From contig PGZM01000001.1 in NCBI GenBank assembly GCA_002841395.1, positions 124,001-188,000 on the forward strand: DNA of 64,000 nucleotides. Direction: 5' to 3'. Below the pieces are notes generated by a model, which was not told where the DNA came from, made no database searches, and saw only the letters and a program-made list of their open reading frames with translations. A program made the translations under genes and the position numbers. Of the stretch, positions 1-64,000 are shown piece after piece. This DNA is from Firmicutes bacterium HGW-Firmicutes-9. GTDB taxonomy: Bacteria; Bacillota; Clostridia; Christensenellales; CAG-138. Every line of letters begins with the position of its first letter. The first letter of the stretch is position 1.

Positions 1-831
1 AGCTACTCCACCGTCGTTCTGATCTACAACAAGGACCTCTTTGATCAGGCTGGCGTCTCCTACCCGACGGCCGACTGGACCTGGGCGGATGCGGATGCAG
101 CCGCGCTGAAGATCAAAGCCCTCGGCGAAGACTATTACGGTCTGATTCAGCCGATCTCTACCTATGAATTCTTCAAAGTAGTCAAGCAGTACAACGGCGG
201 TCTGCTCAACGACGACAACACCGCGTTCACCGTCAACCGTGCGGAAAACGTAGAAGCGCTCCAGCGTCTTGTCGACAACGTGCAGGTCACCAACATCTGC
301 CCCAGCACGGAACAGCGCGGCAGCCTCGATGAATGGGGCATGTTCAAACTCGGCAAAACCGGCATGATCGTTACCGGCATCTGGGCGTTCCCGTCGTTCA
401 CGACCGATTGCGCCTTCAACTGGGACATCGCAGTTGAACCCGGCGCGGTGACCAAGGCCACACACTATTTCGCAAACGGGTTGGCCATCAGCGCGGATTC
501 CGAAAATGCGGAAGCAGCCTATAAGTGGATCGAGTTCCTTGCAACGAGCGAACAGGTTGCGCAGCTGCGCATCCAGCTCGGTTGGGAACTGCCGTGCGCC
601 ACGTATCAGACCGCGATGGATCAGTATGCAAAGCTGACCCCGCCGGCAAACCGTCAGGCAGTGTTTGATTCCCTCGACTATGTTGTGCCTGTGCCGCAGA
701 TCGCACAGTTCAGCCAGATGGGCGACATCCTTGGCGCGGAACTCGAAGCCGCAGCCAACGGAACCAAGACCCCGCAGCAGGCGCTCGATGATGCGCAGGC
801 CGCACTCGAAGCCGCCATCACCCTCGGTTAA
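1..831 (+). CDS. Sugar ABC transporter substrate-binding protein, MalE-like (5' truncated)
   Basis: The reading frame is open from base 1, so the N-terminus and signal peptide lie outside the window; 276 residues are visible. The text resembles the C-terminal two thirds of family 1 extracellular sugar-binding proteins: an early YNKDLFDQAG segment, a DWTWAD segment, GMFKLGKTGMIVTG and NGLAISADSENAEAAYKWIEFL, which form the second lobe and hinge in this family. Its job would be to capture an oligosaccharide outside the membrane and deliver it to the two permeases that follow. Neighbouring GH31 and GH13 enzymes suggest an alpha-glucoside. No ATPase is in the operon as seen; such systems commonly share an MsmK/UgpC-type ATPase encoded elsewhere. 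Confidence 0.9.
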   Translation, partial: SYSTVVLIYNKDLFDQAGVSYPTADWTWADADAAALKIKALGEDYYGLIQPISTYEFFKVVKQYNGGLLNDDNTAFTVNRAENVEALQRLVDNVQVTNICPSTEQRGSLDEWGMFKLGKTGMIVTGIWAFPSFTTDCAFNWDIAVEPGAVTKATHYFANGLAISADSENAEAAYKWIEFLATSEQVAQLRIQLGWELPCATYQTAMDQYAKLTPPANRQAVFDSLDYVVPVPQIAQFSQMGDILGAELEAAANGTKTPQQALDDAQAALEAAITLG

Positions 832-848
832 CATCACGTTGTTTCGTT

Positions 849-878
849 GGTGGGAGCAGGACTCTTCCTGCTCCCGCC
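849..878 (+). other. Stem-loop between binding protein and permease genes
   Basis: Bases 849-861 pair with 866-878 (13 pairs, one G-T wobble) around a CTCT loop. No U-run follows, so it is unlikely to be a full terminator. Such hairpins after binding-protein genes are known to protect the upstream mRNA and lower downstream expression; that role here is inference. Confidence 0.6.
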
Positions 879-900
879 AACCGGATTTGGAGGAGTCTCA

Positions 901-1812
901 ATGCGGAAAAACCGGAACAATCACACGCTTACCGCGTCCGCCTTTCTCGCGCCAAGCATGGTTGGCTTTTTGCTGATCGCAGCCATACCGTTTGCGCTGT
1001 CGTTCGGCATCAGCTTTACCTCCTGGAGCGGAATCAAGGGACTTGCGCTTTTTTCGCCTTCGTTCTGGCAAGAAAATTTTATCGGCTTTGAGAACTACGC
1101 AAAAATTCTCAAAAGCAAAGAGTTCTGGGTGTCACTCCTACATGTGGCGCAATACATGGTGCTGTATATCCCGCTGATGCTTGTCTCCTCGCTCGGCATT
1201 GCGATGCTGCTCAACAAACCCAGAAAGGGCACGGCGTTTTTCCGGCTGTTGTTCTACATTCCGGTGCTGACGAGCTGGGTTGCGGGCGCGATCATCTGGA
1301 AATGGGTGCTTGATCCGCAGTACGGCATTCTCAACGACATTCTTCTGCGCGTGGGCATCGAAGGCCCCGCGTGGTTGCAGGATCCTAAATGGGCGATGTT
1401 TGGCATCGTGCTTGCTTCGGTCTGGAAGGACATGGGCTTCTACGGCTTGATCTTCCTCGGTGGACTGAAAAACATCAACCCGATCTATTATGAAGCGGCG
1501 CATCTCGACGGTGCGGGCAGATTCCAGAGCTTCCTCAAGATCACGCTGCCCATGCTCACGCCGATGGTATTCTTTGTTCTGATCATCAGCCTGATCAACT
1601 CGTTCATGCTTTTCCCGCAGGTGATGATCATGACCAACGCGGGTCCCGCGGGCGCAACGCAGGTAATTGTGGAACGCATCTACAAATATGGCTTTAGTTA
1701 TTATAAAATGGGGTATGCCTCCGCACTGTCGTGGCTATTGTTTTTGATCGTGTTCCTGTTTACGTATCTCCAGCAGAAGCTCCAGAAAAAGTGGGTGAAC
1801 TATGATGCGTAA
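901..1812 (+). CDS. Sugar ABC transporter permease, MalF/UgpA-like
   Basis: A 303-residue inner-membrane permease of the binding-protein-dependent family. The ATG at 901 is chosen because GGAGG lies about 8 bases upstream (890-894); an upstream TTG at 847 falls inside the stem-loop and is unlikely. Six hydrophobic segments are visible, starting near residues 15-35. The EAA loop that contacts the ATPase reads YEAAHLDGAGRFQSFLKITLPML near residues 198-220. It overlaps the next permease gene by 11 bases, so the two are translationally coupled and should form a heterodimer. The substrate, probably an alpha-glucoside, is inferred from the neighbouring glycosidases. Confidence 0.92.
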   Translation: MRKNRNNHTLTASAFLAPSMVGFLLIAAIPFALSFGISFTSWSGIKGLALFSPSFWQENFIGFENYAKILKSKEFWVSLLHVAQYMVLYIPLMLVSSLGIAMLLNKPRKGTAFFRLLFYIPVLTSWVAGAIIWKWVLDPQYGILNDILLRVGIEGPAWLQDPKWAMFGIVLASVWKDMGFYGLIFLGGLKNINPIYYEAAHLDGAGRFQSFLKITLPMLTPMVFFVLIISLINSFMLFPQVMIMTNAGPAGATQVIVERIYKYGFSYYKMGYASALSWLLFLIVFLFTYLQQKLQKKWVNYDA

Positions 1813-2635
1813 CAGAAACAAATCACTCTCGAATCTTTGGTTCTACGTCTTCGCCAGCGGCATCGGTTTTTTGATCGTCATCCCGTTGTATTGGATGATC
1901 ATCACCGCGCTAAAGACGCAGACCGCGATCTTCACCTACCCGATCGAGTGGTTCCCGAAGGAAATCACGTTGCAGAACTTTCTCGATCTGTTCGCGCGGT
2001 TCCCGTTCGGCAAAGTGCTGCTCAACAGTACGATCGTGTCGGTGTCGTATTCGGCGATCTCGATCGTCACCTGCTGCATGGCGGCATTTGCGTTTGCGAA
2101 GATTCCATTTAGGGGCAGCGAGGCACTTTTGAAAGTGTATCTCGCGACGCTGATGATCCCGTTTCAGAGCACGCTGATTCCGCTGTTCATGCTCTTCAAC
2201 AGCGCGGGGCTGAGCAACACCTATGGCAGCGTGATCATTCCGTCGCTGTTTCGCGTGTTCGGCATCTTCCTGCTCGTGCAGCACATGCGCACCATTCCGG
2301 ACGATTACATCGACGCTGCGCGCATCGACGGAGCCTCGTACTTCACGATCCTCTGGAAGGTGATTTTGCCGCTGTCGCTCCCAGTGATCGCGGGGTATGC
2401 GGTCATCACGTTTATGGACGCGTGGAACGACTATCTCTGGCCGCTCGTGATGCTCACAAAGCCCGAGATGATGACCGTTCCCGTCGCGCTCGGCATGGTC
2501 AACGGTCAGTTTGAGCGAAACTTTGGTGTCCAGATGGCGGGTAGCCTGATCTCGATTGTACCTGTGGTGCTGATCTATTTGGCGGCACAGAGCAAGATGA
2601 AAGACGGTCTCACGCTGGGTGGAATCAAGGGGTGA
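1802..2635 (+). CDS. Sugar ABC transporter permease, MalG/UgpE-like
   Basis: A 277-residue permease, partner of the preceding one. It opens with a hydrophobic segment containing IVIPLYWMIITALKT, typical of the MalG family. The EAA motif reads YIDAARIDGASYFTILWKV near residues 167-185, followed by the usual LPLSLPVIAG. The ATG at 1802 overlaps the upstream stop. A short C-terminal tail ending KMKDGLTLGGIKG matches the family ending (GLTAGAVKG). Together with the binding protein and upstream permease it forms a carbohydrate uptake porter. Confidence 0.93.
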   Translation: MMRNRNKSLSNLWFYVFASGIGFLIVIPLYWMIITALKTQTAIFTYPIEWFPKEITLQNFLDLFARFPFGKVLLNSTIVSVSYSAISIVTCCMAAFAFAKIPFRGSEALLKVYLATLMIPFQSTLIPLFMLFNSAGLSNTYGSVIIPSLFRVFGIFLLVQHMRTIPDDYIDAARIDGASYFTILWKVILPLSLPVIAGYAVITFMDAWNDYLWPLVMLTKPEMMTVPVALGMVNGQFERNFGVQMAGSLISIVPVVLIYLAAQSKMKDGLTLGGIKG

Positions 2636-2653
2636 AGGGCGGTGTCGCAGACA

Positions 2654-2678
2654 TCCAAAGATCCTGTGGATCTTTGGA
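2654..2678 (+). other. 10-bp stem-loop downstream of the importer genes
   Basis: TCCAAAGATC (2654-2663) and GATCTTTGGA (2669-2678) are perfect inverted arms around a five-base loop. There is no T-run, so this may be an mRNA 3' stabiliser or processing structure rather than a terminator. A second GC-rich inverted repeat (GGGCGG / CCGCCC) follows near 2690-2710. Confidence 0.5.
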
Positions 2679-2739
2679 AGCCCTGAACGGGCGGACATTC
2701 ATGGCCGCCCCGGGGCGGTTGCACACAGCCAATTCGTTG

Positions 2740-2755
2740 ATTTTACCGATAAAAT
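2740..2755. promoter_or_regulatory. Palindrome upstream of the lacI-type gene
   Basis: ATTTTA CCGA TAAAAT is a perfect inverted repeat 36 bases before the proposed TTG start. It could be an autoregulatory operator or part of the promoter; no good -35/-10 pair could be fixed here. Confidence 0.35.
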
Positions 2756-2790
2756 ATTGCACCTCGCATCTGGCGGGAAAGGAACTCGGC

Positions 2791-3810
2791 TTGGGTAAGA
2801 GAATCACGATCAAGGATGTTGCGGAGGACACCGGGCTGTCCATCGCCGCGGTTTCTTATGTGCTCAACGACAAAGAGGGCGTCCGCCCGGAAACGCGGGA
2901 GCTCGTGCTCAGCGCGGTGGAACGTCTGGGGTACGTGCCCAACTATACCGCGCGGGGCTTGGCAAGCCATCGTTCCCGCTTGATCGGCGTTTGCAGCCCA
3001 CAGACCGAGCCCGGCAGCAAGCTGATGTTCGACAATCCCTTTTACAGCAAGCTCTTCAGCAGCATCGAATATGAATGCAGGCAGGAAGGCTATCACGTGA
3101 TCGTCTCCGGCACCGACGCGGACGAGAGCTTTCTCAAGCTCGCGCAGCAGAGAAGCCTCGACGGCATGATCATCGTGGGTTCCTATTCCAAAGAGTTTTA
3201 TAAGGACCTGAAGAAGGCAAATATGCCCGTGGTGCTCGTGGATACCTATCAGAACACCGAAAAATTCCACGAGGTGCGGATTGACGACCGCAAAGGCGGA
3301 TATATGGCGACGCAGTATCTGCTGGAACTGGGACACCGCAATATCGCGTTTGTCTCGGGTACGCTGCGGGATCAGGGCGTCACACAGCTGCGCTTTGAAG
3401 GATATCGCCGCGCGCTGGAAGAAAGTAACATTCCCTATCGCAAAGAGTTGGTGTTTCCTGGCGTGGTCAGCTTTGAAAGCGGTATGGAGAGCGCAGAACG
3501 CGTGCTCAGCCAGAAAAACGATATCACCGCGATGTTCTGCACGGCGGATATCCTCGCCGTCGGCGCGCTGAAAAAGGCGCTGGAGATGGGGCGAAAGATC
3601 CCCGACGATCTTTCCATCATGGGCTTTGACAACCTGAATATTTCGGAGTATACCTCTCCTTCCATCACCACGGTCGGGCAGGATATCGAGCTGAAGGGAA
3701 AGCTCGCAGTGGAGATCATTCTCGACGACATCAACAATCTGGAGAAAGAACCCCGTTGCATCGTGCTGCCGTTGGAGATCGTGGAACGGCAATCCACGCG
3801 CAGGATTTAA
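2791..3810 (+). CDS. LacI-family transcriptional regulator
   Basis: A 339-residue repressor-type protein. TTG at 2791 is chosen as start because it places ITIKDVAEDTGLSIAAVSYV at residues 4-23, exactly where LacI proteins carry their helix-turn-helix, and AAGGA sits 8 bases upstream; the open frame extends further but without homologous-looking sequence. The rest is a periplasmic-binding-like sensor (SSIEYECRQEGYHVIVSG, GYRRALEE, FCTADILAVGALK, SIMGFDNLNISEYTSPSITTV). It sits between the importer and the glycosidases, so it likely controls them in response to an alpha-glucoside or its breakdown product. Confidence 0.93.
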   Translation: MGKRITIKDVAEDTGLSIAAVSYVLNDKEGVRPETRELVLSAVERLGYVPNYTARGLASHRSRLIGVCSPQTEPGSKLMFDNPFYSKLFSSIEYECRQEGYHVIVSGTDADESFLKLAQQRSLDGMIIVGSYSKEFYKDLKKANMPVVLVDTYQNTEKFHEVRIDDRKGGYMATQYLLELGHRNIAFVSGTLRDQGVTQLRFEGYRRALEESNIPYRKELVFPGVVSFESGMESAERVLSQKNDITAMFCTADILAVGALKKALEMGRKIPDDLSIMGFDNLNISEYTSPSITTVGQDIELKGKLAVEIILDDINNLEKEPRCIVLPLEIVERQSTRRI

Positions 3811-3860
3811 CCCGCAGGCGATCACACGCCCATATAGAAAAGAATTGATCACAAGTAATG

Positions 3861-3881
3861 CCCCCTTTACGGGGGTGTTTT
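3861..3881 (+). terminator. Short GC hairpin with T-rich tail
   Basis: CCCCC (3861-3865) pairs with GGGGG (3871-3875) around TTTAC, followed by TGTTTT. It lies just before the GH31 start at 3893, so it may be a weak terminator or attenuator after the regulator gene. Confidence 0.45.
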
Positions 3882-3892
3882 GAAAGGTAAGT

Positions 3893-5839
3893 ATGACCCG
3901 ACTCCATAATCAGAATAGCAATAGAATCCGAAACCTGAGCGAGCGCACGGTTGATGGGCGCAGTGTGCTTTCCTATGATTGTAATGCCACGATTGCCTAC
4001 GGCATGGGCGAGCGCTTCGACGGTGTAGACCGCATGGGCAAGACGACGGAGACGACCATCATCGAGAAGTTCACCCATCAGGGCGAGAACTCGTATTTTC
4101 CGTTGCCGTTCTTCTTTTGCAACGATGGGCACGGTGTGTTTGTCCAGAGCGATGCCGCGGCAGTCTTTACCCTCACGGCGGGAAATGTGGAGATCACACT
4201 GCCGGAAGGCGACTGCGACGTTTATTTTCTCTACGGCACACCGCGCGAGATCGTCGCGCAGTTTGTCGAGATGACAGGAGAGCCGGTGCTGCCACCCGAT
4301 TGGACGTTTGGCCCGTGGGTCTCCGCCAACCGGTGGAAGAGCCAGAAGGACGTAGAGGAGCAGCTCGACAAGATCGAAGCCTCCGGCTATCCCGCAACTT
4401 CGCTGGTCATCGAAGCGTGGAGCGACGAGGCGACGTTCTATCTCTGGAACGGCGCTGAATATGACTTGAAAGATGGCGGGGAAGCGTTTTCTGCTTCCGA
4501 CCTTCGTTTCCGTGAGCCCTGGCCGAATCCGCAGGCGATGATCGATCGCATGCACCGCATGGGCATCAAGCTCATCCTCTGGCAGATTCCCGCACTCAAA
4601 CAGCTCGAAGAGGGTGAAGTTTGCCCGCAGCATGACCGCGACGATGCCTTTGCGTTGGAGCAGGGGTATGTGGTGCTCAACGCGGACGGAACCCCCTATC
4701 GCATCCCGCGGCAGTGGTTCATCGGCGCGCATGTGCCGGATTTCACTGTGCCGGAGTTGTGCTCGTGGTGGATGGAGAAGCGGCGGTATCTTCTCGAAAT
4801 GGGCGTGGACGGCTTCAAAACCGACGGCGGCGAATTTATGCACGACTTGACGACTCGTTTTCATAACGGACAGAGTGGTGTGACCATGCGCAACCGCTAT
4901 GTTGCGGATTATGAGGCGGCGTACACCCGCGCAATCGGCAAAGACCGCACCCTGTTTTCCCGCGCGGGCTATCTCGGCGCGCAGACCACGCCGATTCACT
5001 GGGCGGGCGATCAGGTATCTTCCTTTGAAGAGATGCGTGCAGTATTGGGCGCGGGACTTTCGCTGGGTCTAAGCGGTGTGCCGTTCTGGAGCTTTGATAT
5101 CGGTGGGTTTGCAGGTCCGTTACCCTCCGCCGAACTATACCTGCGTTCGACCGCGATGGCGGCGTTTGTGCCCGTGATGCAGTGGCACAGCGAGCCGCTC
5201 GGTGGGCAATTCGGCGGGTTTGACACCGGCTTGGTCAACGACAGAAGCCCTTGGAACATCGCCCTGCACGCAGATGACGAAAGCGTGGAGCGTGTTGCGC
5301 GGTTCTATGCGCGACTGAGGATGAATCTGCTGCCGGAGCTGCTGCGTCAGGCGCAGATTGCGGTCAAATCGCGGCTGCCGATGATGCGGCACCTCGTGCT
5401 GGATTATCCCGATGATGCGCAGGCGCAAACGTGCCACGACGAATTTATGCTCGGTGACTTGCTCATCGCTCCTGTGCTGCACGAAGGTGCAGCCGGACGC
5501 GACGTGTATCTGCCGGATGGGCAGTGGTATAGCTTGCTAACGCGAGAGACGATTGCCGGCGGGCAAACATTGTTCGTAAAAGCGAATCGTGACGAAATCC
5601 CAGTGTTTCTCCGCACTCCCGGCACAGTTGTACTCAATCTTCCGGAATCGCTGCTACTCGGCGGCGACGTCGGCAACAGCGTAGAACGGCTCAACACACC
5701 CGTGATCGCGGTCTCCGGTAGAGCGAGCTTGGATTACACCGACGCGTTCGGAAACCGCGCGATCCTGCGTGACGGTGAGATCGTGCAGGCGAACCTGCGG
5801 GTATTGGATATTTCAATGTTGAAATTCGAGGAGATATAA
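3893..5839 (+). CDS. GH31 glycoside hydrolase (alpha-glucosidase/alpha-xylosidase type)
   Basis: A 648-residue family GH31 enzyme without a signal peptide, hence cytoplasmic. The barrel starts around LPPDWTFGPWVSANRW (near residue 138), and the nucleophile motif DGFKTDGGEF gives Asp311. The acid/base motif WAGDQ gives Asp373. A C-terminal beta domain follows (GDLLIAPVLHEGAAGRDVYLPDG). It would release glucose or xylose from alpha-linked oligosaccharides brought in by the upstream importer. The ATG is preceded by AAAGG. The closest GH31 subgroup (glucosidase, xylosidase or sulfoquinovosidase) cannot be fixed from the motifs alone. Confidence 0.9.
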   Translation: MTRLHNQNSNRIRNLSERTVDGRSVLSYDCNATIAYGMGERFDGVDRMGKTTETTIIEKFTHQGENSYFPLPFFFCNDGHGVFVQSDAAAVFTLTAGNVEITLPEGDCDVYFLYGTPREIVAQFVEMTGEPVLPPDWTFGPWVSANRWKSQKDVEEQLDKIEASGYPATSLVIEAWSDEATFYLWNGAEYDLKDGGEAFSASDLRFREPWPNPQAMIDRMHRMGIKLILWQIPALKQLEEGEVCPQHDRDDAFALEQGYVVLNADGTPYRIPRQWFIGAHVPDFTVPELCSWWMEKRRYLLEMGVDGFKTDGGEFMHDLTTRFHNGQSGVTMRNRYVADYEAAYTRAIGKDRTLFSRAGYLGAQTTPIHWAGDQVSSFEEMRAVLGAGLSLGLSGVPFWSFDIGGFAGPLPSAELYLRSTAMAAFVPVMQWHSEPLGGQFGGFDTGLVNDRSPWNIALHADDESVERVARFYARLRMNLLPELLRQAQIAVKSRLPMMRHLVLDYPDDAQAQTCHDEFMLGDLLIAPVLHEGAAGRDVYLPDGQWYSLLTRETIAGGQTLFVKANRDEIPVFLRTPGTVVLNLPESLLLGGDVGNSVERLNTPVIAVSGRASLDYTDAFGNRAILRDGEIVQANLRVLDISMLKFEEI

Positions 5840-5842
5840 CCC

Positions 5843-6607
5843 ATGCGTGCTGGGTTACGCGAGCGGCTACTGCGCCGCATGGACGACATCACCGCATTCT
5901 ACGCGAAACAGAGCGGCGTGCTCGCGGTGGCGGCATTCGGCTCCAACGCCGAGCGGGAACGGTTTGACGAGAGTTCCGATCTCGATTATCTGGTGTTTGT
6001 CGAGCCGGACGCGAAAGAACGGATCATCGCGGAAGTAGGCTCGCTCTCGCAGCTCGGTGAAGTCGACGCGCTTCGGGGCGTCTACGGCGACGCGGTGCAG
6101 CTGCTGTTCTCGGACGGCGTGCTGTGCGATTTCGGCATCATTTTACCGGAGCAACTCGCGACGTTTCCGCACGGTGCGGGCAAATATCTCTGGCAGCGTG
6201 ATGATTGGCAAGCAATCGACCTCTCCGCACGTGAACCCGCGCGAAAACCCGCGCAGGAGCTGCGCGAAGATGCGTTGTTTCATCTATATGTTGGGTTGCT
6301 GCGCCTTCAGCGCGGGGAACAGGCTGCGGCGTTCGAGGAGATTCAGGTAAAAGCCGTGCAGTGTACGCTTGCACTGCTCGAAGGAGATTACGCTGATGCA
6401 TTCTCATCGTTCCGCCGTGCGGAGAATAACGTCTCAGCCGGTTTGCTGCAAACGCTGATGCCCGGATACGGACGCACGCACGAAGCCGCGGAAGCAATCT
6501 TGCGGTTGATAGCAGAAATGCAGGAAATGCCGCTTTATCGTGCCGTTGCTAACTTGCTGAGAGAAACGTCTCTTGAATCAATAAAGAACCTTCCGTCGAA
6601 AGGATGA
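5843..6607 (+). CDS. Nucleotidyltransferase-fold protein
   Basis: A 254-residue protein whose N-terminal third carries a Pol-beta-type nucleotidyltransferase signature: AFGSNAERERFDESSDLDYLVFV (residues about 33-55), i.e. GS followed by the D-x-D metal-binding pair, with a third acidic residue plausible at CDFGII. The C-terminal half is helical. This resembles the aminoglycoside-nucleotidyltransferase-like families, but the substrate is unknown. It starts 3 bases after the GH31 stop and ends 4 bases before the GH13 start, so it is firmly in the operon. Its role in sugar use is not obvious; calling it a resistance gene would not be justified. Confidence 0.75.
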   Translation: MRAGLRERLLRRMDDITAFYAKQSGVLAVAAFGSNAERERFDESSDLDYLVFVEPDAKERIIAEVGSLSQLGEVDALRGVYGDAVQLLFSDGVLCDFGIILPEQLATFPHGAGKYLWQRDDWQAIDLSAREPARKPAQELREDALFHLYVGLLRLQRGEQAAAFEEIQVKAVQCTLALLEGDYADAFSSFRRAENNVSAGLLQTLMPGYGRTHEAAEAILRLIAEMQEMPLYRAVANLLRETSLESIKNLPSKG

Positions 6608-6611
6608 TTGT

Positions 6612-8282
6612 ATGGATTCTGTAATCGAACAAGCATGGTGGAAAGAGTGCGCGGTGTACCAAATCTATCCGCGCAGTTTTTTTGACTCCAACGGCGACGG
6701 TATCGGCGACTTGAACGGCATCACACAAAAGCTCGACTACATCGCCTCGCTCGGCGTCGGTGCGGTTTGGCTCAACCCGGTCTACGATTCGCCGAACGAC
6801 GATATGGGCTATGACATCAGCAACTACGAGGCCATCATGCGCGAGTTCGGCACGATGGCGGATTTTGACGCGCTGCTGGCGGGGCTCCACGCGCGCGGGC
6901 TAAGGCTGATCATGGATCTCGTGGTCAACCACAGCTCGGACGAGCACGTGTGGTTTGTGGAGTCTCGGAAGAGCAAGGATAACCCGTATCGTGATTTCTA
7001 CATTTGGCGGGATGGAAAAGACGGAAAAGAACCCAATAATTGGGCTTCCTTCTTCACGCCGTCCGCATGGAAGTATGACGAAACCACTGATCAATGGTAT
7101 CTGCACCTATTCTCCGAAAAGCAGCCGGATTTGAACTGGCAAAACCCCGCCGTTCGCGCAGAGGTGTACGCCATGATGAACCGCTGGTTTGACCGTGGCG
7201 TGGACGGCTTCCGCATGGACGTCATCAACCTCATCGCCAAGGCGGAAGGATTGCCGGACGGCTCCGGCACACCCTCGCCGGAAGGATACGTCTTTGCGCC
7301 GGAGCACTTTGCAGACCTGCCCGCGGCGCACGATTATCTGCGGGAGATGCGCAGAACGTGTTTTGCCGGAAGGGATTGCATGTGCGTCGGTGAGACGCCG
7401 TTTTCCAGCAGCGCGACGGGATTTTCCTATGTCGATCCCGCGCATCGCGAACTTGACATGGTGTTCTCGTTTGACCTGATGGACATCGACAGCGGCAAAA
7501 GCGGAAAATGGGAGATCGTGCCGTGGAACCTTAGCCGCATGAAAGCCATCATCGAGGACTGGCAGACCGCGCTGGCAACGGGCTGGAACAGCCTATTTTG
7601 GTCGAACCACGATCAGCCACGACCGGTTTCGCGCTTCGGCAGTACGTCGAGCGAGGAGCTGCGCGTCCGCTCGGCAAAGATGCTTGGCGTTGCCATGCAC
7701 CTCTTGCGCGGGACGCCGTTTATCTATCAGGGGGAAGAACTCGGCATGACGAATGTGCCTTTTCGCGATATTTCGGATATCCGCGATCTGGAGAGCCTCA
7801 ACTTCTATCGTCTCGCCGCCGCGCGCGGAGAGGAACAGAAGGCGTGGAGCGCGATTCTGCAAAAAGGGCGGGACAACGCGCGCGTGCCGATGCAGTGGAG
7901 CGCGACGGAGAACGCGGGCTTTACGACAGGCACACCTTGGTTGATGGTGAACCCAAATCACGAGCACATCAATGTAAATGCGGCGGAGCAGGACGTGGAG
8001 AGTGTCCTGCACTTTTATCGCAAGCTGCTGCGCTTGCGCGCGGACAGCCGGACGCTGATCTACGGCGACTTTGCCCTGATCGAGCGGGAGCATCCGCAGG
8101 TGTTTGGGTATACCCGTTCGCTGGATGGAGAAACATACACGATCGTGTGCAACATGAGCGGTATGTCCGCCTTGTTATCTGTTGTGCCAAACGGGGACTG
8201 CGTTTTTTCCAACCTGACAGATCATTCGGGAAGCACGCTGCAACCATATGAAGCTAGGGTCTATCGCAACAATCGTAACTGA
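6612..8282 (+). CDS. malL: GH13 alpha-glucosidase (oligo-1,6-glucosidase type)
   Basis: A 556-residue cytoplasmic GH13 enzyme of the oligo-1,6-glucosidase/trehalose-6-P hydrolase group: WWKECAVYQIYPRSFFDSNG at the N-terminus, DLVVNHSSDEH, then GFRMDVIN (nucleophile Asp203), VGETPF (acid Glu261) and FWSNHDQPRP (transition-state Asp334). It ends with the usual small beta domain. It should hydrolyse isomaltose-like or related alpha-glucosides in the cytoplasm, complementing the GH31 enzyme. Overall length matches the family (about 550-560). It is last in the operon and is followed by a strong terminator. The gene symbol reflects family only. Confidence 0.92.
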   Translation: MDSVIEQAWWKECAVYQIYPRSFFDSNGDGIGDLNGITQKLDYIASLGVGAVWLNPVYDSPNDDMGYDISNYEAIMREFGTMADFDALLAGLHARGLRLIMDLVVNHSSDEHVWFVESRKSKDNPYRDFYIWRDGKDGKEPNNWASFFTPSAWKYDETTDQWYLHLFSEKQPDLNWQNPAVRAEVYAMMNRWFDRGVDGFRMDVINLIAKAEGLPDGSGTPSPEGYVFAPEHFADLPAAHDYLREMRRTCFAGRDCMCVGETPFSSSATGFSYVDPAHRELDMVFSFDLMDIDSGKSGKWEIVPWNLSRMKAIIEDWQTALATGWNSLFWSNHDQPRPVSRFGSTSSEELRVRSAKMLGVAMHLLRGTPFIYQGEELGMTNVPFRDISDIRDLESLNFYRLAAARGEEQKAWSAILQKGRDNARVPMQWSATENAGFTTGTPWLMVNPNHEHINVNAAEQDVESVLHFYRKLLRLRADSRTLIYGDFALIEREHPQVFGYTRSLDGETYTIVCNMSGMSALLSVVPNGDCVFSNLTDHSGSTLQPYEARVYRNNRN

Positions 8283-8321
8283 TTGATATTAGTAAGATTT
8301 GAAAAATATCGATAGCGCCAC

Positions 8322-8352
8322 AAAGCCGTCCGGCATAGCCGGACGGCTTTTT
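8322..8352 (+). terminator. Rho-independent terminator after the alpha-glucoside operon
   Basis: A perfect 13-bp stem (8322-8334 with 8338-8350), ATA loop and a run of T residues. Confidence 0.92.
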
Positions 8353-8446
8353 CTGTGGGAAACATGAAATAAGGAAGGAGTTCATGAAAAGCGGTTCGCT
8401 GCCGCAAATCGCCGGATTAAGCCGTTTCGATACGGAGATGCGCTTC

Positions 8447-9394
8447 TTACAGCTCGAAGATACGCTTGTAATTGTCGTCGATGGTCTTTACTTCCGCTGC
8501 GGTCAGCTCCCAATCGCCCGCTTTGGCGTTCTCAATCGCCATGGCGGGTGTGGTTGCGCCCATCAGCGCACAGGTGACGCCGGGTTGCGACAGCACCCAG
8601 TTGATCGCGACTTCGGGAATGGTCGCGCCGCGCGTGTCGCCAATGTCTTTGAGCACTTTGAGTAGTTCCTGCGCCTTGCTCCAACCGGGTTCTTCAAAGC
8701 AGTTATAGAATCCAACGCGCTGCTCCTTGCCGCCGACTGCGGGCTTTTCAAGCTTGCCAGAGAGAATGCCGCCGCCCAGCGCGCCGTAAGTGACGCAGCC
8801 GATGTTGTTCTTGCGGCAGAAGTCGATGACGCCGTTTTCAAGGCTGACCTGATTGAGTAGGCTCAGCGGCGGCTGGCAGCTGACGATGCCCGCGATCTCA
8901 ATGCCGACTTTCATCTGCTCCGGCGAGAAGTTGGACACGCCGACTTCGCGGCAGAGGCCTTCCTTCTTCATCTTGGCGAGTTCGTACAGCGCGCCTTCGA
9001 TGCCGAAGTTCGCATCCGGCCAGTGGATCATGTATAGATCGATATAGTCCGTCTGGAGGCGCTTCAAGGACTGCTCCATCTCCCAGCGGACGAGTTTGGG
9101 GCTCAGGCACTTGACGTATTCGCCCGCGATGCGGTGGATGCCGCACTTGGTCGCGAGGCAAACCTTGTCGCGTCTGCCCTGGATGGCCTTGCCGACCGCG
9201 AGTTCGGACTCAAAATGCGGGCCGTAGCCGGGCGCTGTGTCTACCATATTGATGCCGACGTCGATGGCGGCCTGAATCGCCTTGATGCCTTCGTTCTCGT
9301 CTACTTCGCCGAAGAAGTCGTTGCCCAGCGCCCAGGTACCCTGACCGACTACGGAGACGTCGAGACTGCTGTTACCCAATTTCTTATAACGCAT
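8447..9394 (-). CDS. Aldo/keto reductase
   Basis: A 315-residue NAD(P)H-dependent aldo/keto reductase: MRYKKLGNSSLDVSVVGQGTW, the catalytic region GINMVDTAPGYG (Asp and Tyr), LATKCGIHR (Lys) and DLYMIHWPD (His), and the C-terminal cofactor strand. The start is set at 9394 by AAGGAG 6 bases upstream; the longer open frame has no ribosome site. It is divergent from the pentose-type ABC operon, and both promoters carry a similar TGACA-N2-TGTCA-type palindrome at the -35 box, so it may act in the same pathway, for example interconverting an aldose or ketose with a polyol. Substrate unknown. Confidence 0.9.
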   Translation of the reverse strand: MRYKKLGNSSLDVSVVGQGTWALGNDFFGEVDENEGIKAIQAAIDVGINMVDTAPGYGPHFESELAVGKAIQGRRDKVCLATKCGIHRIAGEYVKCLSPKLVRWEMEQSLKRLQTDYIDLYMIHWPDANFGIEGALYELAKMKKEGLCREVGVSNFSPEQMKVGIEIAGIVSCQPPLSLLNQVSLENGVIDFCRKNNIGCVTYGALGGGILSGKLEKPAVGGKEQRVGFYNCFEEPGWSKAQELLKVLKDIGDTRGATIPEVAINWVLSQPGVTCALMGATTPAMAIENAKAGDWELTAAEVKTIDDNYKRIFEL

Positions 9395-9467
9395 ATGTTC
9401 TCTCCTTACGTTTTGATGGTTGTGTTGTTTCCGATCGAGCAAAGATATGAAATCGTATTGGAACGTG

Positions 9468-9483
9468 ATACTGCTTGCAGTAT
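9468..9483. promoter_or_regulatory. Palindromic operator ATACTGC-TT-GCAGTAT
   Basis: Perfect 7-2-7 inverted repeat overlapping the -10 box of the aldo/keto reductase promoter; flanking GT/AC extend the symmetry past one mismatch. Confidence 0.55.
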
Positions 9484-9507
9484 GACACATGCCATGACAA
9501 ATGTCAA
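9479..9507 (-). promoter_or_regulatory. Promoter of the aldo/keto reductase gene
   Basis: On the minus strand TTGACA (9502-9507), a 17-base spacer, then CATACT (9479-9484). The -35 box overlaps the palindrome TGACAAATGTCA at 9495-9506. Confidence 0.6.
9495..9506. promoter_or_regulatory. Operator-like repeat TGACA-AA-TGTCA
   Basis: Perfect 5-2-5 inverted repeat at the -35 box of the minus-strand promoter. Related copies TGACAAACGTCA (9736-9747) and TAACAAATGTCA (9781-9792) lie at the plus-strand promoter, suggesting one regulator for both. Confidence 0.5.
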
Positions 9508-9542
9508 TAATTAAGGTGAATTTTACTATGATTCTTTAGTTT

Positions 9543-9558
9543 ACGCGAGATCTCGCGT
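9543..9558. promoter_or_regulatory. 16-bp perfect palindrome ACGCGAGATCTCGCGT
   Basis: Uninterrupted dyad in the middle of the divergent region, GC-rich within AT-rich surroundings. It could be an operator for a distinct regulator; function unknown. Confidence 0.5.
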
Positions 9559-9734
9559 GATTATGGGATTCTTGCAAAAAAATCTGCCCTATTATGGGTT
9601 GTTTAATTTCTTTCTTTGATGACATCAGTTACAATATTGAATAGCATATCTTTATTCAATATTACAAATCCAGATGCGACAGCGTGTTTCGGACAGGCAG
9701 GGAATTCAACATAGAAAAGTTGTTGAAAAATGTA

Positions 9735-9763
9735 TTGACAAACGTCAAAGCGTTTGATACGAT
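9735..9763 (+). promoter_or_regulatory. Promoter of the pentose-type ABC operon
   Basis: TTGACA (9735-9740), 17-base spacer, TACGAT (9758-9763). The predicted leader is about 185 bases. The operator-like repeats at 9736 and 9781 overlap and follow it. Confidence 0.7.
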
Positions 9764-9956
9764 GACGCCAACAAACGTTATAACAAATGTCAAAACACAA
9801 TTCACAAGCAAAATTTCTGAGTTGGAAACAAATTCAAGCAAAAAAATACCAAATAACAAACAACTTTAAAAAGCCTGCCCGAAACGCGCATCCATCTGGA
9901 TTTGGCCGGATTACTGTATCCGGTTGAACATAAAACAACTAGGAGGAAGACACAGG

Positions 9957-11090
9957 ATGAAGAAAATTGGTTTGATCGTTCTGGCCATGCTCATGGTATT
10001 TTCCATGTTTGCCTGCCAGAGCACGGCGCCGGCAGCGACGACCGAAGAAGCTCCCGCAGCAGAAGCCGCAGCAACCGATGCTCCCGCAGCCGAAGCGGCA
10101 GCTCCTGCTGAGAAGACCACCGAAGGGATGAAGATCGCATACTTCGTCTCCACGATGGCCAACGAATTCCACCAGGCCCGCGCAGCGGCCGCCATTCAGT
10201 ATGCAAAAGATAAGTATGGCGCCGAAGTCGTGATCATGGATGGAAAATCCGACGACAACACGATGATCAACAACGTCGACATGCTCGCCACCTCCGACTT
10301 TGACGCGGCGGTGCTCCATGTCTGGCAGCCCGACGCGGTTGCTCCCCTCGTCATGAACGCGATTGATTCCGGCGTGGCGATGATGACGTTCTTCAGCCCG
10401 CTTGCGGACACCGGCATCCCGGTATTCCGTTCGGACGAAGCAGGCGGTTCCTTTGCAATGGGCGCCAGCGCTGCCGAGCAGTGGGTTGCCGCAAACCCGG
10501 ATAAGCCGATCGTAACCGTGCAGCTTGGCTGGCCGGATCACACCGAAGTCAAGAGCGGCCGTACCGATCCGTTCGTCGCCGGTATCGAAAGCGTTGTTGG
10601 CGCGGGCAACTACACCAACCTCGGTTGCATCGATTCCAAGGGCAGTGCGGATGCGACCAAGGAAGCCATGGCCAACATCCTCATCACCAACCCCGATGTC
10701 AACATCATCTACTCCGAAGCGGGCGATTTGACCCCCGGCTGTATGGCAGCTCTGGTCGACGCCGGCCGCGGCACGATGGACAATGGCGTCCCGACAACGG
10801 AAATCGTTGTCAGCGTGGACTGCCCCGTCAGCGAACTCAAGGCGATCTTTGATCCCAGCAGCTCTCTGAAGATGTCCCTCGGCCTCCCGCCGATCCAGAC
10901 GTCTGAGAAGATCATCGACATCATCGTCGGCGTGTACCTTGGCGAAATCGCACAGGTTTCCACGCCCGCCGAAGAGCTCTTCGGTGAAGTGTACCCGGTC
11001 GACTTCTACAAGCTCCAACTCTCCGAAGTTATCGCATGGTACAACCAGCAGTTCGGTACCAGCCTGGTTGAAGCGGACATTCTCGGTTAA
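9957..11090 (+). CDS. Ribose-type sugar-binding lipoprotein
   Basis: A 377-residue substrate-binding lipoprotein: basic start MKKIGL, hydrophobic segment and a lipobox ending MFAC at residues 16-19, then an Ala/Glu/Pro-rich linker of about 35 residues and a periplasmic-binding domain of the RbsB class (MKIAYFVSTMANEFHQARAAA). The ATG at 9957 follows AGGAGGAAG; the longer frame adds 11 residues ahead of the signal. It should hand a pentose or pentulose to the ATPase and two permeases downstream. Downstream epimerases and kinase suggest L-xylulose, L-lyxose or a related sugar. Confidence 0.92.
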   Translation: MKKIGLIVLAMLMVFSMFACQSTAPAATTEEAPAAEAAATDAPAAEAAAPAEKTTEGMKIAYFVSTMANEFHQARAAAAIQYAKDKYGAEVVIMDGKSDDNTMINNVDMLATSDFDAAVLHVWQPDAVAPLVMNAIDSGVAMMTFFSPLADTGIPVFRSDEAGGSFAMGASAAEQWVAANPDKPIVTVQLGWPDHTEVKSGRTDPFVAGIESVVGAGNYTNLGCIDSKGSADATKEAMANILITNPDVNIIYSEAGDLTPGCMAALVDAGRGTMDNGVPTTEIVVSVDCPVSELKAIFDPSSSLKMSLGLPPIQTSEKIIDIIVGVYLGEIAQVSTPAEELFGEVYPVDFYKLQLSEVIAWYNQQFGTSLVEADILG

Positions 11091-11117
11091 TTCGAACGCA
11101 CAGAAGATCGCGACAAA

Positions 11118-11148
11118 CTTGGGAGGGGTCACTATGGCTCCTCCCAAG
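11118..11148 (+). other. Stem-loop between binding protein and ATPase genes
   Basis: CTTGGGAGG (11118-11126) pairs with CCTCCCAAG (11140-11148), extendable by two pairs. No T-run follows. It is placed like the hairpin at 849-878 and probably tunes the ratio of binding protein to transporter. Confidence 0.65.
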
Positions 11149-11173
11149 AAACTGATTGGATGGAGACAAGTCA

Positions 11174-12664
11174 ATGGAAACTAACGTATTGCAGATCAAG
11201 GGGCTTGTAAAGGATTTCCCCGGCGTACGCGCGGTGAACGACGTTTGTTTTGATATCAAACGAAATGTCGTGCATTGCCTCGTCGGCGAAAACGGCGCGG
11301 GCAAATCGACCTTGATCAAGATCCTGACGGGCGCCTGCGAACGCACATGCGGCTCGATCTTATTAAATGGAGAAGAATATTGCGCCAGAAGCCCCAAAGA
11401 CGCCAGAGACAAAGGAATCAGCACACTGTTTCAGGAGCTGAACGTAGTGGATCAGCTCACGGTGGAAGAGAATCTGACGCTCGGCATCGAAGACACGACT
11501 TTTGGATTTTTACATAAAACCGACAAGATTAAGAAGATCATCGACGTGCTGAAGGACTTGGAACCCAGTATCAACCCCAAAGAGCGCGTCGGCCGTCTCA
11601 GCGTTGCGAAAAAGCAGATCATCGAGATTGCAAAAGCGGTTGCTTCGGAGACGGAGATCATCATCATGGACGAACCGACCGCAGCGCTCTCCGAATCGGA
11701 GATCGAGCGGCTGTTTACGATCGTGAAGCGCCTGCGCGAAAAGGGCGTGACTGTCATCTACATCTCGCACCGGCTGGATGAAATCTTCACGCTGGGCGAT
11801 TACGTCACCGTCATGCGCGACGGTATGCATGTCGCCACCAAGCCGATTGCCGAGGTCAAGGATCGCACGGAACTTGTGCATCTGATGATCGGCAGAACGG
11901 TCATCGAGTCCTACGTACCAAAGGAAGAGCAGTCCGACGAAGTGCTGCTCACGTGCAAAGATGTTTGCAACCACAAGCTCAAGAACGTTTCGTTCAACGT
12001 CAAGCGCGGCGAGATCGTCGGGTTCTACGGCCTCATCGGCGCGGGCAAAACGGAGCTTGCGCGCGCGATCTACGGCGCGGACAGCTATTCCGGTGAGATC
12101 GTGCTCAAGGGCGAAAAGCTGAAAGGCACGCCGGAAAAGGCGATCAAGGCGGGCATCGCGCTCGTTCCCGAAGAGCGCAGAACGCAGGGGTTGTTTACGC
12201 TCTTGACCATCAAGCATAACATCTCCGCGATGAACCTAAAGAAGATTTCCAAGCTCGGTTTGCTCAACTCCTCACAGGAGCGCGCTACGGCGAAGAACTA
12301 CATCGAGCAGCTGAATATCAAAACCGACTCGATGGACAAGGAGACCAGCAAGCTCTCCGGCGGCAACCAGCAAAAGGTCGTGTTTTCTAAGTGCCTGTTT
12401 GCTAATGCCGATCTGCTGATTCTGGATGAACCCACGCGCGGCATCGACGTCGGCGCAAAGGCCGAAATCTATGCCATTGTGCGGGAACTGGTCGCCAACG
12501 GCAAGACGATCATGTTCTTCTCCTCCGAACTGCCGGAGATTTTACATTCCTGCGATCGCATCTTCCTGCTGTACGAAGGCGAGATCAAGGCTGAACTACA
12601 GAACGGAAAGGATATCGACAGTCAGGATATCATCCATATCGTGACGGGAGGTGCGGCATCGTGA
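11174..12664 (+). CDS. Sugar ABC transporter ATP-binding protein, RbsA/MglA-like
   Basis: A 496-residue tandem ATPase with two nucleotide-binding domains. The first has Walker A GENGAGKST (residues 38-46) and IIIMDEPTAALSESE; the second has the degenerate GLIGAGKTE loop, the signature LSGGNQQKV and LLILDEPTRGIDVGAK, as usual for this class. ATG at 11174 is preferred because GGAG sits 8 bases upstream; the frame is open back to a TTG at 11156. It powers sugar uptake with the lipoprotein and the two permeases, and overlaps the next gene by 4 bases (GTGA). Confidence 0.95.
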   Translation: METNVLQIKGLVKDFPGVRAVNDVCFDIKRNVVHCLVGENGAGKSTLIKILTGACERTCGSILLNGEEYCARSPKDARDKGISTLFQELNVVDQLTVEENLTLGIEDTTFGFLHKTDKIKKIIDVLKDLEPSINPKERVGRLSVAKKQIIEIAKAVASETEIIIMDEPTAALSESEIERLFTIVKRLREKGVTVIYISHRLDEIFTLGDYVTVMRDGMHVATKPIAEVKDRTELVHLMIGRTVIESYVPKEEQSDEVLLTCKDVCNHKLKNVSFNVKRGEIVGFYGLIGAGKTELARAIYGADSYSGEIVLKGEKLKGTPEKAIKAGIALVPEERRTQGLFTLLTIKHNISAMNLKKISKLGLLNSSQERATAKNYIEQLNIKTDSMDKETSKLSGGNQQKVVFSKCLFANADLLILDEPTRGIDVGAKAEIYAIVRELVANGKTIMFFSSELPEILHSCDRIFLLYEGEIKAELQNGKDIDSQDIIHIVTGGAAS

Positions 12665-13686
12665 ACAAACCCATCAAAGCATTAAACGCGCGGTCTGCCA
12701 CGGGTAAAATCAGCAACGAGGCATTCCTCAACAGAGTCATGTTCCTTGTTCTGATCGTGCTGTTCGCCCTGGCAAGTATCTTTATTGATAAATACTTCTC
12801 TACAGCAACCGCGTTGAACCTGATCGCAAACAACTGGTATATCGTGATTCTGGGCATCGGAGTAACATTCCTGCTGGTGTCGGGGCATCTGGACATGTCT
12901 GTCGGCGGCATCGTCGGCATGGCGGGCGTACTCTCCGCCTACTTTACCCAGCCTGCGAACGAGGGCTTCTCCGAACTGGGACAAGGTCTCGGGCTGCCGT
13001 ACGGTGTGGCGATTCTTTTAACGCTGCTGGTTTGCCTCTTCATTGGCATGCTCAATGCGCTGTTCATCGCGAAGATGCGCGTGGCTTCGATCATCGTGAC
13101 GCTCGGCACCATGTCGATTGCGCGCGGTATCGGACAGGTTGCGGCGCTCGGCGCGCAGCGCAGTGCGGGACTGCCGGATCTATTCGGCGTCATCGGCAAC
13201 GTGCCACTGTTTGGGCCTATCAAGATCGCGGCTGCCATTGCGGCAATCCTCGTTGTGATCGCATTGTTCATCGAGAAGAAAACCTCGTTCGGACGGCGTA
13301 CCTATCTCATCGGCGCGAACCGGGAGGCGGCTCGCCTCTCCGGCGTCAAGGTAGAGCTGCACATCGGGCTATTGTACATGCTCAGCGCACTGCTCGCGGG
13401 CATCACGGGTATCCTGCTCGCCTCCGAAATGAAGGCCGGCATCTCCACGCGCGGCGCAGGGTTCGAGTTTAACGCGCTGGTCGTGACGCTGCTCGGCGGC
13501 GCAAGCATCGACGGCGGCGTCGGCTCCGTGCTGGGCATGGTCATCGGCGCGCTGATTCTCGGTGTGGTTTCGTCTGCGGCCTACGGCCTCTTGCTGCGGC
13601 CGGAATGGCAGTTCATTCTCAAGGCGGTCGTGACGTTCCTTGCAATCATAGCGCAGCGCTATCTGCTCGATCGGCGAAACAAGTAA
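12661..13686 (+). CDS. Ribose/galactose-type ABC permease 1
   Basis: A 341-residue integral membrane protein of the RbsC/AraH class, with 8-10 hydrophobic segments. The family block GANREAARLSGVKVE (after YLI near residue 217) and the later LGGASIDGGVGSVLGMVIGALILG are clear. The GTG start overlaps the ATPase stop, coupling translation. With the second permease it likely forms a heterodimeric channel. Confidence 0.93.
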   Translation: MNKPIKALNARSATGKISNEAFLNRVMFLVLIVLFALASIFIDKYFSTATALNLIANNWYIVILGIGVTFLLVSGHLDMSVGGIVGMAGVLSAYFTQPANEGFSELGQGLGLPYGVAILLTLLVCLFIGMLNALFIAKMRVASIIVTLGTMSIARGIGQVAALGAQRSAGLPDLFGVIGNVPLFGPIKIAAAIAAILVVIALFIEKKTSFGRRTYLIGANREAARLSGVKVELHIGLLYMLSALLAGITGILLASEMKAGISTRGAGFEFNALVVTLLGGASIDGGVGSVLGMVIGALILGVVSSAAYGLLLRPEWQFILKAVVTFLAIIAQRYLLDRRNK

Positions 13687-13729
13687 GTCCGGCGGCAGGT
13701 AATGGATCAGTTGGAAAGGGATTAAGACT

Positions 13730-14746
13730 ATGTCATCAAATTGCACTCCGGCAAGTCTTCGGGCTCAAAAGGCCAAGAGGATTGTAAAAGAAATATACGT
13801 TTACATCATTTTGCTGGCGGTCGTCACCGTGTTGAGTCTGCTCAAAGGCGACCTGTTCCAGCGGGGCAACTTCCTGTTCCCGCCGAACATTGCAAACCTT
13901 TTGCGCATGTCCGCGCCGATTCTGATGATCAGCAGCGCATTTACGCTGATCTTCATCACGGGCAACATCGACCTCTCCGTCGGTAGTACGTTGAGCCTGA
14001 CTACGGTCGTGCATGCGATTCTGGTGCTGAACGGTTTTCCGTTTGCGCTGTCGCTTGTGATCGTCGTCGCGCTCGGTGTTCTGCTCGGCTCGGTCAACGG
14101 CTTTCTTGTCATGAAGCTTCGTATCACACCCGTTATTGCGACGCTGATTACGATGAATGCGTATCAGGGACTTGCGCGCTATCTGGTTCCGCCGGGAATC
14201 TCCTCCATCACCACCACGGACACGCTGAAAATGCCGGAATGGATGGGGCACTTCTCCAAGGATCAGGTGTTTATGGGGCTGTCGTGGGCGTTCATCGTCG
14301 CCATCGTGCTGCTCATTGCGCTGGTCATTCTGCAGAAACGCACGCTCTTTGGCAAGTATCTCGTCGCGGTTGGCGGCAACAGAACCGCGGCGGAGCTCTC
14401 CGGCATCAACGTCGTCAAGGTGGTCTGGGGCGTCTATATCCTGCTCGGCGCGATCTCCGCGCTCGCAGGCGTCGCAAGAGCCAGCTATCTGCTCATCGGT
14501 GAGCCGTATACCGGCGTCGGCGCGGAGACGGAGGCAATCATCGCGTGTCTGTTGGGTGGCACGGTGTTTACCGGCGGCGAAGGATCGGTCGTGAAGTCGT
14601 TTGTTGGCGCGATCATCATCGTTTGCCTGACGTTCGGGCTCAAGTCCGTCATTCCCGAATACTGGCAGCTGCTTGCAAAAGGCGCGGTGCTCGTGTTCGC
14701 GGTCGTGCTCAACCACCTGCTGTCCAAGGAAGCCATCGCGGCATAA
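13730..14746 (+). CDS. Ribose/galactose-type ABC permease 2
   Basis: A 338-residue permease paralogous to the preceding gene: FTLIFITGNIDLSVGSTLSL, VGGNRTAAELSGINVVKVVW and LLGGTVFTGGEGSV are the RbsC-family blocks. It begins after GGAAAGGG, 43 bases downstream of permease 1. Having two different permeases rather than one homodimer is typical of rhamnose, autoinducer-2 and some pentose systems. Confidence 0.93.
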   Translation: MSSNCTPASLRAQKAKRIVKEIYVYIILLAVVTVLSLLKGDLFQRGNFLFPPNIANLLRMSAPILMISSAFTLIFITGNIDLSVGSTLSLTTVVHAILVLNGFPFALSLVIVVALGVLLGSVNGFLVMKLRITPVIATLITMNAYQGLARYLVPPGISSITTTDTLKMPEWMGHFSKDQVFMGLSWAFIVAIVLLIALVILQKRTLFGKYLVAVGGNRTAAELSGINVVKVVWGVYILLGAISALAGVARASYLLIGEPYTGVGAETEAIIACLLGGTVFTGGEGSVVKSFVGAIIIVCLTFGLKSVIPEYWQLLAKGAVLVFAVVLNHLLSKEAIAA

Positions 14747-14833
14747 CGCAGCGATAACCGCAAGATAGGACGAAATATAGCGGCAACGACGAAAATTTGC
14801 CGCAGGAAATAGAAGATTATAGCAATTGACAAG

Positions 14834-14850
14834 CGTTGTGCAGCACAACG
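14834..14850. promoter_or_regulatory. 17-base dyad upstream of the epimerase gene
   Basis: CGTTGTGC-A-GCACAACG is a perfect inverted repeat, 19 bases before the ATG at 14870. A TTGACA at 14826-14831 precedes it and resembles the -35/operator combination at 9735, so an internal regulated promoter is possible, although no convincing -10 box was found. Confidence 0.5.
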
Positions 14851-14869
14851 TTACTGGGGGTACATAAAT

Positions 14870-15511
14870 ATGTATGAACAAGATAAGCGCGAGATCATAC
14901 GCGCAGCACTCGAAATCAAAAACTACGGCTTAATCGCGCTCTCAGGCGGGAACGTCAGTGTCCGCAAAGAGAACGGAGATGTGGTCGTCACGCCTTCCGG
15001 CACTGCCTATGAGACCATGCGGGAAGACGACCTGATCGTGTTCAACAAAGACGGCGTTCGCGTCGAAGGAACGCTTCGCGAGTCGGTCGACACAGTCGCG
15101 CTGAAATACATCTACGACCAGCTACCGGAAGTCAACGCCATCATCCACACGCATCAGCCTTACGCAACCGCCGTCGGCCTGATCGGGGACACGTTCCCCG
15201 CGGCGCTGACCACGCTTGCAAACGTCACACTTGGCGCAATCAACGTCGCGCCCTACTGCTCCGCCGCGAGTCTGGATATGGGTGTACAGGCGGTGAACTA
15301 TCTTGGCGGCAAGCGCGCGGTGATCCTCAAACACCACGGCGTGATCGCTGTCGGCGGCAACCTGAAGGAAGCGCTCTATGCCGCAATTTATATGGAAGAA
15401 GCAGCGAAGGCATACCTTGCGGCAAAAGCCGCGGGCAATGTCGCTATCATGACGGATGAGCAGACCGCAGACGCCGTCGAGATCCACAAATCCTACGGAC
15501 AGAATCACTGA
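14870..15511 (+). CDS. Class II aldolase family, probable L-ribulose-5-phosphate 4-epimerase
   Basis: A 213-residue AraD/FucA-fold protein. Zinc-ligand motifs IIHTHQPYA and LKHHGVIAVG are visible, as is the phosphate-binding SGGNVSVR. The C-terminal YGQNH resembles the YGQ ending of AraD/UlaF 4-epimerases. With the adjacent UlaE-like 3-epimerase and L-xylulose-type kinase, the economical reading is conversion of L-ribulose-5-P to D-xylulose-5-P. A fuculose- or rhamnulose-phosphate aldolase remains possible, since these share the fold. It starts after GGGGG with 9 bases spacing. Confidence 0.8.
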   Translation: MYEQDKREIIRAALEIKNYGLIALSGGNVSVRKENGDVVVTPSGTAYETMREDDLIVFNKDGVRVEGTLRESVDTVALKYIYDQLPEVNAIIHTHQPYATAVGLIGDTFPAALTTLANVTLGAINVAPYCSAASLDMGVQAVNYLGGKRAVILKHHGVIAVGGNLKEALYAAIYMEEAAKAYLAAKAAGNVAIMTDEQTADAVEIHKSYGQNH

Positions 15512-15585
15512 TTCGCGCGCTAACGTTCGCGTAGGCTGCCCTATGCAGCGCCGCGCGGACGATCGATATGCTGGAGGCACAAGGC

Positions 15586-16434
15586 TTGAGCAACTTGCAA
15601 GAAAACCTGTTCGGCTTATATGAAAAAGCATTGCCGAAACAATTGAATTGGGAAGAACGCCTATGCGCGGCGAAAGAGGCCGGCTTTGATTTCATGGAGA
15701 TCAGCATCGACGAAACGGACGAGCGCATTGGCCGCCTGCACTGGAGCAAAAGCGAGCGCACGAAGCTCATGGAGACAATCCACCGCGCAGATATGCCGAT
15801 TTTGTCCATGTGCCTGAGCGCAAACCGCCGCTATCCCATCGGCAGCGAGCGAGAGGAGACGCGAAAGAGCGGCATCCAGCTGATTCGCGACGCGATCGAC
15901 TTTGCGCTGGACTGCGGCGTGCGGGTCATCCAGCTTGCCGGATATGACGAATACGCAAACCCCAGCACGGAGACGACGGTGCAAAATTTTCACGATTCTC
16001 TGGCGCAGTGCGCCAGATACGCGCAGGAAAAGGCGGTTATGCTCGCGCTGGAAACCATGGAAAACGACCTGATGGATACCATCGGCAAAGCGAAGCACTA
16101 CGTGGACGCGATTCAGTCCCCGTGGCTGAAGATCTATCCCGACCTCGGCAATCTCTGCGCAACCGGGCATGATATCGAGAAGGAGTTCCTGCTCGGCATG
16201 CAGGACATCGTCTCGATCCATCTGAAGGATACGCTGCCAGGCATCGTACGGGATATTGCGTTCGGCGACGGTAACGTGGATTTCGTCTCGTTCTTTCGCC
16301 TCTTACAGCGCGAGCATTACAGCGGGTTGTTTGTCGCCGAGATGTGGACGGACGAAACCCCGCGCTCGATTCAAGCCGCCAAGGACGCGCGCGCGTTTAT
16401 CGCAGATAAAATCGCGCAGGCGCAGCAGCTCTAA
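15586..16434 (+). CDS. ulaE: L-xylulose-5-phosphate (hexulose-6-P) 3-epimerase, UlaE/SgaU-like
   Basis: A 282-residue TIM-barrel epimerase. Start TTG at 15586 is favoured: GGAGG lies 9 bases upstream and the resulting N-terminus (SNLQENLFGLYEKALPK) aligns with the family start; the open frame also contains an ATG at 15568. Family text includes FDFMEISIDETDERIGRLHW, MCLSANRRYPIGS, VIQLAGYDEYA, LETMENDLMDT, YPDLGNL and HLKDTLPG, which carry the metal-binding residues. It would turn L-xylulose-5-P into L-ribulose-5-P, feeding the 4-epimerase encoded just upstream. Confidence 0.9.
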   Translation: MSNLQENLFGLYEKALPKQLNWEERLCAAKEAGFDFMEISIDETDERIGRLHWSKSERTKLMETIHRADMPILSMCLSANRRYPIGSEREETRKSGIQLIRDAIDFALDCGVRVIQLAGYDEYANPSTETTVQNFHDSLAQCARYAQEKAVMLALETMENDLMDTIGKAKHYVDAIQSPWLKIYPDLGNLCATGHDIEKEFLLGMQDIVSIHLKDTLPGIVRDIAFGDGNVDFVSFFRLLQREHYSGLFVAEMWTDETPRSIQAAKDARAFIADKIAQAQQL

Positions 16435-16476
16435 CAAAAATCAACCTGCGGCGGAATCCGCCTTGAAGGAGAACAC

Positions 16477-16986
16477 ATGAGAAAAACAGGCATCAAACGC
16501 CTCTCGAAAGAGAGTTTTGAACAATATGGCTCCTATGCGAGCATTCTGGAGCCGTCCGGCCCTGCTTTTGGCGAGGAACCGGTGGTGTTCTATCGCGACA
16601 TGGTGCAGCAGAGTCTCGGCTTTGCAACTACGGCTTCCTATTCTTCGTGCGTCGTTAACCAGCGCCCGTGGGTGATCACGAATTCTGAAGTGCACGACTA
16701 CTGCCATGAGACGATCCTCTGTCTCGACGGGGATTATCTGATGCATGTCGCGCCTGCAACGTTTGACAAAGCAATTCCGGCGGATCAGATCGAGGTGTTT
16801 TTGATTCCCAAAGGCACGCTCGTCAACGTCAAAGCAGGCGTCTGGCATCAGGCGGGATTTCCGTACAACTGCGAGCGCGTGCATATCCTCTGTGTACTGC
16901 CGGAACGCACCTATGCGCGGGATTGCTATTGCTTCAACCTGCCGAAGAAGGACCAGATCGAGGTTTTACCGGAGTTTGTTGACTAG
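16477..16986 (+). CDS. Cupin-like protein resembling ureidoglycolate lyase (AllA)
   Basis: A 169-residue protein with the overall plan of AllA-type cupins: FEQYGSYASIL at the start, CHETILCLDGDYLMHVAP in the middle, and FLIPKGTLVNVKAGVWHQAGFP near the end. Ureidoglycolate chemistry makes little sense in a pentose operon, so a sugar- or sugar-acid-related cupin (isomerase or lyase) is more likely. It lies 42 bases after the 3-epimerase and before the kinase. Function not established. Confidence 0.6.
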   Translation: MRKTGIKRLSKESFEQYGSYASILEPSGPAFGEEPVVFYRDMVQQSLGFATTASYSSCVVNQRPWVITNSEVHDYCHETILCLDGDYLMHVAPATFDKAIPADQIEVFLIPKGTLVNVKAGVWHQAGFPYNCERVHILCVLPERTYARDCYCFNLPKKDQIEVLPEFVD

Positions 16987-17144
16987 ACGAAACATCTGCT
17001 CGGCACATTGCTTTTCAGCCACGCTTTCCTGTATGATGGCGGTAAGAAAGTGTATGTCACGGGAACAAAATCACGTAGTCTCAACTTTGCCTAATTCTAG
17101 GCGTGCTCCGCTTGCGGTATCATTTCGAACAGTGGGAGGATCGA

Positions 17145-18677
17145 ATGGGACAACAATATCTGCTCGGGTTGGATAACGGCGGAACGGTCACAAAAGCCGC
17201 GCTCTACGCCACGAATGGCGCAGAGATCGCGGTCGCGGGAATGCAGGTCAAGCCGATCATGGAGAAGGTCGGCTTTGTCGAGCGCGATATGGACGCGCTC
17301 TGGCAAGCGAACGCTTCGGCCATTCGCGACGTGCTGGAAAAATCCGCGGTCAACCCAAAGGATATCATCGGCGTTGCGGTCACGGGACACGGCTGCGGCG
17401 CTTATTTTATTGACGCGGAAGGGAAGCCTGCCGCCAACGGCATCATCTCGACCGACACGCGCGCAAAGGAATATGTCGAGCGCTGGAACGCGGACGGAAC
17501 CTATGACGCGCTGCTTCCGTTGACGATGCAGATCATCTGGGCGGGGCAAACGCTGCCCATCGTCGCCTGGCACAAGGACAACCGTCCGGACGTGCTCGCG
17601 CGCGCGGACAAGGTGCTCTCCTGCAAGGATTATATCCGCTTTTGCCTCACGGGAGAGGCGTATACCGAGCTGACCGACGTTTCAGTCGCCAACGGCATCA
17701 ACCTCAATACGATTGATTATGACGACGCGATTTTTGATGCGTTTGGCATAGCTGATTACAAGCGACTATTCGCGCCGCTGAAAAAGTGCACCGATGTGTG
17801 CGGCTTCGTGACCGAAAAAGCCGCGCGGGAGACGGGGCTGCTTGCGGGCACACCCGTTGCGGGCGGGCTCTGCGACGTCGCCGCCTGCTGTATCGGTACG
17901 GGCGTGACCTCGCCGGACAAAATGTGCATGGTTGCGGGAACGTGGAGCATCAACGAGTTTTTATCCGAGAAACCCTTTGCCTCCAAGCAGTTGTTTCAGA
18001 ACGCGCTGTACTGCATGGACGACTACTGGATGATCCTCGAAAACAGCATGACCTCCGCGAGCAACCTCGAATGGTTTGTCAAAAACCTGATGGGGCAGGA
18101 AAAAAACGCGGCGGATGAGCAGGGAATAAGCGTGTTTCAGACCGCAGACGCGATGGTCGCTGGCATCACGCCGGAGGATTGCCCGGTCATCTTTCTGCCG
18201 TTTTTGTTCGGCACCAACGTCAACGCGGACGCAAAGGCATGCTTTCTTGGCATCAGCGGATTGCACACCAAGGCGCATATGCTTCGCGCGGTGTATGAGG
18301 GCGTCGTGTTTTCACACCGCACGCATATGGAAAACCTGCTGCGCTTCCGCGAGCGGCCTTCCGGCATCCGTATTTCCGGCGGGGCAGCGCGCTCCCGCGT
18401 TTGGGTGCAGATCTTCGCGGATGTGTTCCAGATCCCGATCGAAGTTTCCGCGGGCAAAGAGCTCGGCACCATGGGCGCCGCGATGTGCGCGGGCATCGCA
18501 TCCGGTGCGTTTGGGGATTTTTTACAAACGGTTGACGTGTTTTCAAAGGTGGAATACACCTGCACGCCGAATCCTGCCGCAGCGCAGCTCTATGAAGATA
18601 AGTTCCGGTTATACACCCGCCTTAGCGCGCAGCTGGACGAGACATGGAAAGACTGGGATAAAATTCTGAAAAAGTAG
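17145..18677 (+). CDS. lyxK: FGGY-family carbohydrate kinase, L-xylulose kinase-like
   Basis: A 510-residue two-domain sugar kinase. N-terminal phosphate loop LLGLDNGGTVTKAALY, middle GHGCGAYFIDAEGKP and ISTDTRA, then VAGTWSINEFL, which resembles LyxK-type L-xylulose kinases, and the C-terminal RISGGAARSRVWVQIFADV adenosine site. ATG at 17145 follows GGGAGGA with good spacing; the frame is open 14 codons further upstream. Phosphorylation of L-xylulose fits with the 3- and 4-epimerases upstream. It ends a six-gene catabolic set led by the ABC importer. Confidence 0.85.
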   Translation: MGQQYLLGLDNGGTVTKAALYATNGAEIAVAGMQVKPIMEKVGFVERDMDALWQANASAIRDVLEKSAVNPKDIIGVAVTGHGCGAYFIDAEGKPAANGIISTDTRAKEYVERWNADGTYDALLPLTMQIIWAGQTLPIVAWHKDNRPDVLARADKVLSCKDYIRFCLTGEAYTELTDVSVANGINLNTIDYDDAIFDAFGIADYKRLFAPLKKCTDVCGFVTEKAARETGLLAGTPVAGGLCDVAACCIGTGVTSPDKMCMVAGTWSINEFLSEKPFASKQLFQNALYCMDDYWMILENSMTSASNLEWFVKNLMGQEKNAADEQGISVFQTADAMVAGITPEDCPVIFLPFLFGTNVNADAKACFLGISGLHTKAHMLRAVYEGVVFSHRTHMENLLRFRERPSGIRISGGAARSRVWVQIFADVFQIPIEVSAGKELGTMGAAMCAGIASGAFGDFLQTVDVFSKVEYTCTPNPAAAQLYEDKFRLYTRLSAQLDETWKDWDKILKK

Positions 18678-18762
18678 GCAAGAAAGAATCGATCTCTGCC
18701 GGACACTTGTGGTAACACCATGGATTTGAACCGGTGAATCACTTGTGAAAGCGCAGAAATCG

Positions 18763-18805
18763 TTTTCAAATACTGTAAACTGTGATACTATAAATCAATA
18801 TTGAT
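18763..18805 (+). promoter_or_regulatory. Probable promoter and dyad of the first sorC gene
   Basis: TTTTCA (18763-18768), 17 bases, TACTAT (18786-18791), followed by a perfect 12-bp dyad ATCAATATTGAT (18794-18805) just before the start at 18827. The dyad is well placed for autoregulation. Confidence 0.5.
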
Positions 18806-18826
18806 GAACGTAGTTGAGGGCGCCGT

Positions 18827-19780
18827 ATGGAATCCAGATATGATATGCAGATGATGGTACATGTCTCAAAAATGTACTATATGGAAGGGCTCACGCAGCA
18901 GGCCATCGCCAAAGAGCTTGGTATCTCCAGATCATATATCTCCATGATTCTCTCCGAGGCAAGAGAGCTCGGCATCGTTGAAATCAACATCAAGAATCCG
19001 CTCGCGAGCAATGATGCGCTGGCAAAAGAGCTTTCGCAGGCGTTTGGCATCAGCAACTGCTACGTCACGCCGACGGTAGTCACCGCGCTGACGCCGCTGA
19101 CGAAGATCCTCGCGGCGCAGGGCGCGATTGTCGCGGAAAAGCTGATTGAGAGCCACTCGACCGTTGGCGTTGCGTGGGGCATGACCTGCTATGAGTTCAT
19201 GAAGGCGTTTTCCGAAAACTCCGGCTTGTTCGATGTCAACGTCGTGCCGCTCATCGGCGGCTCGCACCACCTTTCTTCCGAATATCAACTCAACGAGATG
19301 GTTCGCCTGTTTGCCGAAAAACTCAAAGGTACGCCCTCGTTTATCTATGCGCCGGCGCTCGCGGAGTCCATCGAGGACAAAGCGCTGCATATGAAGAGCC
19401 AATACATGCAATCTATCGCCGAAAAATGGCGCAAGATCGACGTCGCCATCGTCGGCGTCGGTTCCCCGCCGGAATACTACAGCGACAAGAGCCAGTTCGA
19501 TCCTGTCGCGCTGCGCAGATCCTATGAAGACAACCCGGATAAGACCGTCGGCGACATCGGCGCGCGCAGGTTCAACATCCAGGGTCAGTTCCTCAAGAAT
19601 GACTACAATGAACGCATCATGGGCATCGACGAAGAGGGGCTTAAGAGCGCGAAAAACGTGCTCAGTATCGCCGCAGGCCGGCACAAGGTGCTCTCCATCA
19701 TCGGCGCGCTCCGGCTCAACATCATCACGCATTTCGTGACCGACGAAACCACCGCGAAGACGATTCTTTCGCTGGTATAA
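18827..19780 (+). CDS. SorC-family sugar-binding transcriptional regulator
   Basis: A 317-residue regulator. The N-terminal helix-turn-helix reads YMEGLTQQAIAKELGISRSYISMIL (residues about 18-42), followed by the SorC effector domain with AWGMTCYEFMK and the family ending SIIGALRLNIITHFVTDETTA. Such proteins bind phosphorylated sugars. Position after the kinase, in the same direction, suggests it controls the L-xylulose-type operon. The final effector-domain aspartate/threonine pattern (TDETTAKTIL) is intact. Confidence 0.93.
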   Translation: MESRYDMQMMVHVSKMYYMEGLTQQAIAKELGISRSYISMILSEARELGIVEINIKNPLASNDALAKELSQAFGISNCYVTPTVVTALTPLTKILAAQGAIVAEKLIESHSTVGVAWGMTCYEFMKAFSENSGLFDVNVVPLIGGSHHLSSEYQLNEMVRLFAEKLKGTPSFIYAPALAESIEDKALHMKSQYMQSIAEKWRKIDVAIVGVGSPPEYYSDKSQFDPVALRRSYEDNPDKTVGDIGARRFNIQGQFLKNDYNERIMGIDEEGLKSAKNVLSIAAGRHKVLSIIGALRLNIITHFVTDETTAKTILSLV

Positions 19781-19793
19781 ACTCTAAACAAAC

Positions 19794-19823
19794 AAAAACC
19801 GCGGCTTCTGCCGCGGTTTTTTT
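19794..19823 (+). terminator. Rho-independent terminator between convergent sorC genes
   Basis: AAAACCGCGGC paired with GCCGCGGTTTT around TTCT, followed by T residues to 19823. The A-rich left arm also gives a T-run on the other strand, so it could serve both genes. Confidence 0.9.
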
Positions 19824-19863
19824 GCAACCTATCTATATAGAGGCTACGCATATTGCGTAGTTT

Positions 19864-20817
19864 TTATTTTTCACTGAGAATCGCGAGCGCGGCGCTGCGG
19901 TCGGTGATCAGCACGTCGATATACTTGCCCTTCAGCGCGCCCGTGATGATGTCCTTCTTCTCCTCGCCGCACGCAACGCCGATCACGGTCGGGATGCGCT
20001 TGAGATCGTCCAGCGAGGCGGAGATGATGCGATCCATGAGCGGCGTTTCGCACGGATGCCCGTCGATGTCGATATAGCGCCCGCAGATGTCGCCCACCGC
20101 GCCTTCGTTGCGGAGCGTCTGCGCGTCCTCCATGCTGATGTGCCCGGAGCGGAACTGTGCGCTGAGCTCCGGTCGCGTGGAGCCGAGGCCTACGACCGCG
20201 ACATTTGCGTTTGCGAGCCGCTGGAAGTGCTCCTGAATGTGCGGCTCGTCCATGAGAAGATCGCGTAACACTTTGCTCTTAACCATAAACGGCGCCTGCA
20301 GCAGATAGCTGTCCCCGTTGAATGCGCTGGCGAGCGTCAGCGCAAGGGCGTTTGCATCGGTGTCCATGGTCTTGTTACCGATGCCGCCGAGCAGCTGGAT
20401 GACGTCCACGCGCTTGTAGGCGTTGTGTCGAATATTTTTGACCACGTAGCTGAGCGTCGTGCCCCAGGCGATGGCAAGCAGCACGCCGTTTTCGAGGAAC
20501 GACTCGAGGTAGATCGCGGCAGCCGCGCCAACGTTTTGCTTGCTCTCTTCGAGCGTGTGGCTGCTGGGCGCGACGATCACATGCCGGATGCCGAAGCGGT
20601 CTTCAATTCTTTTTGCGAGTTCGATGCCGAAGGAAGAGATGTCGTCGATGCGAATTTGCACGATGCCGGAGGAGATGGAAGTTTTAAGCAGGCGCGAAAC
20701 CGTAGGACGCGAAACATGCACCTCCTGCGCGATTTCCTCTTGCGAGCGGCCTTCTACGTAATATAGTTTTGCGACCTTGATCAGAAGATCGCGCTTTTCG
20801 TCGATCGGCTGCGGCAT
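19864..20817 (-). CDS. SorC-family regulator of the microcompartment operon
   Basis: A 317-residue SorC-type regulator with helix-turn-helix YYVEGRSQEEIAQEVHVSRPTVSRLL near residues 18-42, and the effector-domain ending VITDRSAALAILS. ATG at 20817 follows GAGGAGG; the longer open frame lacks a ribosome site. It is divergent from the BMC operon and shares a 248-base control region with it, so it is the obvious local regulator. It is clearly different from the adjacent SorC protein encoded convergently, so the two were not produced by a recent duplication. Confidence 0.93.
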   Translation of the reverse strand: MPQPIDEKRDLLIKVAKLYYVEGRSQEEIAQEVHVSRPTVSRLLKTSISSGIVQIRIDDISSFGIELAKRIEDRFGIRHVIVAPSSHTLEESKQNVGAAAAIYLESFLENGVLLAIAWGTTLSYVVKNIRHNAYKRVDVIQLLGGIGNKTMDTDANALALTLASAFNGDSYLLQAPFMVKSKVLRDLLMDEPHIQEHFQRLANANVAVVGLGSTRPELSAQFRSGHISMEDAQTLRNEGAVGDICGRYIDIDGHPCETPLMDRIISASLDDLKRIPTVIGVACGEEKKDIITGALKGKYIDVLITDRSAALAILSEK

Positions 20818-20844
20818 AGTAATCCTCCTCCTCGCGATGGTTTG

Positions 20845-20873
20845 AATATAGTGCATCCACTCCGCGTTGTCAA
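20845..20873 (-). promoter_or_regulatory. Promoter of the second sorC gene
   Basis: Minus strand TTGACA (20868-20873), 17-base spacer, TATATT (20845-20850). A near-consensus sigma-A promoter. Confidence 0.75.
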
Positions 20874-20884
20874 GCTTATTGAGA

Positions 20885-20901
20885 GCATTTTGTGAAAATG
20901 C
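20885..20901. promoter_or_regulatory. Dyad GCATTTT-GTG-AAAATGC
   Basis: Perfect 7-3-7 inverted repeat between the two divergent promoters, upstream of both -35 boxes. Likely SorC operator. Two GTGAACAT/ATGAACAT-like repeats lie nearby (around 20911 and 20965). Confidence 0.55.
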
Positions 20902-20995
20902 ACACTCTAAATGAACATAAATACGCGATTATTGTCTTTGAGGAACCTTTGGAAAAGCCATAGCGTGAACATATGTGCATTATGATGCCAAAACA

Positions 20996-21024
20996 TTGAC
21001 ATTAAATGCGCGTCTCCATATAGT
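20996..21024 (+). promoter_or_regulatory. Promoter of the microcompartment operon
   Basis: TTGACA (20996-21001), 17-base spacer, TATAGT (21019-21024), about 40 bases before the first gene. Near-consensus sigma-A promoter. Confidence 0.8.
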
Positions 21025-21065
21025 GAGAGCAGACAGAAACCACAGCAGAAAATTGGAGTAAAACC

Positions 21066-21710
21066 ATGAAGCAAGTATCTGCGTCCATCCTTTCGGCAAA
21101 CTGGCTCAAGCTCGGCGAAGAGCTCAAGCGGGCGGAAGAAGCCGGATGTGACTGCATTCACGTGGACATCACCGACGGACACTTTGTCTCAAATCTCACC
21201 ATGGGCATGGACATCACGCGCGCGGTTTGCAACTTCACGGGCCTTCGCACGGATGTTCACCTGATGATCGAGGAACCGGGGCGATTCATTGCGGCGTTTG
21301 CGGACACGGGCGCGGACTCGATCACCTTCCACCACGAGGCGACGGCGCATCCCTTTGAGCTGATCCGCGAAATCAAGAAGCACGGCAAGCTCGCGGGCGT
21401 GGCGCTCGATCCTGCAACGCCGGTGGAAGCCATCGAGCACTATCTCGATCAAGTCGATCTGGTGCTGCTGGTTGCGGTCTGCGTAGGGTTCGGTGGGCAG
21501 AAGTTCATCGACGCGGTGGACGAGAAGATCAAGCGGCTCGCCAAAATGCGAAAAGACAAAGGCCTGCATTTCGAAATTCAGGTAGACGGCGGAATCAACA
21601 CGGGAAACGGCGCCGAGAAGCGCGCACTGGGCGTCGACAACCTCGTCGGCGGATCGATGATCTTCTTATCAGAAGACATCAAAGAGACCGTTCGGCTACT
21701 GAAGACCTGA
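21066..21710 (+). CDS. rpe: Ribulose-phosphate 3-epimerase family protein
   Basis: A 214-residue TIM-barrel epimerase. Motifs VSASILSANWLKL, CIHVDITDGHFV (catalytic Asp, metal His), DVHLMIEEPGRFI, ITFHHEA and IQVDGGINTGN (second catalytic Asp) are intact. The usual NPGFGGQ loop is altered to VCVGFGGQ, which suggests a substrate other than D-ribulose-5-P, perhaps an allulose- or deoxy-sugar phosphate. It is the first gene of the BMC operon and has no obvious encapsulation helix. A decayed second copy of its 3' end lies just downstream. Confidence 0.87.
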   Translation: MKQVSASILSANWLKLGEELKRAEEAGCDCIHVDITDGHFVSNLTMGMDITRAVCNFTGLRTDVHLMIEEPGRFIAAFADTGADSITFHHEATAHPFELIREIKKHGKLAGVALDPATPVEAIEHYLDQVDLVLLVAVCVGFGGQKFIDAVDEKIKRLAKMRKDKGLHFEIQVDGGINTGNGAEKRALGVDNLVGGSMIFLSEDIKETVRLLKT

Positions 21711-21766
21711 CTCATTCTTACAAATTTACTAAGAGAACGTACGGCTACTGAAAGCCTGATCCATTC
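21682..21766 (+). repeat. Direct repeat: 3' end of the rpe-like gene recurs downstream
   Basis: Bases 21682-21717 and 21731-21766 match at about 30 of 36 positions with an offset of 49. The second copy can be read as ENVRLLKA-stop against ETVRLLKT-stop in the gene, including synonymous changes. Confidence 0.8.
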
Positions 21767-21821
21767 CATATCGTTTTCACAATCAAAAATCAATATATAT
21801 GAATCTACAGGAGGAACCAAT

Positions 21822-22610
21822 ATGAGTCTCAACAGTGATGCCATCCAGGGCAAAGTGTGCGTCGTCACCGGCGCCGCAAAGAGCATCGGCTTCGCCATCG
21901 CGCAGAAGTACGCCGAGCAGGGCGCAAAAGTCGTGCTGATCGACATCGATCCGCTCGTGCTCGAATCCGCAAAAGCGCTCGCGGACAAGGGTTATACCGC
22001 AAAGGGGTACATCCTTAACATCACCGATCGCGACGCCGTGCTGAAGTGCTTTGCGGACATCGTGGACACGATGGGCGATATCTACGCGCTGGTCAACAAC
22101 GCGGGCGTCGTCGATACACGTCCGTTTGAAGAGAACGACGAAGCCATCCTCGATAAGATGTTCAAGGTCAACGTCTACGGCACAACTTACTGCATCCAGG
22201 GCGCGCTGCCGAGCATGAAGAAAAACCACGGCGGCAAGATCATCAACTTCGCCAGCAAGTCCGGTAAGACCGGCTCCGCCCTGATGGCGCCGTACAGCGC
22301 GGCAAAGGGCGCGGTGATCGTGCTCACGCAGGCGCTGGCGTTCGAAGTCGCCAAAGACAACATCAACGTCAACGCGGTCTGCCCGGGCATCACGGACGCG
22401 ACGGGCGTCTGGTCCTCCGTGAGCCGCGGATACGTCGAGAACATGAAGATGGAGCGCGACGCGATCGTCAAGAAATTCACAGAAAAAGTGCCGCTCGGAA
22501 GACTGACGGACATTCAGGACGTGGTCGATTTCGTGTTCTTCCTGACCGCCTCTGCGGACTACTGCACGGGTCAGGCGTTCAACATCACCGGCGGCAGAGA
22601 GATGCACTAA
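21822..22610 (+). CDS. Short-chain dehydrogenase/reductase 1 of the BMC operon
   Basis: A 262-residue classical SDR. Cofactor loop VVTGAAKSIGFAIA, then VLIDIDP (acidic residue at the end of strand 2, favouring NAD(H)), LVNNAGVVD, the Ser of NFASKSG and the catalytic YSAAK. The C-terminal ending TGQAFNITGGREMH is typical. Start follows AGGAGG. It probably oxidises or reduces a sugar or sugar-phosphate feeding the aldolases in the compartment, or recycles NAD. No N-terminal targeting extension is obvious, so it may act outside the shell. Confidence 0.9.
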   Translation: MSLNSDAIQGKVCVVTGAAKSIGFAIAQKYAEQGAKVVLIDIDPLVLESAKALADKGYTAKGYILNITDRDAVLKCFADIVDTMGDIYALVNNAGVVDTRPFEENDEAILDKMFKVNVYGTTYCIQGALPSMKKNHGGKIINFASKSGKTGSALMAPYSAAKGAVIVLTQALAFEVAKDNINVNAVCPGITDATGVWSSVSRGYVENMKMERDAIVKKFTEKVPLGRLTDIQDVVDFVFFLTASADYCTGQAFNITGGREMH

Positions 22611-22633
22611 CCGGCTCATTTTAGGAGGATATT

Positions 22634-23398
22634 ATGGATCTGAATTTGAAAGGCAAGACCGCCATCGTCACCGGCGGCACGACGGGACTCGGTGCGGGCA
22701 TCTGCGATGTTCTCGCGGAAGAGGGCATGAACGTCATCGCAAACTATCTGTTTGATCCCGAAGGCGCGGAGAAGTTTGTAAAAGAGCTCAGCGAAAAATA
22801 CGGCACCAAGTGCGTCGCCATGTACGGCGACATCTCCAAGGCGGAAGACATCGACAACATCTTCGTGCAGGCGGAAGAGAAGTACGGCCACGTGGACGTG
22901 CTCGTCAACAACGCGGGCATCTGGCCCACGACGCCGATCGAGAAGATGAGCGATGACGAGTGGAGAAAGGTCGTCGATATCGACCTCAACGGCACGTTTA
23001 TGTTCTCTAAGCGCGCGGCGATTCACTATCTCAAACACGACGTGAAGGGCCACATCGTGAGCATCTCCAGTAAATCCGGCTTCACCGTTTCCTCGCCGGA
23101 TCACGCGCACTATGTGGCGGCCAAAGGCGGCGTGAACATGATGACCAAGGCGCTTGCGCGCGAGTTCTCGTCCCGCGGCATCATCGTCAACGGTGTCGCG
23201 CCCGGCATGGTGCGTACCCCCATCAACGAGGACAAGCTCTCCCAGCCGGAATGGCTCAAGTACTATGAGGATCGCATTCCTGTAGGCCGTGTTTCGACCG
23301 CGCGGGAAGTGGCATACACCGTTGCGTTCCTGGCCTCGGAAAAAGGCATGTACATCGCCGGAGCCATCGTGGACGTAACCGGCGGAATGCTGATCTAA
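22634..23398 (+). CDS. Short-chain dehydrogenase/reductase 2 of the BMC operon
   Basis: A 254-residue classical [40 protein letters not shown] and the catalytic YVAAK, with C-terminal [13 protein letters not shown]. It begins 23 bases after SDR 1 and shows only family-level similarity to it. Substrate unknown; a sugar or sugar-phosphate alcohol/ketone is likely from context. Confidence 0.9.
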
Positions 23399-23438
23399 GA
23401 CAAGTTCAACCAGTAAAAAATTACGGAGGAAGAATCAA

Positions 23439-23711
23439 GTGGAAAAACAGGCATTGGGTCTCGTGGAAACCAAAGGACTCGTCGGCGCGATTGAAGCAGC
23501 CGATGCAATGGTCAAGGCCGCCAATGTGACATTGGTCGGCAAAGAGAAGATCGGCTCGGGCCTCGTCACTGTCATGGTGCGCGGAGACGTCGGCGCGGTC
23601 AAAGCCAGCGTGGACGCAGGCGCTGCCGCCGCAAAGCGCGTGGGCGAGCTGTATTCGGTGCACGTGATTCCGCGTCCGCATGAAGACGTGGAAAGCATCC
23701 TGCTCAAGTAA
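23439..23711 (+). CDS. BMC-H hexameric shell protein (PduA-like) 1
   Basis: A 90-residue single-BMC-domain protein: [20 protein letters not shown], then the pore loop [19 protein letters not shown] and [11 protein letters not shown]. Hexamers tile the facets of the shell; the GSG pore resembles PduA, suited to small polar metabolites. GTG start after GGAGGAAG. It differs from the next gene product at only two residues (Thr31/Gln, Ser/Gly near the end), a recent duplication or maintained pair. Confidence 0.96.
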
Positions 23712-23732
23712 CGGGAAGGACTGGAGAATACG

Positions 23733-24005
23733 ATGGAAAAGCAAGCGCTCGGTCTCGTGGAGACCAAAGGCCTGGTCGGCGCGATTGAAGCCGCCGACGC
23801 GATGGTCAAGGCCGCCAATGTGCAGCTCGTCGGCAAAGAGAAGATCGGTTCGGGTCTCGTGACCGTCATGGTGCGCGGGGACGTCGGCGCGGTGAAAGCC
23901 AGCGTGGACGCGGGTGCCGCGGCAGCCAAGCGGGTCGGCGAACTGTATTCGGTGCACGTCATTCCCCGTCCGCACGAGGATGTGGAAGGAATTCTGCTCA
24001 AGTAA
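23733..24005 (+). CDS. BMC-H hexameric shell protein (PduA-like) 2
   Basis: A 90-residue near-twin of the preceding shell protein, with the same GSG pore loop and the same C-terminus. DNA differs at many synonymous positions although the proteins are almost the same, indicating purifying selection rather than a very fresh copy. Major facet component candidate. Confidence 0.96.
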
Positions 24006-24046
24006 ACGAGCGTATTCGCGGCACCAAACGGCAATAGGAGAAGAAT

Positions 24047-24811
24047 ATGGATATCGATAAACTCATACAGGATGCGGTCAAAAAGATCATGACCGACGGG
24101 CCTGAAACGCAGGCTTCCGCGGGCAGATATGACGCGTCCTACGCCAAATACATGGATCACACGGTGCTCAAGCCCGAAACCACGCGGGAGACGGTCAAGC
24201 GTTTCTGCGACGAAGCCAAAGAGTACGGCTTCGCGAGCGTCTGCATCAATCCCACGCACGTGGTGTATGTCGCCGAACAGCTCAAGGGCACGGGCGTGAA
24301 AACCTGCTGCGTCATCGGCTTCCCTCTGGGCGCGAACACGTCGTTCATCAAGTCGCTGGAGGCCATGGAGGCCGTCAAGAACGGTGCGGAAGAAGTCGAC
24401 ATGGTGATCAACATCGGCGCGCTGAAGGACCAGAACTACACGCTCGTCTATGAGGACATCAAGGCGGTTGTGGACGCGGCGCACCCCAAGGCGATCGTCA
24501 AGGTCATCATCGAGACCAGCGCGCTGACCGACGAGGAGAAGGTCATCGCCTGCGAGCTTGTTAAGCGCGCGAAGGCGGACTTCGTTAAGACCTCCACCGG
24601 GTTTGGCAGCGGCGGAGCAACCGTCGACGACGTGCGGCTGATGAAGCGCACGGTGGGCGATGCGTGTCTTGTCAAGGCCAGCACGGGCATCAACGACCGC
24701 GCAACCACGGACAAGATGCTTGCGGCGGGCGCGGTGCGCATGGGCACGAGCAAGGGCATCCTCATTGTGAAAGATGAGAAACCCGCGAAAGACGCGCCGG
24801 TGGTTTACTAA
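24047..24811 (+). CDS. deoC: Deoxyribose-phosphate aldolase with encapsulation-type N-terminus
   Basis: A 254-residue class I aldolase. Core: YMDHTVLKPETT, GAEEVDMVINIGALK (catalytic Asp), FVKTSTGF (Schiff-base Lys181) and VKASTGI (second Lys). It would cleave 2-deoxyribose-5-P to glyceraldehyde-3-P and acetaldehyde. Ahead of the core is about 35 extra residues beginning MDIDKLIQDAVKKIM, an amphipathic helix plus flexible linker like known BMC targeting peptides. It sits directly after two shell genes and before PduL, so it is the likely signature enzyme of the compartment. Confidence 0.93.
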   Translation: MDIDKLIQDAVKKIMTDGPETQASAGRYDASYAKYMDHTVLKPETTRETVKRFCDEAKEYGFASVCINPTHVVYVAEQLKGTGVKTCCVIGFPLGANTSFIKSLEAMEAVKNGAEEVDMVINIGALKDQNYTLVYEDIKAVVDAAHPKAIVKVIIETSALTDEEKVIACELVKRAKADFVKTSTGFGSGGATVDDVRLMKRTVGDACLVKASTGINDRATTDKMLAAGAVRMGTSKGILIVKDEKPAKDAPVVY

Positions 24812-24823
24812 CAGGAAAGGCGA

Positions 24824-25498
24824 ATGGGACTCATGGAAGCAACGACGGAACGGGCAACGGTACAGCGGCTGGTAACAGAGCGCATCGTAAAAACCGCATA
24901 TGAGCAAACGGGCAAGCGATTTGTTCCCGCGGCTGCCTCCAACCGCCATATCCATGTGTCGGCGCAGGATCTGGAGACGCTCTTCGGCAGAGGCTATGCG
25001 CTCAAACCGGAGCGCGCACTCTCGCAGCCGGGGCAATTCGCGGCCGCTGAAACCGTCTCAATCGCTGGCCCGAAAGGGCGGATCGATCAGGTTCGCGTGC
25101 TCGGCCCCGCGCGTGGAAAAACGCAGGTTGAGATATTGACTACAGACGCATTCCGGCTGGGCGTGAAACCCGTCGTGCGCATTTCGGGCGACATCGAAGG
25201 CACGCCGGGCGCAACCATCATCGGCCCTGCCGGTACGGTCGAGCTACAGAGCGGCTTGATCGTCGCCATGCGGCATGTGCATATCTCCGTGGAGCAGGCA
25301 GCGTGGCTGGGACTGCAAAACGGTGATATCGCGAGCATCCGAAAGGATGGCATCCGCGCGCTGGTGCTGGAAAACGTGCCGGTGCGCTGCGGTGAGGGAC
25401 ACAATCTCGAGCTGCATCTGGATATGGAAGAAGCCAATGCGGGCAGCATCAAAAACGGCGAGCTGCTCGAAATCGTTGGCATTGTGAGGAAAGCATGA
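24824..25498 (+). CDS. pduL: Phosphate acyltransferase PduL
   Basis: A 224-residue PduL-type phosphotransacylase, converting acyl-CoA to acyl-phosphate and recycling CoA inside the shell. The two zinc-binding halves are visible: SNRHIHVSAQD (near residue 43) and AMRHVHISVEQA (near residue 147), with VRISGDIEGTPG between them. About 20 helical residues at the N-terminus (TVQRLVTERIVKTAYE) may target it to the lumen. It overlaps the next gene by 4 bases. Confidence 0.94.
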   Translation: MGLMEATTERATVQRLVTERIVKTAYEQTGKRFVPAAASNRHIHVSAQDLETLFGRGYALKPERALSQPGQFAAAETVSIAGPKGRIDQVRVLGPARGKTQVEILTTDAFRLGVKPVVRISGDIEGTPGATIIGPAGTVELQSGLIVAMRHVHISVEQAAWLGLQNGDIASIRKDGIRALVLENVPVRCGEGHNLELHLDMEEANAGSIKNGELLEIVGIVRKA

Positions 25499-26193
25499 GC
25501 CTGAGCGACGATCAAATTCAAAAGATCATAGCGCGGGCGCAGAGTTCGATGAACGCCGCGCAGCATGATTGCGCGGCGCTGGCGGCGGGCGAGGACGGCG
25601 TGCTGGTTCTGGTACCGGGGTTTGTGCCCGCGCCGGAGCGGGCGATCGCCGCGCTTACCGCCCAGTATGGCAAGCGTGTACAGCTCGTGTTCCTGAGCAG
25701 TGCGATGTTCACCGCAGACGAAACGTCAAGTTGCAGCTTGGACTGGGCGACGCAGAAGAACGAGCTGGTCGAGCTGCTTGTGCGCGCGGAGCACGCAGTG
25801 CTGCTCGCACCCGGCACGGCGCTGCTCGCGAGAATGGGTACCGGAGACAACGCGGAGGATTTTTCTGAAGCACTCGTGCGCCGCATCCTCTGGGGAAAAG
25901 CCGTGGATGTGCTGCTGGACTTCGAGCCGCCGAAATTTCGCAGAGACACGTATTTTGCCCGTCTTGCGGAGGCGATCGATCAACTGACTTCCATGGGATT
26001 CCGGTTTTCGACCTATCAGCCGTGCGAGGGCGGGACAGGCAATGTCTGCGCGCTCGTCACCGAGCGGGAAGTGGTCGAGGCCAAGCAGAGCGGCAGAAAG
26101 ACGATCGTCTGCGCTGCGGGCGCGATCGTCACACCGCTTGCGGTTGACACCGCGAAAGAATTACAGATTCACATCGAGCGTGCGCAAGATTAG
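25495..26193 (+). CDS. Flavoprotein-like BMC-associated protein
   Basis: A 232-residue protein with a Rossmann-like appearance: VLVLVPGFVPAPERA, VLLAPGTALLARM and IVCAAGAIVTPLAVDTAKE near the C-terminus. This resembles flavoprotein-family proteins seen in some microcompartment loci; I do not recognise the reaction. The first 20 residues (SLSDDQIQKIIARAQSSM) form an amphipathic helix very like that of the aldehyde dehydrogenase of the operon, suggesting it is encapsulated. Coupled by overlap to PduL. It might serve flavin-linked NADH recycling with the PduS-like protein. Confidence 0.6.
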   Translation: MSLSDDQIQKIIARAQSSMNAAQHDCAALAAGEDGVLVLVPGFVPAPERAIAALTAQYGKRVQLVFLSSAMFTADETSSCSLDWATQKNELVELLVRAEHAVLLAPGTALLARMGTGDNAEDFSEALVRRILWGKAVDVLLDFEPPKFRRDTYFARLAEAIDQLTSMGFRFSTYQPCEGGTGNVCALVTEREVVEAKQSGRKTIVCAAGAIVTPLAVDTAKELQIHIERAQD

Positions 26194-26213
26194 CGCACAC
26201 GGAGGGAAAGCAT

Positions 26214-26516
26214 ATGATGATTGGGGTTGTCAAAGGCAGCGTCGTGAGCACCAACAAGTCCGAGACCCTGACGGGGTTGAAGCTGCTGGTCGTGGCTCCG
26301 CTGGATCTGGATACCATGCAGCCAAAGGGTAGTCCTCTTGTCGCGATCGACGCGGTCGGCGCGGGCGAGGGCGAGGTTGTGATGTGCTGCAGCGGAAGCT
26401 CTTCGCGGCAGACCGCGTTTACGGACGGGAAGCCGAGCGATCTTGCGATCATCGCGATCATCGACTCCATCGATCTGCGCGGCGAGCGCGTGTTTGAAAA
26501 ATACGGCGAACAGTAA
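26214..26516 (+). CDS. BMC-P pentameric vertex protein (EutN/CcmL) 1
   Basis: A 100-residue EutN/CcmL-fold protein: GVVKGSVVSTNKSETLTGLKLLVV, the loop VAIDAVGAGEGEVVMCCSGSSSRQ and AIIAIIDSIDL. Pentamers close the vertices of the icosahedral shell. It starts after GGAGGGAAAG. Three different BMC-P genes exist in this locus. Confidence 0.95.
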   Translation: MMIGVVKGSVVSTNKSETLTGLKLLVVAPLDLDTMQPKGSPLVAIDAVGAGEGEVVMCCSGSSSRQTAFTDGKPSDLAIIAIIDSIDLRGERVFEKYGEQ

Positions 26517-26554
26517 TCCGGCGAAGCGCAGCAAGAGGACGGAAAGAGGACAAC

Positions 26555-27952
26555 ATGGCATATTCGGATACGCAGATAGACAGCATTATCAGTGAAACGC
26601 TGGCAAAGTTTCAAAACCAGCCGTCAAAGGCGCGCGGCAACTGGTTGTGCGATACGATGGAAGAAGCGATTGCAGCGGCGAAAGCCGCGCAGAAAGAGCT
26701 CATCAAGCTCCCGCTGGAAAAGCGCGGAAGATTGATTGAAGCCATGCGCAAGACCTCGCTGCAGCACGCGGAATCATTGGCGCGCCTTGCCAACGAGGAG
26801 ACGGGCTACGGCAGAGTCGCCGACAAAACGGCGAAGAACATCCTTGCCGCGGAAAAGACGCCGGGCATCGAAGACCTGCATGCGCAGGCGTATACGGGCG
26901 ACTATGGCCTTACGCTGGTCGAAGCCGCACCCTATGGCGTGATCGGCTCGATTACGCCCTCCACCAACCCGACCTCGACGGTCATCAACAACGCAATCAG
27001 CATGATCGCCGCGGGCAACGCGGTGGTCTTTAATCCCCATCCCGCGGCAAAGCGTGCCTCGCAGGAGGCGATGCGCATCCTCAACGAGGCGATCGCGCAG
27101 GCGGGTGGCCCCAGTACGCTGATCACCACCGTGAAAGAGCCCACGCTCGAGAGCGGCAAGGTGATGATGGAGTCCAAAGACATCCCGCTCTTGTCCGTCA
27201 CGGGCGGCGAGGCGGTGGTCAAGGTCGCCATGCGCACGGGCAAAAAATGCATCGCGGCAGGCCCCGGCAACCCGCCGGTGATCGTCGACGACACGGCGGA
27301 CATCAAAAAGGCCGCGAAGGACATCGTCGACGGCGCAAGCTTTGACAACAACGTCGTCTGCATCGCGGAAAAGGAAGTCTTTGCGTTTGCATCCATCGTA
27401 GACGAGCTGGTCAGCGGGATGCAGCAAAACGGCGCATATCTCGTCGCAGGCGAAGACATCGACAAAATCGTCAACACCGTTCTGGTCAAACAGAACGATA
27501 CATATGTGATCAATCGAAATTACGTCGGCAGAAACGCAGCCGTAATCCTCAAGGACAGCGGCGTGCCGTTTACGGGTGATCCTCGCCTCGTCATCGCGCG
27601 GGTGGACAAGAACCATCCCTTTGTGCGTACGGAGATGCTGATGCCGGTATTGGGCATCTGCACCGTTACGACCATCGAAGAGGCGGTCGAGGAAGCCATC
27701 TGCGCGGAGCAGGGTTGCCAGCATTCGGCGATGATCCACTCCACCAACATCAAGCACCTCTCGCTCGCGGCGGCTTCGCTGAACACCACGGTGTTCGTGA
27801 AAAACGCGCCATCCTACGCGGGGCTAGGGTTCCAGGCGGAAGGGCACACCACGCTGACCATCGCAACCCCGACGGGCGAAGGGCTCACGAGCGCAAAATC
27901 CTTTACCCGCGCGCGCAGATGCGTGCTGCACGGCGATCTAAGGATCGTGTAA
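26555..27952 (+). CDS. pduP: CoA-acylating aldehyde dehydrogenase (PduP/EutE-like)
   Basis: A 465-residue enzyme that oxidises an aldehyde to acyl-CoA with NAD. The catalytic Cys269 lies in NNVVCIAEKEVF, preceded by CIAAGPGNPPVIVDDTADI. The N-terminal MAYSDTQIDSIISETLAKFQ is an amphipathic helix followed by a linker, as in PduP encapsulation peptides. With DeoC producing acetaldehyde and PduL downstream in the pathway, acetyl-CoA is the expected product. No dedicated alcohol dehydrogenase of the PduQ/EutG type is in the locus. Confidence 0.94.
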   Translation: MAYSDTQIDSIISETLAKFQNQPSKARGNWLCDTMEEAIAAAKAAQKELIKLPLEKRGRLIEAMRKTSLQHAESLARLANEETGYGRVADKTAKNILAAEKTPGIEDLHAQAYTGDYGLTLVEAAPYGVIGSITPSTNPTSTVINNAISMIAAGNAVVFNPHPAAKRASQEAMRILNEAIAQAGGPSTLITTVKEPTLESGKVMMESKDIPLLSVTGGEAVVKVAMRTGKKCIAAGPGNPPVIVDDTADIKKAAKDIVDGASFDNNVVCIAEKEVFAFASIVDELVSGMQQNGAYLVAGEDIDKIVNTVLVKQNDTYVINRNYVGRNAAVILKDSGVPFTGDPRLVIARVDKNHPFVRTEMLMPVLGICTVTTIEEAVEEAICAEQGCQHSAMIHSTNIKHLSLAAASLNTTVFVKNAPSYAGLGFQAEGHTTLTIATPTGEGLTSAKSFTRARRCVLHGDLRIV

Positions 27953-27979
27953 CCGGAATTCATGTAGAAAGCTGTGACT

Positions 27980-29302
27980 ATGGCGGATATTCTCGAAACA
28001 ATCAAAGAGGCGGGCGTAGTCGGCGCGGGCGGCGCGGGATTTCCCACGCATGTCAAGCTGCGTTGCAACGCCGAGATCGTAATCGCAAACGGCGCAGAAT
28101 GCGAACCGCTGCTGAACGTCGATCAATACACCATGCGGGACGCTGCTGCGGAGATTGTCGCGGGGCTAAATGCCGCCATGCAGGTAACGGGGGCAAAGCG
28201 CGGCGTCATCTGCACGAAGGAGCACTATCACGACGCGGTAGCGTCGCTCCAAAAAGCGGTGCACGGCAAGGACGGCATCTCGCTCAAGCTGATGAAAAGC
28301 ACCTATCCCGCGGGCGACGAGCAGGTGATGGTCTACGAGGTGACCGGCAAGGTCGTGCCCACGGGCGGGCTTCCCATCGACGCGGGTGCTGTCGTGCTCA
28401 ACGTGACGACACTTAGAAACATCTACCGCGCGACGCAGGGCACGCCTGTGACGAACAGAAGCGTGACCGTGACGGGAGAGGTTGCCTCGCCCGTGACGCT
28501 GGAGGTGCCGATCGGAACCCCCTACCAGGCGCTGATCGACCGCGCGGGCGGACCCAAGCAGTCGGACGATTATGTCGCGCTCATCGGCGGCCCATGTATG
28601 GGCGCGCTGGAGAGCGACTGGAGCAAGCCCGTGACCAAGACCACGGGCGGGATTATCGTACTGCGCGCGGATCATCCGCTGGTCGCCACCAAGACGAACG
28701 ATTTTGCGCGGGATGTCAAGCTCGCCAAAGCCGTTTGCTGCCAGTGCAGCCTCTGCACGCAGATGTGCCCGCGCAACGCGCTTGGGCTGAAAGTCGAGCC
28801 GCACAAGGCGATGCGCGCGGCCGCGAACGGAGACGGTGCGCTGCTGGGAGACGTCAACGGCGTGTTCTCCTGCTGCAGCTGCGGGCTCTGCACCTATTAT
28901 GCATGCAACTTCGGCCTGAACCCCTCGGCGATGATGACGCGCATGAAGGAAGGCTTAAGCCGCGCGGGCGTCAAGCCGGAGAAGAAGATTGCCTATCCGG
29001 TTTCGGAAGGATACGCGCTGACCAAACTACCCGTCTATCGGCTGGAGTCGCGCATGGGCATGGATGGGTTTGAAGCGAACGCACCGCTCGTGCGCGAGGA
29101 ACTCGCGGTTTCGAGCGTAACCATTCCGCTCAAGATGCACATCGGCGCACCCGCGGAGCAGGTGGTATCGGTTGGTACCCGCGTGAAGCGCGGCGATCTG
29201 ATCGCGCGGATTCCCGAAGGAAAGATGGGGGCAAACGTGCACGCGAGCATCGACGGAACGGTAGCGGCTGTGGATGGTCAAGCCATCCGCATCGAACGAT
29301 AG
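27980..29302 (+). CDS. pduS: PduS-like RnfC-family flavo-iron-sulfur protein
   Basis: A 440-residue protein: GVVGAGGAGFPTHVKL and NGAECEPLLNVDQY (flavin/NADH-binding region of the RnfC/NuoF type), a SLBB-type segment, and two 4Fe-4S motifs, Cys253/254-x-Cys256-x2-Cys259-x3-Cys263 and CCSCGLCTYYAC near residue 297, then a C-terminal barrel. In Pdu compartments PduS is a cobalamin reductase; no B12 enzyme is present here, so NADH re-oxidation is more likely. ATG at 27980 is preferred over GTG at 27974 by spacing to the weak AGAAAG site. Confidence 0.9.
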   Translation: MADILETIKEAGVVGAGGAGFPTHVKLRCNAEIVIANGAECEPLLNVDQYTMRDAAAEIVAGLNAAMQVTGAKRGVICTKEHYHDAVASLQKAVHGKDGISLKLMKSTYPAGDEQVMVYEVTGKVVPTGGLPIDAGAVVLNVTTLRNIYRATQGTPVTNRSVTVTGEVASPVTLEVPIGTPYQALIDRAGGPKQSDDYVALIGGPCMGALESDWSKPVTKTTGGIIVLRADHPLVATKTNDFARDVKLAKAVCCQCSLCTQMCPRNALGLKVEPHKAMRAAANGDGALLGDVNGVFSCCSCGLCTYYACNFGLNPSAMMTRMKEGLSRAGVKPEKKIAYPVSEGYALTKLPVYRLESRMGMDGFEANAPLVREELAVSSVTIPLKMHIGAPAEQVVSVGTRVKRGDLIARIPEGKMGANVHASIDGTVAAVDGQAIRIER

Positions 29303-29311
29303 GAGTTTTTT

Positions 29312-29857
29312 ATGAATGCACTCGGTATGATCGAATGCCAGAATATTCCAAAGGGGATTGAAGCCGCGGACAGCATGCTCAAGGCTGCCAACGTGCAGCT
29401 TCTGACCGCACAGGCGGTCTGCGCGGGGAAGTATATCGCGCTGGTCTCCGGCGATGTGGCGGCGGTTTCCGCCGCGGTGGATGCGGGCGCTGCGACCTGC
29501 GGCGGGGGGCTGATCGACAAGCTCGTGATCCCCAGCATTCATCCGCAGGTGCTCTCCGCTGTGGTCGCCTGCTCCGATGTGCCGCAGCCAAAGGCGCTGG
29601 GCATCATGGAGTCATTTTCGCTGTGTGTGGCAATCAAGATTGCGGACGCGGCGGTGAAGACCGCGAATATTTCGCTCATCGAAATCCGTTTGGGCAGAGG
29701 CCTTGGGGGTAAGGCATTCGTCGTGTTCACGGGCGATGTTTCCGCCTGTGAGGCGGCGGTGCGCGCGGCGGAGCAGGTGGAAGGCGCGCAGGGGCTGCTC
29801 TCGCAGTCGGTCGTGATTCCCGCGCCGAACATGGAACTCATTCGCTCGATCTATTGA
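29312..29857 (+). CDS. pduT: BMC-T tandem-domain shell protein, PduT-like with pore cysteine
   Basis: A 181-residue protein with two BMC domains: MNALGMIECQNIPKGIEAAD and KALGIMESFSLCVAIKIADAA. Cys37 in the first-domain pore loop (AQAVCAGKYI) sits where PduT uses three symmetry-related cysteines to hold a 4Fe-4S cluster across the shell. It is encoded immediately after the PduS-like protein, as expected for an electron conduit. Confidence 0.92.
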   Translation: MNALGMIECQNIPKGIEAADSMLKAANVQLLTAQAVCAGKYIALVSGDVAAVSAAVDAGAATCGGGLIDKLVIPSIHPQVLSAVVACSDVPQPKALGIMESFSLCVAIKIADAAVKTANISLIEIRLGRGLGGKAFVVFTGDVSACEAAVRAAEQVEGAQGLLSQSVVIPAPNMELIRSIY

Positions 29858-29887
29858 CGGAACCGGAGGACGGAAAGGGGGATTGCC

Positions 29888-30148
29888 GTGTATACAGGAC
29901 GGGTGATCGGCACAGTGGTGGCGACCAAGAAGTATGAGACACTGGAGGGCATCAAGCTGCTCCTCGTGGAGACGATTGAAAACGGCAAGCCCGCAAAGAC
30001 AATCGTCGCCGCGGACGCGACGCGGCAAGCCGGGCCGAACGATCTTGTGTATCTGATCGGTTCCAAGGAAGCTTCGCTGCTGTTTCGCAAAAAGCTTGTG
30101 CCGGTGGACGCGGCGATTGCCGGATTCATCGACGAAGACCCGATGTAG
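29888..30148 (+). CDS. BMC-P pentameric vertex protein (EutN/CcmL) 2
   Basis: An 86-residue EutN/CcmL-fold protein: YTGRVIGTVVATKKYETLEGIKLLLV and VAADATRQAGPNDLVYLIGSKEAS. GTG start after GGAAAGGGG. It is shorter than the other two pentamer proteins and more like canonical EutN. Confidence 0.93.
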   Translation: MYTGRVIGTVVATKKYETLEGIKLLLVETIENGKPAKTIVAADATRQAGPNDLVYLIGSKEASLLFRKKLVPVDAAIAGFIDEDPM

Positions 30149-30207
30149 AGAACAGAAGAAACTCGATTTATGATCCAGATTTTATAAAAAGTTAAAGGAG
30201 AATTCGT

Positions 30208-30519
30208 ATGAGACAGGCACTCGGTATGGTAGAAACCAAAGGGCTCATCAGCGCAATTGAAGCAGCGGACGCCATGGTAAAGGCCGCGAACGTCACCCTC
30301 GTGGGCAAAGAGAAGATCGGCTCCGGCCTCGTGACCGTCATGGTGCGCGGGGACGTCGGCGCGGTGAAGGCCAGCGTCGAGGCGGGCGCCGCCGCCGCAA
30401 AGCGCGTTGGCGAGCTGTATTCCGTGCACGTCATCCCCAGCCCGCATGAGGTTGTTGAGATGATGCTTGCGGAACAACCCAAGGCGAAAGCGCCGCAGAA
30501 GACCGCCGCGAAGGCGTGA
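30208..30519 (+). CDS. BMC-H shell protein 3 with charged C-terminal tail
   Basis: A 103-residue PduA-like shell protein with the same [17 protein letters not shown] pore region as the two BMC-H proteins upstream, but with a longer C-terminus ending in a Lys/Ala-rich stretch (residues about 88-103). Such tails in shell proteins can bind lumen enzymes or change facet curvature; that is inference. ATG after AAAGGAG. Confidence 0.95.
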
Positions 30520-30529
30520 GGACACTCGT

Positions 30530-30817
30530 ATGAGACTCGCCAGGGTCGTTGGAAACTTGGTTTCGACCATCAAGGAACAGACGCACTACAACTATAAACT
30601 ATTGATTGTCGAGTATCTGGATGGCTCTGGCAACCCTGTGGAAGCGCAGCAGATCGTATTTGACGGGGCGGATGCCGGAATCGGCGATCTTGTGCTGGTC
30701 AATGTTGACGGAGGAGCCGCCAAGCAGCTGCTCCGCGACAAGGAGATCATCGCCGACAACACGGCATGCGGCGTCATCGATCACTGGACGTTCGACGGGA
30801 AGGTGTACGGGAAGTAA
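30530..30817 (+). CDS. BMC-P pentameric vertex protein (EutN/CcmL) 3
   Basis: A 95-residue EutN/CcmL-fold protein: RLARVVGNLVSTIKEQTHYNYKLLIV, VFDGADAGIGDLVLVNVDGGAA and ACGVIDHWTF. ATG at 30530 is the start, 10 bases after the preceding stop; the open frame runs further upstream inside the BMC-H gene. The third distinct pentamer of the locus. Confidence 0.93.
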   Translation: MRLARVVGNLVSTIKEQTHYNYKLLIVEYLDGSGNPVEAQQIVFDGADAGIGDLVLVNVDGGAAKQLLRDKEIIADNTACGVIDHWTFDGKVYGK

Positions 30818-30859
30818 TCCTGTCCATAGCGAGAAAAAATAACAGTAAAGGTGTTTGAT

Positions 30860-31600
30860 ATGAACATCAATGAAGTGGTAAAAAAGGTCACGGAAGAGGT
30901 CTATAAGCAGATGGGCGCTTGCGCAAACACGGAAAACCCTGCGGCATGTAATCTGGAGCTGGCGGGACACATTGAGCACTCGATCCTGAACCCCGACATG
31001 ACGCGGGCGAAGGTCATCGCGGAATGCGCGCTTGCCAAGCAGTATAAGTTTGCAAACGTCTGTGTGACGCCCTATTTCGTCCGCGAGGCCGCGGAAGCGC
31101 TCAAGACCTGCAATGTCGGCATCTGCGCGCCGGTCGGCTTTCCGCACGGTGCGGCGAGTCTTGCCGCAAAGCTCTGCGAGATTAAGGATTGCGTGGCAAA
31201 CGGTGCGACCGAGCTCGACATTGAGCTGAACATTGTCGCGATCAAGTCCGGCGAGTTTGACGAAGTCAAGCGCGAGCTGAAGGCGATGGTAGATGCGGCG
31301 GGCTTTGGCGTGAAGGTCAAGGCGATCTTTGAGCAGGGTGTGCTCACGGACGAAGAAAAGCGCAAAACGCTGGAGATCATTCGCGACGTTGCGCCCGCCT
31401 TCGTCAAGATTTCCAACGCGTTGACCGGCAAAGCCGCCTGCAAAGACGATGTTGCGTTCGTAAAAGGCATTGTGGGCGATGCGGTCAAGATCAAGATCGA
31501 CGGCGGCATTAAGACCGCGGCGTTTGCGCGCGAAATTCTCGCCTCCGGCGCGGAGCGCGTTGGCTGCTCCGCCTCTGTCGCGATCGTCACCGGCGCGTAA
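30860..31600 (+). CDS. Divergent DeoC-family aldolase with encapsulation-type N-terminus
   Basis: A 246-residue DeoC-like TIM barrel: HIEHSILNPDMTRAK, GATELDIELNIVAIKSG (catalytic Asp kept), FVKISNALTG (Lys183 aligns with the Schiff-base lysine, but the usual KTSTG becomes KISNA) and KIKIDGGIKT instead of KASGGI. This suggests an altered aldehyde or sugar-phosphate specificity. The first residues MNINEVVKKVTEEVYKQM are an amphipathic helix plus linker, as in the first DeoC. ATG at 30860 is chosen from AAAGG spacing. Confidence 0.87.
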   Translation: MNINEVVKKVTEEVYKQMGACANTENPAACNLELAGHIEHSILNPDMTRAKVIAECALAKQYKFANVCVTPYFVREAAEALKTCNVGICAPVGFPHGAASLAAKLCEIKDCVANGATELDIELNIVAIKSGEFDEVKRELKAMVDAAGFGVKVKAIFEQGVLTDEEKRKTLEIIRDVAPAFVKISNALTGKAACKDDVAFVKGIVGDAVKIKIDGGIKTAAFAREILASGAERVGCSASVAIVTGA

Positions 31601-31612
31601 GGCACGAAGTAT

Positions 31613-32374
31613 ATGGAGCTCAATCTACGGGGTATGACGGCGATCGTCACCGGTGGAAGCCGGGGCCTGGGCGCTGCGGTCTGCGCGCGGCTTGCGCAGG
31701 ATGACGCAAACATGCTCTTGACCTATGCCGCGAGCCGCGACAAGGCGGAATCGCTTGCCGCCGGGCTTGCAGCGCAATACGGCGTCCACGCGGAAGCATT
31801 TCGCGCGGATGTCTCGGTAGAAGCAGACGTTGTCGCGCTATTTGCGCACGCAAAAGAGCGCTTCGGTACGATCGATATCCTGATCAACAATGCAGGCGTC
31901 TGCCCGATGATGCCGATCAAGGACACGTCCTATGAGCTGTGGAATCAAGTGATGGCGGTCAACATGGGTGCCGTGTTTCTTTGCTGCCGGGAGATGATCC
32001 GGCAGGCGATTGCGGCAGGTAGACCAGCCAGCATCGTGAACATCGCGTCGGCGACGGCCTATCTCGGCTCCCGCAACGGCAAGACGCACTATGCTGCGAG
32101 CAAGGGCGGCGTGATCTCGTTTACCTCGTCGCTGGCCAAAGAAGTCGCGCGCGACCACATCCGCATCAACGCGTTTGCGCCCGCGATCATGTACACCGAC
32201 ATGACCGCGGAGCTGTTGGATCGGGACATGGCGTATTATGAGAAGCAGATTCCCGTGGGTAGGATTGCAACGCTGGAGGAAGCCGCGGATGCGATTCTCT
32301 TCCTCGCCTCGGATGCCTCGGCGTATATGACGGGCTCCGTGCTGGATTTCAGCGGCGGACAGCTGGGCAGATAG
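31613..32374 (+). CDS. Short-chain dehydrogenase/reductase 3 of the BMC operon
   Basis: A 253-residue classical SDR: VTGGSRGLGAAVCARLA, ILINNAGVCPMMP, NIASATAYLGSRNG and the catalytic YAASK, ending YMTGSVLDFSGGQLGR. It starts 12 bases after the second DeoC and closes the operon. It is closer in style to SDR 2 than to SDR 1. Probably a sugar(-phosphate) dehydrogenase of the same pathway. Confidence 0.9.
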   Translation: MELNLRGMTAIVTGGSRGLGAAVCARLAQDDANMLLTYAASRDKAESLAAGLAAQYGVHAEAFRADVSVEADVVALFAHAKERFGTIDILINNAGVCPMMPIKDTSYELWNQVMAVNMGAVFLCCREMIRQAIAAGRPASIVNIASATAYLGSRNGKTHYAASKGGVISFTSSLAKEVARDHIRINAFAPAIMYTDMTAELLDRDMAYYEKQIPVGRIATLEEAADAILFLASDASAYMTGSVLDFSGGQLGR

Positions 32375-32408
32375 GTTTTCTTAAAGCAAATAATACGAAC
32401 TAAAATTT

Positions 32409-32433
32409 GCGCACGAAAATCTCGTGCGCTTTT
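32409..32433 (+). terminator. Terminator of the microcompartment operon
   Basis: GCGCACGA (32409-32416) pairs with TCGTGCGC (32422-32429), followed by TTTTGTT. Confidence 0.85.
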
Positions 32434-32478
32434 GTTGTATCGCGATAGTCGTTTATTAGAAAAACGAGTCGAATTGCG

Positions 32479-33240
32479 TTATTGACCCGACTCCAGTTTT
32501 TGTTTGGCAAGCGCACGGAACTGGTTGTCCGCAGGCGCGGTTTGCAACAAAAGCTCAAAATCTTCTCTTGCTTTCTTGTTCTCTTGCAGGCGTAAATACA
32601 GTGCGCCGCGAAAGAACAGCGTCGTAGGATCATGCGGGCTGATCTGCAGCGCGCGAGTGTAGTCGTCGATTGCCTCATTCACTTCACCAAGTGCTTCAAA
32701 TACTCTTGCGCGGTGGGTAAACGAACACGCGAATCCCTGACGCACGCGGATCGCGTTGGAAAAATCCCCCAACGCTTCTGCATACGCGCCGGTCTTGAAA
32801 TGTGCAAGCCCCATGTTGTTGTATGCGCCGCCGTGCATGGGGTCGAGTTGAACGGCAGTGGCGAAGTCCGCAATCGCTTTCTCGTTCTGATCGAGGCTCG
32901 CATAAGCGAGCCCGCGGTTATAGTAGGCGTTTGCATCCTCCGGATCGATCAGAATCGAATCCGAAAAATCTTCAATCGCCGCGTCAAACCGTCCCAGCGT
33001 AGAGAGCACATCCCCGCGTGCGCTCAGCGCATACGCGTTGTAGGGATCGAGTGAGAGAGCTTTGTCAAAGGCGAGCAGAGCGTTCGGATAATCCCCGACT
33101 TCGTCGAGTAGCGCTCCTTGACGCAGCAGCGGGTCCGGGTTCCCCGGCTCCTCCTGCGACGCCAGCGCATATGCCGCGAGCGCTTCCTGAAAGCGCTGTG
33201 CTTCTTCCAGCAGGATTCCCTGCTGCAGATGGTCTATCAT
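32479..33240 (-). CDS. Tetratricopeptide-repeat protein
   Basis: A 253-residue protein made almost entirely of TPR units of 34 residues, for example ANAYYNRGLAYASLDQNEKA and GGAYNNMGLAHFKTGAYAEA; about six repeats. No signal peptide or catalytic domain. The ATG at 33240 is chosen because the repeats begin right after it (residue 4 on); ribosome site weak. TPR proteins are protein-binding scaffolds; the partner is unknown. It stands alone on the minus strand between the BMC and arsenic operons. Confidence 0.87.
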   Translation of the reverse strand: MIDHLQQGILLEEAQRFQEALAAYALASQEEPGNPDPLLRQGALLDEVGDYPNALLAFDKALSLDPYNAYALSARGDVLSTLGRFDAAIEDFSDSILIDPEDANAYYNRGLAYASLDQNEKAIADFATAVQLDPMHGGAYNNMGLAHFKTGAYAEALGDFSNAIRVRQGFACSFTHRARVFEALGEVNEAIDDYTRALQISPHDPTTLFFRGALYLRLQENKKAREDFELLLQTAPADNQFRALAKQKLESGQ

Positions 33241-33402
33241 ATCTATACCCGACTTTCTTCCGGCTGAACGAAATGTTGTTGTTCCTGCGTATGGGGTCAT
33301 TGTATCAGTATGCCGCGGGATGTCAATGTGCATGCAACCCGATCGGATACATCAAAGTGTAAGCGATTGCGATAGATCAAGAAAATCTTACATTCTGTCA
33401 TA

Positions 33403-33431
33403 TTGACAAATTTTGATATGAGAGTTAGTAT
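33403..33431 (+). promoter_or_regulatory. Promoter of the arsenic operon
   Basis: TTGACA (33403-33408), 17-base spacer, TAGTAT (33426-33431). The spacer carries TTTTGATATGAG (33411-33422), repeated at 33448-33459. Confidence 0.75.
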
Positions 33432-33438
33432 TAGTCGA

Positions 33439-33454
33439 ATCAAGATTTTTTGAT
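33439..33454. promoter_or_regulatory. arsR: ArsR operator ATCAA-N6-TTGAT
   Basis: ATCAAGATTTTTTGAT lies just downstream of the -10 box and 15 bases before the arsR start; it matches the ATCAA/TTGAT half-sites known for ArsR-type repressors, so metal-relieved autorepression is expected. Confidence 0.7.
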
Positions 33455-33468
33455 ATGAGGTGTAGTTT

Positions 33469-33783
33469 ATGGAAACCCGACACGCGCTGGATGCGAAAGT
33501 GTTTAAGGCTTTTTGCGACGAAAACCGGCTCAGGATACTGGAGCGGCTTCGCAGCGGCGAGAAATGCGCCTGCATGCTGATCGAGGACCTCGGCATCGGT
33601 CAGAGCGCGCTGAGCTACCACATGAAAATCCTCGTCGAATCCGGCATCGTATCCACCCGGCAGGAGGGGAAATGGACGCACTACAGCATCAGTGGCGAAG
33701 GCAGCGCGCGTGCGCTTGCGCTCCTGAATGAAATCACCACGCCCGACACGGTTCAGCATGACAGCTGCACCTGCGCGAGCTGA
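33469..33783 (+). CDS. arsR: ArsR-family arsenic-responsive repressor
   Basis: A 104-residue winged-helix repressor. The helix-turn-helix region is LGIGQSALSYHMKILVESGIV. Cys33 and Cys35 in EKCACMLIEDL match the ELCVCDL As(III)-binding motif, and Cys100/Cys102 at the C-terminus may add thiol ligands. Repression would be lifted by As(III). First gene of an eight-gene arsenic operon. Confidence 0.93.
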   Translation: METRHALDAKVFKAFCDENRLRILERLRSGEKCACMLIEDLGIGQSALSYHMKILVESGIVSTRQEGKWTHYSISGEGSARALALLNEITTPDTVQHDSCTCAS

Positions 33784-33830
33784 ATACGAGTTATTCGACG
33801 CATTAGAAAACGAAACGATAGAGGCAAAAC

Positions 33831-34844
33831 ATGCAACTTCTAAAAACCATCTGGGACTTTTTTCAACAGCAAGTTCTCTCGATGAAATGGCTCAACGACC
33901 TGATCGGGAGTCTACTTGGCACAGTGGGGCTGGATTTGACCAACCGTTGGACGGGTAGCCTGCAATTCTTCCTGTATGACGTCATCAAGATTACGATCCT
34001 GCTTTGCACGCTGATCTTCGTGATCAGTTACATTCAGAGTTTCTTCCCGCCGGAGCGCAGCAAAAAAATCCTCGGCCGTTTCCGCGGGCTTGGCGCAAAC
34101 ATCGTCGCGGCTCTCTTGGGTACGGTGACGCCGTTTTGTTCCTGTTCGTCGATTCCGCTGTTCATCGGTTTCACCTCCGCGGGGTTGCCCGTGGGCGTGA
34201 CGTTTTCGTTCTTGATCTCGTCGCCGATGGTCGACCTCGGGTCGCTGGTGCTCTTGATGAGCATCTTCGGCGCAAAGGTTGCAGTGATCTATGTGATCTT
34301 CGGGCTTGTCATCGCTGTGCTCGGCGGCTCTCTGATTGAGAAACTGCACATGGAGCGCCATGTCGAAAGCTTTATTCTCACCGCGGGCAGCGTCGATATC
34401 GAATCGCCCGACTTGACGGTAAAAGACCGCCTGATTTACGCCAAAGAGCAGATGGTAAGCACGTTTAAGAAGGTGTTTCCTTATGTGCTGATCGGCGTTG
34501 GCATCGGCGCCGTGATTCACAACTGGATTCCCGAGGAATGGGTCGTTACCGTGCTCGGCAGCAAAAACCCCTTCGGCGTGGTGCTGGCGACGTTGATCGG
34601 CGTACCGATGTATGCGGATATCTTCGGCACGATCCCGATTGCGGAAGCGCTCTTTGCAAAAGGCGCGCAGCTTGGCTCGGTGCTCTCGTTTATGATGGCG
34701 GTGACGACGCTCTCGCTTCCGTCGATGGTCATGCTGCGAAAAGCGGTCAAACCCAAGCTTCTTGCGCTGTTTATCGCAATCTGCACCGCCGGCATCATAC
34801 TGGTCGGTTATTTATTCAACGCGCTTCAGCCGTTGATCGCATAG
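33831..34844 (+). CDS. arsP: ArsP/DUF318-type permease
   Basis: A 337-residue membrane protein with about eight hydrophobic segments. The family hallmark TPFCSCSSIPLFIGF has Cys103 and Cys105, with GLPVGVTFSFLISSPMVDLGS following. ArsP members export methylated or organic trivalent arsenicals; related permeases pair with thioredoxin-like proteins. A role in organoarsenical export is the family-based inference. Follows arsR by 47 bases. Confidence 0.87.
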   Translation: MQLLKTIWDFFQQQVLSMKWLNDLIGSLLGTVGLDLTNRWTGSLQFFLYDVIKITILLCTLIFVISYIQSFFPPERSKKILGRFRGLGANIVAALLGTVTPFCSCSSIPLFIGFTSAGLPVGVTFSFLISSPMVDLGSLVLLMSIFGAKVAVIYVIFGLVIAVLGGSLIEKLHMERHVESFILTAGSVDIESPDLTVKDRLIYAKEQMVSTFKKVFPYVLIGVGIGAVIHNWIPEEWVVTVLGSKNPFGVVLATLIGVPMYADIFGTIPIAEALFAKGAQLGSVLSFMMAVTTLSLPSMVMLRKAVKPKLLALFIAICTAGIILVGYLFNALQPLIA

Positions 34845-34854
34845 GAGGAACCAT

Positions 34855-35112
34855 ATGGCAAAAACCTGGTACCCGGTCATCGATTACGTCCTCTGCACAG
34901 AGTGCGGAACCTGCATCGCAAACTGTTCTCATGGCGTCTACGACGCGAAAAAAGCGCCGTCGCCGAGTGTGATTCACCCGCTTGGATGCGTCGATCATTG
35001 CCACGGCTGCGGCAACCGCTGTCCGGTCGGCGCGATTACCTATGTCGGCGAGAACACCGGCTGGACCCCGCCGAACGGTACACCGGCAGCGAACGAAGGG
35101 TGCTGTTCCTGA
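34855..35112 (+). CDS. Small 2[4Fe-4S] ferredoxin-like protein
   Basis: An 85-residue protein with two cysteine clusters, CTECGTCIANC (near residue 14) and CVDHCHGCGNRCP (near 44), plus a terminal CCS. The first follows the C-x2-C-x2-C-x3-C 4Fe-4S rule; the second is Cys-x3-Cys-x2-Cys-x3-Cys, slightly unusual. It could pass electrons to the thiol system of the operon or bind arsenite itself. Starts after AGGAGG, 10 bases from the permease stop. Confidence 0.8.
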   Translation: MAKTWYPVIDYVLCTECGTCIANCSHGVYDAKKAPSPSVIHPLGCVDHCHGCGNRCPVGAITYVGENTGWTPPNGTPAANEGCCS

Positions 35113-35304
35113 GGAGCGGACAGCGGCTTAGGGAATCGTCTTCGACTGAGCGGGGATATATCGACTCGCTTACCTGCAAAAGCGGAAGCCTTTGGTTTAC
35201 CACCTGAAATGTGATTGTAAGTGGAGTTCGACTGAAGGTTTGTTACAAGTGAAGCTGTTCGAAAAAATAGCACGGAGACATTGACAGAAACGTAAGGAGC
35301 GAAC

Positions 35305-35895
35305 ATGACGGAACGAAAAGCACAGCAGGAAACGGATGCGCCGGAAGTGACTGCCATGGTAGAAGTCAAGTCGAGCAGGAAGCGCGTTATCCTCAAAATT
35401 ACGCTGATAGCTGTGATTCTCGTCGCCATTGCGGCAATCTGGGTTATCAAGAATCGCGCAACACCGAAGGTTGCAGCCGAAGTCAACGCTGTTTTAACGC
35501 AAGCTGAGGACAGCGGCGAGACAACTACCGCAGAAGAGCAGGATGAGGATTTTGCGTTGGAGACAGATGCAATCGACCTTGCCGCGCTTTTTACTTACAA
35601 GCTCCCGATCATCATCGACTTCGGATCGGACTCCTGCATTCCGTGTCAAGAAATGGCTCCGGTTCTCAAAAGCGCAAACGAGGACTATCGGGGAAAGGCG
35701 ATCATCAAGTTCGTCGATGTCTGGAAATATACGGACGCTGCAAGCAACTTTCCTGTCCAGGTGATTCCCACACAGGTATTCTTCAATGCGAACGGAACGC
35801 CGTATGTCCCAAGCAATGATCTTGGCATCGAATTTGGTTTCTACAGCACGAAAGATACGCAGCAGCATGTCTTTACCGTTCATCAGGGCGAATGA
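35305..35895 (+). CDS. Membrane-anchored thioredoxin-like protein, apparently frameshifted near its end
   Basis: A 196-residue protein with one N-terminal membrane segment (about residues 32-52, LKITLIAVILVAIAAIWVI), a linker, and a thioredoxin domain outside the membrane with active site Cys111-Ile-Pro-Cys114 and the cis-Pro loop VIPTQVFF. The frame stops at 35895, but the +1 frame continues ATG-coded MTAEQLDKILADMGAGE to a stop at 35945, which overlaps the next start as ATGA. That looks like the true C-terminal helix, lost by one missing A near 35891. It would be reduced by the CcdA protein. Confidence 0.85.
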   Translation: MTERKAQQETDAPEVTAMVEVKSSRKRVILKITLIAVILVAIAAIWVIKNRATPKVAAEVNAVLTQAEDSGETTTAEEQDEDFALETDAIDLAALFTYKLPIIIDFGSDSCIPCQEMAPVLKSANEDYRGKAIIKFVDVWKYTDAASNFPVQVIPTQVFFNANGTPYVPSNDLGIEFGFYSTKDTQQHVFTVHQGE

Positions 35896-35941
35896 CCGCT
35901 GAGCAGTTGGACAAGATCCTTGCGGACATGGGAGCAGGCGA

Positions 35942-36538
35942 ATGATCGACACGTGGCTCAGCCAAATCAGCGCGCAGATCAACCAGAACATGTGGCTGGC
36001 TCCGTTGCTTGCGCTGTTCGCAGGGGTACTAACGTCCTTTACGCCATGCTCACTCTCGAGTATCCCTCTCGTGATTGCGTATGTCGGCGGCATCGGCGTC
36101 GAGCCGAAAAAAGCCCTCCGACTCTCGCTGGTGTTTGCACTTGGAGCTGCGATTACGTTTACCGTGCTTGGCGTCGTTGCGGCAAGCGTCGGGCAACTGC
36201 TCGGTACGGGCGCGAAATGGTGGTATATCGTTCTGGGCATCCTGATGGTGCTCATGGCGCTGCAGACGTGGGAGGTCGTGCAGATCATACCGTCTACCTA
36301 CCTTACAGGGAAAAGCAAGCGGCGCGGTTACGCGGGCGCGATGATCATCGGTATGCTTGGAGGACTGTTCTCCTCTCCCTGTGCAACACCCGTTCTCGTC
36401 GCGTTGCTGGCCATAGCGGCGGGAAGCGGGAACCTGCTCTGGGGTGCGCTGCTGATGTTGGTTTATGGTGTTGGCCACGGTGCGCTGGCGGTGCTAGCCG
36501 GTTCATCAATCGGCGGTGAACAGACTCGTGCAGAGTGA
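35942..36538 (+). CDS. ccdA: CcdA/DsbD-type membrane thiol transporter, frameshifted
   Basis: A 198-residue open frame with five or six membrane segments. SFTPCSLSSIP (near residue 37) and SSPCATPVLVALL (near residue 142) each supply one of the two redox cysteines that carry electrons from cytoplasmic thioredoxin across the membrane. The frame changes near 36514: the last helix is encoded in another frame up to a stop at 36629 (SERYGALSRILKIVKG...LYLFYLGF). One lost G would explain it, and the joined protein would have the family's usual 225-230 residues. Confidence 0.85.
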   Translation: MIDTWLSQISAQINQNMWLAPLLALFAGVLTSFTPCSLSSIPLVIAYVGGIGVEPKKALRLSLVFALGAAITFTVLGVVAASVGQLLGTGAKWWYIVLGILMVLMALQTWEVVQIIPSTYLTGKSKRRGYAGAMIIGMLGGLFSSPCATPVLVALLAIAAGSGNLLWGALLMLVYGVGHGALAVLAGSSIGGEQTRAE

Positions 36539-36629
36539 GCGCTACGGCGCGCTTTCCCGCATACTGAAAATCGTGAAGGGCATTCTGATCCTGATGATTG
36601 GACTGTATTTGTTCTATTTAGGGTTCTAA
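36516..36629 (+). pseudogene. Displaced C-terminal end of the CcdA gene
   Basis: Read from 36516, the sequence encodes VNRLVQSERYG followed by a final membrane helix ending YLFYLGF at a TAA (36627-36629). It matches the expected C-terminus of CcdA proteins and is out of frame with the main open frame by one base. Confidence 0.75.
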
Positions 36630-36713
36630 AGGCAAGAATACCGGACATAGATTTAACAAAACGAAAACAAACTTGATTTAAAATAATAGAGCATTCGAAA
36701 GGAAACAATCATT

Positions 36714-37070
36714 ATGGCACTCTTTGGCAAACGGAAAGAAAAGACGGAAGAGACCTCCTGCGGCTGCGGTTGCGGCTGCGGATGCGACAGCGAAACAATG
36801 GAACAGGCGGTAACCGCCAAGACGGAAGGCGCGTCGGTTAAGGTACTCGGCAGCGGCTGCGCCAAATGCAACGCACTGGAAGCGGCCACCAAAGCCGCGC
36901 TGGAACAGCTTGGCATGGATACAACGATCGATCACGTGACGGATTTTGCGAAGATCGCAGCGTACGGCGTGATGTCCACACCCGCACTGGTGGTGGACGG
37001 AAAAGTGGTCTCTTACGGCAAAGCGCTCAAGACCGAAGAAGTCGTCACGATCCTGAAAAAGGTTCGCTAA
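36714..37070 (+). CDS. Small thioredoxin-like protein with Cys-Gly repeat N-terminus
   Basis: A 118-residue protein of the small redox-disulfide thioredoxin-like family (MTH895/TM0996 type). Active site Cys49-Ala-Lys-Cys52 (GSGCAKCNAL) and the conserved VMSTPALVVDGKVV with cis-Pro. The N-terminus has five alternating cysteines (residues 16, 18, 20, 22, 24 in CGCGCGCGC), likely a thiol metal- or arsenite-binding tail. It probably relays electrons between thioredoxin, CcdA and the arsenical-handling proteins. Confidence 0.87.
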   Translation: MALFGKRKEKTEETSCGCGCGCGCDSETMEQAVTAKTEGASVKVLGSGCAKCNALEAATKAALEQLGMDTTIDHVTDFAKIAAYGVMSTPALVVDGKVVSYGKALKTEEVVTILKKVR

Positions 37071-37110
37071 CAACCCAACTTATAGCCATTCATCAGAAAG
37101 AGGAACGTTT

Positions 37111-38166
37111 ATGGAAACGAAGAAAGGCTCCGGAATCGGTTTTTTTGAAAAGTATCTGACGCTCTGGGTTGCCCTCTGCATGGTCGCCGGTGTGCTCATC
37201 GGGCAGTTTTTGCCCGGCGTTCCGGCATTCCTGGGAAAATTTGAATATGCCAATGTCTCGATCCCGATCGCCATCCTCATCTGGCTAATGATCTATCCCA
37301 TGATGCTCAAGGTCGATTTCCAGAGCATCAAAAACGTCGGTAAAAACCCCAAAGGCTTGTTCGTCACTTGGGTTACCAACTGGCTCATCAAGCCGTTTAC
37401 CATGTTCGGCATCGCATGGCTGTTTTTCTTCGTCATCTTCAAAACGCTGATCCCCGCCGAACTGGCGAAGGATTATCTCGCGGGTGCAATCCTGCTCGGC
37501 GCCGCTCCCTGTACGGCGATGGTGTTCGTCTGGAGCCATCTGACAAAGGGAAATCCGGCATACACGGTCGTGCAGGTCGCGACCAACGATTTGATCATCC
37601 TTGTCGCATTCACCCCGATTGTCGCGCTCTTGCTCGGCATCGGCGGTGTGACGATCCCCTGGGATACGCTGCTGTTGTCCGTTGCGCTGTTTGTGGTGAT
37701 TCCGCTTGCGGGCGGCGTGATCACGCGCACCAGCATCATCAAAAAGCGCGGGCAGAAGTATTTTGAAAAGGGTTTTCTGCCGAAATTTAACAACATCACC
37801 ATCGCAGGACTGCTGCTCACGCTTGTGATTATCTTCTCCTTCCAGGGTCAGGTGATCCTCGAAAACCCGCTGCACATCTTACTCATCGCTGTGCCGCTGG
37901 TCATCCAGACATTCCTGATTTTCTTTATCGCGTACGGCGCGAGCAAACTGCTCAAACTGCCGCATGATATCGCAGCTCCTGCGGGTATGATCGGCGCTTC
38001 CAACTTCTTTGAGCTCGCGGTCGCGGTGGCGATTTCGCTCTTCGGTGCGAAAAGCCCCGTTGCGCTCGCAACCATCGTCGGCGTCTTGGTCGAAGTGCCT
38101 GTGATGCTCACGCTGGTCAAGATCGCAAACCGCACGACAAATTGGTTTCCTGAAAACACGAAATGA
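37111..38166 (+). CDS. acr3: Arsenite efflux permease Acr3
   Basis: A 351-residue membrane protein with ten hydrophobic segments. Family blocks: WVALCMVAGVLIGQFLPGVP, APCTAMVFVWSHLTKGNP (Cys134, the conserved As(III)-translocation cysteine), NDLIILVAFTPIVALLLGI and GASNFFELAVAVAISLFG. It extrudes As(III) using the membrane potential. No arsA ATPase or arsC arsenate reductase is next to it. Confidence 0.95.
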   Translation: METKKGSGIGFFEKYLTLWVALCMVAGVLIGQFLPGVPAFLGKFEYANVSIPIAILIWLMIYPMMLKVDFQSIKNVGKNPKGLFVTWVTNWLIKPFTMFGIAWLFFFVIFKTLIPAELAKDYLAGAILLGAAPCTAMVFVWSHLTKGNPAYTVVQVATNDLIILVAFTPIVALLLGIGGVTIPWDTLLLSVALFVVIPLAGGVITRTSIIKKRGQKYFEKGFLPKFNNITIAGLLLTLVIIFSFQGQVILENPLHILLIAVPLVIQTFLIFFIAYGASKLLKLPHDIAAPAGMIGASNFFELAVAVAISLFGAKSPVALATIVGVLVEVPVMLTLVKIANRTTNWFPENTK

Positions 38167-38191
38167 CCGACCCGCGAAAGGGGCATATCGT

Positions 38192-39844
38192 ATGAAGATT
38201 ATCGTCATCGGAGCCGTTGCCGCCGGAACCTCCGCCGCGGCGAAAGCGAGGCGCAACTCGGAGGATGCCGAGATCACGATCTATGAACGGGACAGCTTCA
38301 TCTCCTACTCCGGCTGCGGCATGCCGTATTTTCTCGGCGGCGAGGTGGAGAAGGCGGAGTCATTGACCCCGCGCGATCCCGCATTTTTCAAGAGCAAGTA
38401 TAATGTCGAGATCAAAACGCGCCACGAAGTGCTTTCAATCGACGCAGGTAACAAAAACGTGTCGGTCAAAGATCTCGCGTCGGGAGAAGTCTTCACGGAT
38501 CACTACGACAAGCTGATCATCGCAACCGGCGCGCGCGCGGTAACCCCGCCGATTCCCGGACGCGAAAAAGCGCATGTATTCACCCTGCGCAACATCAATG
38601 ATATGCTCCGCATCGAATCGTTTTTGGTGGAAAAGAAGCCGAGAACGGCTGCTATCGTCGGTACAGGCTTCATCGGCCTTGAGATGTGTGAAAGCCTCAC
38701 GCGGCTCGGCATCTCGGTGACGCTTCTGGAAAAACTCCCGCAGGTCACGCCGGGACTTGATTCTGACATGGCTGTCTATGTGGAGGAACACCTCAAGAAG
38801 AACAATATCACGGTAAAGACCGGTGTTTCGATCACTCAGATCACCGAAGACAGCGTTGTGCTTGCGGATGGAACGACCATCCCCGCGGAACTCACGCTGC
38901 TTTCCACCGGCATTCGTCCAAACGGTGAACTCGCAGCCAGCGCGGGCGTTACGCTCGGCAAATCCGGCGCGATTCTGGTCAACGAGCGCATGGAGACGAA
39001 CTTGACGGATGTGTACGCTTGCGGGGACTGCACGGAGCAGTTCCATGTGGTCACGGGGCAACAGGTTTATCGTCCTTTGGGATCGACTGCGAACAAGACA
39101 GGGCGAATCGCGGGCGACTGCGCGACGGGCGGAAATCTTCGCTATCGCGGCACACTCGGCACAGGCATTTTCCGCGTGCTGGGGCTTTCTGTCGGCCAGA
39201 CGGGGCTTTCCGAGCGCGAGGCGCGGGAGGCCGGCTATGATATCGTGGTCAACCACAACATCAAACCCGACAAGCCGGAATATCTCGGCGGCGAGGAGAT
39301 GGTCATCAAAGCCGTCGCCGACCGCGCGACGGGCCGTATTCTCGGCGTACAGATCGTAGGACGTGCGGGCGTAGACAAGCGCATTGACGTGTTCGCAACG
39401 GCGATCAGCTTCGGCGCAAAGGCAGAAGATCTGTTCTATCTCGATCTGGCGTATGCGCCGCCGTTTTCCACAACGAAAGACCCGGTGATGTATACGGGTA
39501 TGATCCTCGAGAACGCGATCCACGGCGGACGACCGCTGATGACCGCGCAGGAGCTTCTCGCGCGACAAGAGGCGGGAGATCAGGTGACGGTAATCGACGC
39601 GCGCGTTTCCGCGCAATACGAAAAAGCGCATGTGGAAGGCGCAAACAGCATTCCGCACGCAGAGATCCGCGATGCCGCGGAGCTGCTGGATCAGGATGAC
39701 GTTGTGGTTACCTACTGCAACAAGGGCACGACGGGCAACGCCGCGCAAAACATCCTCATCAACAAGGGCTTCCGCCATGTCTACAATCTTTCCGGCGGCA
39801 TGAAGCAATACACGGTAACGCGAAAGACCATCCGAAAGTCATAA
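38192..39844 (+). CDS. CoA-disulfide reductase with C-terminal rhodanese domain
   Basis: A 550-residue pyridine-nucleotide disulfide oxidoreductase fused to a rhodanese domain. FAD site IVIGAVAAGTSAAAKARR, single active Cys42 in SYSGCGMPYF, NAD site AAIVGTGFIGLEMCESL, VYACGDCTE, and a C-terminal rhodanese with Cys509 in TYCNKGTTGNAAQN. Such CoADR-RHD proteins reduce CoA- or persulfide disulfides. In this operon it may supply low-molecular thiols or persulfides for arsenic handling. Last gene before a terminator. Confidence 0.92.
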   Translation: MKIIVIGAVAAGTSAAAKARRNSEDAEITIYERDSFISYSGCGMPYFLGGEVEKAESLTPRDPAFFKSKYNVEIKTRHEVLSIDAGNKNVSVKDLASGEVFTDHYDKLIIATGARAVTPPIPGREKAHVFTLRNINDMLRIESFLVEKKPRTAAIVGTGFIGLEMCESLTRLGISVTLLEKLPQVTPGLDSDMAVYVEEHLKKNNITVKTGVSITQITEDSVVLADGTTIPAELTLLSTGIRPNGELAASAGVTLGKSGAILVNERMETNLTDVYACGDCTEQFHVVTGQQVYRPLGSTANKTGRIAGDCATGGNLRYRGTLGTGIFRVLGLSVGQTGLSEREAREAGYDIVVNHNIKPDKPEYLGGEEMVIKAVADRATGRILGVQIVGRAGVDKRIDVFATAISFGAKAEDLFYLDLAYAPPFSTTKDPVMYTGMILENAIHGGRPLMTAQELLARQEAGDQVTVIDARVSAQYEKAHVEGANSIPHAEIRDAAELLDQDDVVVTYCNKGTTGNAAQNILINKGFRHVYNLSGGMKQYTVTRKTIRKS

Positions 39845-39859
39845 CGGCACACAAAAATA

Positions 39860-39885
39860 CAAAGCCACCCGAAAGGGTGGCTTTG
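39860..39885 (+). terminator. Bidirectional terminator between the arsenic operon and rpiR
   Basis: CAAAGCCACCC (39860-39870), GAAA loop, GGGTGGCTTTG (39875-39885): an 11-bp perfect stem with flanking A and T residues on both strands, between convergent genes. Confidence 0.9.
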
Positions 39886-39910
39886 TTGCGTCAAGCATAG
39901 GCAACCAAAT

Positions 39911-40690
39911 CTATGCTTTTTTCTTGCGTTTGCCGGATTTGCCTTTCAGCGTAGACTTCTCTCCGGCGCTTAAAGCATCCTGCGCATCATGCCGGTGCGC
40001 AAGGATATGCTGGATGATTTCTTCGAAGAAGAGGAAGAAAACCGTTCTGGTTTTTTCGTATGGCAGCAATCCCGCAGGTTGCGGATATTTGGAGAGCCAG
40101 AAGATGCGGTCACATTGACCGAACAGGTTTGTGTTGTACTCCTCCGCGACGATCACCACGTCGCAGCCCTTCTTCTTCGACTCTCCGCAGACGGTTTCAA
40201 ACGAATGGAACGCGCCGGTTACCGTCATGACGATCAGCAGCGTGTTTTCGTCCGCGATCGAGGCAACGGAGATTTCGTCCGAGAGCGCCACGATGATCTT
40301 ATTCGAGAAAATTCGCAGGCGATACTCGAAATATTGCGCGCATAGGAAGGAGGGGCCGTATCCGAAAAGGATGATGTTGCTGTGGCTTTCCATCAGTTCA
40401 AGCAGCTCCGTGACCATGCTGTCGTCGAAGCTGTCGATATACTGGCGCACGCGGCTGAGCTCGCTACTGTGCTTCTCCTGTGGCATTTCACGCCCCTGCA
40501 GGAACGACATGTACTGCTTATAGCCGTCAAACCCGAGCTTCTGCACAAACTTGGAAATCTTGGAAACCGAGCAGCCGCAGAGCTCCGCTGCCTGTCCGAT
40601 GCGTACGACCTCGGTGGAAGCCGCGTATTCGGAAAGTTTCCGGTGAATCTGTAATTCCAGAGGGTTGAGATGATTCTCATCAATATTCAT
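39911..40690 (-). CDS. RpiR-family transcriptional regulator
   Basis: A 259-residue regulator: an N-terminal helix-turn-helix domain (VRIGQAAELCGCSVSKISKFVQKLGFDGYKQY) and a C-terminal SIS sugar-phosphate-binding domain (NIILFGYGPSFLCAQYFEYRL, LLIVMTVTGAFHSFE). The end is rich in Lys. It is divergent from the FAD-oxidase operon and probably regulates it and itself. A GGAAA/TTTCC dyad occurs both in the control region (40766) and inside the 5' part of this gene (40631). Confidence 0.9.
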   Translation of the reverse strand: MNIDENHLNPLELQIHRKLSEYAASTEVVRIGQAAELCGCSVSKISKFVQKLGFDGYKQYMSFLQGREMPQEKHSSELSRVRQYIDSFDDSMVTELLELMESHSNIILFGYGPSFLCAQYFEYRLRIFSNKIIVALSDEISVASIADENTLLIVMTVTGAFHSFETVCGESKKKGCDVVIVAEEYNTNLFGQCDRIFWLSKYPQPAGLLPYEKTRTVFFLFFEEIIQHILAHRHDAQDALSAGEKSTLKGKSGKRKKKA

Positions 40691-40724
40691 GACGGGGATA
40701 CTCCATATCGCTTGTTTCGTTCAA

Positions 40725-40753
40725 ATTGTATCATGCCATCTGCGACAAGTAAA
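40725..40753 (-). promoter_or_regulatory. Promoter of the rpiR gene
   Basis: Minus strand TTTACT (40748-40753), 17-base spacer, TACAAT (40725-40730). Confidence 0.55.
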
Positions 40754-40765
40754 CATGATTTAACA

Positions 40766-40777
40766 GGAAAACTTTCC
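40766..40777. promoter_or_regulatory. Dyad GGAAA-AC-TTTCC
   Basis: Inverted repeat between the divergent promoters; a closely similar GGAAAGTTTCC is at 40631-40641. Candidate RpiR operator pair. Confidence 0.45.
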
Positions 40778-40826
40778 AAAAACATATTAATAAAAGCAAG
40801 AATACAGAAAATATTCCAAAAAAATG

Positions 40827-40856
40827 TTGACAAGCAGCTAAGGCACGTATTATTAT
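40827..40856 (+). promoter_or_regulatory. Promoter of the FAD-oxidase/ETF operon
   Basis: TTGACA (40827-40832), 18-base spacer, TATTAT (40851-40856); start codon at 40921. Confidence 0.65.
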
Positions 40857-40920
40857 GGCGACATCAAATTCAATTTAACACCCAATCACGTTTACCATAT
40901 CAGCATCTGGAGGCAGCAAA

Positions 40921-42396
40921 GTGAATAGCAAGCGTCTACTTGAGGAATTGAACACTCTTTTAACACCCGAACAGATTAATACGAATGCGGACGAACTGTA
41001 CGATGCCGCGGCGGATCGATACAAGAAATACGCAAAGGCGCGTAAGGTTTTGGATGTGCCGTCGCCTATTGCGATCGTGTATCCAAAGAACGCGGAAGAG
41101 GTCAGCACGGTTTTGCGTTATTGCAACGAAAACGGTGTGAACGTAATCGCCAGAAGCGGCAAAACCGCAACCGAAGGCGGCCTGGAGAACTGGAAAGAAC
41201 TCACCATCGTGCTCGACAGCCTGCATCTGAACAAGATCATCAAGATCGACACCTACAACAGTCAGGCGACCGCGCAGGCAGGCGTTGCGTTGCAGGTTCT
41301 GGAAGACGAGCTGCGCAAGGTGGGTTACACCACCGGGCATTCGCCGCAGAGCAAGCCCGTCGCGAAGATGGGCGGTCTGGTAGCGACCAGAAGCATCGGC
41401 CAGTTTTCGACGCTGTACGGCGGCATCGAGGATATGGTCGTGGGTCTTGAGTGCGTGTTCCCGGACGGGCACATCTCCCGCATCAAAAACGTGCCGCGCA
41501 GATCCGGCGGACCCGATATCCGCCACATCGCAATCGGCAACGAAGGCACGCTCTGCTATATCACGGAAGCCACGGTCAAGATTTTCCGCTATTTCCCCGA
41601 GAATAACCGCTTCTACGGCTATCTCGTCAAGGACGTCGCTTCCGGCATCAAGGTGCTGCGCGAGGTCATGGTCAACGGCTACCGCCCGTCGGTTGCGCGT
41701 GTGTATTCCGAAGAAGATGCAGCGCAGCATTTCTATCACTTCCACAAGAACCAGTGCGTGCTGCTCTTCATGGCAGAGGGAAACAAAGCGATGGCAGACG
41801 CGACCTGCGTTGGCATCGAAGAAGCCGTTGCGAAATATGCAGACGGCATTCTGGAGACCGTGGACAGCAAGCTCATCGAGAACTGGTTCAATCACCTGAA
41901 CTGGTCGCAGCAGGATATCGACGACGAGTTCCAGGGCATGATCGAAAACGACGCCCACGCGGGCTTTACCACCGAGATTTCGGCGGACTGGGAGACCATC
42001 CCGCAGATCTACGACAACGTGATTCGCCGTGTTCGCACAGAGTTTGCCCGCGCACACGACATCACGATGCTCGGCGGACATTCCTCCCACAGCTATCTCA
42101 ACGGTACAAACATGTACTTCGTCTACAACTACAGCATCCACTGCGCGCCGGAAGACGAAATGATGGTCTACCACCATCCGCTACAGAAGATCATCGTCGA
42201 AGAGACGCTCAAAGCGGGAGGCTCGATGTGCCACCACCACGGCATCGGCAAATACCGCAGCGAATGGGCGAAATCGGAGCACGGTTCGGCATTCTACATG
42301 CTTGAGAAGCTCAAGGAAGCGTTTGATCCGAACGGGATCATGAACTACGGCACGATCTATCCTCAAGAGGAAGGTATCAAAGCCTATATCAAGTAA
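40921..42396 (+). CDS. FAD-linked oxidase, alkyl-DHAP-synthase/glycolate-oxidase-like
   Basis: A 491-residue flavoprotein. The FAD-binding PCMH-type domain reads VIARSGKTATEGG, TGHSPQSKPVAKMGGLVATRSIGQFSTLYGGIEDMVVG and IGNEGTLCYITEATV; the C-terminal cap ends with MCHHHGIGKYRSEWA, a His-rich motif typical of the alkyl-DHAP-synthase branch. Bacterial members oxidise 2-hydroxy acids or related alcohols. EtfB and EtfA genes in the operon point to ETF as electron acceptor. GTG start after GGAGG. The last codons recur 50 bases downstream. Confidence 0.87.
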   Translation: MNSKRLLEELNTLLTPEQINTNADELYDAAADRYKKYAKARKVLDVPSPIAIVYPKNAEEVSTVLRYCNENGVNVIARSGKTATEGGLENWKELTIVLDSLHLNKIIKIDTYNSQATAQAGVALQVLEDELRKVGYTTGHSPQSKPVAKMGGLVATRSIGQFSTLYGGIEDMVVGLECVFPDGHISRIKNVPRRSGGPDIRHIAIGNEGTLCYITEATVKIFRYFPENNRFYGYLVKDVASGIKVLREVMVNGYRPSVARVYSEEDAAQHFYHFHKNQCVLLFMAEGNKAMADATCVGIEEAVAKYADGILETVDSKLIENWFNHLNWSQQDIDDEFQGMIENDAHAGFTTEISADWETIPQIYDNVIRRVRTEFARAHDITMLGGHSSHSYLNGTNMYFVYNYSIHCAPEDEMMVYHHPLQKIIVEETLKAGGSMCHHHGIGKYRSEWAKSEHGSAFYMLEKLKEAFDPNGIMNYGTIYPQEEGIKAYIK

Positions 42397-42446
42397 GATA
42401 TTCGCGCGATTCGCATCAAGATGCAATCAAGCTTTATATCAAGTAA
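42376..42446 (+). repeat. Direct repeat: 3' end of the FAD-oxidase gene recurs downstream
   Basis: Bases 42376-42396 recur at 42426-42446 (17 of 21 identical, offset 50, last 12 identical). The gene ends IKAYIK-stop; the copy reads IKLYIK-stop with a synonymous AAA/AAG change. Confidence 0.8.
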
Positions 42447-42542
42447 CACTAGGGTTTTAGGGATGTAAGGGGTTTGTTACCGCGGGGCTATCTACGCCGG
42501 TCGCTACCGCGGAGCGCAAAAAAACAAAAATATGGAGGAGCT

Positions 42543-43823
42543 ATGAAAAAAGAAAATCTCAGGCGCTACCTACAGTTTGCTCTGATTATTCTGGCAGCTG
42601 GCGCGATCTATCCGGTCATCTACCTTCGTACCAACTATCAAGTAACGCTGCTGGAAGTGTTCAACCTTTCGCAGACGCAGTTGAACAACTTCTACTCCAT
42701 GCTGGGTCTGGCGTACGTCATCGGTTATATCCCGAGCGGACTGCTCGCGGACCGCGTATCGGCCAAATGGCTGGTCGGAATCTCCCTGCTGGGCGTTTCC
42801 CTCTGCGGCTTCTGGTTCGCGCAGGTTCCCAGCCCGGGTTCCGTCAACGTGATCTTCTTCCTCTGGGGCATCTTCTCCGTTCTCACGTTCTGGAGCTCCC
42901 ACATGAAGATCGTCAAAATGCTCTCCAAGTCGAATGAAGAAGGGCGTTTCTTCGGCATTCTCGACGGCGGACGCGGCGTTGTGGAAGCACTCATGGCAAG
43001 TATCGGTTTGGCAATCTTTGCCTCCGTGCTCGGTTCCAGCACGGCGTTAGCGGACAAACAGGCTGCGATGACCTCCGTCATCTACCTGTACTCCGCAATC
43101 GTGTTTGTCGTTGCGATCCTGATCCTCATCTTCGTCGACAGCGACAAGAAGCTCGCCACGCTCTCCGGCAACACCGGCGAACGCGTTGAGAGCGAGAAGT
43201 TCCACATTCGCGACATCGGCAACCTGCTCAAGAACAAGTACATCTACCTTATGAGCGGCATCATCTTCATGGGTTATGCAGTGTTCTGGACGGTTTACTA
43301 CATCGGCGGCTTCCTGCAGACCAACAAGCTCATGGACGCGGTCACGGTCGGCACGATCACGGTCATCATCCTCTGGATGCGCCCGGTCGGCGGCTTCCTC
43401 GGCGGATTCCTTGCAGACAAGATCGGCAAACCCAAGACGAACGGCATCGCGCTTGCGGGCGCAGCAGTGCTCCTCGTTGCGGCGGCTGTGTTGCCCCTGA
43501 TGGGCTTCGGCATCTCCGCGCTGGTCGTTCTGCTCGGCGTGTTCCTGTACATGATCCGCGGCACCTACTGGTCCTTCCTCGGCATGTCCAAGATTCCGGC
43601 AGCCACGATGGGCACGGCGATCGGTCTGATCTCCTTCATCGGCTACCTGCCTGACATCATCCTGCCGCAGATGAACACCTTCCTCTGGAACACGTTTGGC
43701 GATCAGGGCGGCTATGTCTCCTACTTCATCGTCAGCGCAGTGTTCGGCCTCTTGGGCATCGTGATCATCTCGATCTATGCCAAGCTGAACAAGAAAGAGA
43801 AAGCTCTGAACGAAGCTGCGTAA
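42543..43823 (+). CDS. MFS transporter
   Basis: A 426-residue major-facilitator protein with 12 hydrophobic segments and the usual central cytoplasmic loop (near residues 200-235). The loop after helix 2, GYIPSGLLADRVSAKWLV, is a variant of the MFS motif A, and GGFLGGFLADKIGKPKT is its partner in the second half. ATG at 42543 follows GGAGGAG. In this operon it likely imports the substrate later oxidised or phosphorylated: a sugar, polyol or sugar acid. The last 24 bases recur exactly 47 bases downstream. Confidence 0.92.
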   Translation: MKKENLRRYLQFALIILAAGAIYPVIYLRTNYQVTLLEVFNLSQTQLNNFYSMLGLAYVIGYIPSGLLADRVSAKWLVGISLLGVSLCGFWFAQVPSPGSVNVIFFLWGIFSVLTFWSSHMKIVKMLSKSNEEGRFFGILDGGRGVVEALMASIGLAIFASVLGSSTALADKQAAMTSVIYLYSAIVFVVAILILIFVDSDKKLATLSGNTGERVESEKFHIRDIGNLLKNKYIYLMSGIIFMGYAVFWTVYYIGGFLQTNKLMDAVTVGTITVIILWMRPVGGFLGGFLADKIGKPKTNGIALAGAAVLLVAAAVLPLMGFGISALVVLLGVFLYMIRGTYWSFLGMSKIPAATMGTAIGLISFIGYLPDIILPQMNTFLWNTFGDQGGYVSYFIVSAVFGLLGIVIISIYAKLNKKEKALNEAA

Positions 43824-43870
43824 AGCGCAGGAACTATAAGCTAAAAAAAGCTCTGAACGAAGCTGCGTAA
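43800..43870 (+). repeat. Direct repeat: last 24 bases of the MFS gene recur exactly
   Basis: Bases 43800-43823, including the stop codon, are repeated without mismatch at 43847-43870 (offset 47). The copy is preceded by AAGCTA and so can be read KLKKALNEAA-stop against KLNKKEKALNEAA-stop in the gene. Confidence 0.9.
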
Positions 43871-43929
43871 GCTTTTATCAGAGAAACAGCAAGAAAACGC
43901 GCGCTTTGCGCGCAGAGTAAGGCAACAAG

Positions 43930-44724
43930 ATGAAACTCATTTGTCTGGTCAAGTTCGTACCCGATGTGGGCAGCGCGAAATATGATTTCGAGCGACACAC
44001 GTTGATCCGGGACAGCGCACATCTGCAGCTGAACCCCGACGACGTATGCGCGGTAGCGTTCGCCCTCAAAATCAAGGCCAGACACCCGGAGACGATTGTT
44101 GAGGCGGTGACCATGGCTTCGGCCAGGGTCACCCCCAACATGGAAGACCTGCTGCGGATCGGCGTAGACTGCGGCGTCATTCTCTCGGACCCGGCGTTTG
44201 CCGGAAGCGATACGTTTGCGACAACGCGCGTGCTCGGCAGATATCTTTCCCGACAGGACTTTTCCTATCTCCTGACGGGCACGCATTCTATCGACGGCGA
44301 CACAAGTCATATTCCCGCCCAGCTGGGCGCACTTCTCAATCTTTCGCAGATGTCCGGCGTACAAAAAATCGACGAAAGCCTGCTGGGTCAGGGCATCGCT
44401 CGGTTTGATGTGGAATCGGAACAGGAAATCACCACCTATCAGATGCGAAAACCGTGTATTCTGAGCTTGACGCGCGAGAGTGGCTATAAGCTGCCGTACG
44501 CGAGCCGGGCGAACCTCGAAAAAGATTTTTCCGCGCAAATACAAGTGGTGTCCAATGCAGATCTCGGGTTTCTGCCCGAGGAGGTCGGACTCACCGGCTC
44601 CAAGACCCGCGTGGTCGAAACCTATGTCAAGCGGCTGGAGCAGCGCGAACAGCGCACCGTCCGCGCCGACGAAAGCGGCGTGGAATACGTCTTCCGTTTT
44701 CTGACGGACAAAGGATTCATCTGA
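43930..44724 (+). CDS. etfB: Electron transfer flavoprotein beta subunit
   Basis: A 264-residue EtfB/FixA protein: KLICLVKFVPDVGSAKYDF, HTLIRDSAHLQLNPDDVCAV, the middle SYLLTGTHSIDGDTSHIPAQLG, and a C-terminal segment that embraces EtfA. It binds AMP or a second FAD depending on subgroup; which one cannot be told here. One base separates it from etfA. It should accept electrons from the FAD-linked oxidase of the operon. Confidence 0.92.
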   Translation: MKLICLVKFVPDVGSAKYDFERHTLIRDSAHLQLNPDDVCAVAFALKIKARHPETIVEAVTMASARVTPNMEDLLRIGVDCGVILSDPAFAGSDTFATTRVLGRYLSRQDFSYLLTGTHSIDGDTSHIPAQLGALLNLSQMSGVQKIDESLLGQGIARFDVESEQEITTYQMRKPCILSLTRESGYKLPYASRANLEKDFSAQIQVVSNADLGFLPEEVGLTGSKTRVVETYVKRLEQREQRTVRADESGVEYVFRFLTDKGFI

Positions 44725-44725
44725 T

Positions 44726-45670
44726 ATGATTCGTTGTTTGATCTACATCGATCCGAATGAAACGGAAAGCTCTCTGGACTTGATTGAAGCCGCGCGACAG
44801 CTGCACGGCGATTCGTTTGAAGTCACGGGGGTATTGTGTTCCGCGCTCGATCAACCGCTGCCGAATGTCTTTGACCGCCTGGCGGTTGTGGCATATCCGG
44901 AGAGCGGCTGTGTCGATCCCGCGCAGGTTGTGGATACCATGCAGGCGATGCACTGGAAGGACAAATACCAGAGCATTCTGATTCCCGCAACACACTTTGG
45001 CCGCATGCTTGCGCCAAGGCTTGCGATGCTGCTCGGCACCGGACTTGTCGCGGATATCACGCAGATTCGCCGCAAAGATGACGTGGTCGAAGTCATCCGT
45101 CCGGCGTACAGCGGAAGCCTCATGGCCTGCATCCGCTACGTCGGCGAAGGTCCTATGATGATGAGCGTGCGTCCGAACGTATTTCGTGATATGGTGAAAG
45201 AGGAGCGGGCGATGCGAATCATGCCCATGCAGCCGCGGACAAGCGGCGGCGGGATTGAGCGTATCGAAGTAAAGCCCAAGCAGATCTCCTACGACATCCG
45301 CGAATCCGACGTGCTGGTTTCCGGCGGCGGCGGAGCCGCAAAGTCGTTTGCCAAGATCGAACGGCTTGCGGAACTTCTCGGCGGAAAAGCATCCGCCAGC
45401 AGAAAACTCGTGGACGCGGGCATCGCGCCCCGCAGCATACAGGTCGGACAGTCCGGCAAGACGGTCAGCCCGGAGCTTTACATCGCGCTCGGTATCAACG
45501 GCGCGATCCAGCACATCGAAGGCATCAAACAGGCAAAACACATCATCTCGGTCAACATCAACAAAGACGCACCGCTGACGAGCCTCTCCGACATCGTGGT
45601 CGAAGGCGACGCGGACCGGTTTCTGGATCAATTGATCCGCAGAATTCAGCAATATCAGCAAAGCGAATAA
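44726..45670 (+). CDS. etfA: Electron transfer flavoprotein alpha subunit
   Basis: A 314-residue EtfA/FixB protein. The FAD signature is intact: VSGGGGAAKSF, AASRKLVDAG-like ASASRKLVDAGIAP, and VGQSGKTVSPELYIALGINGAIQHIEGIK, ending with INKDAPLTSLSDIVVEGD. It starts two bases after the etfB stop. No extra N-terminal ferredoxin domain is present, unlike some lactate-dehydrogenase/ETF complexes. Confidence 0.95.
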   Translation: MIRCLIYIDPNETESSLDLIEAARQLHGDSFEVTGVLCSALDQPLPNVFDRLAVVAYPESGCVDPAQVVDTMQAMHWKDKYQSILIPATHFGRMLAPRLAMLLGTGLVADITQIRRKDDVVEVIRPAYSGSLMACIRYVGEGPMMMSVRPNVFRDMVKEERAMRIMPMQPRTSGGGIERIEVKPKQISYDIRESDVLVSGGGGAAKSFAKIERLAELLGGKASASRKLVDAGIAPRSIQVGQSGKTVSPELYIALGINGAIQHIEGIKQAKHIISVNINKDAPLTSLSDIVVEGDADRFLDQLIRRIQQYQQSE

Positions 45671-45733
45671 CGTAGGCAACACGCACCGCAAGGTGTTTGT
45701 AAATAATCACAAAAATTCAGGAGGATTTCATTT

Positions 45734-46513
45734 ATGCACGTTTCTGATTTCAACATGGACTTCTTCTCGCTCAAGGGTAAAAACGCAATCGTCACCGGCG
45801 GCAACGGCGGCTTAGGTCAGGCATTCTCCGTAGCGCTCGCCAAAGGAGGCGCAAACGTACTCGTTCCGAGCCTTGCGGAAGACGACGGCAGCACCAAAGC
45901 GCTCGTGGAAGCCTGCGGCGTTGAGTATAAGTTCATTGAGGCGAACATCACCGCGGAAGGCGAATGCAAGCGCGTGGTCGAAACCTGTGTCAACACCTGG
46001 GGCAGCGTGGATATACTCGTCAACTGCGCGGGCATCAGCATCAACGTGCGCGACGTGACGAAGTATACCCGCGTCGAGTGGGACAAGATGATCGCCATCA
46101 ACCTCACCGCGGCGTTTGAGATGATCCATGAGTGCATGATGTACTTCATCCCGCAGAACAGCGGCAAGGTCATCAACATCGCGTCGCTCTACTCCTACCT
46201 CGGCGGTCAGTGGTCGCCCGCCTATGCCGCAACCAAGCACGGCATCGTGGGTCTGACGAAGTCCATGTGCGACGAGCTCGCGCAGTGGAACATTCAGGTC
46301 AACGCCATCGCCCCGGGCTACTACGCAACGCCATTGACCGAGATGACCCGCAAGGACGAGAAGCGCAACGCGGAAATCCTCTCGCACATCCCCGCCAACC
46401 GCTGGGGCGACACGGCCGATCTGATGGGCACGACCATCTTCCTCGCGAGCCGCGCTTCCGACTATGTCAACGGCGCGACCATCATCGTTGACGGCGGCTA
46501 TTTGATGCGCTAA
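45734..46513 (+). CDS. SDR oxidoreductase, KduD-like
   Basis: A 259-residue SDR: FFSLKGKNAIVTGGNGGLGQAF, ILVNCAGISINVRDVTKY, NIASLYSYLGGQWSPAYAATK (catalytic Ser, Tyr, Lys) and VNGATIIVDGGYLMR. Its layout resembles 2-deoxy-D-gluconate or gluconate 5-dehydrogenases. AGGAGG precedes the ATG. It may oxidise a polyol or reduce a keto acid in the same pathway as the kinase. Confidence 0.9.
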   Translation: MHVSDFNMDFFSLKGKNAIVTGGNGGLGQAFSVALAKGGANVLVPSLAEDDGSTKALVEACGVEYKFIEANITAEGECKRVVETCVNTWGSVDILVNCAGISINVRDVTKYTRVEWDKMIAINLTAAFEMIHECMMYFIPQNSGKVINIASLYSYLGGQWSPAYAATKHGIVGLTKSMCDELAQWNIQVNAIAPGYYATPLTEMTRKDEKRNAEILSHIPANRWGDTADLMGTTIFLASRASDYVNGATIIVDGGYLMR

Positions 46514-46539
46514 TATTGCCCACGAATAAGGGGAACAAC

Positions 46540-47985
46540 ATGAATCAGAAATACATCGTCGCCATCGACGGCGGCACGCAGAGCACAAAGGTGAGCATCT
46601 TCGATACCACGGGTCACGAGATTTGCTCCCATACGGTCAAACTCCGTCCCATGCATCTCTACGGAGAGTGCTTCGCCGAGCATCCCGACGACGACCTTTG
46701 GGACAGCTTGAAGGAAGCCTGCCAGGGCGTGTTTGCAAAGTTTCAGGGCGATAAGAAGGACATCATCGGCGTGGGTCTCGGCTCCATCCGCTGCTGCCGC
46801 GCGCTGCTGAAAGCGGACGGCAACCTCGCCTCTCCGGTGCAGAGCTGGATGGACATCCGCCTCAGCAAGCCCTATGAGCATGAAAACGATGAGGTGCGCT
46901 ACGTCACCACGACGACAGGGTATCTGACCCATCGTCTCACGGGTGAAACGAAGGACACGCGCTGCAACTACGTCGGTCCCTGGCCGATCGACTATTACAA
47001 GCTCGAATGGATGGAAGACAAGGAAGCGTTTGACGCCTACACGACACCCAGAGAGATGCTCTTTGAGCTGGTCGATCCCTCAACCATCCTCGGTAACATC
47101 ACGCCTTTCGCGGCGGAAGCTACGGGTATCCCTGTCGGCACGCCGGTTGCTTCCACCTCCAACGACAAGGCCGTCGAAGGCCTCGGCGCGGGTTTGCTCA
47201 ACAACGGCACCGTGCTGGTATCCCTCGGCACCTATATCGCGGCGATGATGCTTGGCGACAAAGCCAATCAGAACCCGCAGAACTACTGGGTCAACCCAGG
47301 CGCGACGCCCGGCGAATGGCTCTATGAGAGCAGCGGCATCCGGCGCGGCATGTCCACGATCTCGTGGGTGCTCGATTTGCTCGGCGGCGACATCGTAGCC
47401 GAAGCAAACCGCCTCGGCATCTCGCGCGAAGCGTATATGAACCGCCTTGCGGCGGAAGTGCCCGCGGGCAGCGATGGGCTATACACCCTGCTGCACTGGC
47501 TTGCGCGCCCGACCCACCCGCATGAGCGCGGCGTGATGCTCGGATTCTCCGGCGTCCACAAAGGACCGCATATGTTCCGCTCCGTGATGGAAGGCATTGC
47601 GATGACCATGAAGAACAACGTGCAGGCGATGGTGGACGAGCAGGGGATCACGCTCAAGAGCATCGTCGTCAGCGGCGGCGGCTCCAACGGCGAACTGTTC
47701 ATGCAGATCATGGCGGACGTGTTCGGCGTACCTGCCGTACGTAACGTGGTCAACGGTTCCGCGAGCATGGGCGCCGCAATCTGCGCGGCTCTTGCGCTGG
47801 GCGTTTATCAAACGCGTGAAGAGGCGATTGCGCAAATGGTGCAGGTGCGCGATTCGTACCAGCCGATCCCGGAACATGTAGACATTTATCGCGAAATCAA
47901 CGAAAATGTTTATAAGCACCTAGCAGATCAGACCGACGCGCTGCTGAGGAAATCGCATGAGATTCTCACGAAGCACAGTTGCTAA
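46540..47985 (+). CDS. FGGY-family carbohydrate kinase
   Basis: A 481-residue FGGY kinase: IVAIDGGTQSTKVSIFDTTG, SWMDIRLSKPYE, LTHRLTGETKDTRCNY, VSLGTYIAAMML and the C-terminal VVSGGGSNGELFMQIMADVFG. It is most like xylulokinase/erythritol-kinase-type members, but the sugar is not identifiable from motifs. ATG at 46540 follows AAGGGG; the frame is open 8 codons upstream. It closes the operon ahead of a terminator. Confidence 0.9.
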   Translation: MNQKYIVAIDGGTQSTKVSIFDTTGHEICSHTVKLRPMHLYGECFAEHPDDDLWDSLKEACQGVFAKFQGDKKDIIGVGLGSIRCCRALLKADGNLASPVQSWMDIRLSKPYEHENDEVRYVTTTTGYLTHRLTGETKDTRCNYVGPWPIDYYKLEWMEDKEAFDAYTTPREMLFELVDPSTILGNITPFAAEATGIPVGTPVASTSNDKAVEGLGAGLLNNGTVLVSLGTYIAAMMLGDKANQNPQNYWVNPGATPGEWLYESSGIRRGMSTISWVLDLLGGDIVAEANRLGISREAYMNRLAAEVPAGSDGLYTLLHWLARPTHPHERGVMLGFSGVHKGPHMFRSVMEGIAMTMKNNVQAMVDEQGITLKSIVVSGGGSNGELFMQIMADVFGVPAVRNVVNGSASMGAAICAALALGVYQTREEAIAQMVQVRDSYQPIPEHVDIYREINENVYKHLADQTDALLRKSHEILTKHSC

Positions 47986-48007
47986 ATCAATCTAGTGATA
48001 TGGTACG

Positions 48008-48070
48008 TGCCGGACGCAGTGCGGAGAGCGATTGGAGGATAGCTTTCCATACTGCGTGCCGGCATTTTTT
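48008..48070 (+). terminator. Terminator of the FAD-oxidase/ETF operon
   Basis: TGCCGG-ACGCAGT (48008-48020) pairs with ACTGCG-TGCCGGCA (48051-48064) with one bulged base, followed by TTTTTT. Confidence 0.82.
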
Positions 48071-48097
48071 GCCTTTTTCGCACAGGTTTCTCCTTAA

Positions 48098-48111
48098 AAT
48101 AAGTACTTATT
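48098..48111. promoter_or_regulatory. 14-bp dyad AATAAGTACTTATT upstream of opuCA
   Basis: Perfect palindrome in the 107-base spacer before the osmolyte-type ABC genes. Possible operator; no clear promoter could be assigned. Confidence 0.4.
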
Positions 48112-48177
48112 GATACATTTCCCTTCAACGCGCATTTTTGTTTCTCGCGCGAATTCTAGCAAAGGCAGGCATAGTTG

Positions 48178-49317
48178 ATGATACGTCTGGAAAAAGTCAG
48201 GAAAACATACGATGGGCAGAAGAACATCGTAGATGATCTGGATTTTGAAATCCGGAAAGGTGAGCTCGTCGTACTGGTCGGCGAAAGCGGATGCGGCAAG
48301 ACAACCACCATGAAGATGATCAACCGCCTGATCGAGCCGGACGGAGGGGATATCTTTATCAATGGCAAAAGCATCAAAAGCTTCAACAAAAACGAGCTAA
48401 GGCGCAACATCGGCTATGTCATTCAGGATATCGGCTTGTTTCCGCATCTGACGGTACGCAAAAACGTATCCATCGTGCCCTTGCTTTGCAAAAAAGACAA
48501 GGCGGAGGTCGATCGCTCTGTGGAAGATTTGCTCCGGCTTGTGAACCTCCCGCCGGAAGAATACGCGGATCGCTATCCTGGCGAGCTCAGCGGCGGACAG
48601 CAGCAGCGCGTCGGTTTTGCGCGGGCGCTTGCCAACGATCCAGACATCATTCTTATGGACGAGCCGTTCAGCGCGCTGGATCCCATCACGCGCGAGCAGC
48701 TGCAAAACGAACTACTGAGTTTACAAGAGGAGCTGCACAAAACCATCGTTTTCGTCACGCACGACATCGACGAGGCAATCAAGCTCGGCGATCGCATTGC
48801 CGTGATGAGCGAAGGGCGCATCATCCAGTTTGACGCGCCGGAAGAGATATTGAAAAATCCAGTCAACTCGTTTGTGGAATCGTTTGTCGGCAAGGACAGG
48901 CTCTGGAAAAAGCCGGAATTCCTCAAAGCGGAAGACGTGATGAACACCAAGGTGGTCACCATCGGGCAAAACCGCTCCGTGGCGCACGCCATCGAGCTAA
49001 TGAAAATGCACAACACCGATGTGCTGGTGGTCGTAGACAAACCCACGGAAAGTTCGGGCAAGATTCTGGGCGTTGTCGGCACCAACCGCTTCAAGGGCGT
49101 TGGCGACAACACGATCAAGATGAAGGACATCATGAAATCCGACTTTCCGCGGATATCAAAGGACATGTGCCTTGTGGACGTGCTCAAGATTCGCAAATCG
49201 AGCGACACGCTCTACAGCCCTGTCATGGACGAAAACGGCAGGGTGGCCGGCATCATCACCAACGCCAGCATCATCAGCGTGCTGACGAAATACATCCCGG
49301 ATCGGGAAGACTATTGA
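48178..49317 (+). CDS. opuCA: Glycine betaine/choline-type ABC ATPase (OpuCA/ProV-like)
   Basis: A 379-residue ATPase: Walker A GESGCGKTT (residues about 35-43), LSGGQQQRVGFARALA, ILMDEPFSALDP and the H-loop FVTHD. The C-terminus has two CBS motifs (AEDVMNTKVVTIGQNRSVAHA near 245; MKDIMKSDFPRIS near 318), which sense ionic strength or nucleotides in OpuA/OpuC systems. ATG at 48178 is assumed; a TTG directly ahead is equally spaced. It drives uptake of a quaternary amine osmolyte or carbon source. Confidence 0.92.
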   Translation: MIRLEKVRKTYDGQKNIVDDLDFEIRKGELVVLVGESGCGKTTTMKMINRLIEPDGGDIFINGKSIKSFNKNELRRNIGYVIQDIGLFPHLTVRKNVSIVPLLCKKDKAEVDRSVEDLLRLVNLPPEEYADRYPGELSGGQQQRVGFARALANDPDIILMDEPFSALDPITREQLQNELLSLQEELHKTIVFVTHDIDEAIKLGDRIAVMSEGRIIQFDAPEEILKNPVNSFVESFVGKDRLWKKPEFLKAEDVMNTKVVTIGQNRSVAHAIELMKMHNTDVLVVVDKPTESSGKILGVVGTNRFKGVGDNTIKMKDIMKSDFPRISKDMCLVDVLKIRKSSDTLYSPVMDENGRVAGIITNASIISVLTKYIPDREDY

Positions 49318-49381
49318 TCTGTTCTTTGGAACGCGACCAGCCGGAATACACGGTTTTCCGGCAGAGCGGAGGTAATTATTC

Positions 49382-50041
49382 ATGAAACTCATACAATTTT
49401 TTGTCGATAACGGAAACTACATTCTTCAAAAGGTAGGCGAGCATCTTTATCTTGCGGGTGTCGCCGTGCTGCTGGCTTGCCTCGTCGGCATCCCGGTGGG
49501 ATTTTTGATCACGAACAATAAAAAGGTTGCGACCATCGTGGTCGGCGTCGCCAACACGATCCAGACGATCCCATCGCTTGCACTGTTTGCGTTCGCGATT
49601 TCGGTGTTCGGCATCGGCGCGGACAACGCGATCTTCGCGCTGTTTCTCTATGCGCTGCTGCCGATCATTAAAAACACGCTCATCGGCATCCGCAACGTCA
49701 GTCCAACGATGATCGAGGCCGCGCGCGGCATGGGCATGTCCCGCGGGCAGATCATGTTTCAGGTGGAGGTGCCGCTGGCAATCTCCGTGATCATGGGCGG
49801 CGTCCGCATCGCAACTGTTACCGCAATCGGAATCGCGACCATCGCGACACTGATCGGCGCGGGCGGCTTGGGCCAGCTGATCTATCAGGGCATCGGCATG
49901 ATGAACTATGAGATGATCTTCGCAGGCGCAATCTGCTCCGCGGCACTTGCACTGCTTGCGGACTTTTTACTCGGGTTGGTCGAGAAGAAGCTGACCTCCA
50001 AAGGACTTTCAAAATCTATGCAGCGGGCAAAACCGTTGTGA
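49382..50041 (+). CDS. opuCB: OpuC-type ABC permease
   Basis: A 219-residue permease with five or six membrane segments. GIPVGFLITNNKKVATIVVGVANTIQTIPSLALFAF and the EAA-type loop IEAARGMGMSRGQIMFQVEVPLA are family hallmarks, with IGAGGLGQLIYQGI after them. Only one permease gene is present, so it probably acts as a homodimer. Confidence 0.93.
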   Translation: MKLIQFFVDNGNYILQKVGEHLYLAGVAVLLACLVGIPVGFLITNNKKVATIVVGVANTIQTIPSLALFAFAISVFGIGADNAIFALFLYALLPIIKNTLIGIRNVSPTMIEAARGMGMSRGQIMFQVEVPLAISVIMGGVRIATVTAIGIATIATLIGAGGLGQLIYQGIGMMNYEMIFAGAICSAALALLADFLLGLVEKKLTSKGLSKSMQRAKPL

Positions 50042-50105
50042 TACGAATTGATCCGACAGCGCATCGGCGCGTAAGACACTACAGGCGCACGAAAGGGGAG
50101 ACGTT

Positions 50106-50987
50106 ATGAAGAAGCGACTATTTCTACTCACTGCAATCATGCTTATTCTGTTATCATTCGCAGGATGCCAGAAGAAGGATCAGGTTGTCCAGATCGCGCA
50201 CAAGGACTATACCGAGCAGCGCATTACGGGACAGATGATCGCGGTCTACTTGGAAAGCAAGGGCTTCAAAACCGAAGTTTCGGAGCTTTCCGGCACGCTG
50301 CTTTGCTATACCGCGCTGCGGCAGGGAGACGTGGACGTCTATGCCGAGTTCACAGGCTCTGCATACGGCGCAATCTTCGATCAAACGGAGATTCTCGGCG
50401 TTCAGGAGACGTATGACTACGTCAAAGACCGCTGCGAAAAAGAGCACGGCATCACGTGGCTCAAGCCGCTTGGCTGGAACAACACGTTTATTCTCGCCAT
50501 GCGCGCGGAGGACGCCGCGGAGAAGGGGATCACCAATGTTTCCACGCTTGTGCCGTATGCCGCGGACTACGTCATCGGCTGCGACGATGAGTTTATCATC
50601 CGCACGGACGGTCTGCCGGGGTTAAAGATCGCTTACGAAGGCTTGAGCTTTAAGCAAGAGATTCCGATGGATCAGGGGCTGACCTATGCCGCGCTCCGCA
50701 ACGGTGATCTCGACGTGATCTCGGCCTATTCCACCGACGGCAGAATCGCGAAGTACGACCTCGTGACGCTCACGGATGACAAGAACTTCTTCCCGCCGTA
50801 CTTTGTCACGCCGATCGTTCGTATGGACTATGCGGAAAAGAATCCGGAGATTATTGCCGCACTCAACGACCTTGGTGGACGCTGGACGGACGAGGACATG
50901 CAGCGCTATAACCTGATGGTGGACGAAGGCGCGGATGCGCGCGAGATCGCTACCCTCATGCTGCGCGACGTCGGGCTGATCGACTAA
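50106..50987 (+). CDS. opuCC: OpuC-type osmolyte-binding lipoprotein
   Basis: A 293-residue lipoprotein, with lipobox LLSFAGC ending at Cys21 and a short QKKD linker. The domain has the choline/betaine-binding pattern VQIAHKDYTEQRITGQMIAVYLESKGF, GDVDVYAEFTGSAYG and LDVISAYSTDGRIAKYDLVTL. It completes the three-gene importer. The exact ligand (betaine, choline, carnitine) is not visible. Confidence 0.92.
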   Translation: MKKRLFLLTAIMLILLSFAGCQKKDQVVQIAHKDYTEQRITGQMIAVYLESKGFKTEVSELSGTLLCYTALRQGDVDVYAEFTGSAYGAIFDQTEILGVQETYDYVKDRCEKEHGITWLKPLGWNNTFILAMRAEDAAEKGITNVSTLVPYAADYVIGCDDEFIIRTDGLPGLKIAYEGLSFKQEIPMDQGLTYAALRNGDLDVISAYSTDGRIAKYDLVTLTDDKNFFPPYFVTPIVRMDYAEKNPEIIAALNDLGGRWTDEDMQRYNLMVDEGADAREIATLMLRDVGLID

Positions 50988-51034
50988 TTAGAATTTGCGC
51001 AGTGCGCAAGGACCGATCGGGTGAGGATATGTCT

Positions 51035-52453
51035 ATGAATACCGATCAAATTCAGAATCAAGTTGCCGCGGAGCGCTTTGACGTCATCGTCATTGGCAGC
51101 GGGTTTGCCGGGCTTGCTGCCGCAATCGAGGCAAAGCGCGCGGGCGCAAGCGTCTGCGTGATTGAGAAGATGAAAGCCGCGGGCGGCAACTCGATCATCT
51201 CCGACGGCGGAATCGCCGTGCCCGCCTCGCAAGCGCAGGCGGAGCAGCACATTCAGGATTCCAAAGAACTGTTTTATCAGGACATGATGCGGGCTGGTTT
51301 GTATTGTAACCAGCCCGCTTTGGTGCGTACGCTCGCGGACGGCGCAAACGATGCGTTTGAGTGGTCAAAATCGTATCTCGGCGTGCCGTATCTGGAAAAA
51401 ATCGAGATATTCGGCGGTCACTCCGTTGCGCGGTGCTTCACGGCAAGAGGCATCACGGGTGGCACGATTATCAAACAGATGCTACTAAAGATTCGGGAAC
51501 TCGGCATCCCTATTCTTTTTCAGCACAGGTTTTTAAGCTTTTGGAATGATCAGAATGACACGATCATCGGCGTACGAGTGTTAAAGAATTACGAATACGC
51601 GAACTCCAGCGCAGGTGAAGAAATCAAGATTTTCGCGGAGCGCGGGATCGTGCTAGCCACGGGGGGATTCGGCGCGGATGTCGCCTTCCGGCAGGCGCAG
51701 GACCCACGACTGGATGAAACGATCGACACCACCAACAAGCCGTTTGCCACAGCGGAAGCGTTACAGGAGGCACTCCGCATCGGCGCAAAGCCGGTAGACC
51801 TGTCGAAGGTGCAGCTTGGCCCGTGGGCTTCTCCGGACGAAAAGGGATACGGCGTCGGGCCATACTTCTCGGAATACGTCGTGTTCCAATACGGCGTTGT
51901 CGTCGATCCCGAGACGGGCAATCGCTTTTGCAACGAGCTTGCGGATCGTAAGACACTCGCAGACGCAATGCTAACAATCGGGCACCCGTGCGTCGGCATT
52001 GCGAATCAGGCTTGCGTGGAACAATCCGGCTGGAGCATCGAAAAGTGCCTGAAAAAAGGGGTTGTGAAGTCGTTTGATTCAATCGAATCTTTGGCGACGC
52101 ATTATGGTATTCCAAATGAGACGTTAAGGAATACAATCGCCTCTTTCAATCAAGCAGTCACAAATGGGAAAGACGCTGAGTTTGGGAAACCAATCCTCGT
52201 CAATGCGCAGCAAATAGCAACCCCACCATTTTTCGCTATGCGGCTTTGGCCGAAGGTGCATTTCACGATGGGCGGGGTTGGCATCAACGAGCGCGCGGAG
52301 ATGCTTGACCGTGACGGCAATCCTATCCCGCATCTCTTCGCCGCAGGCGAGGTCACGGGCGGCGTGCACGGCGCAAGCAGACTCGGCAGCTGCTCCATTA
52401 CGGATTGCCTCGTGTTCGGCAGAATTGCTGGCAAAAACGCCGCTGGCAACTGA
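51035..52453 (+). CDS. FAD-dependent fumarate/urocanate-reductase-like flavoprotein
   Basis: A 472-residue flavoprotein of the fumarate reductase/succinate dehydrogenase family. DVIVIGSGFAGLAAAIEAKRAG is the FAD site; GGNSIISDGGIAV, LATGGFGADVAFR and a late HFTMGGVGINERAE with GEVTGGVHGASRLGSCSI are typical of the soluble reductases. No heme or signal peptide, so it is cytoplasmic. ATG at 51035 has GAGG at the right distance; ATG at 51029 is also possible. Placement after an osmolyte importer suggests it acts on an imported or related alkene or hydroxy compound; substrate unknown. Confidence 0.85.
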   Translation: MNTDQIQNQVAAERFDVIVIGSGFAGLAAAIEAKRAGASVCVIEKMKAAGGNSIISDGGIAVPASQAQAEQHIQDSKELFYQDMMRAGLYCNQPALVRTLADGANDAFEWSKSYLGVPYLEKIEIFGGHSVARCFTARGITGGTIIKQMLLKIRELGIPILFQHRFLSFWNDQNDTIIGVRVLKNYEYANSSAGEEIKIFAERGIVLATGGFGADVAFRQAQDPRLDETIDTTNKPFATAEALQEALRIGAKPVDLSKVQLGPWASPDEKGYGVGPYFSEYVVFQYGVVVDPETGNRFCNELADRKTLADAMLTIGHPCVGIANQACVEQSGWSIEKCLKKGVVKSFDSIESLATHYGIPNETLRNTIASFNQAVTNGKDAEFGKPILVNAQQIATPPFFAMRLWPKVHFTMGGVGINERAEMLDRDGNPIPHLFAAGEVTGGVHGASRLGSCSITDCLVFGRIAGKNAAGN

Positions 52454-52476
52454 TCAAGTAAGAATCAATCAACAAA

Positions 52477-52501
52477 CAAGCCGCCCTGACGGGCGGCTTT
52501 G
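52477..52501 (+). terminator. Terminator between convergent genes
   Basis: AAGCCGCCC (52478-52486), TGAC loop, GGGCGGCTT (52491-52499), then TGTTG. Confidence 0.85.
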
Positions 52502-52536
52502 TTGTATACGTGCGGTAGTTTGATGTTCGTTTGCGC

Positions 52537-53463
52537 TTAGTTCTCTTTCGCGTACGGCACGCCGAGCTTGGCGGGCACGCTGAGGTTGCTGCGCGCGATG
52601 GTGAGCACGATAGTCAGGATATATGGCAGCGCGATAACCAGCTCGTTGGGGAAAATCGTGTGCCCGCTGACCGCCTGGATGTAGATGGCAACTGCGTCGG
52701 CAAGACCGAACGCCAGCGTGCCGAATACCACACCCTTGGGATTCCAGTTGCCGAGGAAGCAGATCGCAAACGCGATCCAGCCACGTCCGCCGATGATGCC
52801 GCTCGTGAACATGCCAAGATACCCAACCGTGTAAAACGAGCCCGCGAGTCCGCCGATGGCGCCCGCGACGAGTACCGTCAAAAAGCGGATGCGGTTGACG
52901 CTGAGTCCCGCGACGTCCACCGCCTCGGGGTTCTCGCCCGTCGAGCGGAGTGTCAGCCCCAGCGAGGTTTTGTACAGCACAAACACCGCGACAGGAATCA
53001 GCACATAGGCAAGATACGTCAGGATGTTCTGCTGGAAGAAGATCGGACCGATGACGGGAATCTTGGATAGCAGGGGGATTGCGATCTTCGGGAGCGTCTG
53101 AATCTGCAGCGGCGTGGTCGGCACGCCGAACAACACCCGCTGGAAGAACGCGCAGATGCCCGCGGCGAGGATATTCAGCGCCGTGCCCGTGACCACCTGC
53201 TGCTGCTTCATATACACCGTCACGACGCCGTAGAGCGCCGCCATCGCCATGCCGCAAAGAATCGCAACGAGCAGGCCGATCACGAGGCTGCCCGAAAGAT
53301 ATACGCCGACAAAGCCGCCCCATGCGCCGATGAGGAAGATGCCCTCGATGGCGCAGATCATCATGCCGGTGCGCTCCGCGTAGACCTCCGCCAGCGCACC
53401 GAGGAACAACGGTGTACTCATCATGATGGCGCGAGTGAGAAGATTGACCATATTATTTTCCAC
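52537..53463 (-). CDS. Nucleoside-type ABC permease (NupQ-like)
   Basis: A 308-residue permease with about eight hydrophobic segments, of the BmpA-associated class: FLGALAEVYAERTGMMICAIEGIFLIGAWGGF, LGLTLRSTGENPEAVDVAGLSVNRIR and GFTIG-like later glycine motifs. It is the last gene of a minus-strand importer operon, overlapping the upstream permease gene by 11 bases. Confidence 0.9.
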   Translation of the reverse strand: MENNMVNLLTRAIMMSTPLFLGALAEVYAERTGMMICAIEGIFLIGAWGGFVGVYLSGSLVIGLLVAILCGMAMAALYGVVTVYMKQQQVVTGTALNILAAGICAFFQRVLFGVPTTPLQIQTLPKIAIPLLSKIPVIGPIFFQQNILTYLAYVLIPVAVFVLYKTSLGLTLRSTGENPEAVDVAGLSVNRIRFLTVLVAGAIGGLAGSFYTVGYLGMFTSGIIGGRGWIAFAICFLGNWNPKGVVFGTLAFGLADAVAIYIQAVSGHTIFPNELVIALPYILTIVLTIARSNLSVPAKLGVPYAKEN

Positions 53464-54520
53464 CTGCCTTCTTCAAGCGCTGCTTTTCGCTGCGGGTTTC
53501 CGCCGCCTTGCGCACAAAATAGGACATGATCACGCAGATCATCACGACACCTTCTATCAGATCGATGATGCTCGCGGGGATGTTCAAGCCCGGCAGTCTG
53601 CCCATTGTCGTGCCCATCACGTTGAGGAACCCGAATAGGATGGATGCGAAGATACAGCCGATGGGGTTGCCGTTTGCGAGAATCGCAATTCCGATGCCAA
53701 ACGAGCCGATCGAGGTGTTGAAGTTTTGCAGCAGCATGTGCTGTACGCCGTTGACCTCTGTAAAGCCCGCCATACCAGCGAGTCCGCCCGCGATAAGAAA
53801 CGCGGTGACATAGATTCTGCCGGAACGGATGCCGCCGAGTTCGGCCGCGTTGTGATTGTAGCCCACGGCACGGATGCGGAAGCCCAGCGGGGTTTTGTAG
53901 AGCAGCACCCAGATGAGGATTGCGGTCATAACTGCGATCACAAAACCGAGGTGCACGCGCGTGCCGGGCACGATTACAGGCAGATATGCGCTCTTTGCGA
54001 TGGCGTCCGTCTGGAGATATTCCGCCTTGGTCTCCTGCAGGCTTGTACGTAGGAGGAAGTCCATCAGTGCGCTGACCACATAGGTGGACATCATGCTCAC
54101 CAGAAACTCGTTTGCGCGGAACTTGGACTTTGCAAAGCCGATCAGCCCGCCGACTACCGCGCCGGAAGCAAAGGCCGCGACCAGCACGATTAGAATCAGC
54201 AACGCCTGCGGGATGCGCCCGCCAAGCGCAAGCGAGAGCGCGATGGCGGCAATAGCGCCCGCGTAGAACTGTCCCTGCGCGCCGATGTTGAAAAGATTCG
54301 CCTTGTAGGTGAACGCAAACGCGAGCGAGGTAAAGATCAGCGGCGTGGCTTTCACGAGGATTTCGCCCATCGTGTAGCCATCCGACGTGATTTTCTTCAC
54401 GGCGAGCGCAACCACTTCGATGGGGTTGAGTTTGAGAAACAACAACAGGCTTGCACTGATGACGAGGCCGACGAGCACCGCGCCGATGTTGTAGAGCGGA
54501 ACACCGAGTCGCTTCTTCAT
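53453..54520 (-). CDS. Nucleoside-type ABC permease (NupP-like)
   Basis: A 355-residue permease with an N-terminal hydrophobic segment, FTYKANLFNIGAQGQFYAGAIAA, and TPLGFRIRAVGYNHNAAELGGIRSGR, the blocks of the BmpA/NupNOPQ purine-nucleoside importers. It starts inside the end of the ATPase gene (4-base overlap). Confidence 0.9.
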   Translation of the reverse strand: MKKRLGVPLYNIGAVLVGLVISASLLLFLKLNPIEVVALAVKKITSDGYTMGEILVKATPLIFTSLAFAFTYKANLFNIGAQGQFYAGAIAAIALSLALGGRIPQALLILIVLVAAFASGAVVGGLIGFAKSKFRANEFLVSMMSTYVVSALMDFLLRTSLQETKAEYLQTDAIAKSAYLPVIVPGTRVHLGFVIAVMTAILIWVLLYKTPLGFRIRAVGYNHNAAELGGIRSGRIYVTAFLIAGGLAGMAGFTEVNGVQHMLLQNFNTSIGSFGIGIAILANGNPIGCIFASILFGFLNVMGTTMGRLPGLNIPASIIDLIEGVVMICVIMSYFVRKAAETRSEKQRLKKAGGK

Positions 54521-56097
54521 GCTTGCACCTCCTGTTCTTCCGAGACGCCGGCCATCAAAAGGCCGATTTCTGCGGTTGTTTTTTCTCCGTTGTGGAACAC
54601 GCCCATCAGCCGCCCGCGATACATGACCGCGATCCGGTCGCAGAGCTCAAACAGTTCCGTCAGCTCGGTGGAGACCAGAAGAACCGCCTTTTTGCGCTCT
54701 TTCTCTTCCAGAATCACCTTGTGGATGCGGTCGACCGCGCCCATATCGAGGCCGCGCGTGGGCTGGTTGAAGATCAGGAGCTTCTGCCCCAGATCGACCT
54801 CACGCGCGAGCACGACTTTTTGCTGGTTGCCGCCGGAGAGGCTCCGCGCCGTATCGCTGGGGCCTGTCGCCTTCACGCGGTGCTCGGCAATCTTTTCCGC
54901 GGTGTAGCGGTTCAGCGCCTTTTGCCGGATGAAGCCGCGGCTCTGCCAGCGGGGGGAGAAGCTGCTCTTGAGGAGCATATTTTCCGCAAGCGTCATATCC
55001 ATGACCATCGCGTCGCGGTAGCGGTCGACCGGCACATAGCCGATGCCGGATTCGATGCGCGCGTGGATGCTCGCGTTGGTGATGTCCTGTCCAAGGAAAC
55101 GAATTTCGCCGCAGGTTGGCTGGCGGGAACCGCACAGGATGTCGCAAAGCTCATCCTGCCCGTTTCCGCTGACGCCCGCAATGCCGAAGATCTCGCCTTC
55201 GTGTACGGTAAAGCTCACGCTGTCCACGCAGGCGGACGTGCCCTTGAGCGCGAGGGAAACGTTGTTGAGCTCCAGCACGCCGGTAGCGTTCTCGTAGTCG
55301 AGCGCTTGGTCGCGCTCAGGCGGGACGATCTCCTGCCCGATCATGAGGCGCGCAAGCTGCTGCTCGTTTGTCTCCGCGCGGCGGACGGTGTCCACGACGA
55401 CGCCGTTTCGCATGACCACGATGCGGTCGGCAACCTCCATAACCTCTTTGAGCTTGTGGGTGATGAACACCACGCTGTTGCCCTGGTTGGTGAAATCGTG
55501 GATGAACTGCATGAGCACTTCGGACTCCTGCGGGGTCAGAACCGCCGTAGGCTCGTCCATGATGAGGATGCGCGCGTTGATATAGAGCGCTTTGAGGATT
55601 TCAATCTTTTGCTGAACGCCGACGGCAAGCTCGCCGACCTTTTTGTCAACAGGGATGTCGAAGCCGTACTTTTCCGCGAGCGAGCGGATGCGGCTGTTGC
55701 ATTCGTTTAGGGGAATATAGCCGTGTACGTTGCCGAGGATGATGTTCTCGGTCGCCGTATGCGTTGGCACAAGCGAGAAGTGCTGCTGAATCATGGCGAT
55801 GCCGAGGCGCATCGCGTCCGCAGGGGACTTGATCTGCCTCTCTTCGCCGCAAATTTTGATCGTGCCTTCGTCTTTTCCATACAGACCGTACAAAATTTTC
55901 ATGATCGTGCTTTTGCCCGCGCCGTTTTCCCCCAACAGCGCGACCACCTCGCCCGCGTTCACGGAGAGGGAGACGTCCTTGTTGGCGACGACTTTTGCAA
56001 AACATTTCGAAACATGCGAGATTTCTACGACGGGGGTCTCGGGTGCGCAGTTGACCGCATCGGTATCGGGAAGAGCGGATTTGACAGGAGCAGACAT
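54517..56097 (-). CDS. Nucleoside-type ABC ATP-binding protein (NupO-like)
   Basis: A 526-residue tandem ATPase. N-terminal half: LLGENGAGKSTIMKILYGLY, GIAMIQQHFSLVPTHTATENIILG and LIMDEPTAVLTPQE; C-terminal half: GIAGVSGNGQDELCDIL and LLIFNQPTRGLDMGAV, in which the usual D-E of Walker B is N-Q, as common in this class. The text QQHFSLVPTHTA is typical of the purine-nucleoside (BmpA) importers rather than sugar ones. GGAG precedes the start. Confidence 0.93.
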   Translation of the reverse strand: MSAPVKSALPDTDAVNCAPETPVVEISHVSKCFAKVVANKDVSLSVNAGEVVALLGENGAGKSTIMKILYGLYGKDEGTIKICGEERQIKSPADAMRLGIAMIQQHFSLVPTHTATENIILGNVHGYIPLNECNSRIRSLAEKYGFDIPVDKKVGELAVGVQQKIEILKALYINARILIMDEPTAVLTPQESEVLMQFIHDFTNQGNSVVFITHKLKEVMEVADRIVVMRNGVVVDTVRRAETNEQQLARLMIGQEIVPPERDQALDYENATGVLELNNVSLALKGTSACVDSVSFTVHEGEIFGIAGVSGNGQDELCDILCGSRQPTCGEIRFLGQDITNASIHARIESGIGYVPVDRYRDAMVMDMTLAENMLLKSSFSPRWQSRGFIRQKALNRYTAEKIAEHRVKATGPSDTARSLSGGNQQKVVLAREVDLGQKLLIFNQPTRGLDMGAVDRIHKVILEEKERKKAVLLVSTELTELFELCDRIAVMYRGRLMGVFHNGEKTTAEIGLLMAGVSEEQEVQA

Positions 56098-56251
56098 GTT
56101 CTTTTGTCTCCTTCGTAAATGGCCGAACGCCGGCGTGCGTGCGCCGTCTTGGCGAATGATCGCGAAAGAGGGCTTTGGCAGCCGGCGTCCGGACGGATGA
56201 TACGTTTGATTGTCTATGTGTCAGGGGTTAGCAAGTCTGACGGGGTCAATG

Positions 56252-57310
56252 TCAATCAAACATGGCCTTGAGGTCGACCGAACCGGCCTTGAGGGCTTCG
56301 ACTGCCGCGTTGCAGGCGTCGATGGCTTCCTGCGGGCAGTTATCGGTGTAAACGGGGAAGTAGATGCCTTCGGCAACGCCGACTTCGATGGTCTGGTGGC
56401 CCTTCAGGTTGCCCTGCAGCCAGTTGTTGATGGCCCAGACGTACATGGTGGCATAGTCAAAGTTGATGGACGCAACGACCGTCGCGGGATCGATGGTGGT
56501 TTGGTCGGACGAGAAACCGACGACTTTGGCGCCCTTCTCGATTGCGCCGTTGATGACGCCGAGGCCGAGTTCGTTGGCATAGGCAAACATCACGTCTGCG
56601 CCTTCGTCGATCATGTTTTCACTCATCTGCTTGCCCAGCGCGATATCGCTCCAGCTGTTGGCATACGCAAGGTTGAAGGAAGCGTCCGCAATGCCGCGAT
56701 CCTTGGCGATGGAAACGGCGGACTTGCCGTACACAGCCATGAGGTCCTGCATCGCCTGGTTCGGGTCGCCGCCGATCATGCCGAACTTGCCGCTTGTGGT
56801 GATGTAACCCGCGATGATGGACGCGAGGTAGGAAGCTTCATACTCTTTCGGGAAGAGCGGGCAGAGGTTGTCGCCGTCGTTGTTCGAGCCGTTGACCAGC
56901 ATGAACAGCGTGTCGGGATAGCTTGCGGCAACGGTTGCTGCTGCTTCGTCAAACTGGGAGCCTGCGGCCATGATGATGTCGTAGCCGCGCTCTGCGTATT
57001 CACGGAAGGTGGACTCAAAGTCGGCTTCCGCAACGGCTTCGACGTATTCCATGCTGGTGCCGAGCTGTTCATTGCAGGCGACCACGCCGGCGTAGTTGGA
57101 AGCGTTCCAGCCCTGGTCGTTGATCTGACCCGGGAGCAGCAGGACGATTTTCACATCCGCGGCGGTCTTCTCGGCAGCGGGTGCTTCGGCTGCGTCTGCG
57201 ACGGGGGCATCGGTTGCTTCCGCGGGCTGGGTCGTTGCGGCGGGCGCGCAGCCGACGAACAGTGCGGAGATCATGAGCAGTGCAAGTACGAGCGCAATAG
57301 ACTTCTTCAT
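56252..57310 (-). CDS. BmpA/Med-family nucleoside-binding lipoprotein
   Basis: A 352-residue lipoprotein with lipobox SALFVGC (Cys about residue 21) and a short Ala/Pro/Thr linker. It has the BMP-domain text VKIVLLLPGQINDQGWNASNYAGV, AAGSQFDEAAATVAASYPDTLFMLVNG and GMIGGDPNQAM. It presents a nucleoside to the ATPase and two permeases. ATG at 57310 follows AAGGAGG; the open frame extends nine codons further. First gene of the operon. Confidence 0.92.
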   Translation of the reverse strand: MKKSIALVLALLMISALFVGCAPAATTQPAEATDAPVADAAEAPAAEKTAADVKIVLLLPGQINDQGWNASNYAGVVACNEQLGTSMEYVEAVAEADFESTFREYAERGYDIIMAAGSQFDEAAATVAASYPDTLFMLVNGSNNDGDNLCPLFPKEYEASYLASIIAGYITTSGKFGMIGGDPNQAMQDLMAVYGKSAVSIAKDRGIADASFNLAYANSWSDIALGKQMSENMIDEGADVMFAYANELGLGVINGAIEKGAKVVGFSSDQTTIDPATVVASINFDYATMYVWAINNWLQGNLKGHQTIEVGVAEGIYFPVYTDNCPQEAIDACNAAVEALKAGSVDLKAMFD

Positions 57311-57482
57311 TTGGATCCTCCTTGTTTCTCTCTGCAAACTATAGCCTGTAACATCGTTGTCCGGCTACATTTCGATTGTACCCTTTTAAAAAAGCGCTTC
57401 TCAATGCGGGTAGATTACGGTTTTGTTGAAAATACTACACAGATACACAATTTCGACACAATCAGGGCGGTTTGACAGCACA

Positions 57483-57504
57483 TCGCCGCCTCAAAAGGCG
57501 GCGA
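57483..57504. other. Inverted repeat TCGCCGCCT / AGGCGGCGA
   Basis: Perfect 9-bp stem with CAAA loop, located between the end of the yesN-type gene and the bmp promoter. No T-run on the downstream minus side, so a terminator is uncertain. Confidence 0.4.
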
Positions 57505-57542
57505 AAACGGGTTTGTGTAAGATTGTAAATAGATGGTCGGCA

Positions 57543-58304
57543 CTAGGATTTCCCATCGACCGCGGCAAACTTATTGCGATAGTCGAGTGGCGTCATGCCA
57601 TATTTTTTACGAAACGCGCTGCTGAAATACCGCGCATCCGAAAAGCCCACAAGCTCCGAAACGTCGCCGATTTTCCGGGTGACATCCGCGAGATAGACGC
57701 GGGAGTGTTCCATACGTACGTCGTTGAGATAGTCTGAAAAATTCTGGCCGGTGGTTTTTTTGAAGAGCTCGGAGAGGTAGTTGGGCGAGATGTAGAGCGC
57801 GCTTGCCGCGTCTTTTAACGAGAACTTGGTTGCATAGTGCTGTTCGATGTACTCAATCGCGCGCAGAATCAAAAGGTTTTGCACGGGAGCCGTCCCTTCC
57901 GGCGGCGCAACGGACTCGCGCAGCGCTTCCGCACGCGCAGACAGCTCCTGCTCAATCTGCTCGAGCGTCTGGGTGATTTCCTCCGGCGAAGTCGGTTTGG
58001 TGATGTATTTTCGAACGCCGAGCTCGATGGCGCGCTGGGCATAGTCAAAACGGCTGTAGCCGCTGATGATGATCACGGGAATTTCACGGTTGACCTCGCG
58101 AATCTTGTGCACCATGTCGAGTCCCTGCATGCCCGGCATCTGGATATCTGTAATCACGACATCGACTTCGTTTTCATAGAGGAACGAGAGCGCACTCTGC
58201 GCCTCCTCAAACACGCCGGAGACGACCCAGCCTTCGTGCAGGCCCAGCAGCCTTCCAAGGCCTTTTCGAATCTTTGGTTCGTCGTCGACGATGATGATAT
58301 TCAT
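57543..58304 (-). CDS. YesN-type response regulator with AraC DNA-binding domain
   Basis: A 253-residue regulator. Receiver domain MNIIIVDDEPKIRKGL with acceptor Asp near residue 54 (VVITDIQMPGMQGLDMV) and the lysine in YITKPTS; a helical linker; and a C-terminal AraC helix-turn-helix (FSLKDAASALYISPNYLSELFKKTTGQNF). It overlaps the kinase gene by 4 bases. In Firmicutes these pairs sense extracellular sugars and switch ABC importers; the target here could be the adjacent bmp or sugar operon. Confidence 0.92.
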   Translation of the reverse strand: MNIIIVDDEPKIRKGLGRLLGLHEGWVVSGVFEEAQSALSFLYENEVDVVITDIQMPGMQGLDMVHKIREVNREIPVIIISGYSRFDYAQRAIELGVRKYITKPTSPEEITQTLEQIEQELSARAEALRESVAPPEGTAPVQNLLILRAIEYIEQHYATKFSLKDAASALYISPNYLSELFKKTTGQNFSDYLNDVRMEHSRVYLADVTRKIGDVSELVGFSDARYFSSAFRKKYGMTPLDYRNKFAAVDGKS

Positions 58305-60097
58305 GCCTGACCCTCCTCGTTGATCGGGATTGCGATCTCGTCCGGCAGTGCGACTTCGTCGATCGGCAGCACGATGGTGATCGAAAGCCCGCCGCCGAGC
58401 GTATTGTCCACCACAAATTCGCAGCGGTCGTTGAAATGCAGCTGGAGTCTTCTGGCGACATTGCGCACGCCAATATTTTTATACCCGATAGAATCATTGC
58501 ACAACAGCCGCTTGAATTGATACAGCTCGTCCGGCGTCATGCCGCGCCCGTTGTCGCTGACGGTGATGTAGACGCGATTGCCCGCGCGGACGGCGTTGAC
58601 GCGGAGGATGCCCGGCCGACCGGAATGATGGATGCCGTGGTCGATGGCGTTTTCGATCAAGGGCTGCAAAATCAGCTTTGGCACTTTGAAAGTTTCGAGC
58701 GAAGGATCAAAGTTTAGTGTAAATTCCAGCTTGTCTTCCAGCCGGAATTTCTGGATGAGCAGATAATCCCGAACGTGTCTGCATTCCTCCGCGAGGGACA
58801 CCATTGAGGTGGCGGTGTCCATGCTGTATTGCATGAGCTTGCCGAGCGCGACCACGATCGCGCTGACTTCCATCTCGTCGCGGTCGATCAGCATCCAGTT
58901 GATCGTGTCCAGCGTGTTGTAGAGAAAATGCGGATTGATCTGCGCCTGCAGCGCCTCGATTTCTGCGGTTTTCTGCGCAATCTTCTCCTGATAGACCTGA
59001 TTGACGAGGATGTGGATGCGGTTGACCATGTAGTTGAAGGTTTCGGTCAGCTCGCCGATCTCGTCCTTTCGGTCGTTCTCCAGTTGCAGCTCAAAGTTCT
59101 TGTCCTGCACCTGCTTCATGCCGGTTTTGAGCCGCGCGAGCGGCTTTGTGATCGCGAGCGCCTGAATCATTAGAAATACCGACGCAAGCACAATCGATAC
59201 CGCGACCAGTACTACGGTGTATTGCTTGAGTGAGCTCGCCTCGGGAAACAGCTTGTTGTCGGGGATCATCGTAAACGTGACCCAGCCCGTGAGGCCGTTA
59301 TACTGCGAGCAGACATAGTACGTCGTGCCGTCCAGCTCGATGTTGGACTTCCGTTCGCCTGCTTTGTATCGAAGCAGGATCGCTTCGCGCCAGTCCTCGC
59401 GTACGGCGTTGTCGCCGCAGATGACCGCGCCTTCGCGATCCGTGATAAACGTGGTCTGATAGCCCAGTATTTTTTGCTTGGTCAGGATATAACTGCCGAA
59501 GGTGCGCGGGTTGACCTCCGCCACCACGAGTCCGAAGGTCTGTTCGTTTTCATCTCGCAACCCTATGTAAATCAAAAGTCCGTCCGCGGGATTCAATTCG
59601 CGATCGTACAATCCTGTGGTCAGGTTCGACCAGATCGCCTTGCCGGGGTATCGATCCGCACGCTCATACAGCATCGTGAGAATATCAGGATCGAGCGCGG
59701 CGTTTTCCGTGCGGCTTGTGTAGATGATTTGTTCGCCGAGTAGAATATTGACGGCGCTGATCTCGCCGAACGGGCCGAACAAGTTCTGGCAAAGCTGCGC
59801 TAGCTCCGCTGTGCCCACTAGAACCGGCGCTTCCGCCTCGCGCAGGTTTGCGAGCTGCTGCGCCTCGGCGCTGCCCGCGACGGTCTGCATCAGACTGTCG
59901 ATCTGGCGCACCTTGACGTTAAGGCTGACGTCCACGCGGTTGATCGTATCGGACAAGACGCGTTTCTCGCTCTGCCGAACGACGTTGTCTGCTTTTTGAT
60001 AAGATAGCACGCCGATCACAACACCAAGCAGCGCGAGCGGAATCGCGCCCATGATGAGCAGTTTCTTCCAGAATGAGATGTTGCGAAAAAAGTGCAT
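58301..60097 (-). CDS. YesM-type membrane sensor histidine kinase
   Basis: A 598-residue kinase. It has a membrane helix near residues 11-30, a large extracellular sensor (to about 280), a second helix (YTVVLVAVSIVLASVFLMIQ), a HAMP linker, and a His-kinase domain with AQINPHFLYNTLDTINW, PKLILQPLIENAIDHGI and VSDNGRGM. Start follows GGAG with 8-base spacing. The extracellular domain probably senses a sugar or a binding protein. Confidence 0.92.
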   Translation of the reverse strand: MHFFRNISFWKKLLIMGAIPLALLGVVIGVLSYQKADNVVRQSEKRVLSDTINRVDVSLNVKVRQIDSLMQTVAGSAEAQQLANLREAEAPVLVGTAELAQLCQNLFGPFGEISAVNILLGEQIIYTSRTENAALDPDILTMLYERADRYPGKAIWSNLTTGLYDRELNPADGLLIYIGLRDENEQTFGLVVAEVNPRTFGSYILTKQKILGYQTTFITDREGAVICGDNAVREDWREAILLRYKAGERKSNIELDGTTYYVCSQYNGLTGWVTFTMIPDNKLFPEASSLKQYTVVLVAVSIVLASVFLMIQALAITKPLARLKTGMKQVQDKNFELQLENDRKDEIGELTETFNYMVNRIHILVNQVYQEKIAQKTAEIEALQAQINPHFLYNTLDTINWMLIDRDEMEVSAIVVALGKLMQYSMDTATSMVSLAEECRHVRDYLLIQKFRLEDKLEFTLNFDPSLETFKVPKLILQPLIENAIDHGIHHSGRPGILRVNAVRAGNRVYITVSDNGRGMTPDELYQFKRLLCNDSIGYKNIGVRNVARRLQLHFNDRCEFVVDNTLGGGLSITIVLPIDEVALPDEIAIPINEEGQA

Positions 60098-60238
60098 CTG
60101 CTTCTCCGATCTTGTGGTCGAACAGTTGCATTGTATCGAATGAAGCGGGGGATTTCAAACAATTCTGAAAAAGATTAAACATTTACCATGCACGTTTCGG
60201 GAAGCATCTGACTGACAAACCATACAAAAACATAGAAA

Positions 60239-60274
60239 AAGCCCTCCGGCGGAGCAATTCCGTGGGAGGGTTTG
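60239..60274 (-). terminator. Terminator of the sugar ABC ATPase gene
   Basis: On the minus strand AAACCCTCC pairs with GGAGGGCTT (one wobble) enclosing a smaller CGGA/TCCG hairpin, followed by TTTTTC at 60235-60239. Confidence 0.7.
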
Positions 60275-60344
60275 TTTTTGCAATTCAGGTTATTTAACGT
60301 TTCAATTGGTATTTCATCAGTTCTCGCATATATAATATGAAAAT

Positions 60345-61838
60345 TTACTGCTCCTGACTGGTGGAAAGTTGAATGATCTTCTCCACGGTGATGTCCTTTG
60401 TCGGGACATTGCAAACGCAGGTGCGGTTTGCGAGCACCGCGACGCGGTCGCATACGCCAAGGATTTCCTCAATGTCGGACGAGATGAAGATGATGCCGAC
60501 CTTTTTCTTGATGAGGTCGTTGATGGAGTTGTAGATGTCGATCTTGCTTGCGATATCCAGACCGCGGGTCGGTTCATCGAGGATGAAAATCTTCGCGCGG
60601 CTCATGATCCATTTGGCGAAGATCGCCTTCTGCTGGTTGCCGCCGGTGTACTCCATGATGCTGCTGTGCAGCGTATGCGGAATATTCAGCTTTTCAACAT
60701 AGTCCGCGACGACCTGCTCGAGATACGTCGTGTTGATCAGGCTAAAGCTGGAAAACCGCTTGAGCGACGACACCGCAACGTTGTTGCTGACATCCAGATA
60801 GCCAAAGATGGAGTCAGTCAGTCTGTTTTCCGGGATCAGCGCGACGCCGTTGCAGATCGCCTTATACGGGCTGTCGAGCTTGATCGGCGTGTCGTTGAGG
60901 AAAACTTCGCCTTCTACGCCGTCGACTGCGCCGAAGAGGCAGTTTGCCAGCAGCGTTCTGCCGGAGCCAGCAAGACCGGTGATGCCGAGGATTTCGCCTT
61001 CGTGCAGATCGAGATTGATGTTTCGCAGCTTATCGGCAAAGGCGAGATTTCGCACGCTCAAAATCGTCTTGCCCTGCTCGATCATGATCTTGGGATAGCG
61101 GTTCTTGACGTAATGCCCGCTGAGCATCTTGATGATCTCTTCCTCGGGGCATTCAGAGACGATCCGCGTGCCGATGATGCTGCCGTTTTTGATGACCGTC
61201 ACACGATCGCCGATCAGCGAAACGTCCTCAAGACAGTGCGTGATGTAAAACACGCCGGAACCCTTTGCGCGAATCTTGCTGACGATGCGATAGAGCAAAT
61301 TCCGCTCGCTCTGCGTGAGCGCGGAGGAGGGTTCGTCGAGGATGACAATGCTCGCCTCGGAGATATACGCGCGGCAGAATTCAATAATCTGGCGCTGCGC
61401 AAAGCCGAGCGTCTCGACCCGGTCAAACACAGACACAGGAAGACCGAGCTCGTCGATCAACTGCTGGCACATGTAGTTGAGCTTGTCGTAATCGATGCTT
61501 TTGAGGAATCTATTTTTATAAGGAAGCTTGTTGAAAAAGAGGTTTTCCGCGACTGAGAGCTGCATCAGCATCGTCGCGTCCTGACGGATGTAGATCACGT
61601 CGTCAAACATTTCGCCGGAGACCATGCGGCTGCGCACAAGCTTGTTTTTGATGAAAATGGAGCCGGAATCCGGGGTAACGAGGCCGCTGATCACCTGCAT
61701 CAGCACACTTTTGCCCGCGCCGTTCTCACCCATGATGACGTGAATCTCATGCTCGAAAAGATCGATATTGATATGACTCAGCTGAAAGCTGTCCAATTGC
61801 AAGTTGACATTCTCAAGCCTGAGAAGTTCAGATGACAT
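60345..61838 (-). CDS. Sugar ABC ATP-binding protein, RbsA/XylG-like
   Basis: A 497-residue tandem ATPase. N-half: MGENGAGKSVLMQVISG, IVILDEPSSALTQSE; C-half: GLAGSGRTLLANCLFG, YTGGNQQKAIFAKWIM (signature with Y in place of L-S), IFILDEPTRGLDIASKIDIY. No permease gene is visible next to it: the DeoR gene lies upstream, and a divergent binding-protein gene lies beyond that. It probably pairs with permeases encoded beyond the window edge downstream of the binding protein. Confidence 0.9.
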   Translation of the reverse strand: MSSELLRLENVNLQLDSFQLSHINIDLFEHEIHVIMGENGAGKSVLMQVISGLVTPDSGSIFIKNKLVRSRMVSGEMFDDVIYIRQDATMLMQLSVAENLFFNKLPYKNRFLKSIDYDKLNYMCQQLIDELGLPVSVFDRVETLGFAQRQIIEFCRAYISEASIVILDEPSSALTQSERNLLYRIVSKIRAKGSGVFYITHCLEDVSLIGDRVTVIKNGSIIGTRIVSECPEEEIIKMLSGHYVKNRYPKIMIEQGKTILSVRNLAFADKLRNINLDLHEGEILGITGLAGSGRTLLANCLFGAVDGVEGEVFLNDTPIKLDSPYKAICNGVALIPENRLTDSIFGYLDVSNNVAVSSLKRFSSFSLINTTYLEQVVADYVEKLNIPHTLHSSIMEYTGGNQQKAIFAKWIMSRAKIFILDEPTRGLDIASKIDIYNSINDLIKKKVGIIFISSDIEEILGVCDRVAVLANRTCVCNVPTKDITVEKIIQLSTSQEQ

Positions 61839-61873
61839 GCTTGCACATCCTTTCGGGGGACTCTTGCGGGCTA

Positions 61874-62647
61874 TTATTCCTCGTAGATATTGACGGAAGT
61901 GTAGAGTTGAATATTGAGGTCGAACAGATAATCTTTATACGCATCGTTGAGCGTGGAGTTTGTGATGATCTTGTCGGCGATGTCGAGGTCGCCCACGCGA
62001 TAGAACGACTTTGCGCCGAAGTGGTCGGCAAGGCACACGACCGAGACGGTCTGCGCCATCTTGCAAGCCTGTTGAATCAGCGAGGCTTTGCTGATGCTGG
62101 AGACGGTGACGCCCGTCTTTTTACTGATACCCTCCACCTCGACGATCAGGTGGTTGAGGGAGAAGTTTTGCATGTTGTTGATTGCGAGCTGTCCGTAGAC
62201 CGCGCAGTCATCAAGGTCTCCGCCGAGTAGAATGAGTTTGTTGCTGGGCGAAGCGGAGAACTCCAGCGCGATGCGCAGATCGTTGGTTAAAACCGTTAGG
62301 TTTTTCTTTCTGGTGAGCAGACGCGCGGCCTTTTGATTGGTCGGGCCGTCCGTCAGCATGATGATGTCGTTGTCGGAGACAAGGTGGAAGATCGTATCCG
62401 CAATCTCCGTCATCTGGTGCGCGTGGTCGGCCGAGGGCTCCTCCAGCAGGATGGGCTCGTCGAGTTCGGCATTGAGTACCGCACCGCCATGCGCGCGCTT
62501 GAGAAACCCTTCACTTTCGAGTTTTTCCAGGTCGCGTCGGATCGTAACTTCGGTCACGTTTAATAAGCTGCTCAGTTTTGCAACCGATACATGCTTGTCT
62601 TTGGTTAGATAATCTTTGATGATTTTGATGCGTTCGATAGCAAACAT
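61874..62647 (-). CDS. DeoR-family transcriptional regulator
   Basis: A 257-residue DeoR-type regulator with HTH VSVAKLSSLLNVTEVTIRRDLEKLE near residues 20-44 and LKRAHGGAVL, followed by the sugar-phosphate sensor (DNDIIMLTDGPTNQKAARLL, KNLTVLTNDLRIALEF, LLGGDLDD). ATG at 62647 gives the usual MFAIERIK start, with a weak ribosome site. The open frame extends 65 codons upstream but that part lacks coding character. It is divergent from the ChvE-like gene and presumably regulates it. Confidence 0.88.
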   Translation of the reverse strand: MFAIERIKIIKDYLTKDKHVSVAKLSSLLNVTEVTIRRDLEKLESEGFLKRAHGGAVLNAELDEPILLEEPSADHAHQMTEIADTIFHLVSDNDIIMLTDGPTNQKAARLLTRKKNLTVLTNDLRIALEFSASPSNKLILLGGDLDDCAVYGQLAINNMQNFSLNHLIVEVEGISKKTGVTVSSISKASLIQQACKMAQTVSVVCLADHFGAKSFYRVGDLDIADKIITNSTLNDAYKDYLFDLNIQLYTSVNIYEE

Positions 62648-62687
62648 GACGTTGTAAACGACCTTTGCAATTTTTACGGCTTCCTTA

Positions 62688-62716
62688 ATACTACATGAAA
62701 ATGCGCAAATGTTCAA
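62688..62716 (-). promoter_or_regulatory. Promoter of the deoR gene
   Basis: Minus strand TTGAAC (62711-62716), 17-base spacer, TAGTAT (62688-62693). Confidence 0.65.
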
Positions 62717-62774
62717 TATCTGAAAGAAAAAGATAAGTACAGAAACGAAACCATACGCGCTCAAAAAGAAGCTG

Positions 62775-62803
62775 TTGACAAGCGAAAAAGAGGGTGATAA
62801 AAT
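62775..62803 (+). promoter_or_regulatory. Promoter of the ChvE-like sugar-binding gene
   Basis: TTGACA (62775-62780), 17-base spacer, TAAAAT (62798-62803). Near-consensus sigma-A promoter. Confidence 0.8.
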
Positions 62804-63026
62804 ACAAAACACACAGAAAAGAAACAAAAAGAACATATTCAAACGAATCAGAACATTTTATTCAGACACGTTCGATCAGGACGGTCAAATCCGCAACTCC
62901 GGCAATCAAACCACAGAAGCATTCAAAAAACAAAACAACCCGAACGAAAAAATCATACGCGAAAGTATCATATAAAGTGGAAATCCAAACTGTTTTTTAG
63001 ACCCTTTTCTTATATGAAATCAAAAT

Positions 63027-63050
63027 TTGCTGCGGTATCAGCCGCAGCAA
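63027..63050 (+). promoter_or_regulatory. Leader hairpin TTGCTGCGG / CCGCAGCAA
   Basis: Perfect 9-bp stem with TATCAG loop, 25 bases before the start codon. Either an operator or an mRNA element; no match to a riboswitch I know. Confidence 0.5.
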
Positions 63051-63075
63051 TGTAAAAAACAAAAGGAGTGGAATC

Positions 63076-64000
63076 AATGAAAAAAGTATTCATGTGCGTT
63101 TTGGCGCTGGTGATGGGCCTGGCAATGTTCGCTTGCGCCGCAACCCCCGCGCCCGCGGCTGAGCCCGCAGCGCCCGCAGCACCCGAAGCTGCGGCCACAG
63201 AAGCAGCGGAAACCATGACGGCCGGCGGATACATCGGTATTTCGATGCCGACGCAGTCGAGCGAACGCTGGATCAAAGACGGCAACACGATGAAAGAGAT
63301 TCTGGAAGCCAAGGGTTACACCGTTGACCTGCAGTACGCGGAAGACGATATCCCCACCCAGAAAGCCCAGATCGAAAACATGATCACCAAGGGCGCGCAG
63401 GTCCTGATCATCGCGGCGGTTGACGGCTCCACGCTCTCCGCAACGCTCGACCAGGCTGGCAAAGACGGCGTGAAGATCATCTCCTACGATCGTCTGCTCG
63501 TCGACACCGAAGCCGTTTCCTACTATGCAACGTTCGATAACCGTGGCGTGGGCCGCCTCCAGGCGCAGTCCCTCGTCGATGGCCTCAAGGCGCTCAAGGG
63601 CGAAGGTCCGTACAATGTTGAGCTCTTTGCCGGTTCTCCCGACGACACGAACAGCTTCTACTTCTACTCTGGCGCGATGGACGTTCTCCAGCCGCTGATC
63701 GATGCAGGCACGATCGTCGTTGTCTCCGGTCAGACCGCGCAGGCGGACATCGGAACCCTCCGTTGGGACGGCGCAGTTGCGCAGGCCCGTATGGATGCGC
63801 TCCTCGTTGCCAACTACACCTCCGTGCAGCTCGACGGCGTCCTCTCGCCCTATGACGGACTGTCCCGCGGCATCATCTCCGCGCTGACCTCGTTCGGCTA
63901 TGAACCCGGCACGGATAACTGGCCCGTCGTGACCGGTCAGGATGCAGAAGCTGCCTCCATCAAGCTCATCATCGCTGGACAGCAGTACTCGACCATCCTC
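63076..64000 (+). CDS. chvE: ChvE/MglB-type sugar-binding lipoprotein (3' truncated)
   Basis: At least 308 residues, running off the window. Basic start MKKVFM, hydrophobic segment and lipobox AMFAC ending at Cys20, an Ala/Pro/Glu linker, then a sugar-binding domain of the ChvE/multiple-monosaccharide class: [57 protein letters not shown] and [23 protein letters not shown] at 63076 follows AAAGGAG with 8-base spacing. It likely takes xylose, arabinose or similar sugars and works with the ATPase at 60345-61838. Confidence 0.92.

Follow-up and report, generated by a model that had tools for sequence, protein, structure and literature searches.

The 64,000-nucleotide stretch of the Firmicutes bacterium HGW-Firmicutes-9 genome that we analyzed (the window) contains a microcompartment (BMC) operon encoded on the forward strand. 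Upstream of the shell genes lie an rpe-type epimerase and two short-chain dehydrogenases (SDRs) recognized by profile matches, the polyol dehydrogenase-like SDR1 (21822-22610) and SDR2 (22634-23398). Two BMC-H hexamer genes follow (PF00936; 23439-23711 and 23733-24005), which are nearly identical to each other, and then the deoxyribose-phosphate-type aldolase DeoC1 (24047-24811; TIGR00126, 4e-81), the phosphotransacylase PduL (24824-25498; PF06130, 5e-68), a protein with a predicted DmrB/HFCD-type FMN-flavoprotein fold (25495-26193), a BMC-P pentamer (26214-26516; PF03319), an acylating aldehyde dehydrogenase (AldDH, 26555-27952; NCBIfam PRK15398, 632 bits), and genes for PduS-type and PduT-type proteins. 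After PduT come a BMC-P (29888-30148; PF03319), a BMC-H (30208-30519; PF00936), another BMC-P (30527-30817; PF03319), the divergent second aldolase DeoC2 (30851-31600; TIGR00126, 6e-54), and SDR3 (31613-32374; PF13561). N-terminal helices resembling encapsulation peptides (EPs) are found on DeoC1, DeoC2, AldDH, PduL and the flavoprotein-fold protein; none of the three SDRs has one, and the N-terminus of SDR3 is unextended. The KTSTGF motif reads KISNAL in DeoC2, with the lysine kept, and most DeoC-type loci of the AldDH clade described below also encode a DeoC2.

The PduS-type gene (27974-29302, forward strand) encodes a 442-residue predicted NADH/FMN/2x[4Fe-4S] oxidoreductase. Its first start codon is a GTG at 27974; the ATG at 27980, chosen in a first-pass annotation of this DNA, is equally good. 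Pfam detects Complex1_51K (residues 10-152; E = 3e-46), SLBB (164-209), a Fer4 dicluster (Fer4_17, 255-315) and RnfC_N (379-436), which is the domain order of PduS, in which RnfC_N is C-terminal. Two tetracysteine motifs (C255/258/261/265 and C300/303/306/311) are each invariant in 64 of 64 homologues, as is a GxGxxG-type motif, here GAGGAGFP. The nearest solved structures are RnfC subunits.

The next gene (29312-29857, forward strand) encodes a 181-residue BMC-T shell protein with two BMC domains. It aligns over its full length with structures of this family (3nwg, E = 1.6e-48; PduT 3n79, E = 1.6e-39 over residues 2-178), and end to end with 3pac. Cys37 lies within the pore motif CAGKY, which fits the pattern C-[PSA]-G-[KRS]-[YF], and is invariant in 63 of 63 PduT relatives. 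Because its score against NCBIfam TIGR02526 (eut_PduT) is 122.5 bits, below the curated cut-off of 250.3, we call it PduT-type and regard it as a divergent relative, not an equivalog. The two genes have stayed together in evolution and are under purifying selection (dN/dS about 0.13 in comparison with the related locus L010). The first-pass annotation had described an RnfC/PduS-type protein with two 4Fe-4S motifs beside a tandem shell protein that keeps the pore Cys37, and the domains and the conserved cysteines bear out both descriptions. The domain E-values, the synteny and the invariance across dozens of genomes exclude chance as an explanation of the pair.

From the order, one family and the class we gathered the gene neighborhoods of PduS and AldDH relatives, and we annotated them by phmmer against reference proteins. 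In the clade defined by the window's AldDH, 35 of 39 loci have PduS (in one, L099, the contig ends before PduT). An iron-type alcohol dehydrogenase (Fe-ADH) on the operon strand was found in none of these 35, and neither was an EP-tagged ADH; the single nearby Fe-ADH, in L061, is divergently oriented about 2.5 kb past the last gene of the BMC operon. At the edges of several PduS-bearing loci are MDR-type dehydrogenases that lack EPs and resemble enzymes of sugar or polyol metabolism. The comparison proposed at the outset, of whether PduS/PduT co-occurs with loci lacking an ADH, gives support to electron export. A locus scan with PduT as the query returned only seven loci.

The remaining four loci (L084, L085, L086 and L100), all from one genus, have neither PduS nor PduT. 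They otherwise share the MtnK-MtnA-PduL-AldDH-BMC operon of PduS-bearing relatives, and downstream of the shell genes each has, in the orientation of the operon, an Fe-ADH of the FucO/EutG type. Three of the four enzymes directly follow the last BMC-P gene and carry an EP, as in ITEAEVEQIVRRVLAAQG; that of L085 has none. No Fe-ADH is present on the operon strand in 13 similar MtnK/MtnA loci that have the pair, within downstream context of more than 1 kb, and we detected no PduS anywhere in three of the PduS-less genomes (G079, G254 and G311) at E <= 1e-60. All 39 loci of the clade therefore have either PduS or an Fe-ADH. In the AldDH tree the loci without PduS branch from within the PduS-bearing loci, and the best estimate is one change (72% of bootstraps), so that loss of the pair accompanies gain of an ADH. 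Loss of the pair with gain of an encapsulated ADH is expected if both regenerate NAD+. Judged from these sequences, the Fe-ADH is apparently a natural replacement of PduS/PduT, probably in one evolutionary event within one genus, and the exchange suggests a role for the pair in disposing of electrons generated within the shell.

This relationship does not extend to all PduS-bearing compartments. GRM5-type loci, which are likewise B12-free and encode a class II aldolase and a glycyl-radical enzyme (GRE), combine PduS/PduT with an EP-tagged Zn-ADH in 23 of 29 PduS-bearing cases. We therefore rejected a general mutual exclusion of PduS and ADH; standing in for an ADH is not a general property of the pair. 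In a search for further independent swaps, the class level yielded mostly GRM5-type loci and the phylum level yielded no swap.

The survey also turned up a group of BMC loci encoding an MtnK kinase, an MtnA isomerase, a FucU mutarotase and DhaK/DhaL (L015, L016, L056, L059, L061, L064, L084-L086 and L092-L102). Several of them encode a class II aldolase that ends in an EP-like helix after a Cys-Gly-Cys linker. From their gene content these are probably 5-deoxyribose (DHAP shunt) microcompartments, a type of which we found no description in the literature searched. In another locus, L053 (G152:C2), two different BMC-type AldDH genes flank PduS/PduT, and no aldolase was recognized.

The window locus has the DeoC-type aldolase (pfam01791), AldDH and BMC shell genes of SPU-type (sugar phosphate utilization) loci. 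No match to the RpiB-type isomerase (pfam02502) was found in the window, so we call the locus SPU-like rather than SPU. The contig carries a second BMC (L009) at a distance of 150 kb, in which RpiB (L009:17865-18488) and a LacI-type regulator accompany the shared core; it too has PduS/PduT and no alcohol dehydrogenase. We detected no Fe-ADH or MDR-type ADH anywhere on the contig carrying both loci, and the window locus is not a metabolosome with an EP-tagged or operon-encoded Fe-ADH or MDR ADH. The first-pass annotation had stated that no dedicated alcohol dehydrogenase is present, which agrees with these searches; it had overlooked the three operon SDRs, with which "no reductase" would be an overstatement. 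It had also stated that no B12 enzyme exists here. Neither BMC locus encodes a B12 enzyme or a glycyl-radical enzyme, the genome's three glycyl-radical enzymes sit on other contigs, and EutB is absent across the genome in a search whose control worked. That statement accordingly stands for EutB genome-wide and for both BMC loci; for diol dehydratase, a genome search gave no match with a positive control that was equally silent.

Taken together, these data lead us to propose that PduS and PduT together regenerate NAD+ and export electrons in a B12-free microcompartment that processes acetaldehyde, a reading based on gene content and characterized relatives to which we assign a probability of roughly 0.6. 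By analogy with those relatives, DeoC1, the presumed acetaldehyde source, would free acetaldehyde in the lumen. AldDH, the likely source of luminal NADH, would convert it to acetyl-CoA, and PduL would recycle the CoA. PduS, docked at the lumen face of PduT, would oxidize the NADH through FMN and two [4Fe-4S] clusters, and electrons would pass to a [4Fe-4S] cluster held by three Cys37 residues in the PduT pore and on to a cytosolic acceptor. The compartment would then need no alcohol dehydrogenase, and all of the acetaldehyde might go to acetyl phosphate. If the PduT potential resembles that of Citrobacter freundii PduT, whose cluster lies at +99 mV (PMC6325248), the acceptor cannot be ferredoxin or NAD+. 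The same route from luminal NADH to the outside had been put forward from the window sequence alone; the gene anatomy, the 35 of 39 loci and the ADH swap favor it, and the co-occurrence in GRM5-type loci, the published SPU loci with neither PduS nor AlcDH (PMC4207490) and the untagged SDRs, as possible NADH consumers, count against it.

Further redox components may be associated with this pathway in some loci. An AlphaFold 2 model of the 25495-26193 protein (pLDDT 85), which is TIGR02536-like, aligns with DmrB (3wis; VIA-align Z = 11.8, rmsd 3.2 Å over 134 residues), and the next 28 matches are all HFCD/UbiX/PPCDC-type; sequence searches gave no Pfam match and no significant PDB match. On visual inspection, the PASANT-type motif for FMN binding looks degenerate. 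Based on the model, the protein might be a luminal flavin or redox carrier. It is found in most DeoC-type loci, evolves rapidly (55% identity to its L010 counterpart), and is absent from MtnK/MtnA loci, which means that the PduS/PduT pair does not require it. Separately, we observed EP-tagged DeoC proteins with a C-terminal, ferredoxin-like CxxCGxCxxxCPTG tail in L009 (9494-10336), L011, L012, L013 (5240-6079), L014, L057 and L062, and a variant of this tail in L058 and L060. Pfam Fer4 reaches or exceeds its gathering score on the tails of L062 and L013. The L009 protein belongs to the second BMC of the same genome, and DeoC1 of the window has no tail. From its motif, the tail would place an Fe-S cluster on a luminal aldolase; we found no earlier report of it. 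A broader proposal, which we advance tentatively and with less than even confidence, is that PduS-PduT is a functional substitute for an encapsulated ADH in acetaldehyde-type compartments, an electron-export valve that lets all aldehyde become acetyl phosphate, with possible further wiring in several relatives by the aldolase tail and the EP-tagged flavoprotein-fold protein.

We considered other roles for the pair. An operon SDR could recycle NAD+ by reducing a sugar intermediate, leaving PduS/PduT a side role, and the three SDRs of the operon are indeed conserved in L010. This is unlikely: the EPs of the operon are on the two aldolases, AldDH, PduL and the flavoprotein-fold protein and not on the SDRs, no SDR occurs in the majority of the clade's PduS/PduT loci, among them the genome's other BMC, and SDR3 occupies the position that RpiB has in that sister locus, suggesting sugar processing. 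The presence of PduS or an Fe-ADH in every locus of the clade, together with the strong conservation of the cysteines, similarly argues against a compartment with no dedicated recycling, in which NAD(H) crosses large pores or is exchanged by shell turnover and PduS/PduT does no more than adjust the redox state. Some SPU loci do lack both PduS and AlcDH (PMC4207490), and we rate this account as quite improbable for the window locus.

Electrons might instead flow inward through the pair, as PduS is related to the reversible RnfC and NADH-driven reduction of a luminal activating enzyme has been proposed for GRE compartments (PMC6325248); alternatively, PduS might reduce aldehyde to alcohol, the role suggested for it in SPU loci by Axen 2014 (PMC4207490). 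Either is improbable here, given that neither BMC locus encodes a glycyl-radical or B12 enzyme, that the reported PduT potential favors outflow (PMC6325248), and that PduS has no known aldehyde reductase domain. Axen 2014 also mentioned common ancestry as an option (PMC4207490), under which the pair would be a relic of a pdu-type operon; a related idea is a cobalamin reductase serving a B12 enzyme elsewhere. Both are very improbable in view of the invariant cysteines in 64 and 63 homologues, the two copies in this genome and the lack of EutB. The invariant cysteines and the dN/dS of about 0.13 led us to reject the relic idea outright.

Electron export by PduS/PduT is itself a published idea, and the window pair is a further candidate case of it. 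It was proposed for Pdu by Parsons 2010 (PMC2982820), for B12-free GRM1 loci by Axen 2014 (PMC4207490), and again in Ferlez 2019 (PMC6325248), and a 2021 study of Bilophila, in which PduS occurs with BMCs and the cluster has no ADH, made the explicit argument from the missing ADH (PMC8667426). That DeoC-type loci can have PduS but no AlcDH was already recorded in 2014 (PMC4207490). The present analysis adds the ADH exchange, the residue invariance across relatives and a second copy within this genome. We saw no previous description of the exchange in the literature searched, which excluded most subscription journals. The role of PduS/PduT in B12-free compartments has been a standing question since at least 2014, and the pair's apparent replacement by an EP-tagged ADH in a single genus amounts to a natural experiment, from which complementation is predicted. 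If electron export is correct, some bacterial organelles trade electrons with the cytosol and not metabolites alone, which would be useful for engineered compartments.

In C. freundii, PduS depends on NADH and contains FMN together with two [4Fe-4S] clusters; it accepts electrons from NADH, transfers them to the FMN and to a [4Fe-4S] cluster, and binds PduT (PMC2982820). The window pair shares with Pdu PduS/PduT (PMC2982820; 3n79, 3pac) the domain order, the NADH/FMN motif, the two tetracysteine motifs and an adjacent PduT with its pore cysteine, whereas the window operon lacks a cobalamin enzyme and a PduO or PduQ partner. The isethionate BMC of Bilophila wadsworthia (PMC8667426) likewise has PduS and PduT and no alcohol dehydrogenase in its gene cluster, but its signature enzyme is a glycyl-radical enzyme rather than an aldolase. 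GRM5-type fucose/rhamnose BMCs (PMC6325248) also place PduS/PduT beside AldDH and PduL, and differ in having a GRE, a class II aldolase and an EP-tagged Zn-ADH. Also close in content are the SPU BMCs, specifically the SPU4 type, of gut Firmicutes (PMC8217296, PMC8156839, PMC4207490), which share DeoC, AldDH, PduL, a BMC-H/BMC-P/BMC-T shell, PduS and the lack of AlcDH. RpiB is present in the second BMC of the genome and not in the window locus, which instead has three SDRs, an rpe-type epimerase and DeoR-type SorC regulators; the entry sugar of the window locus therefore probably differs from that of SPU compartments.
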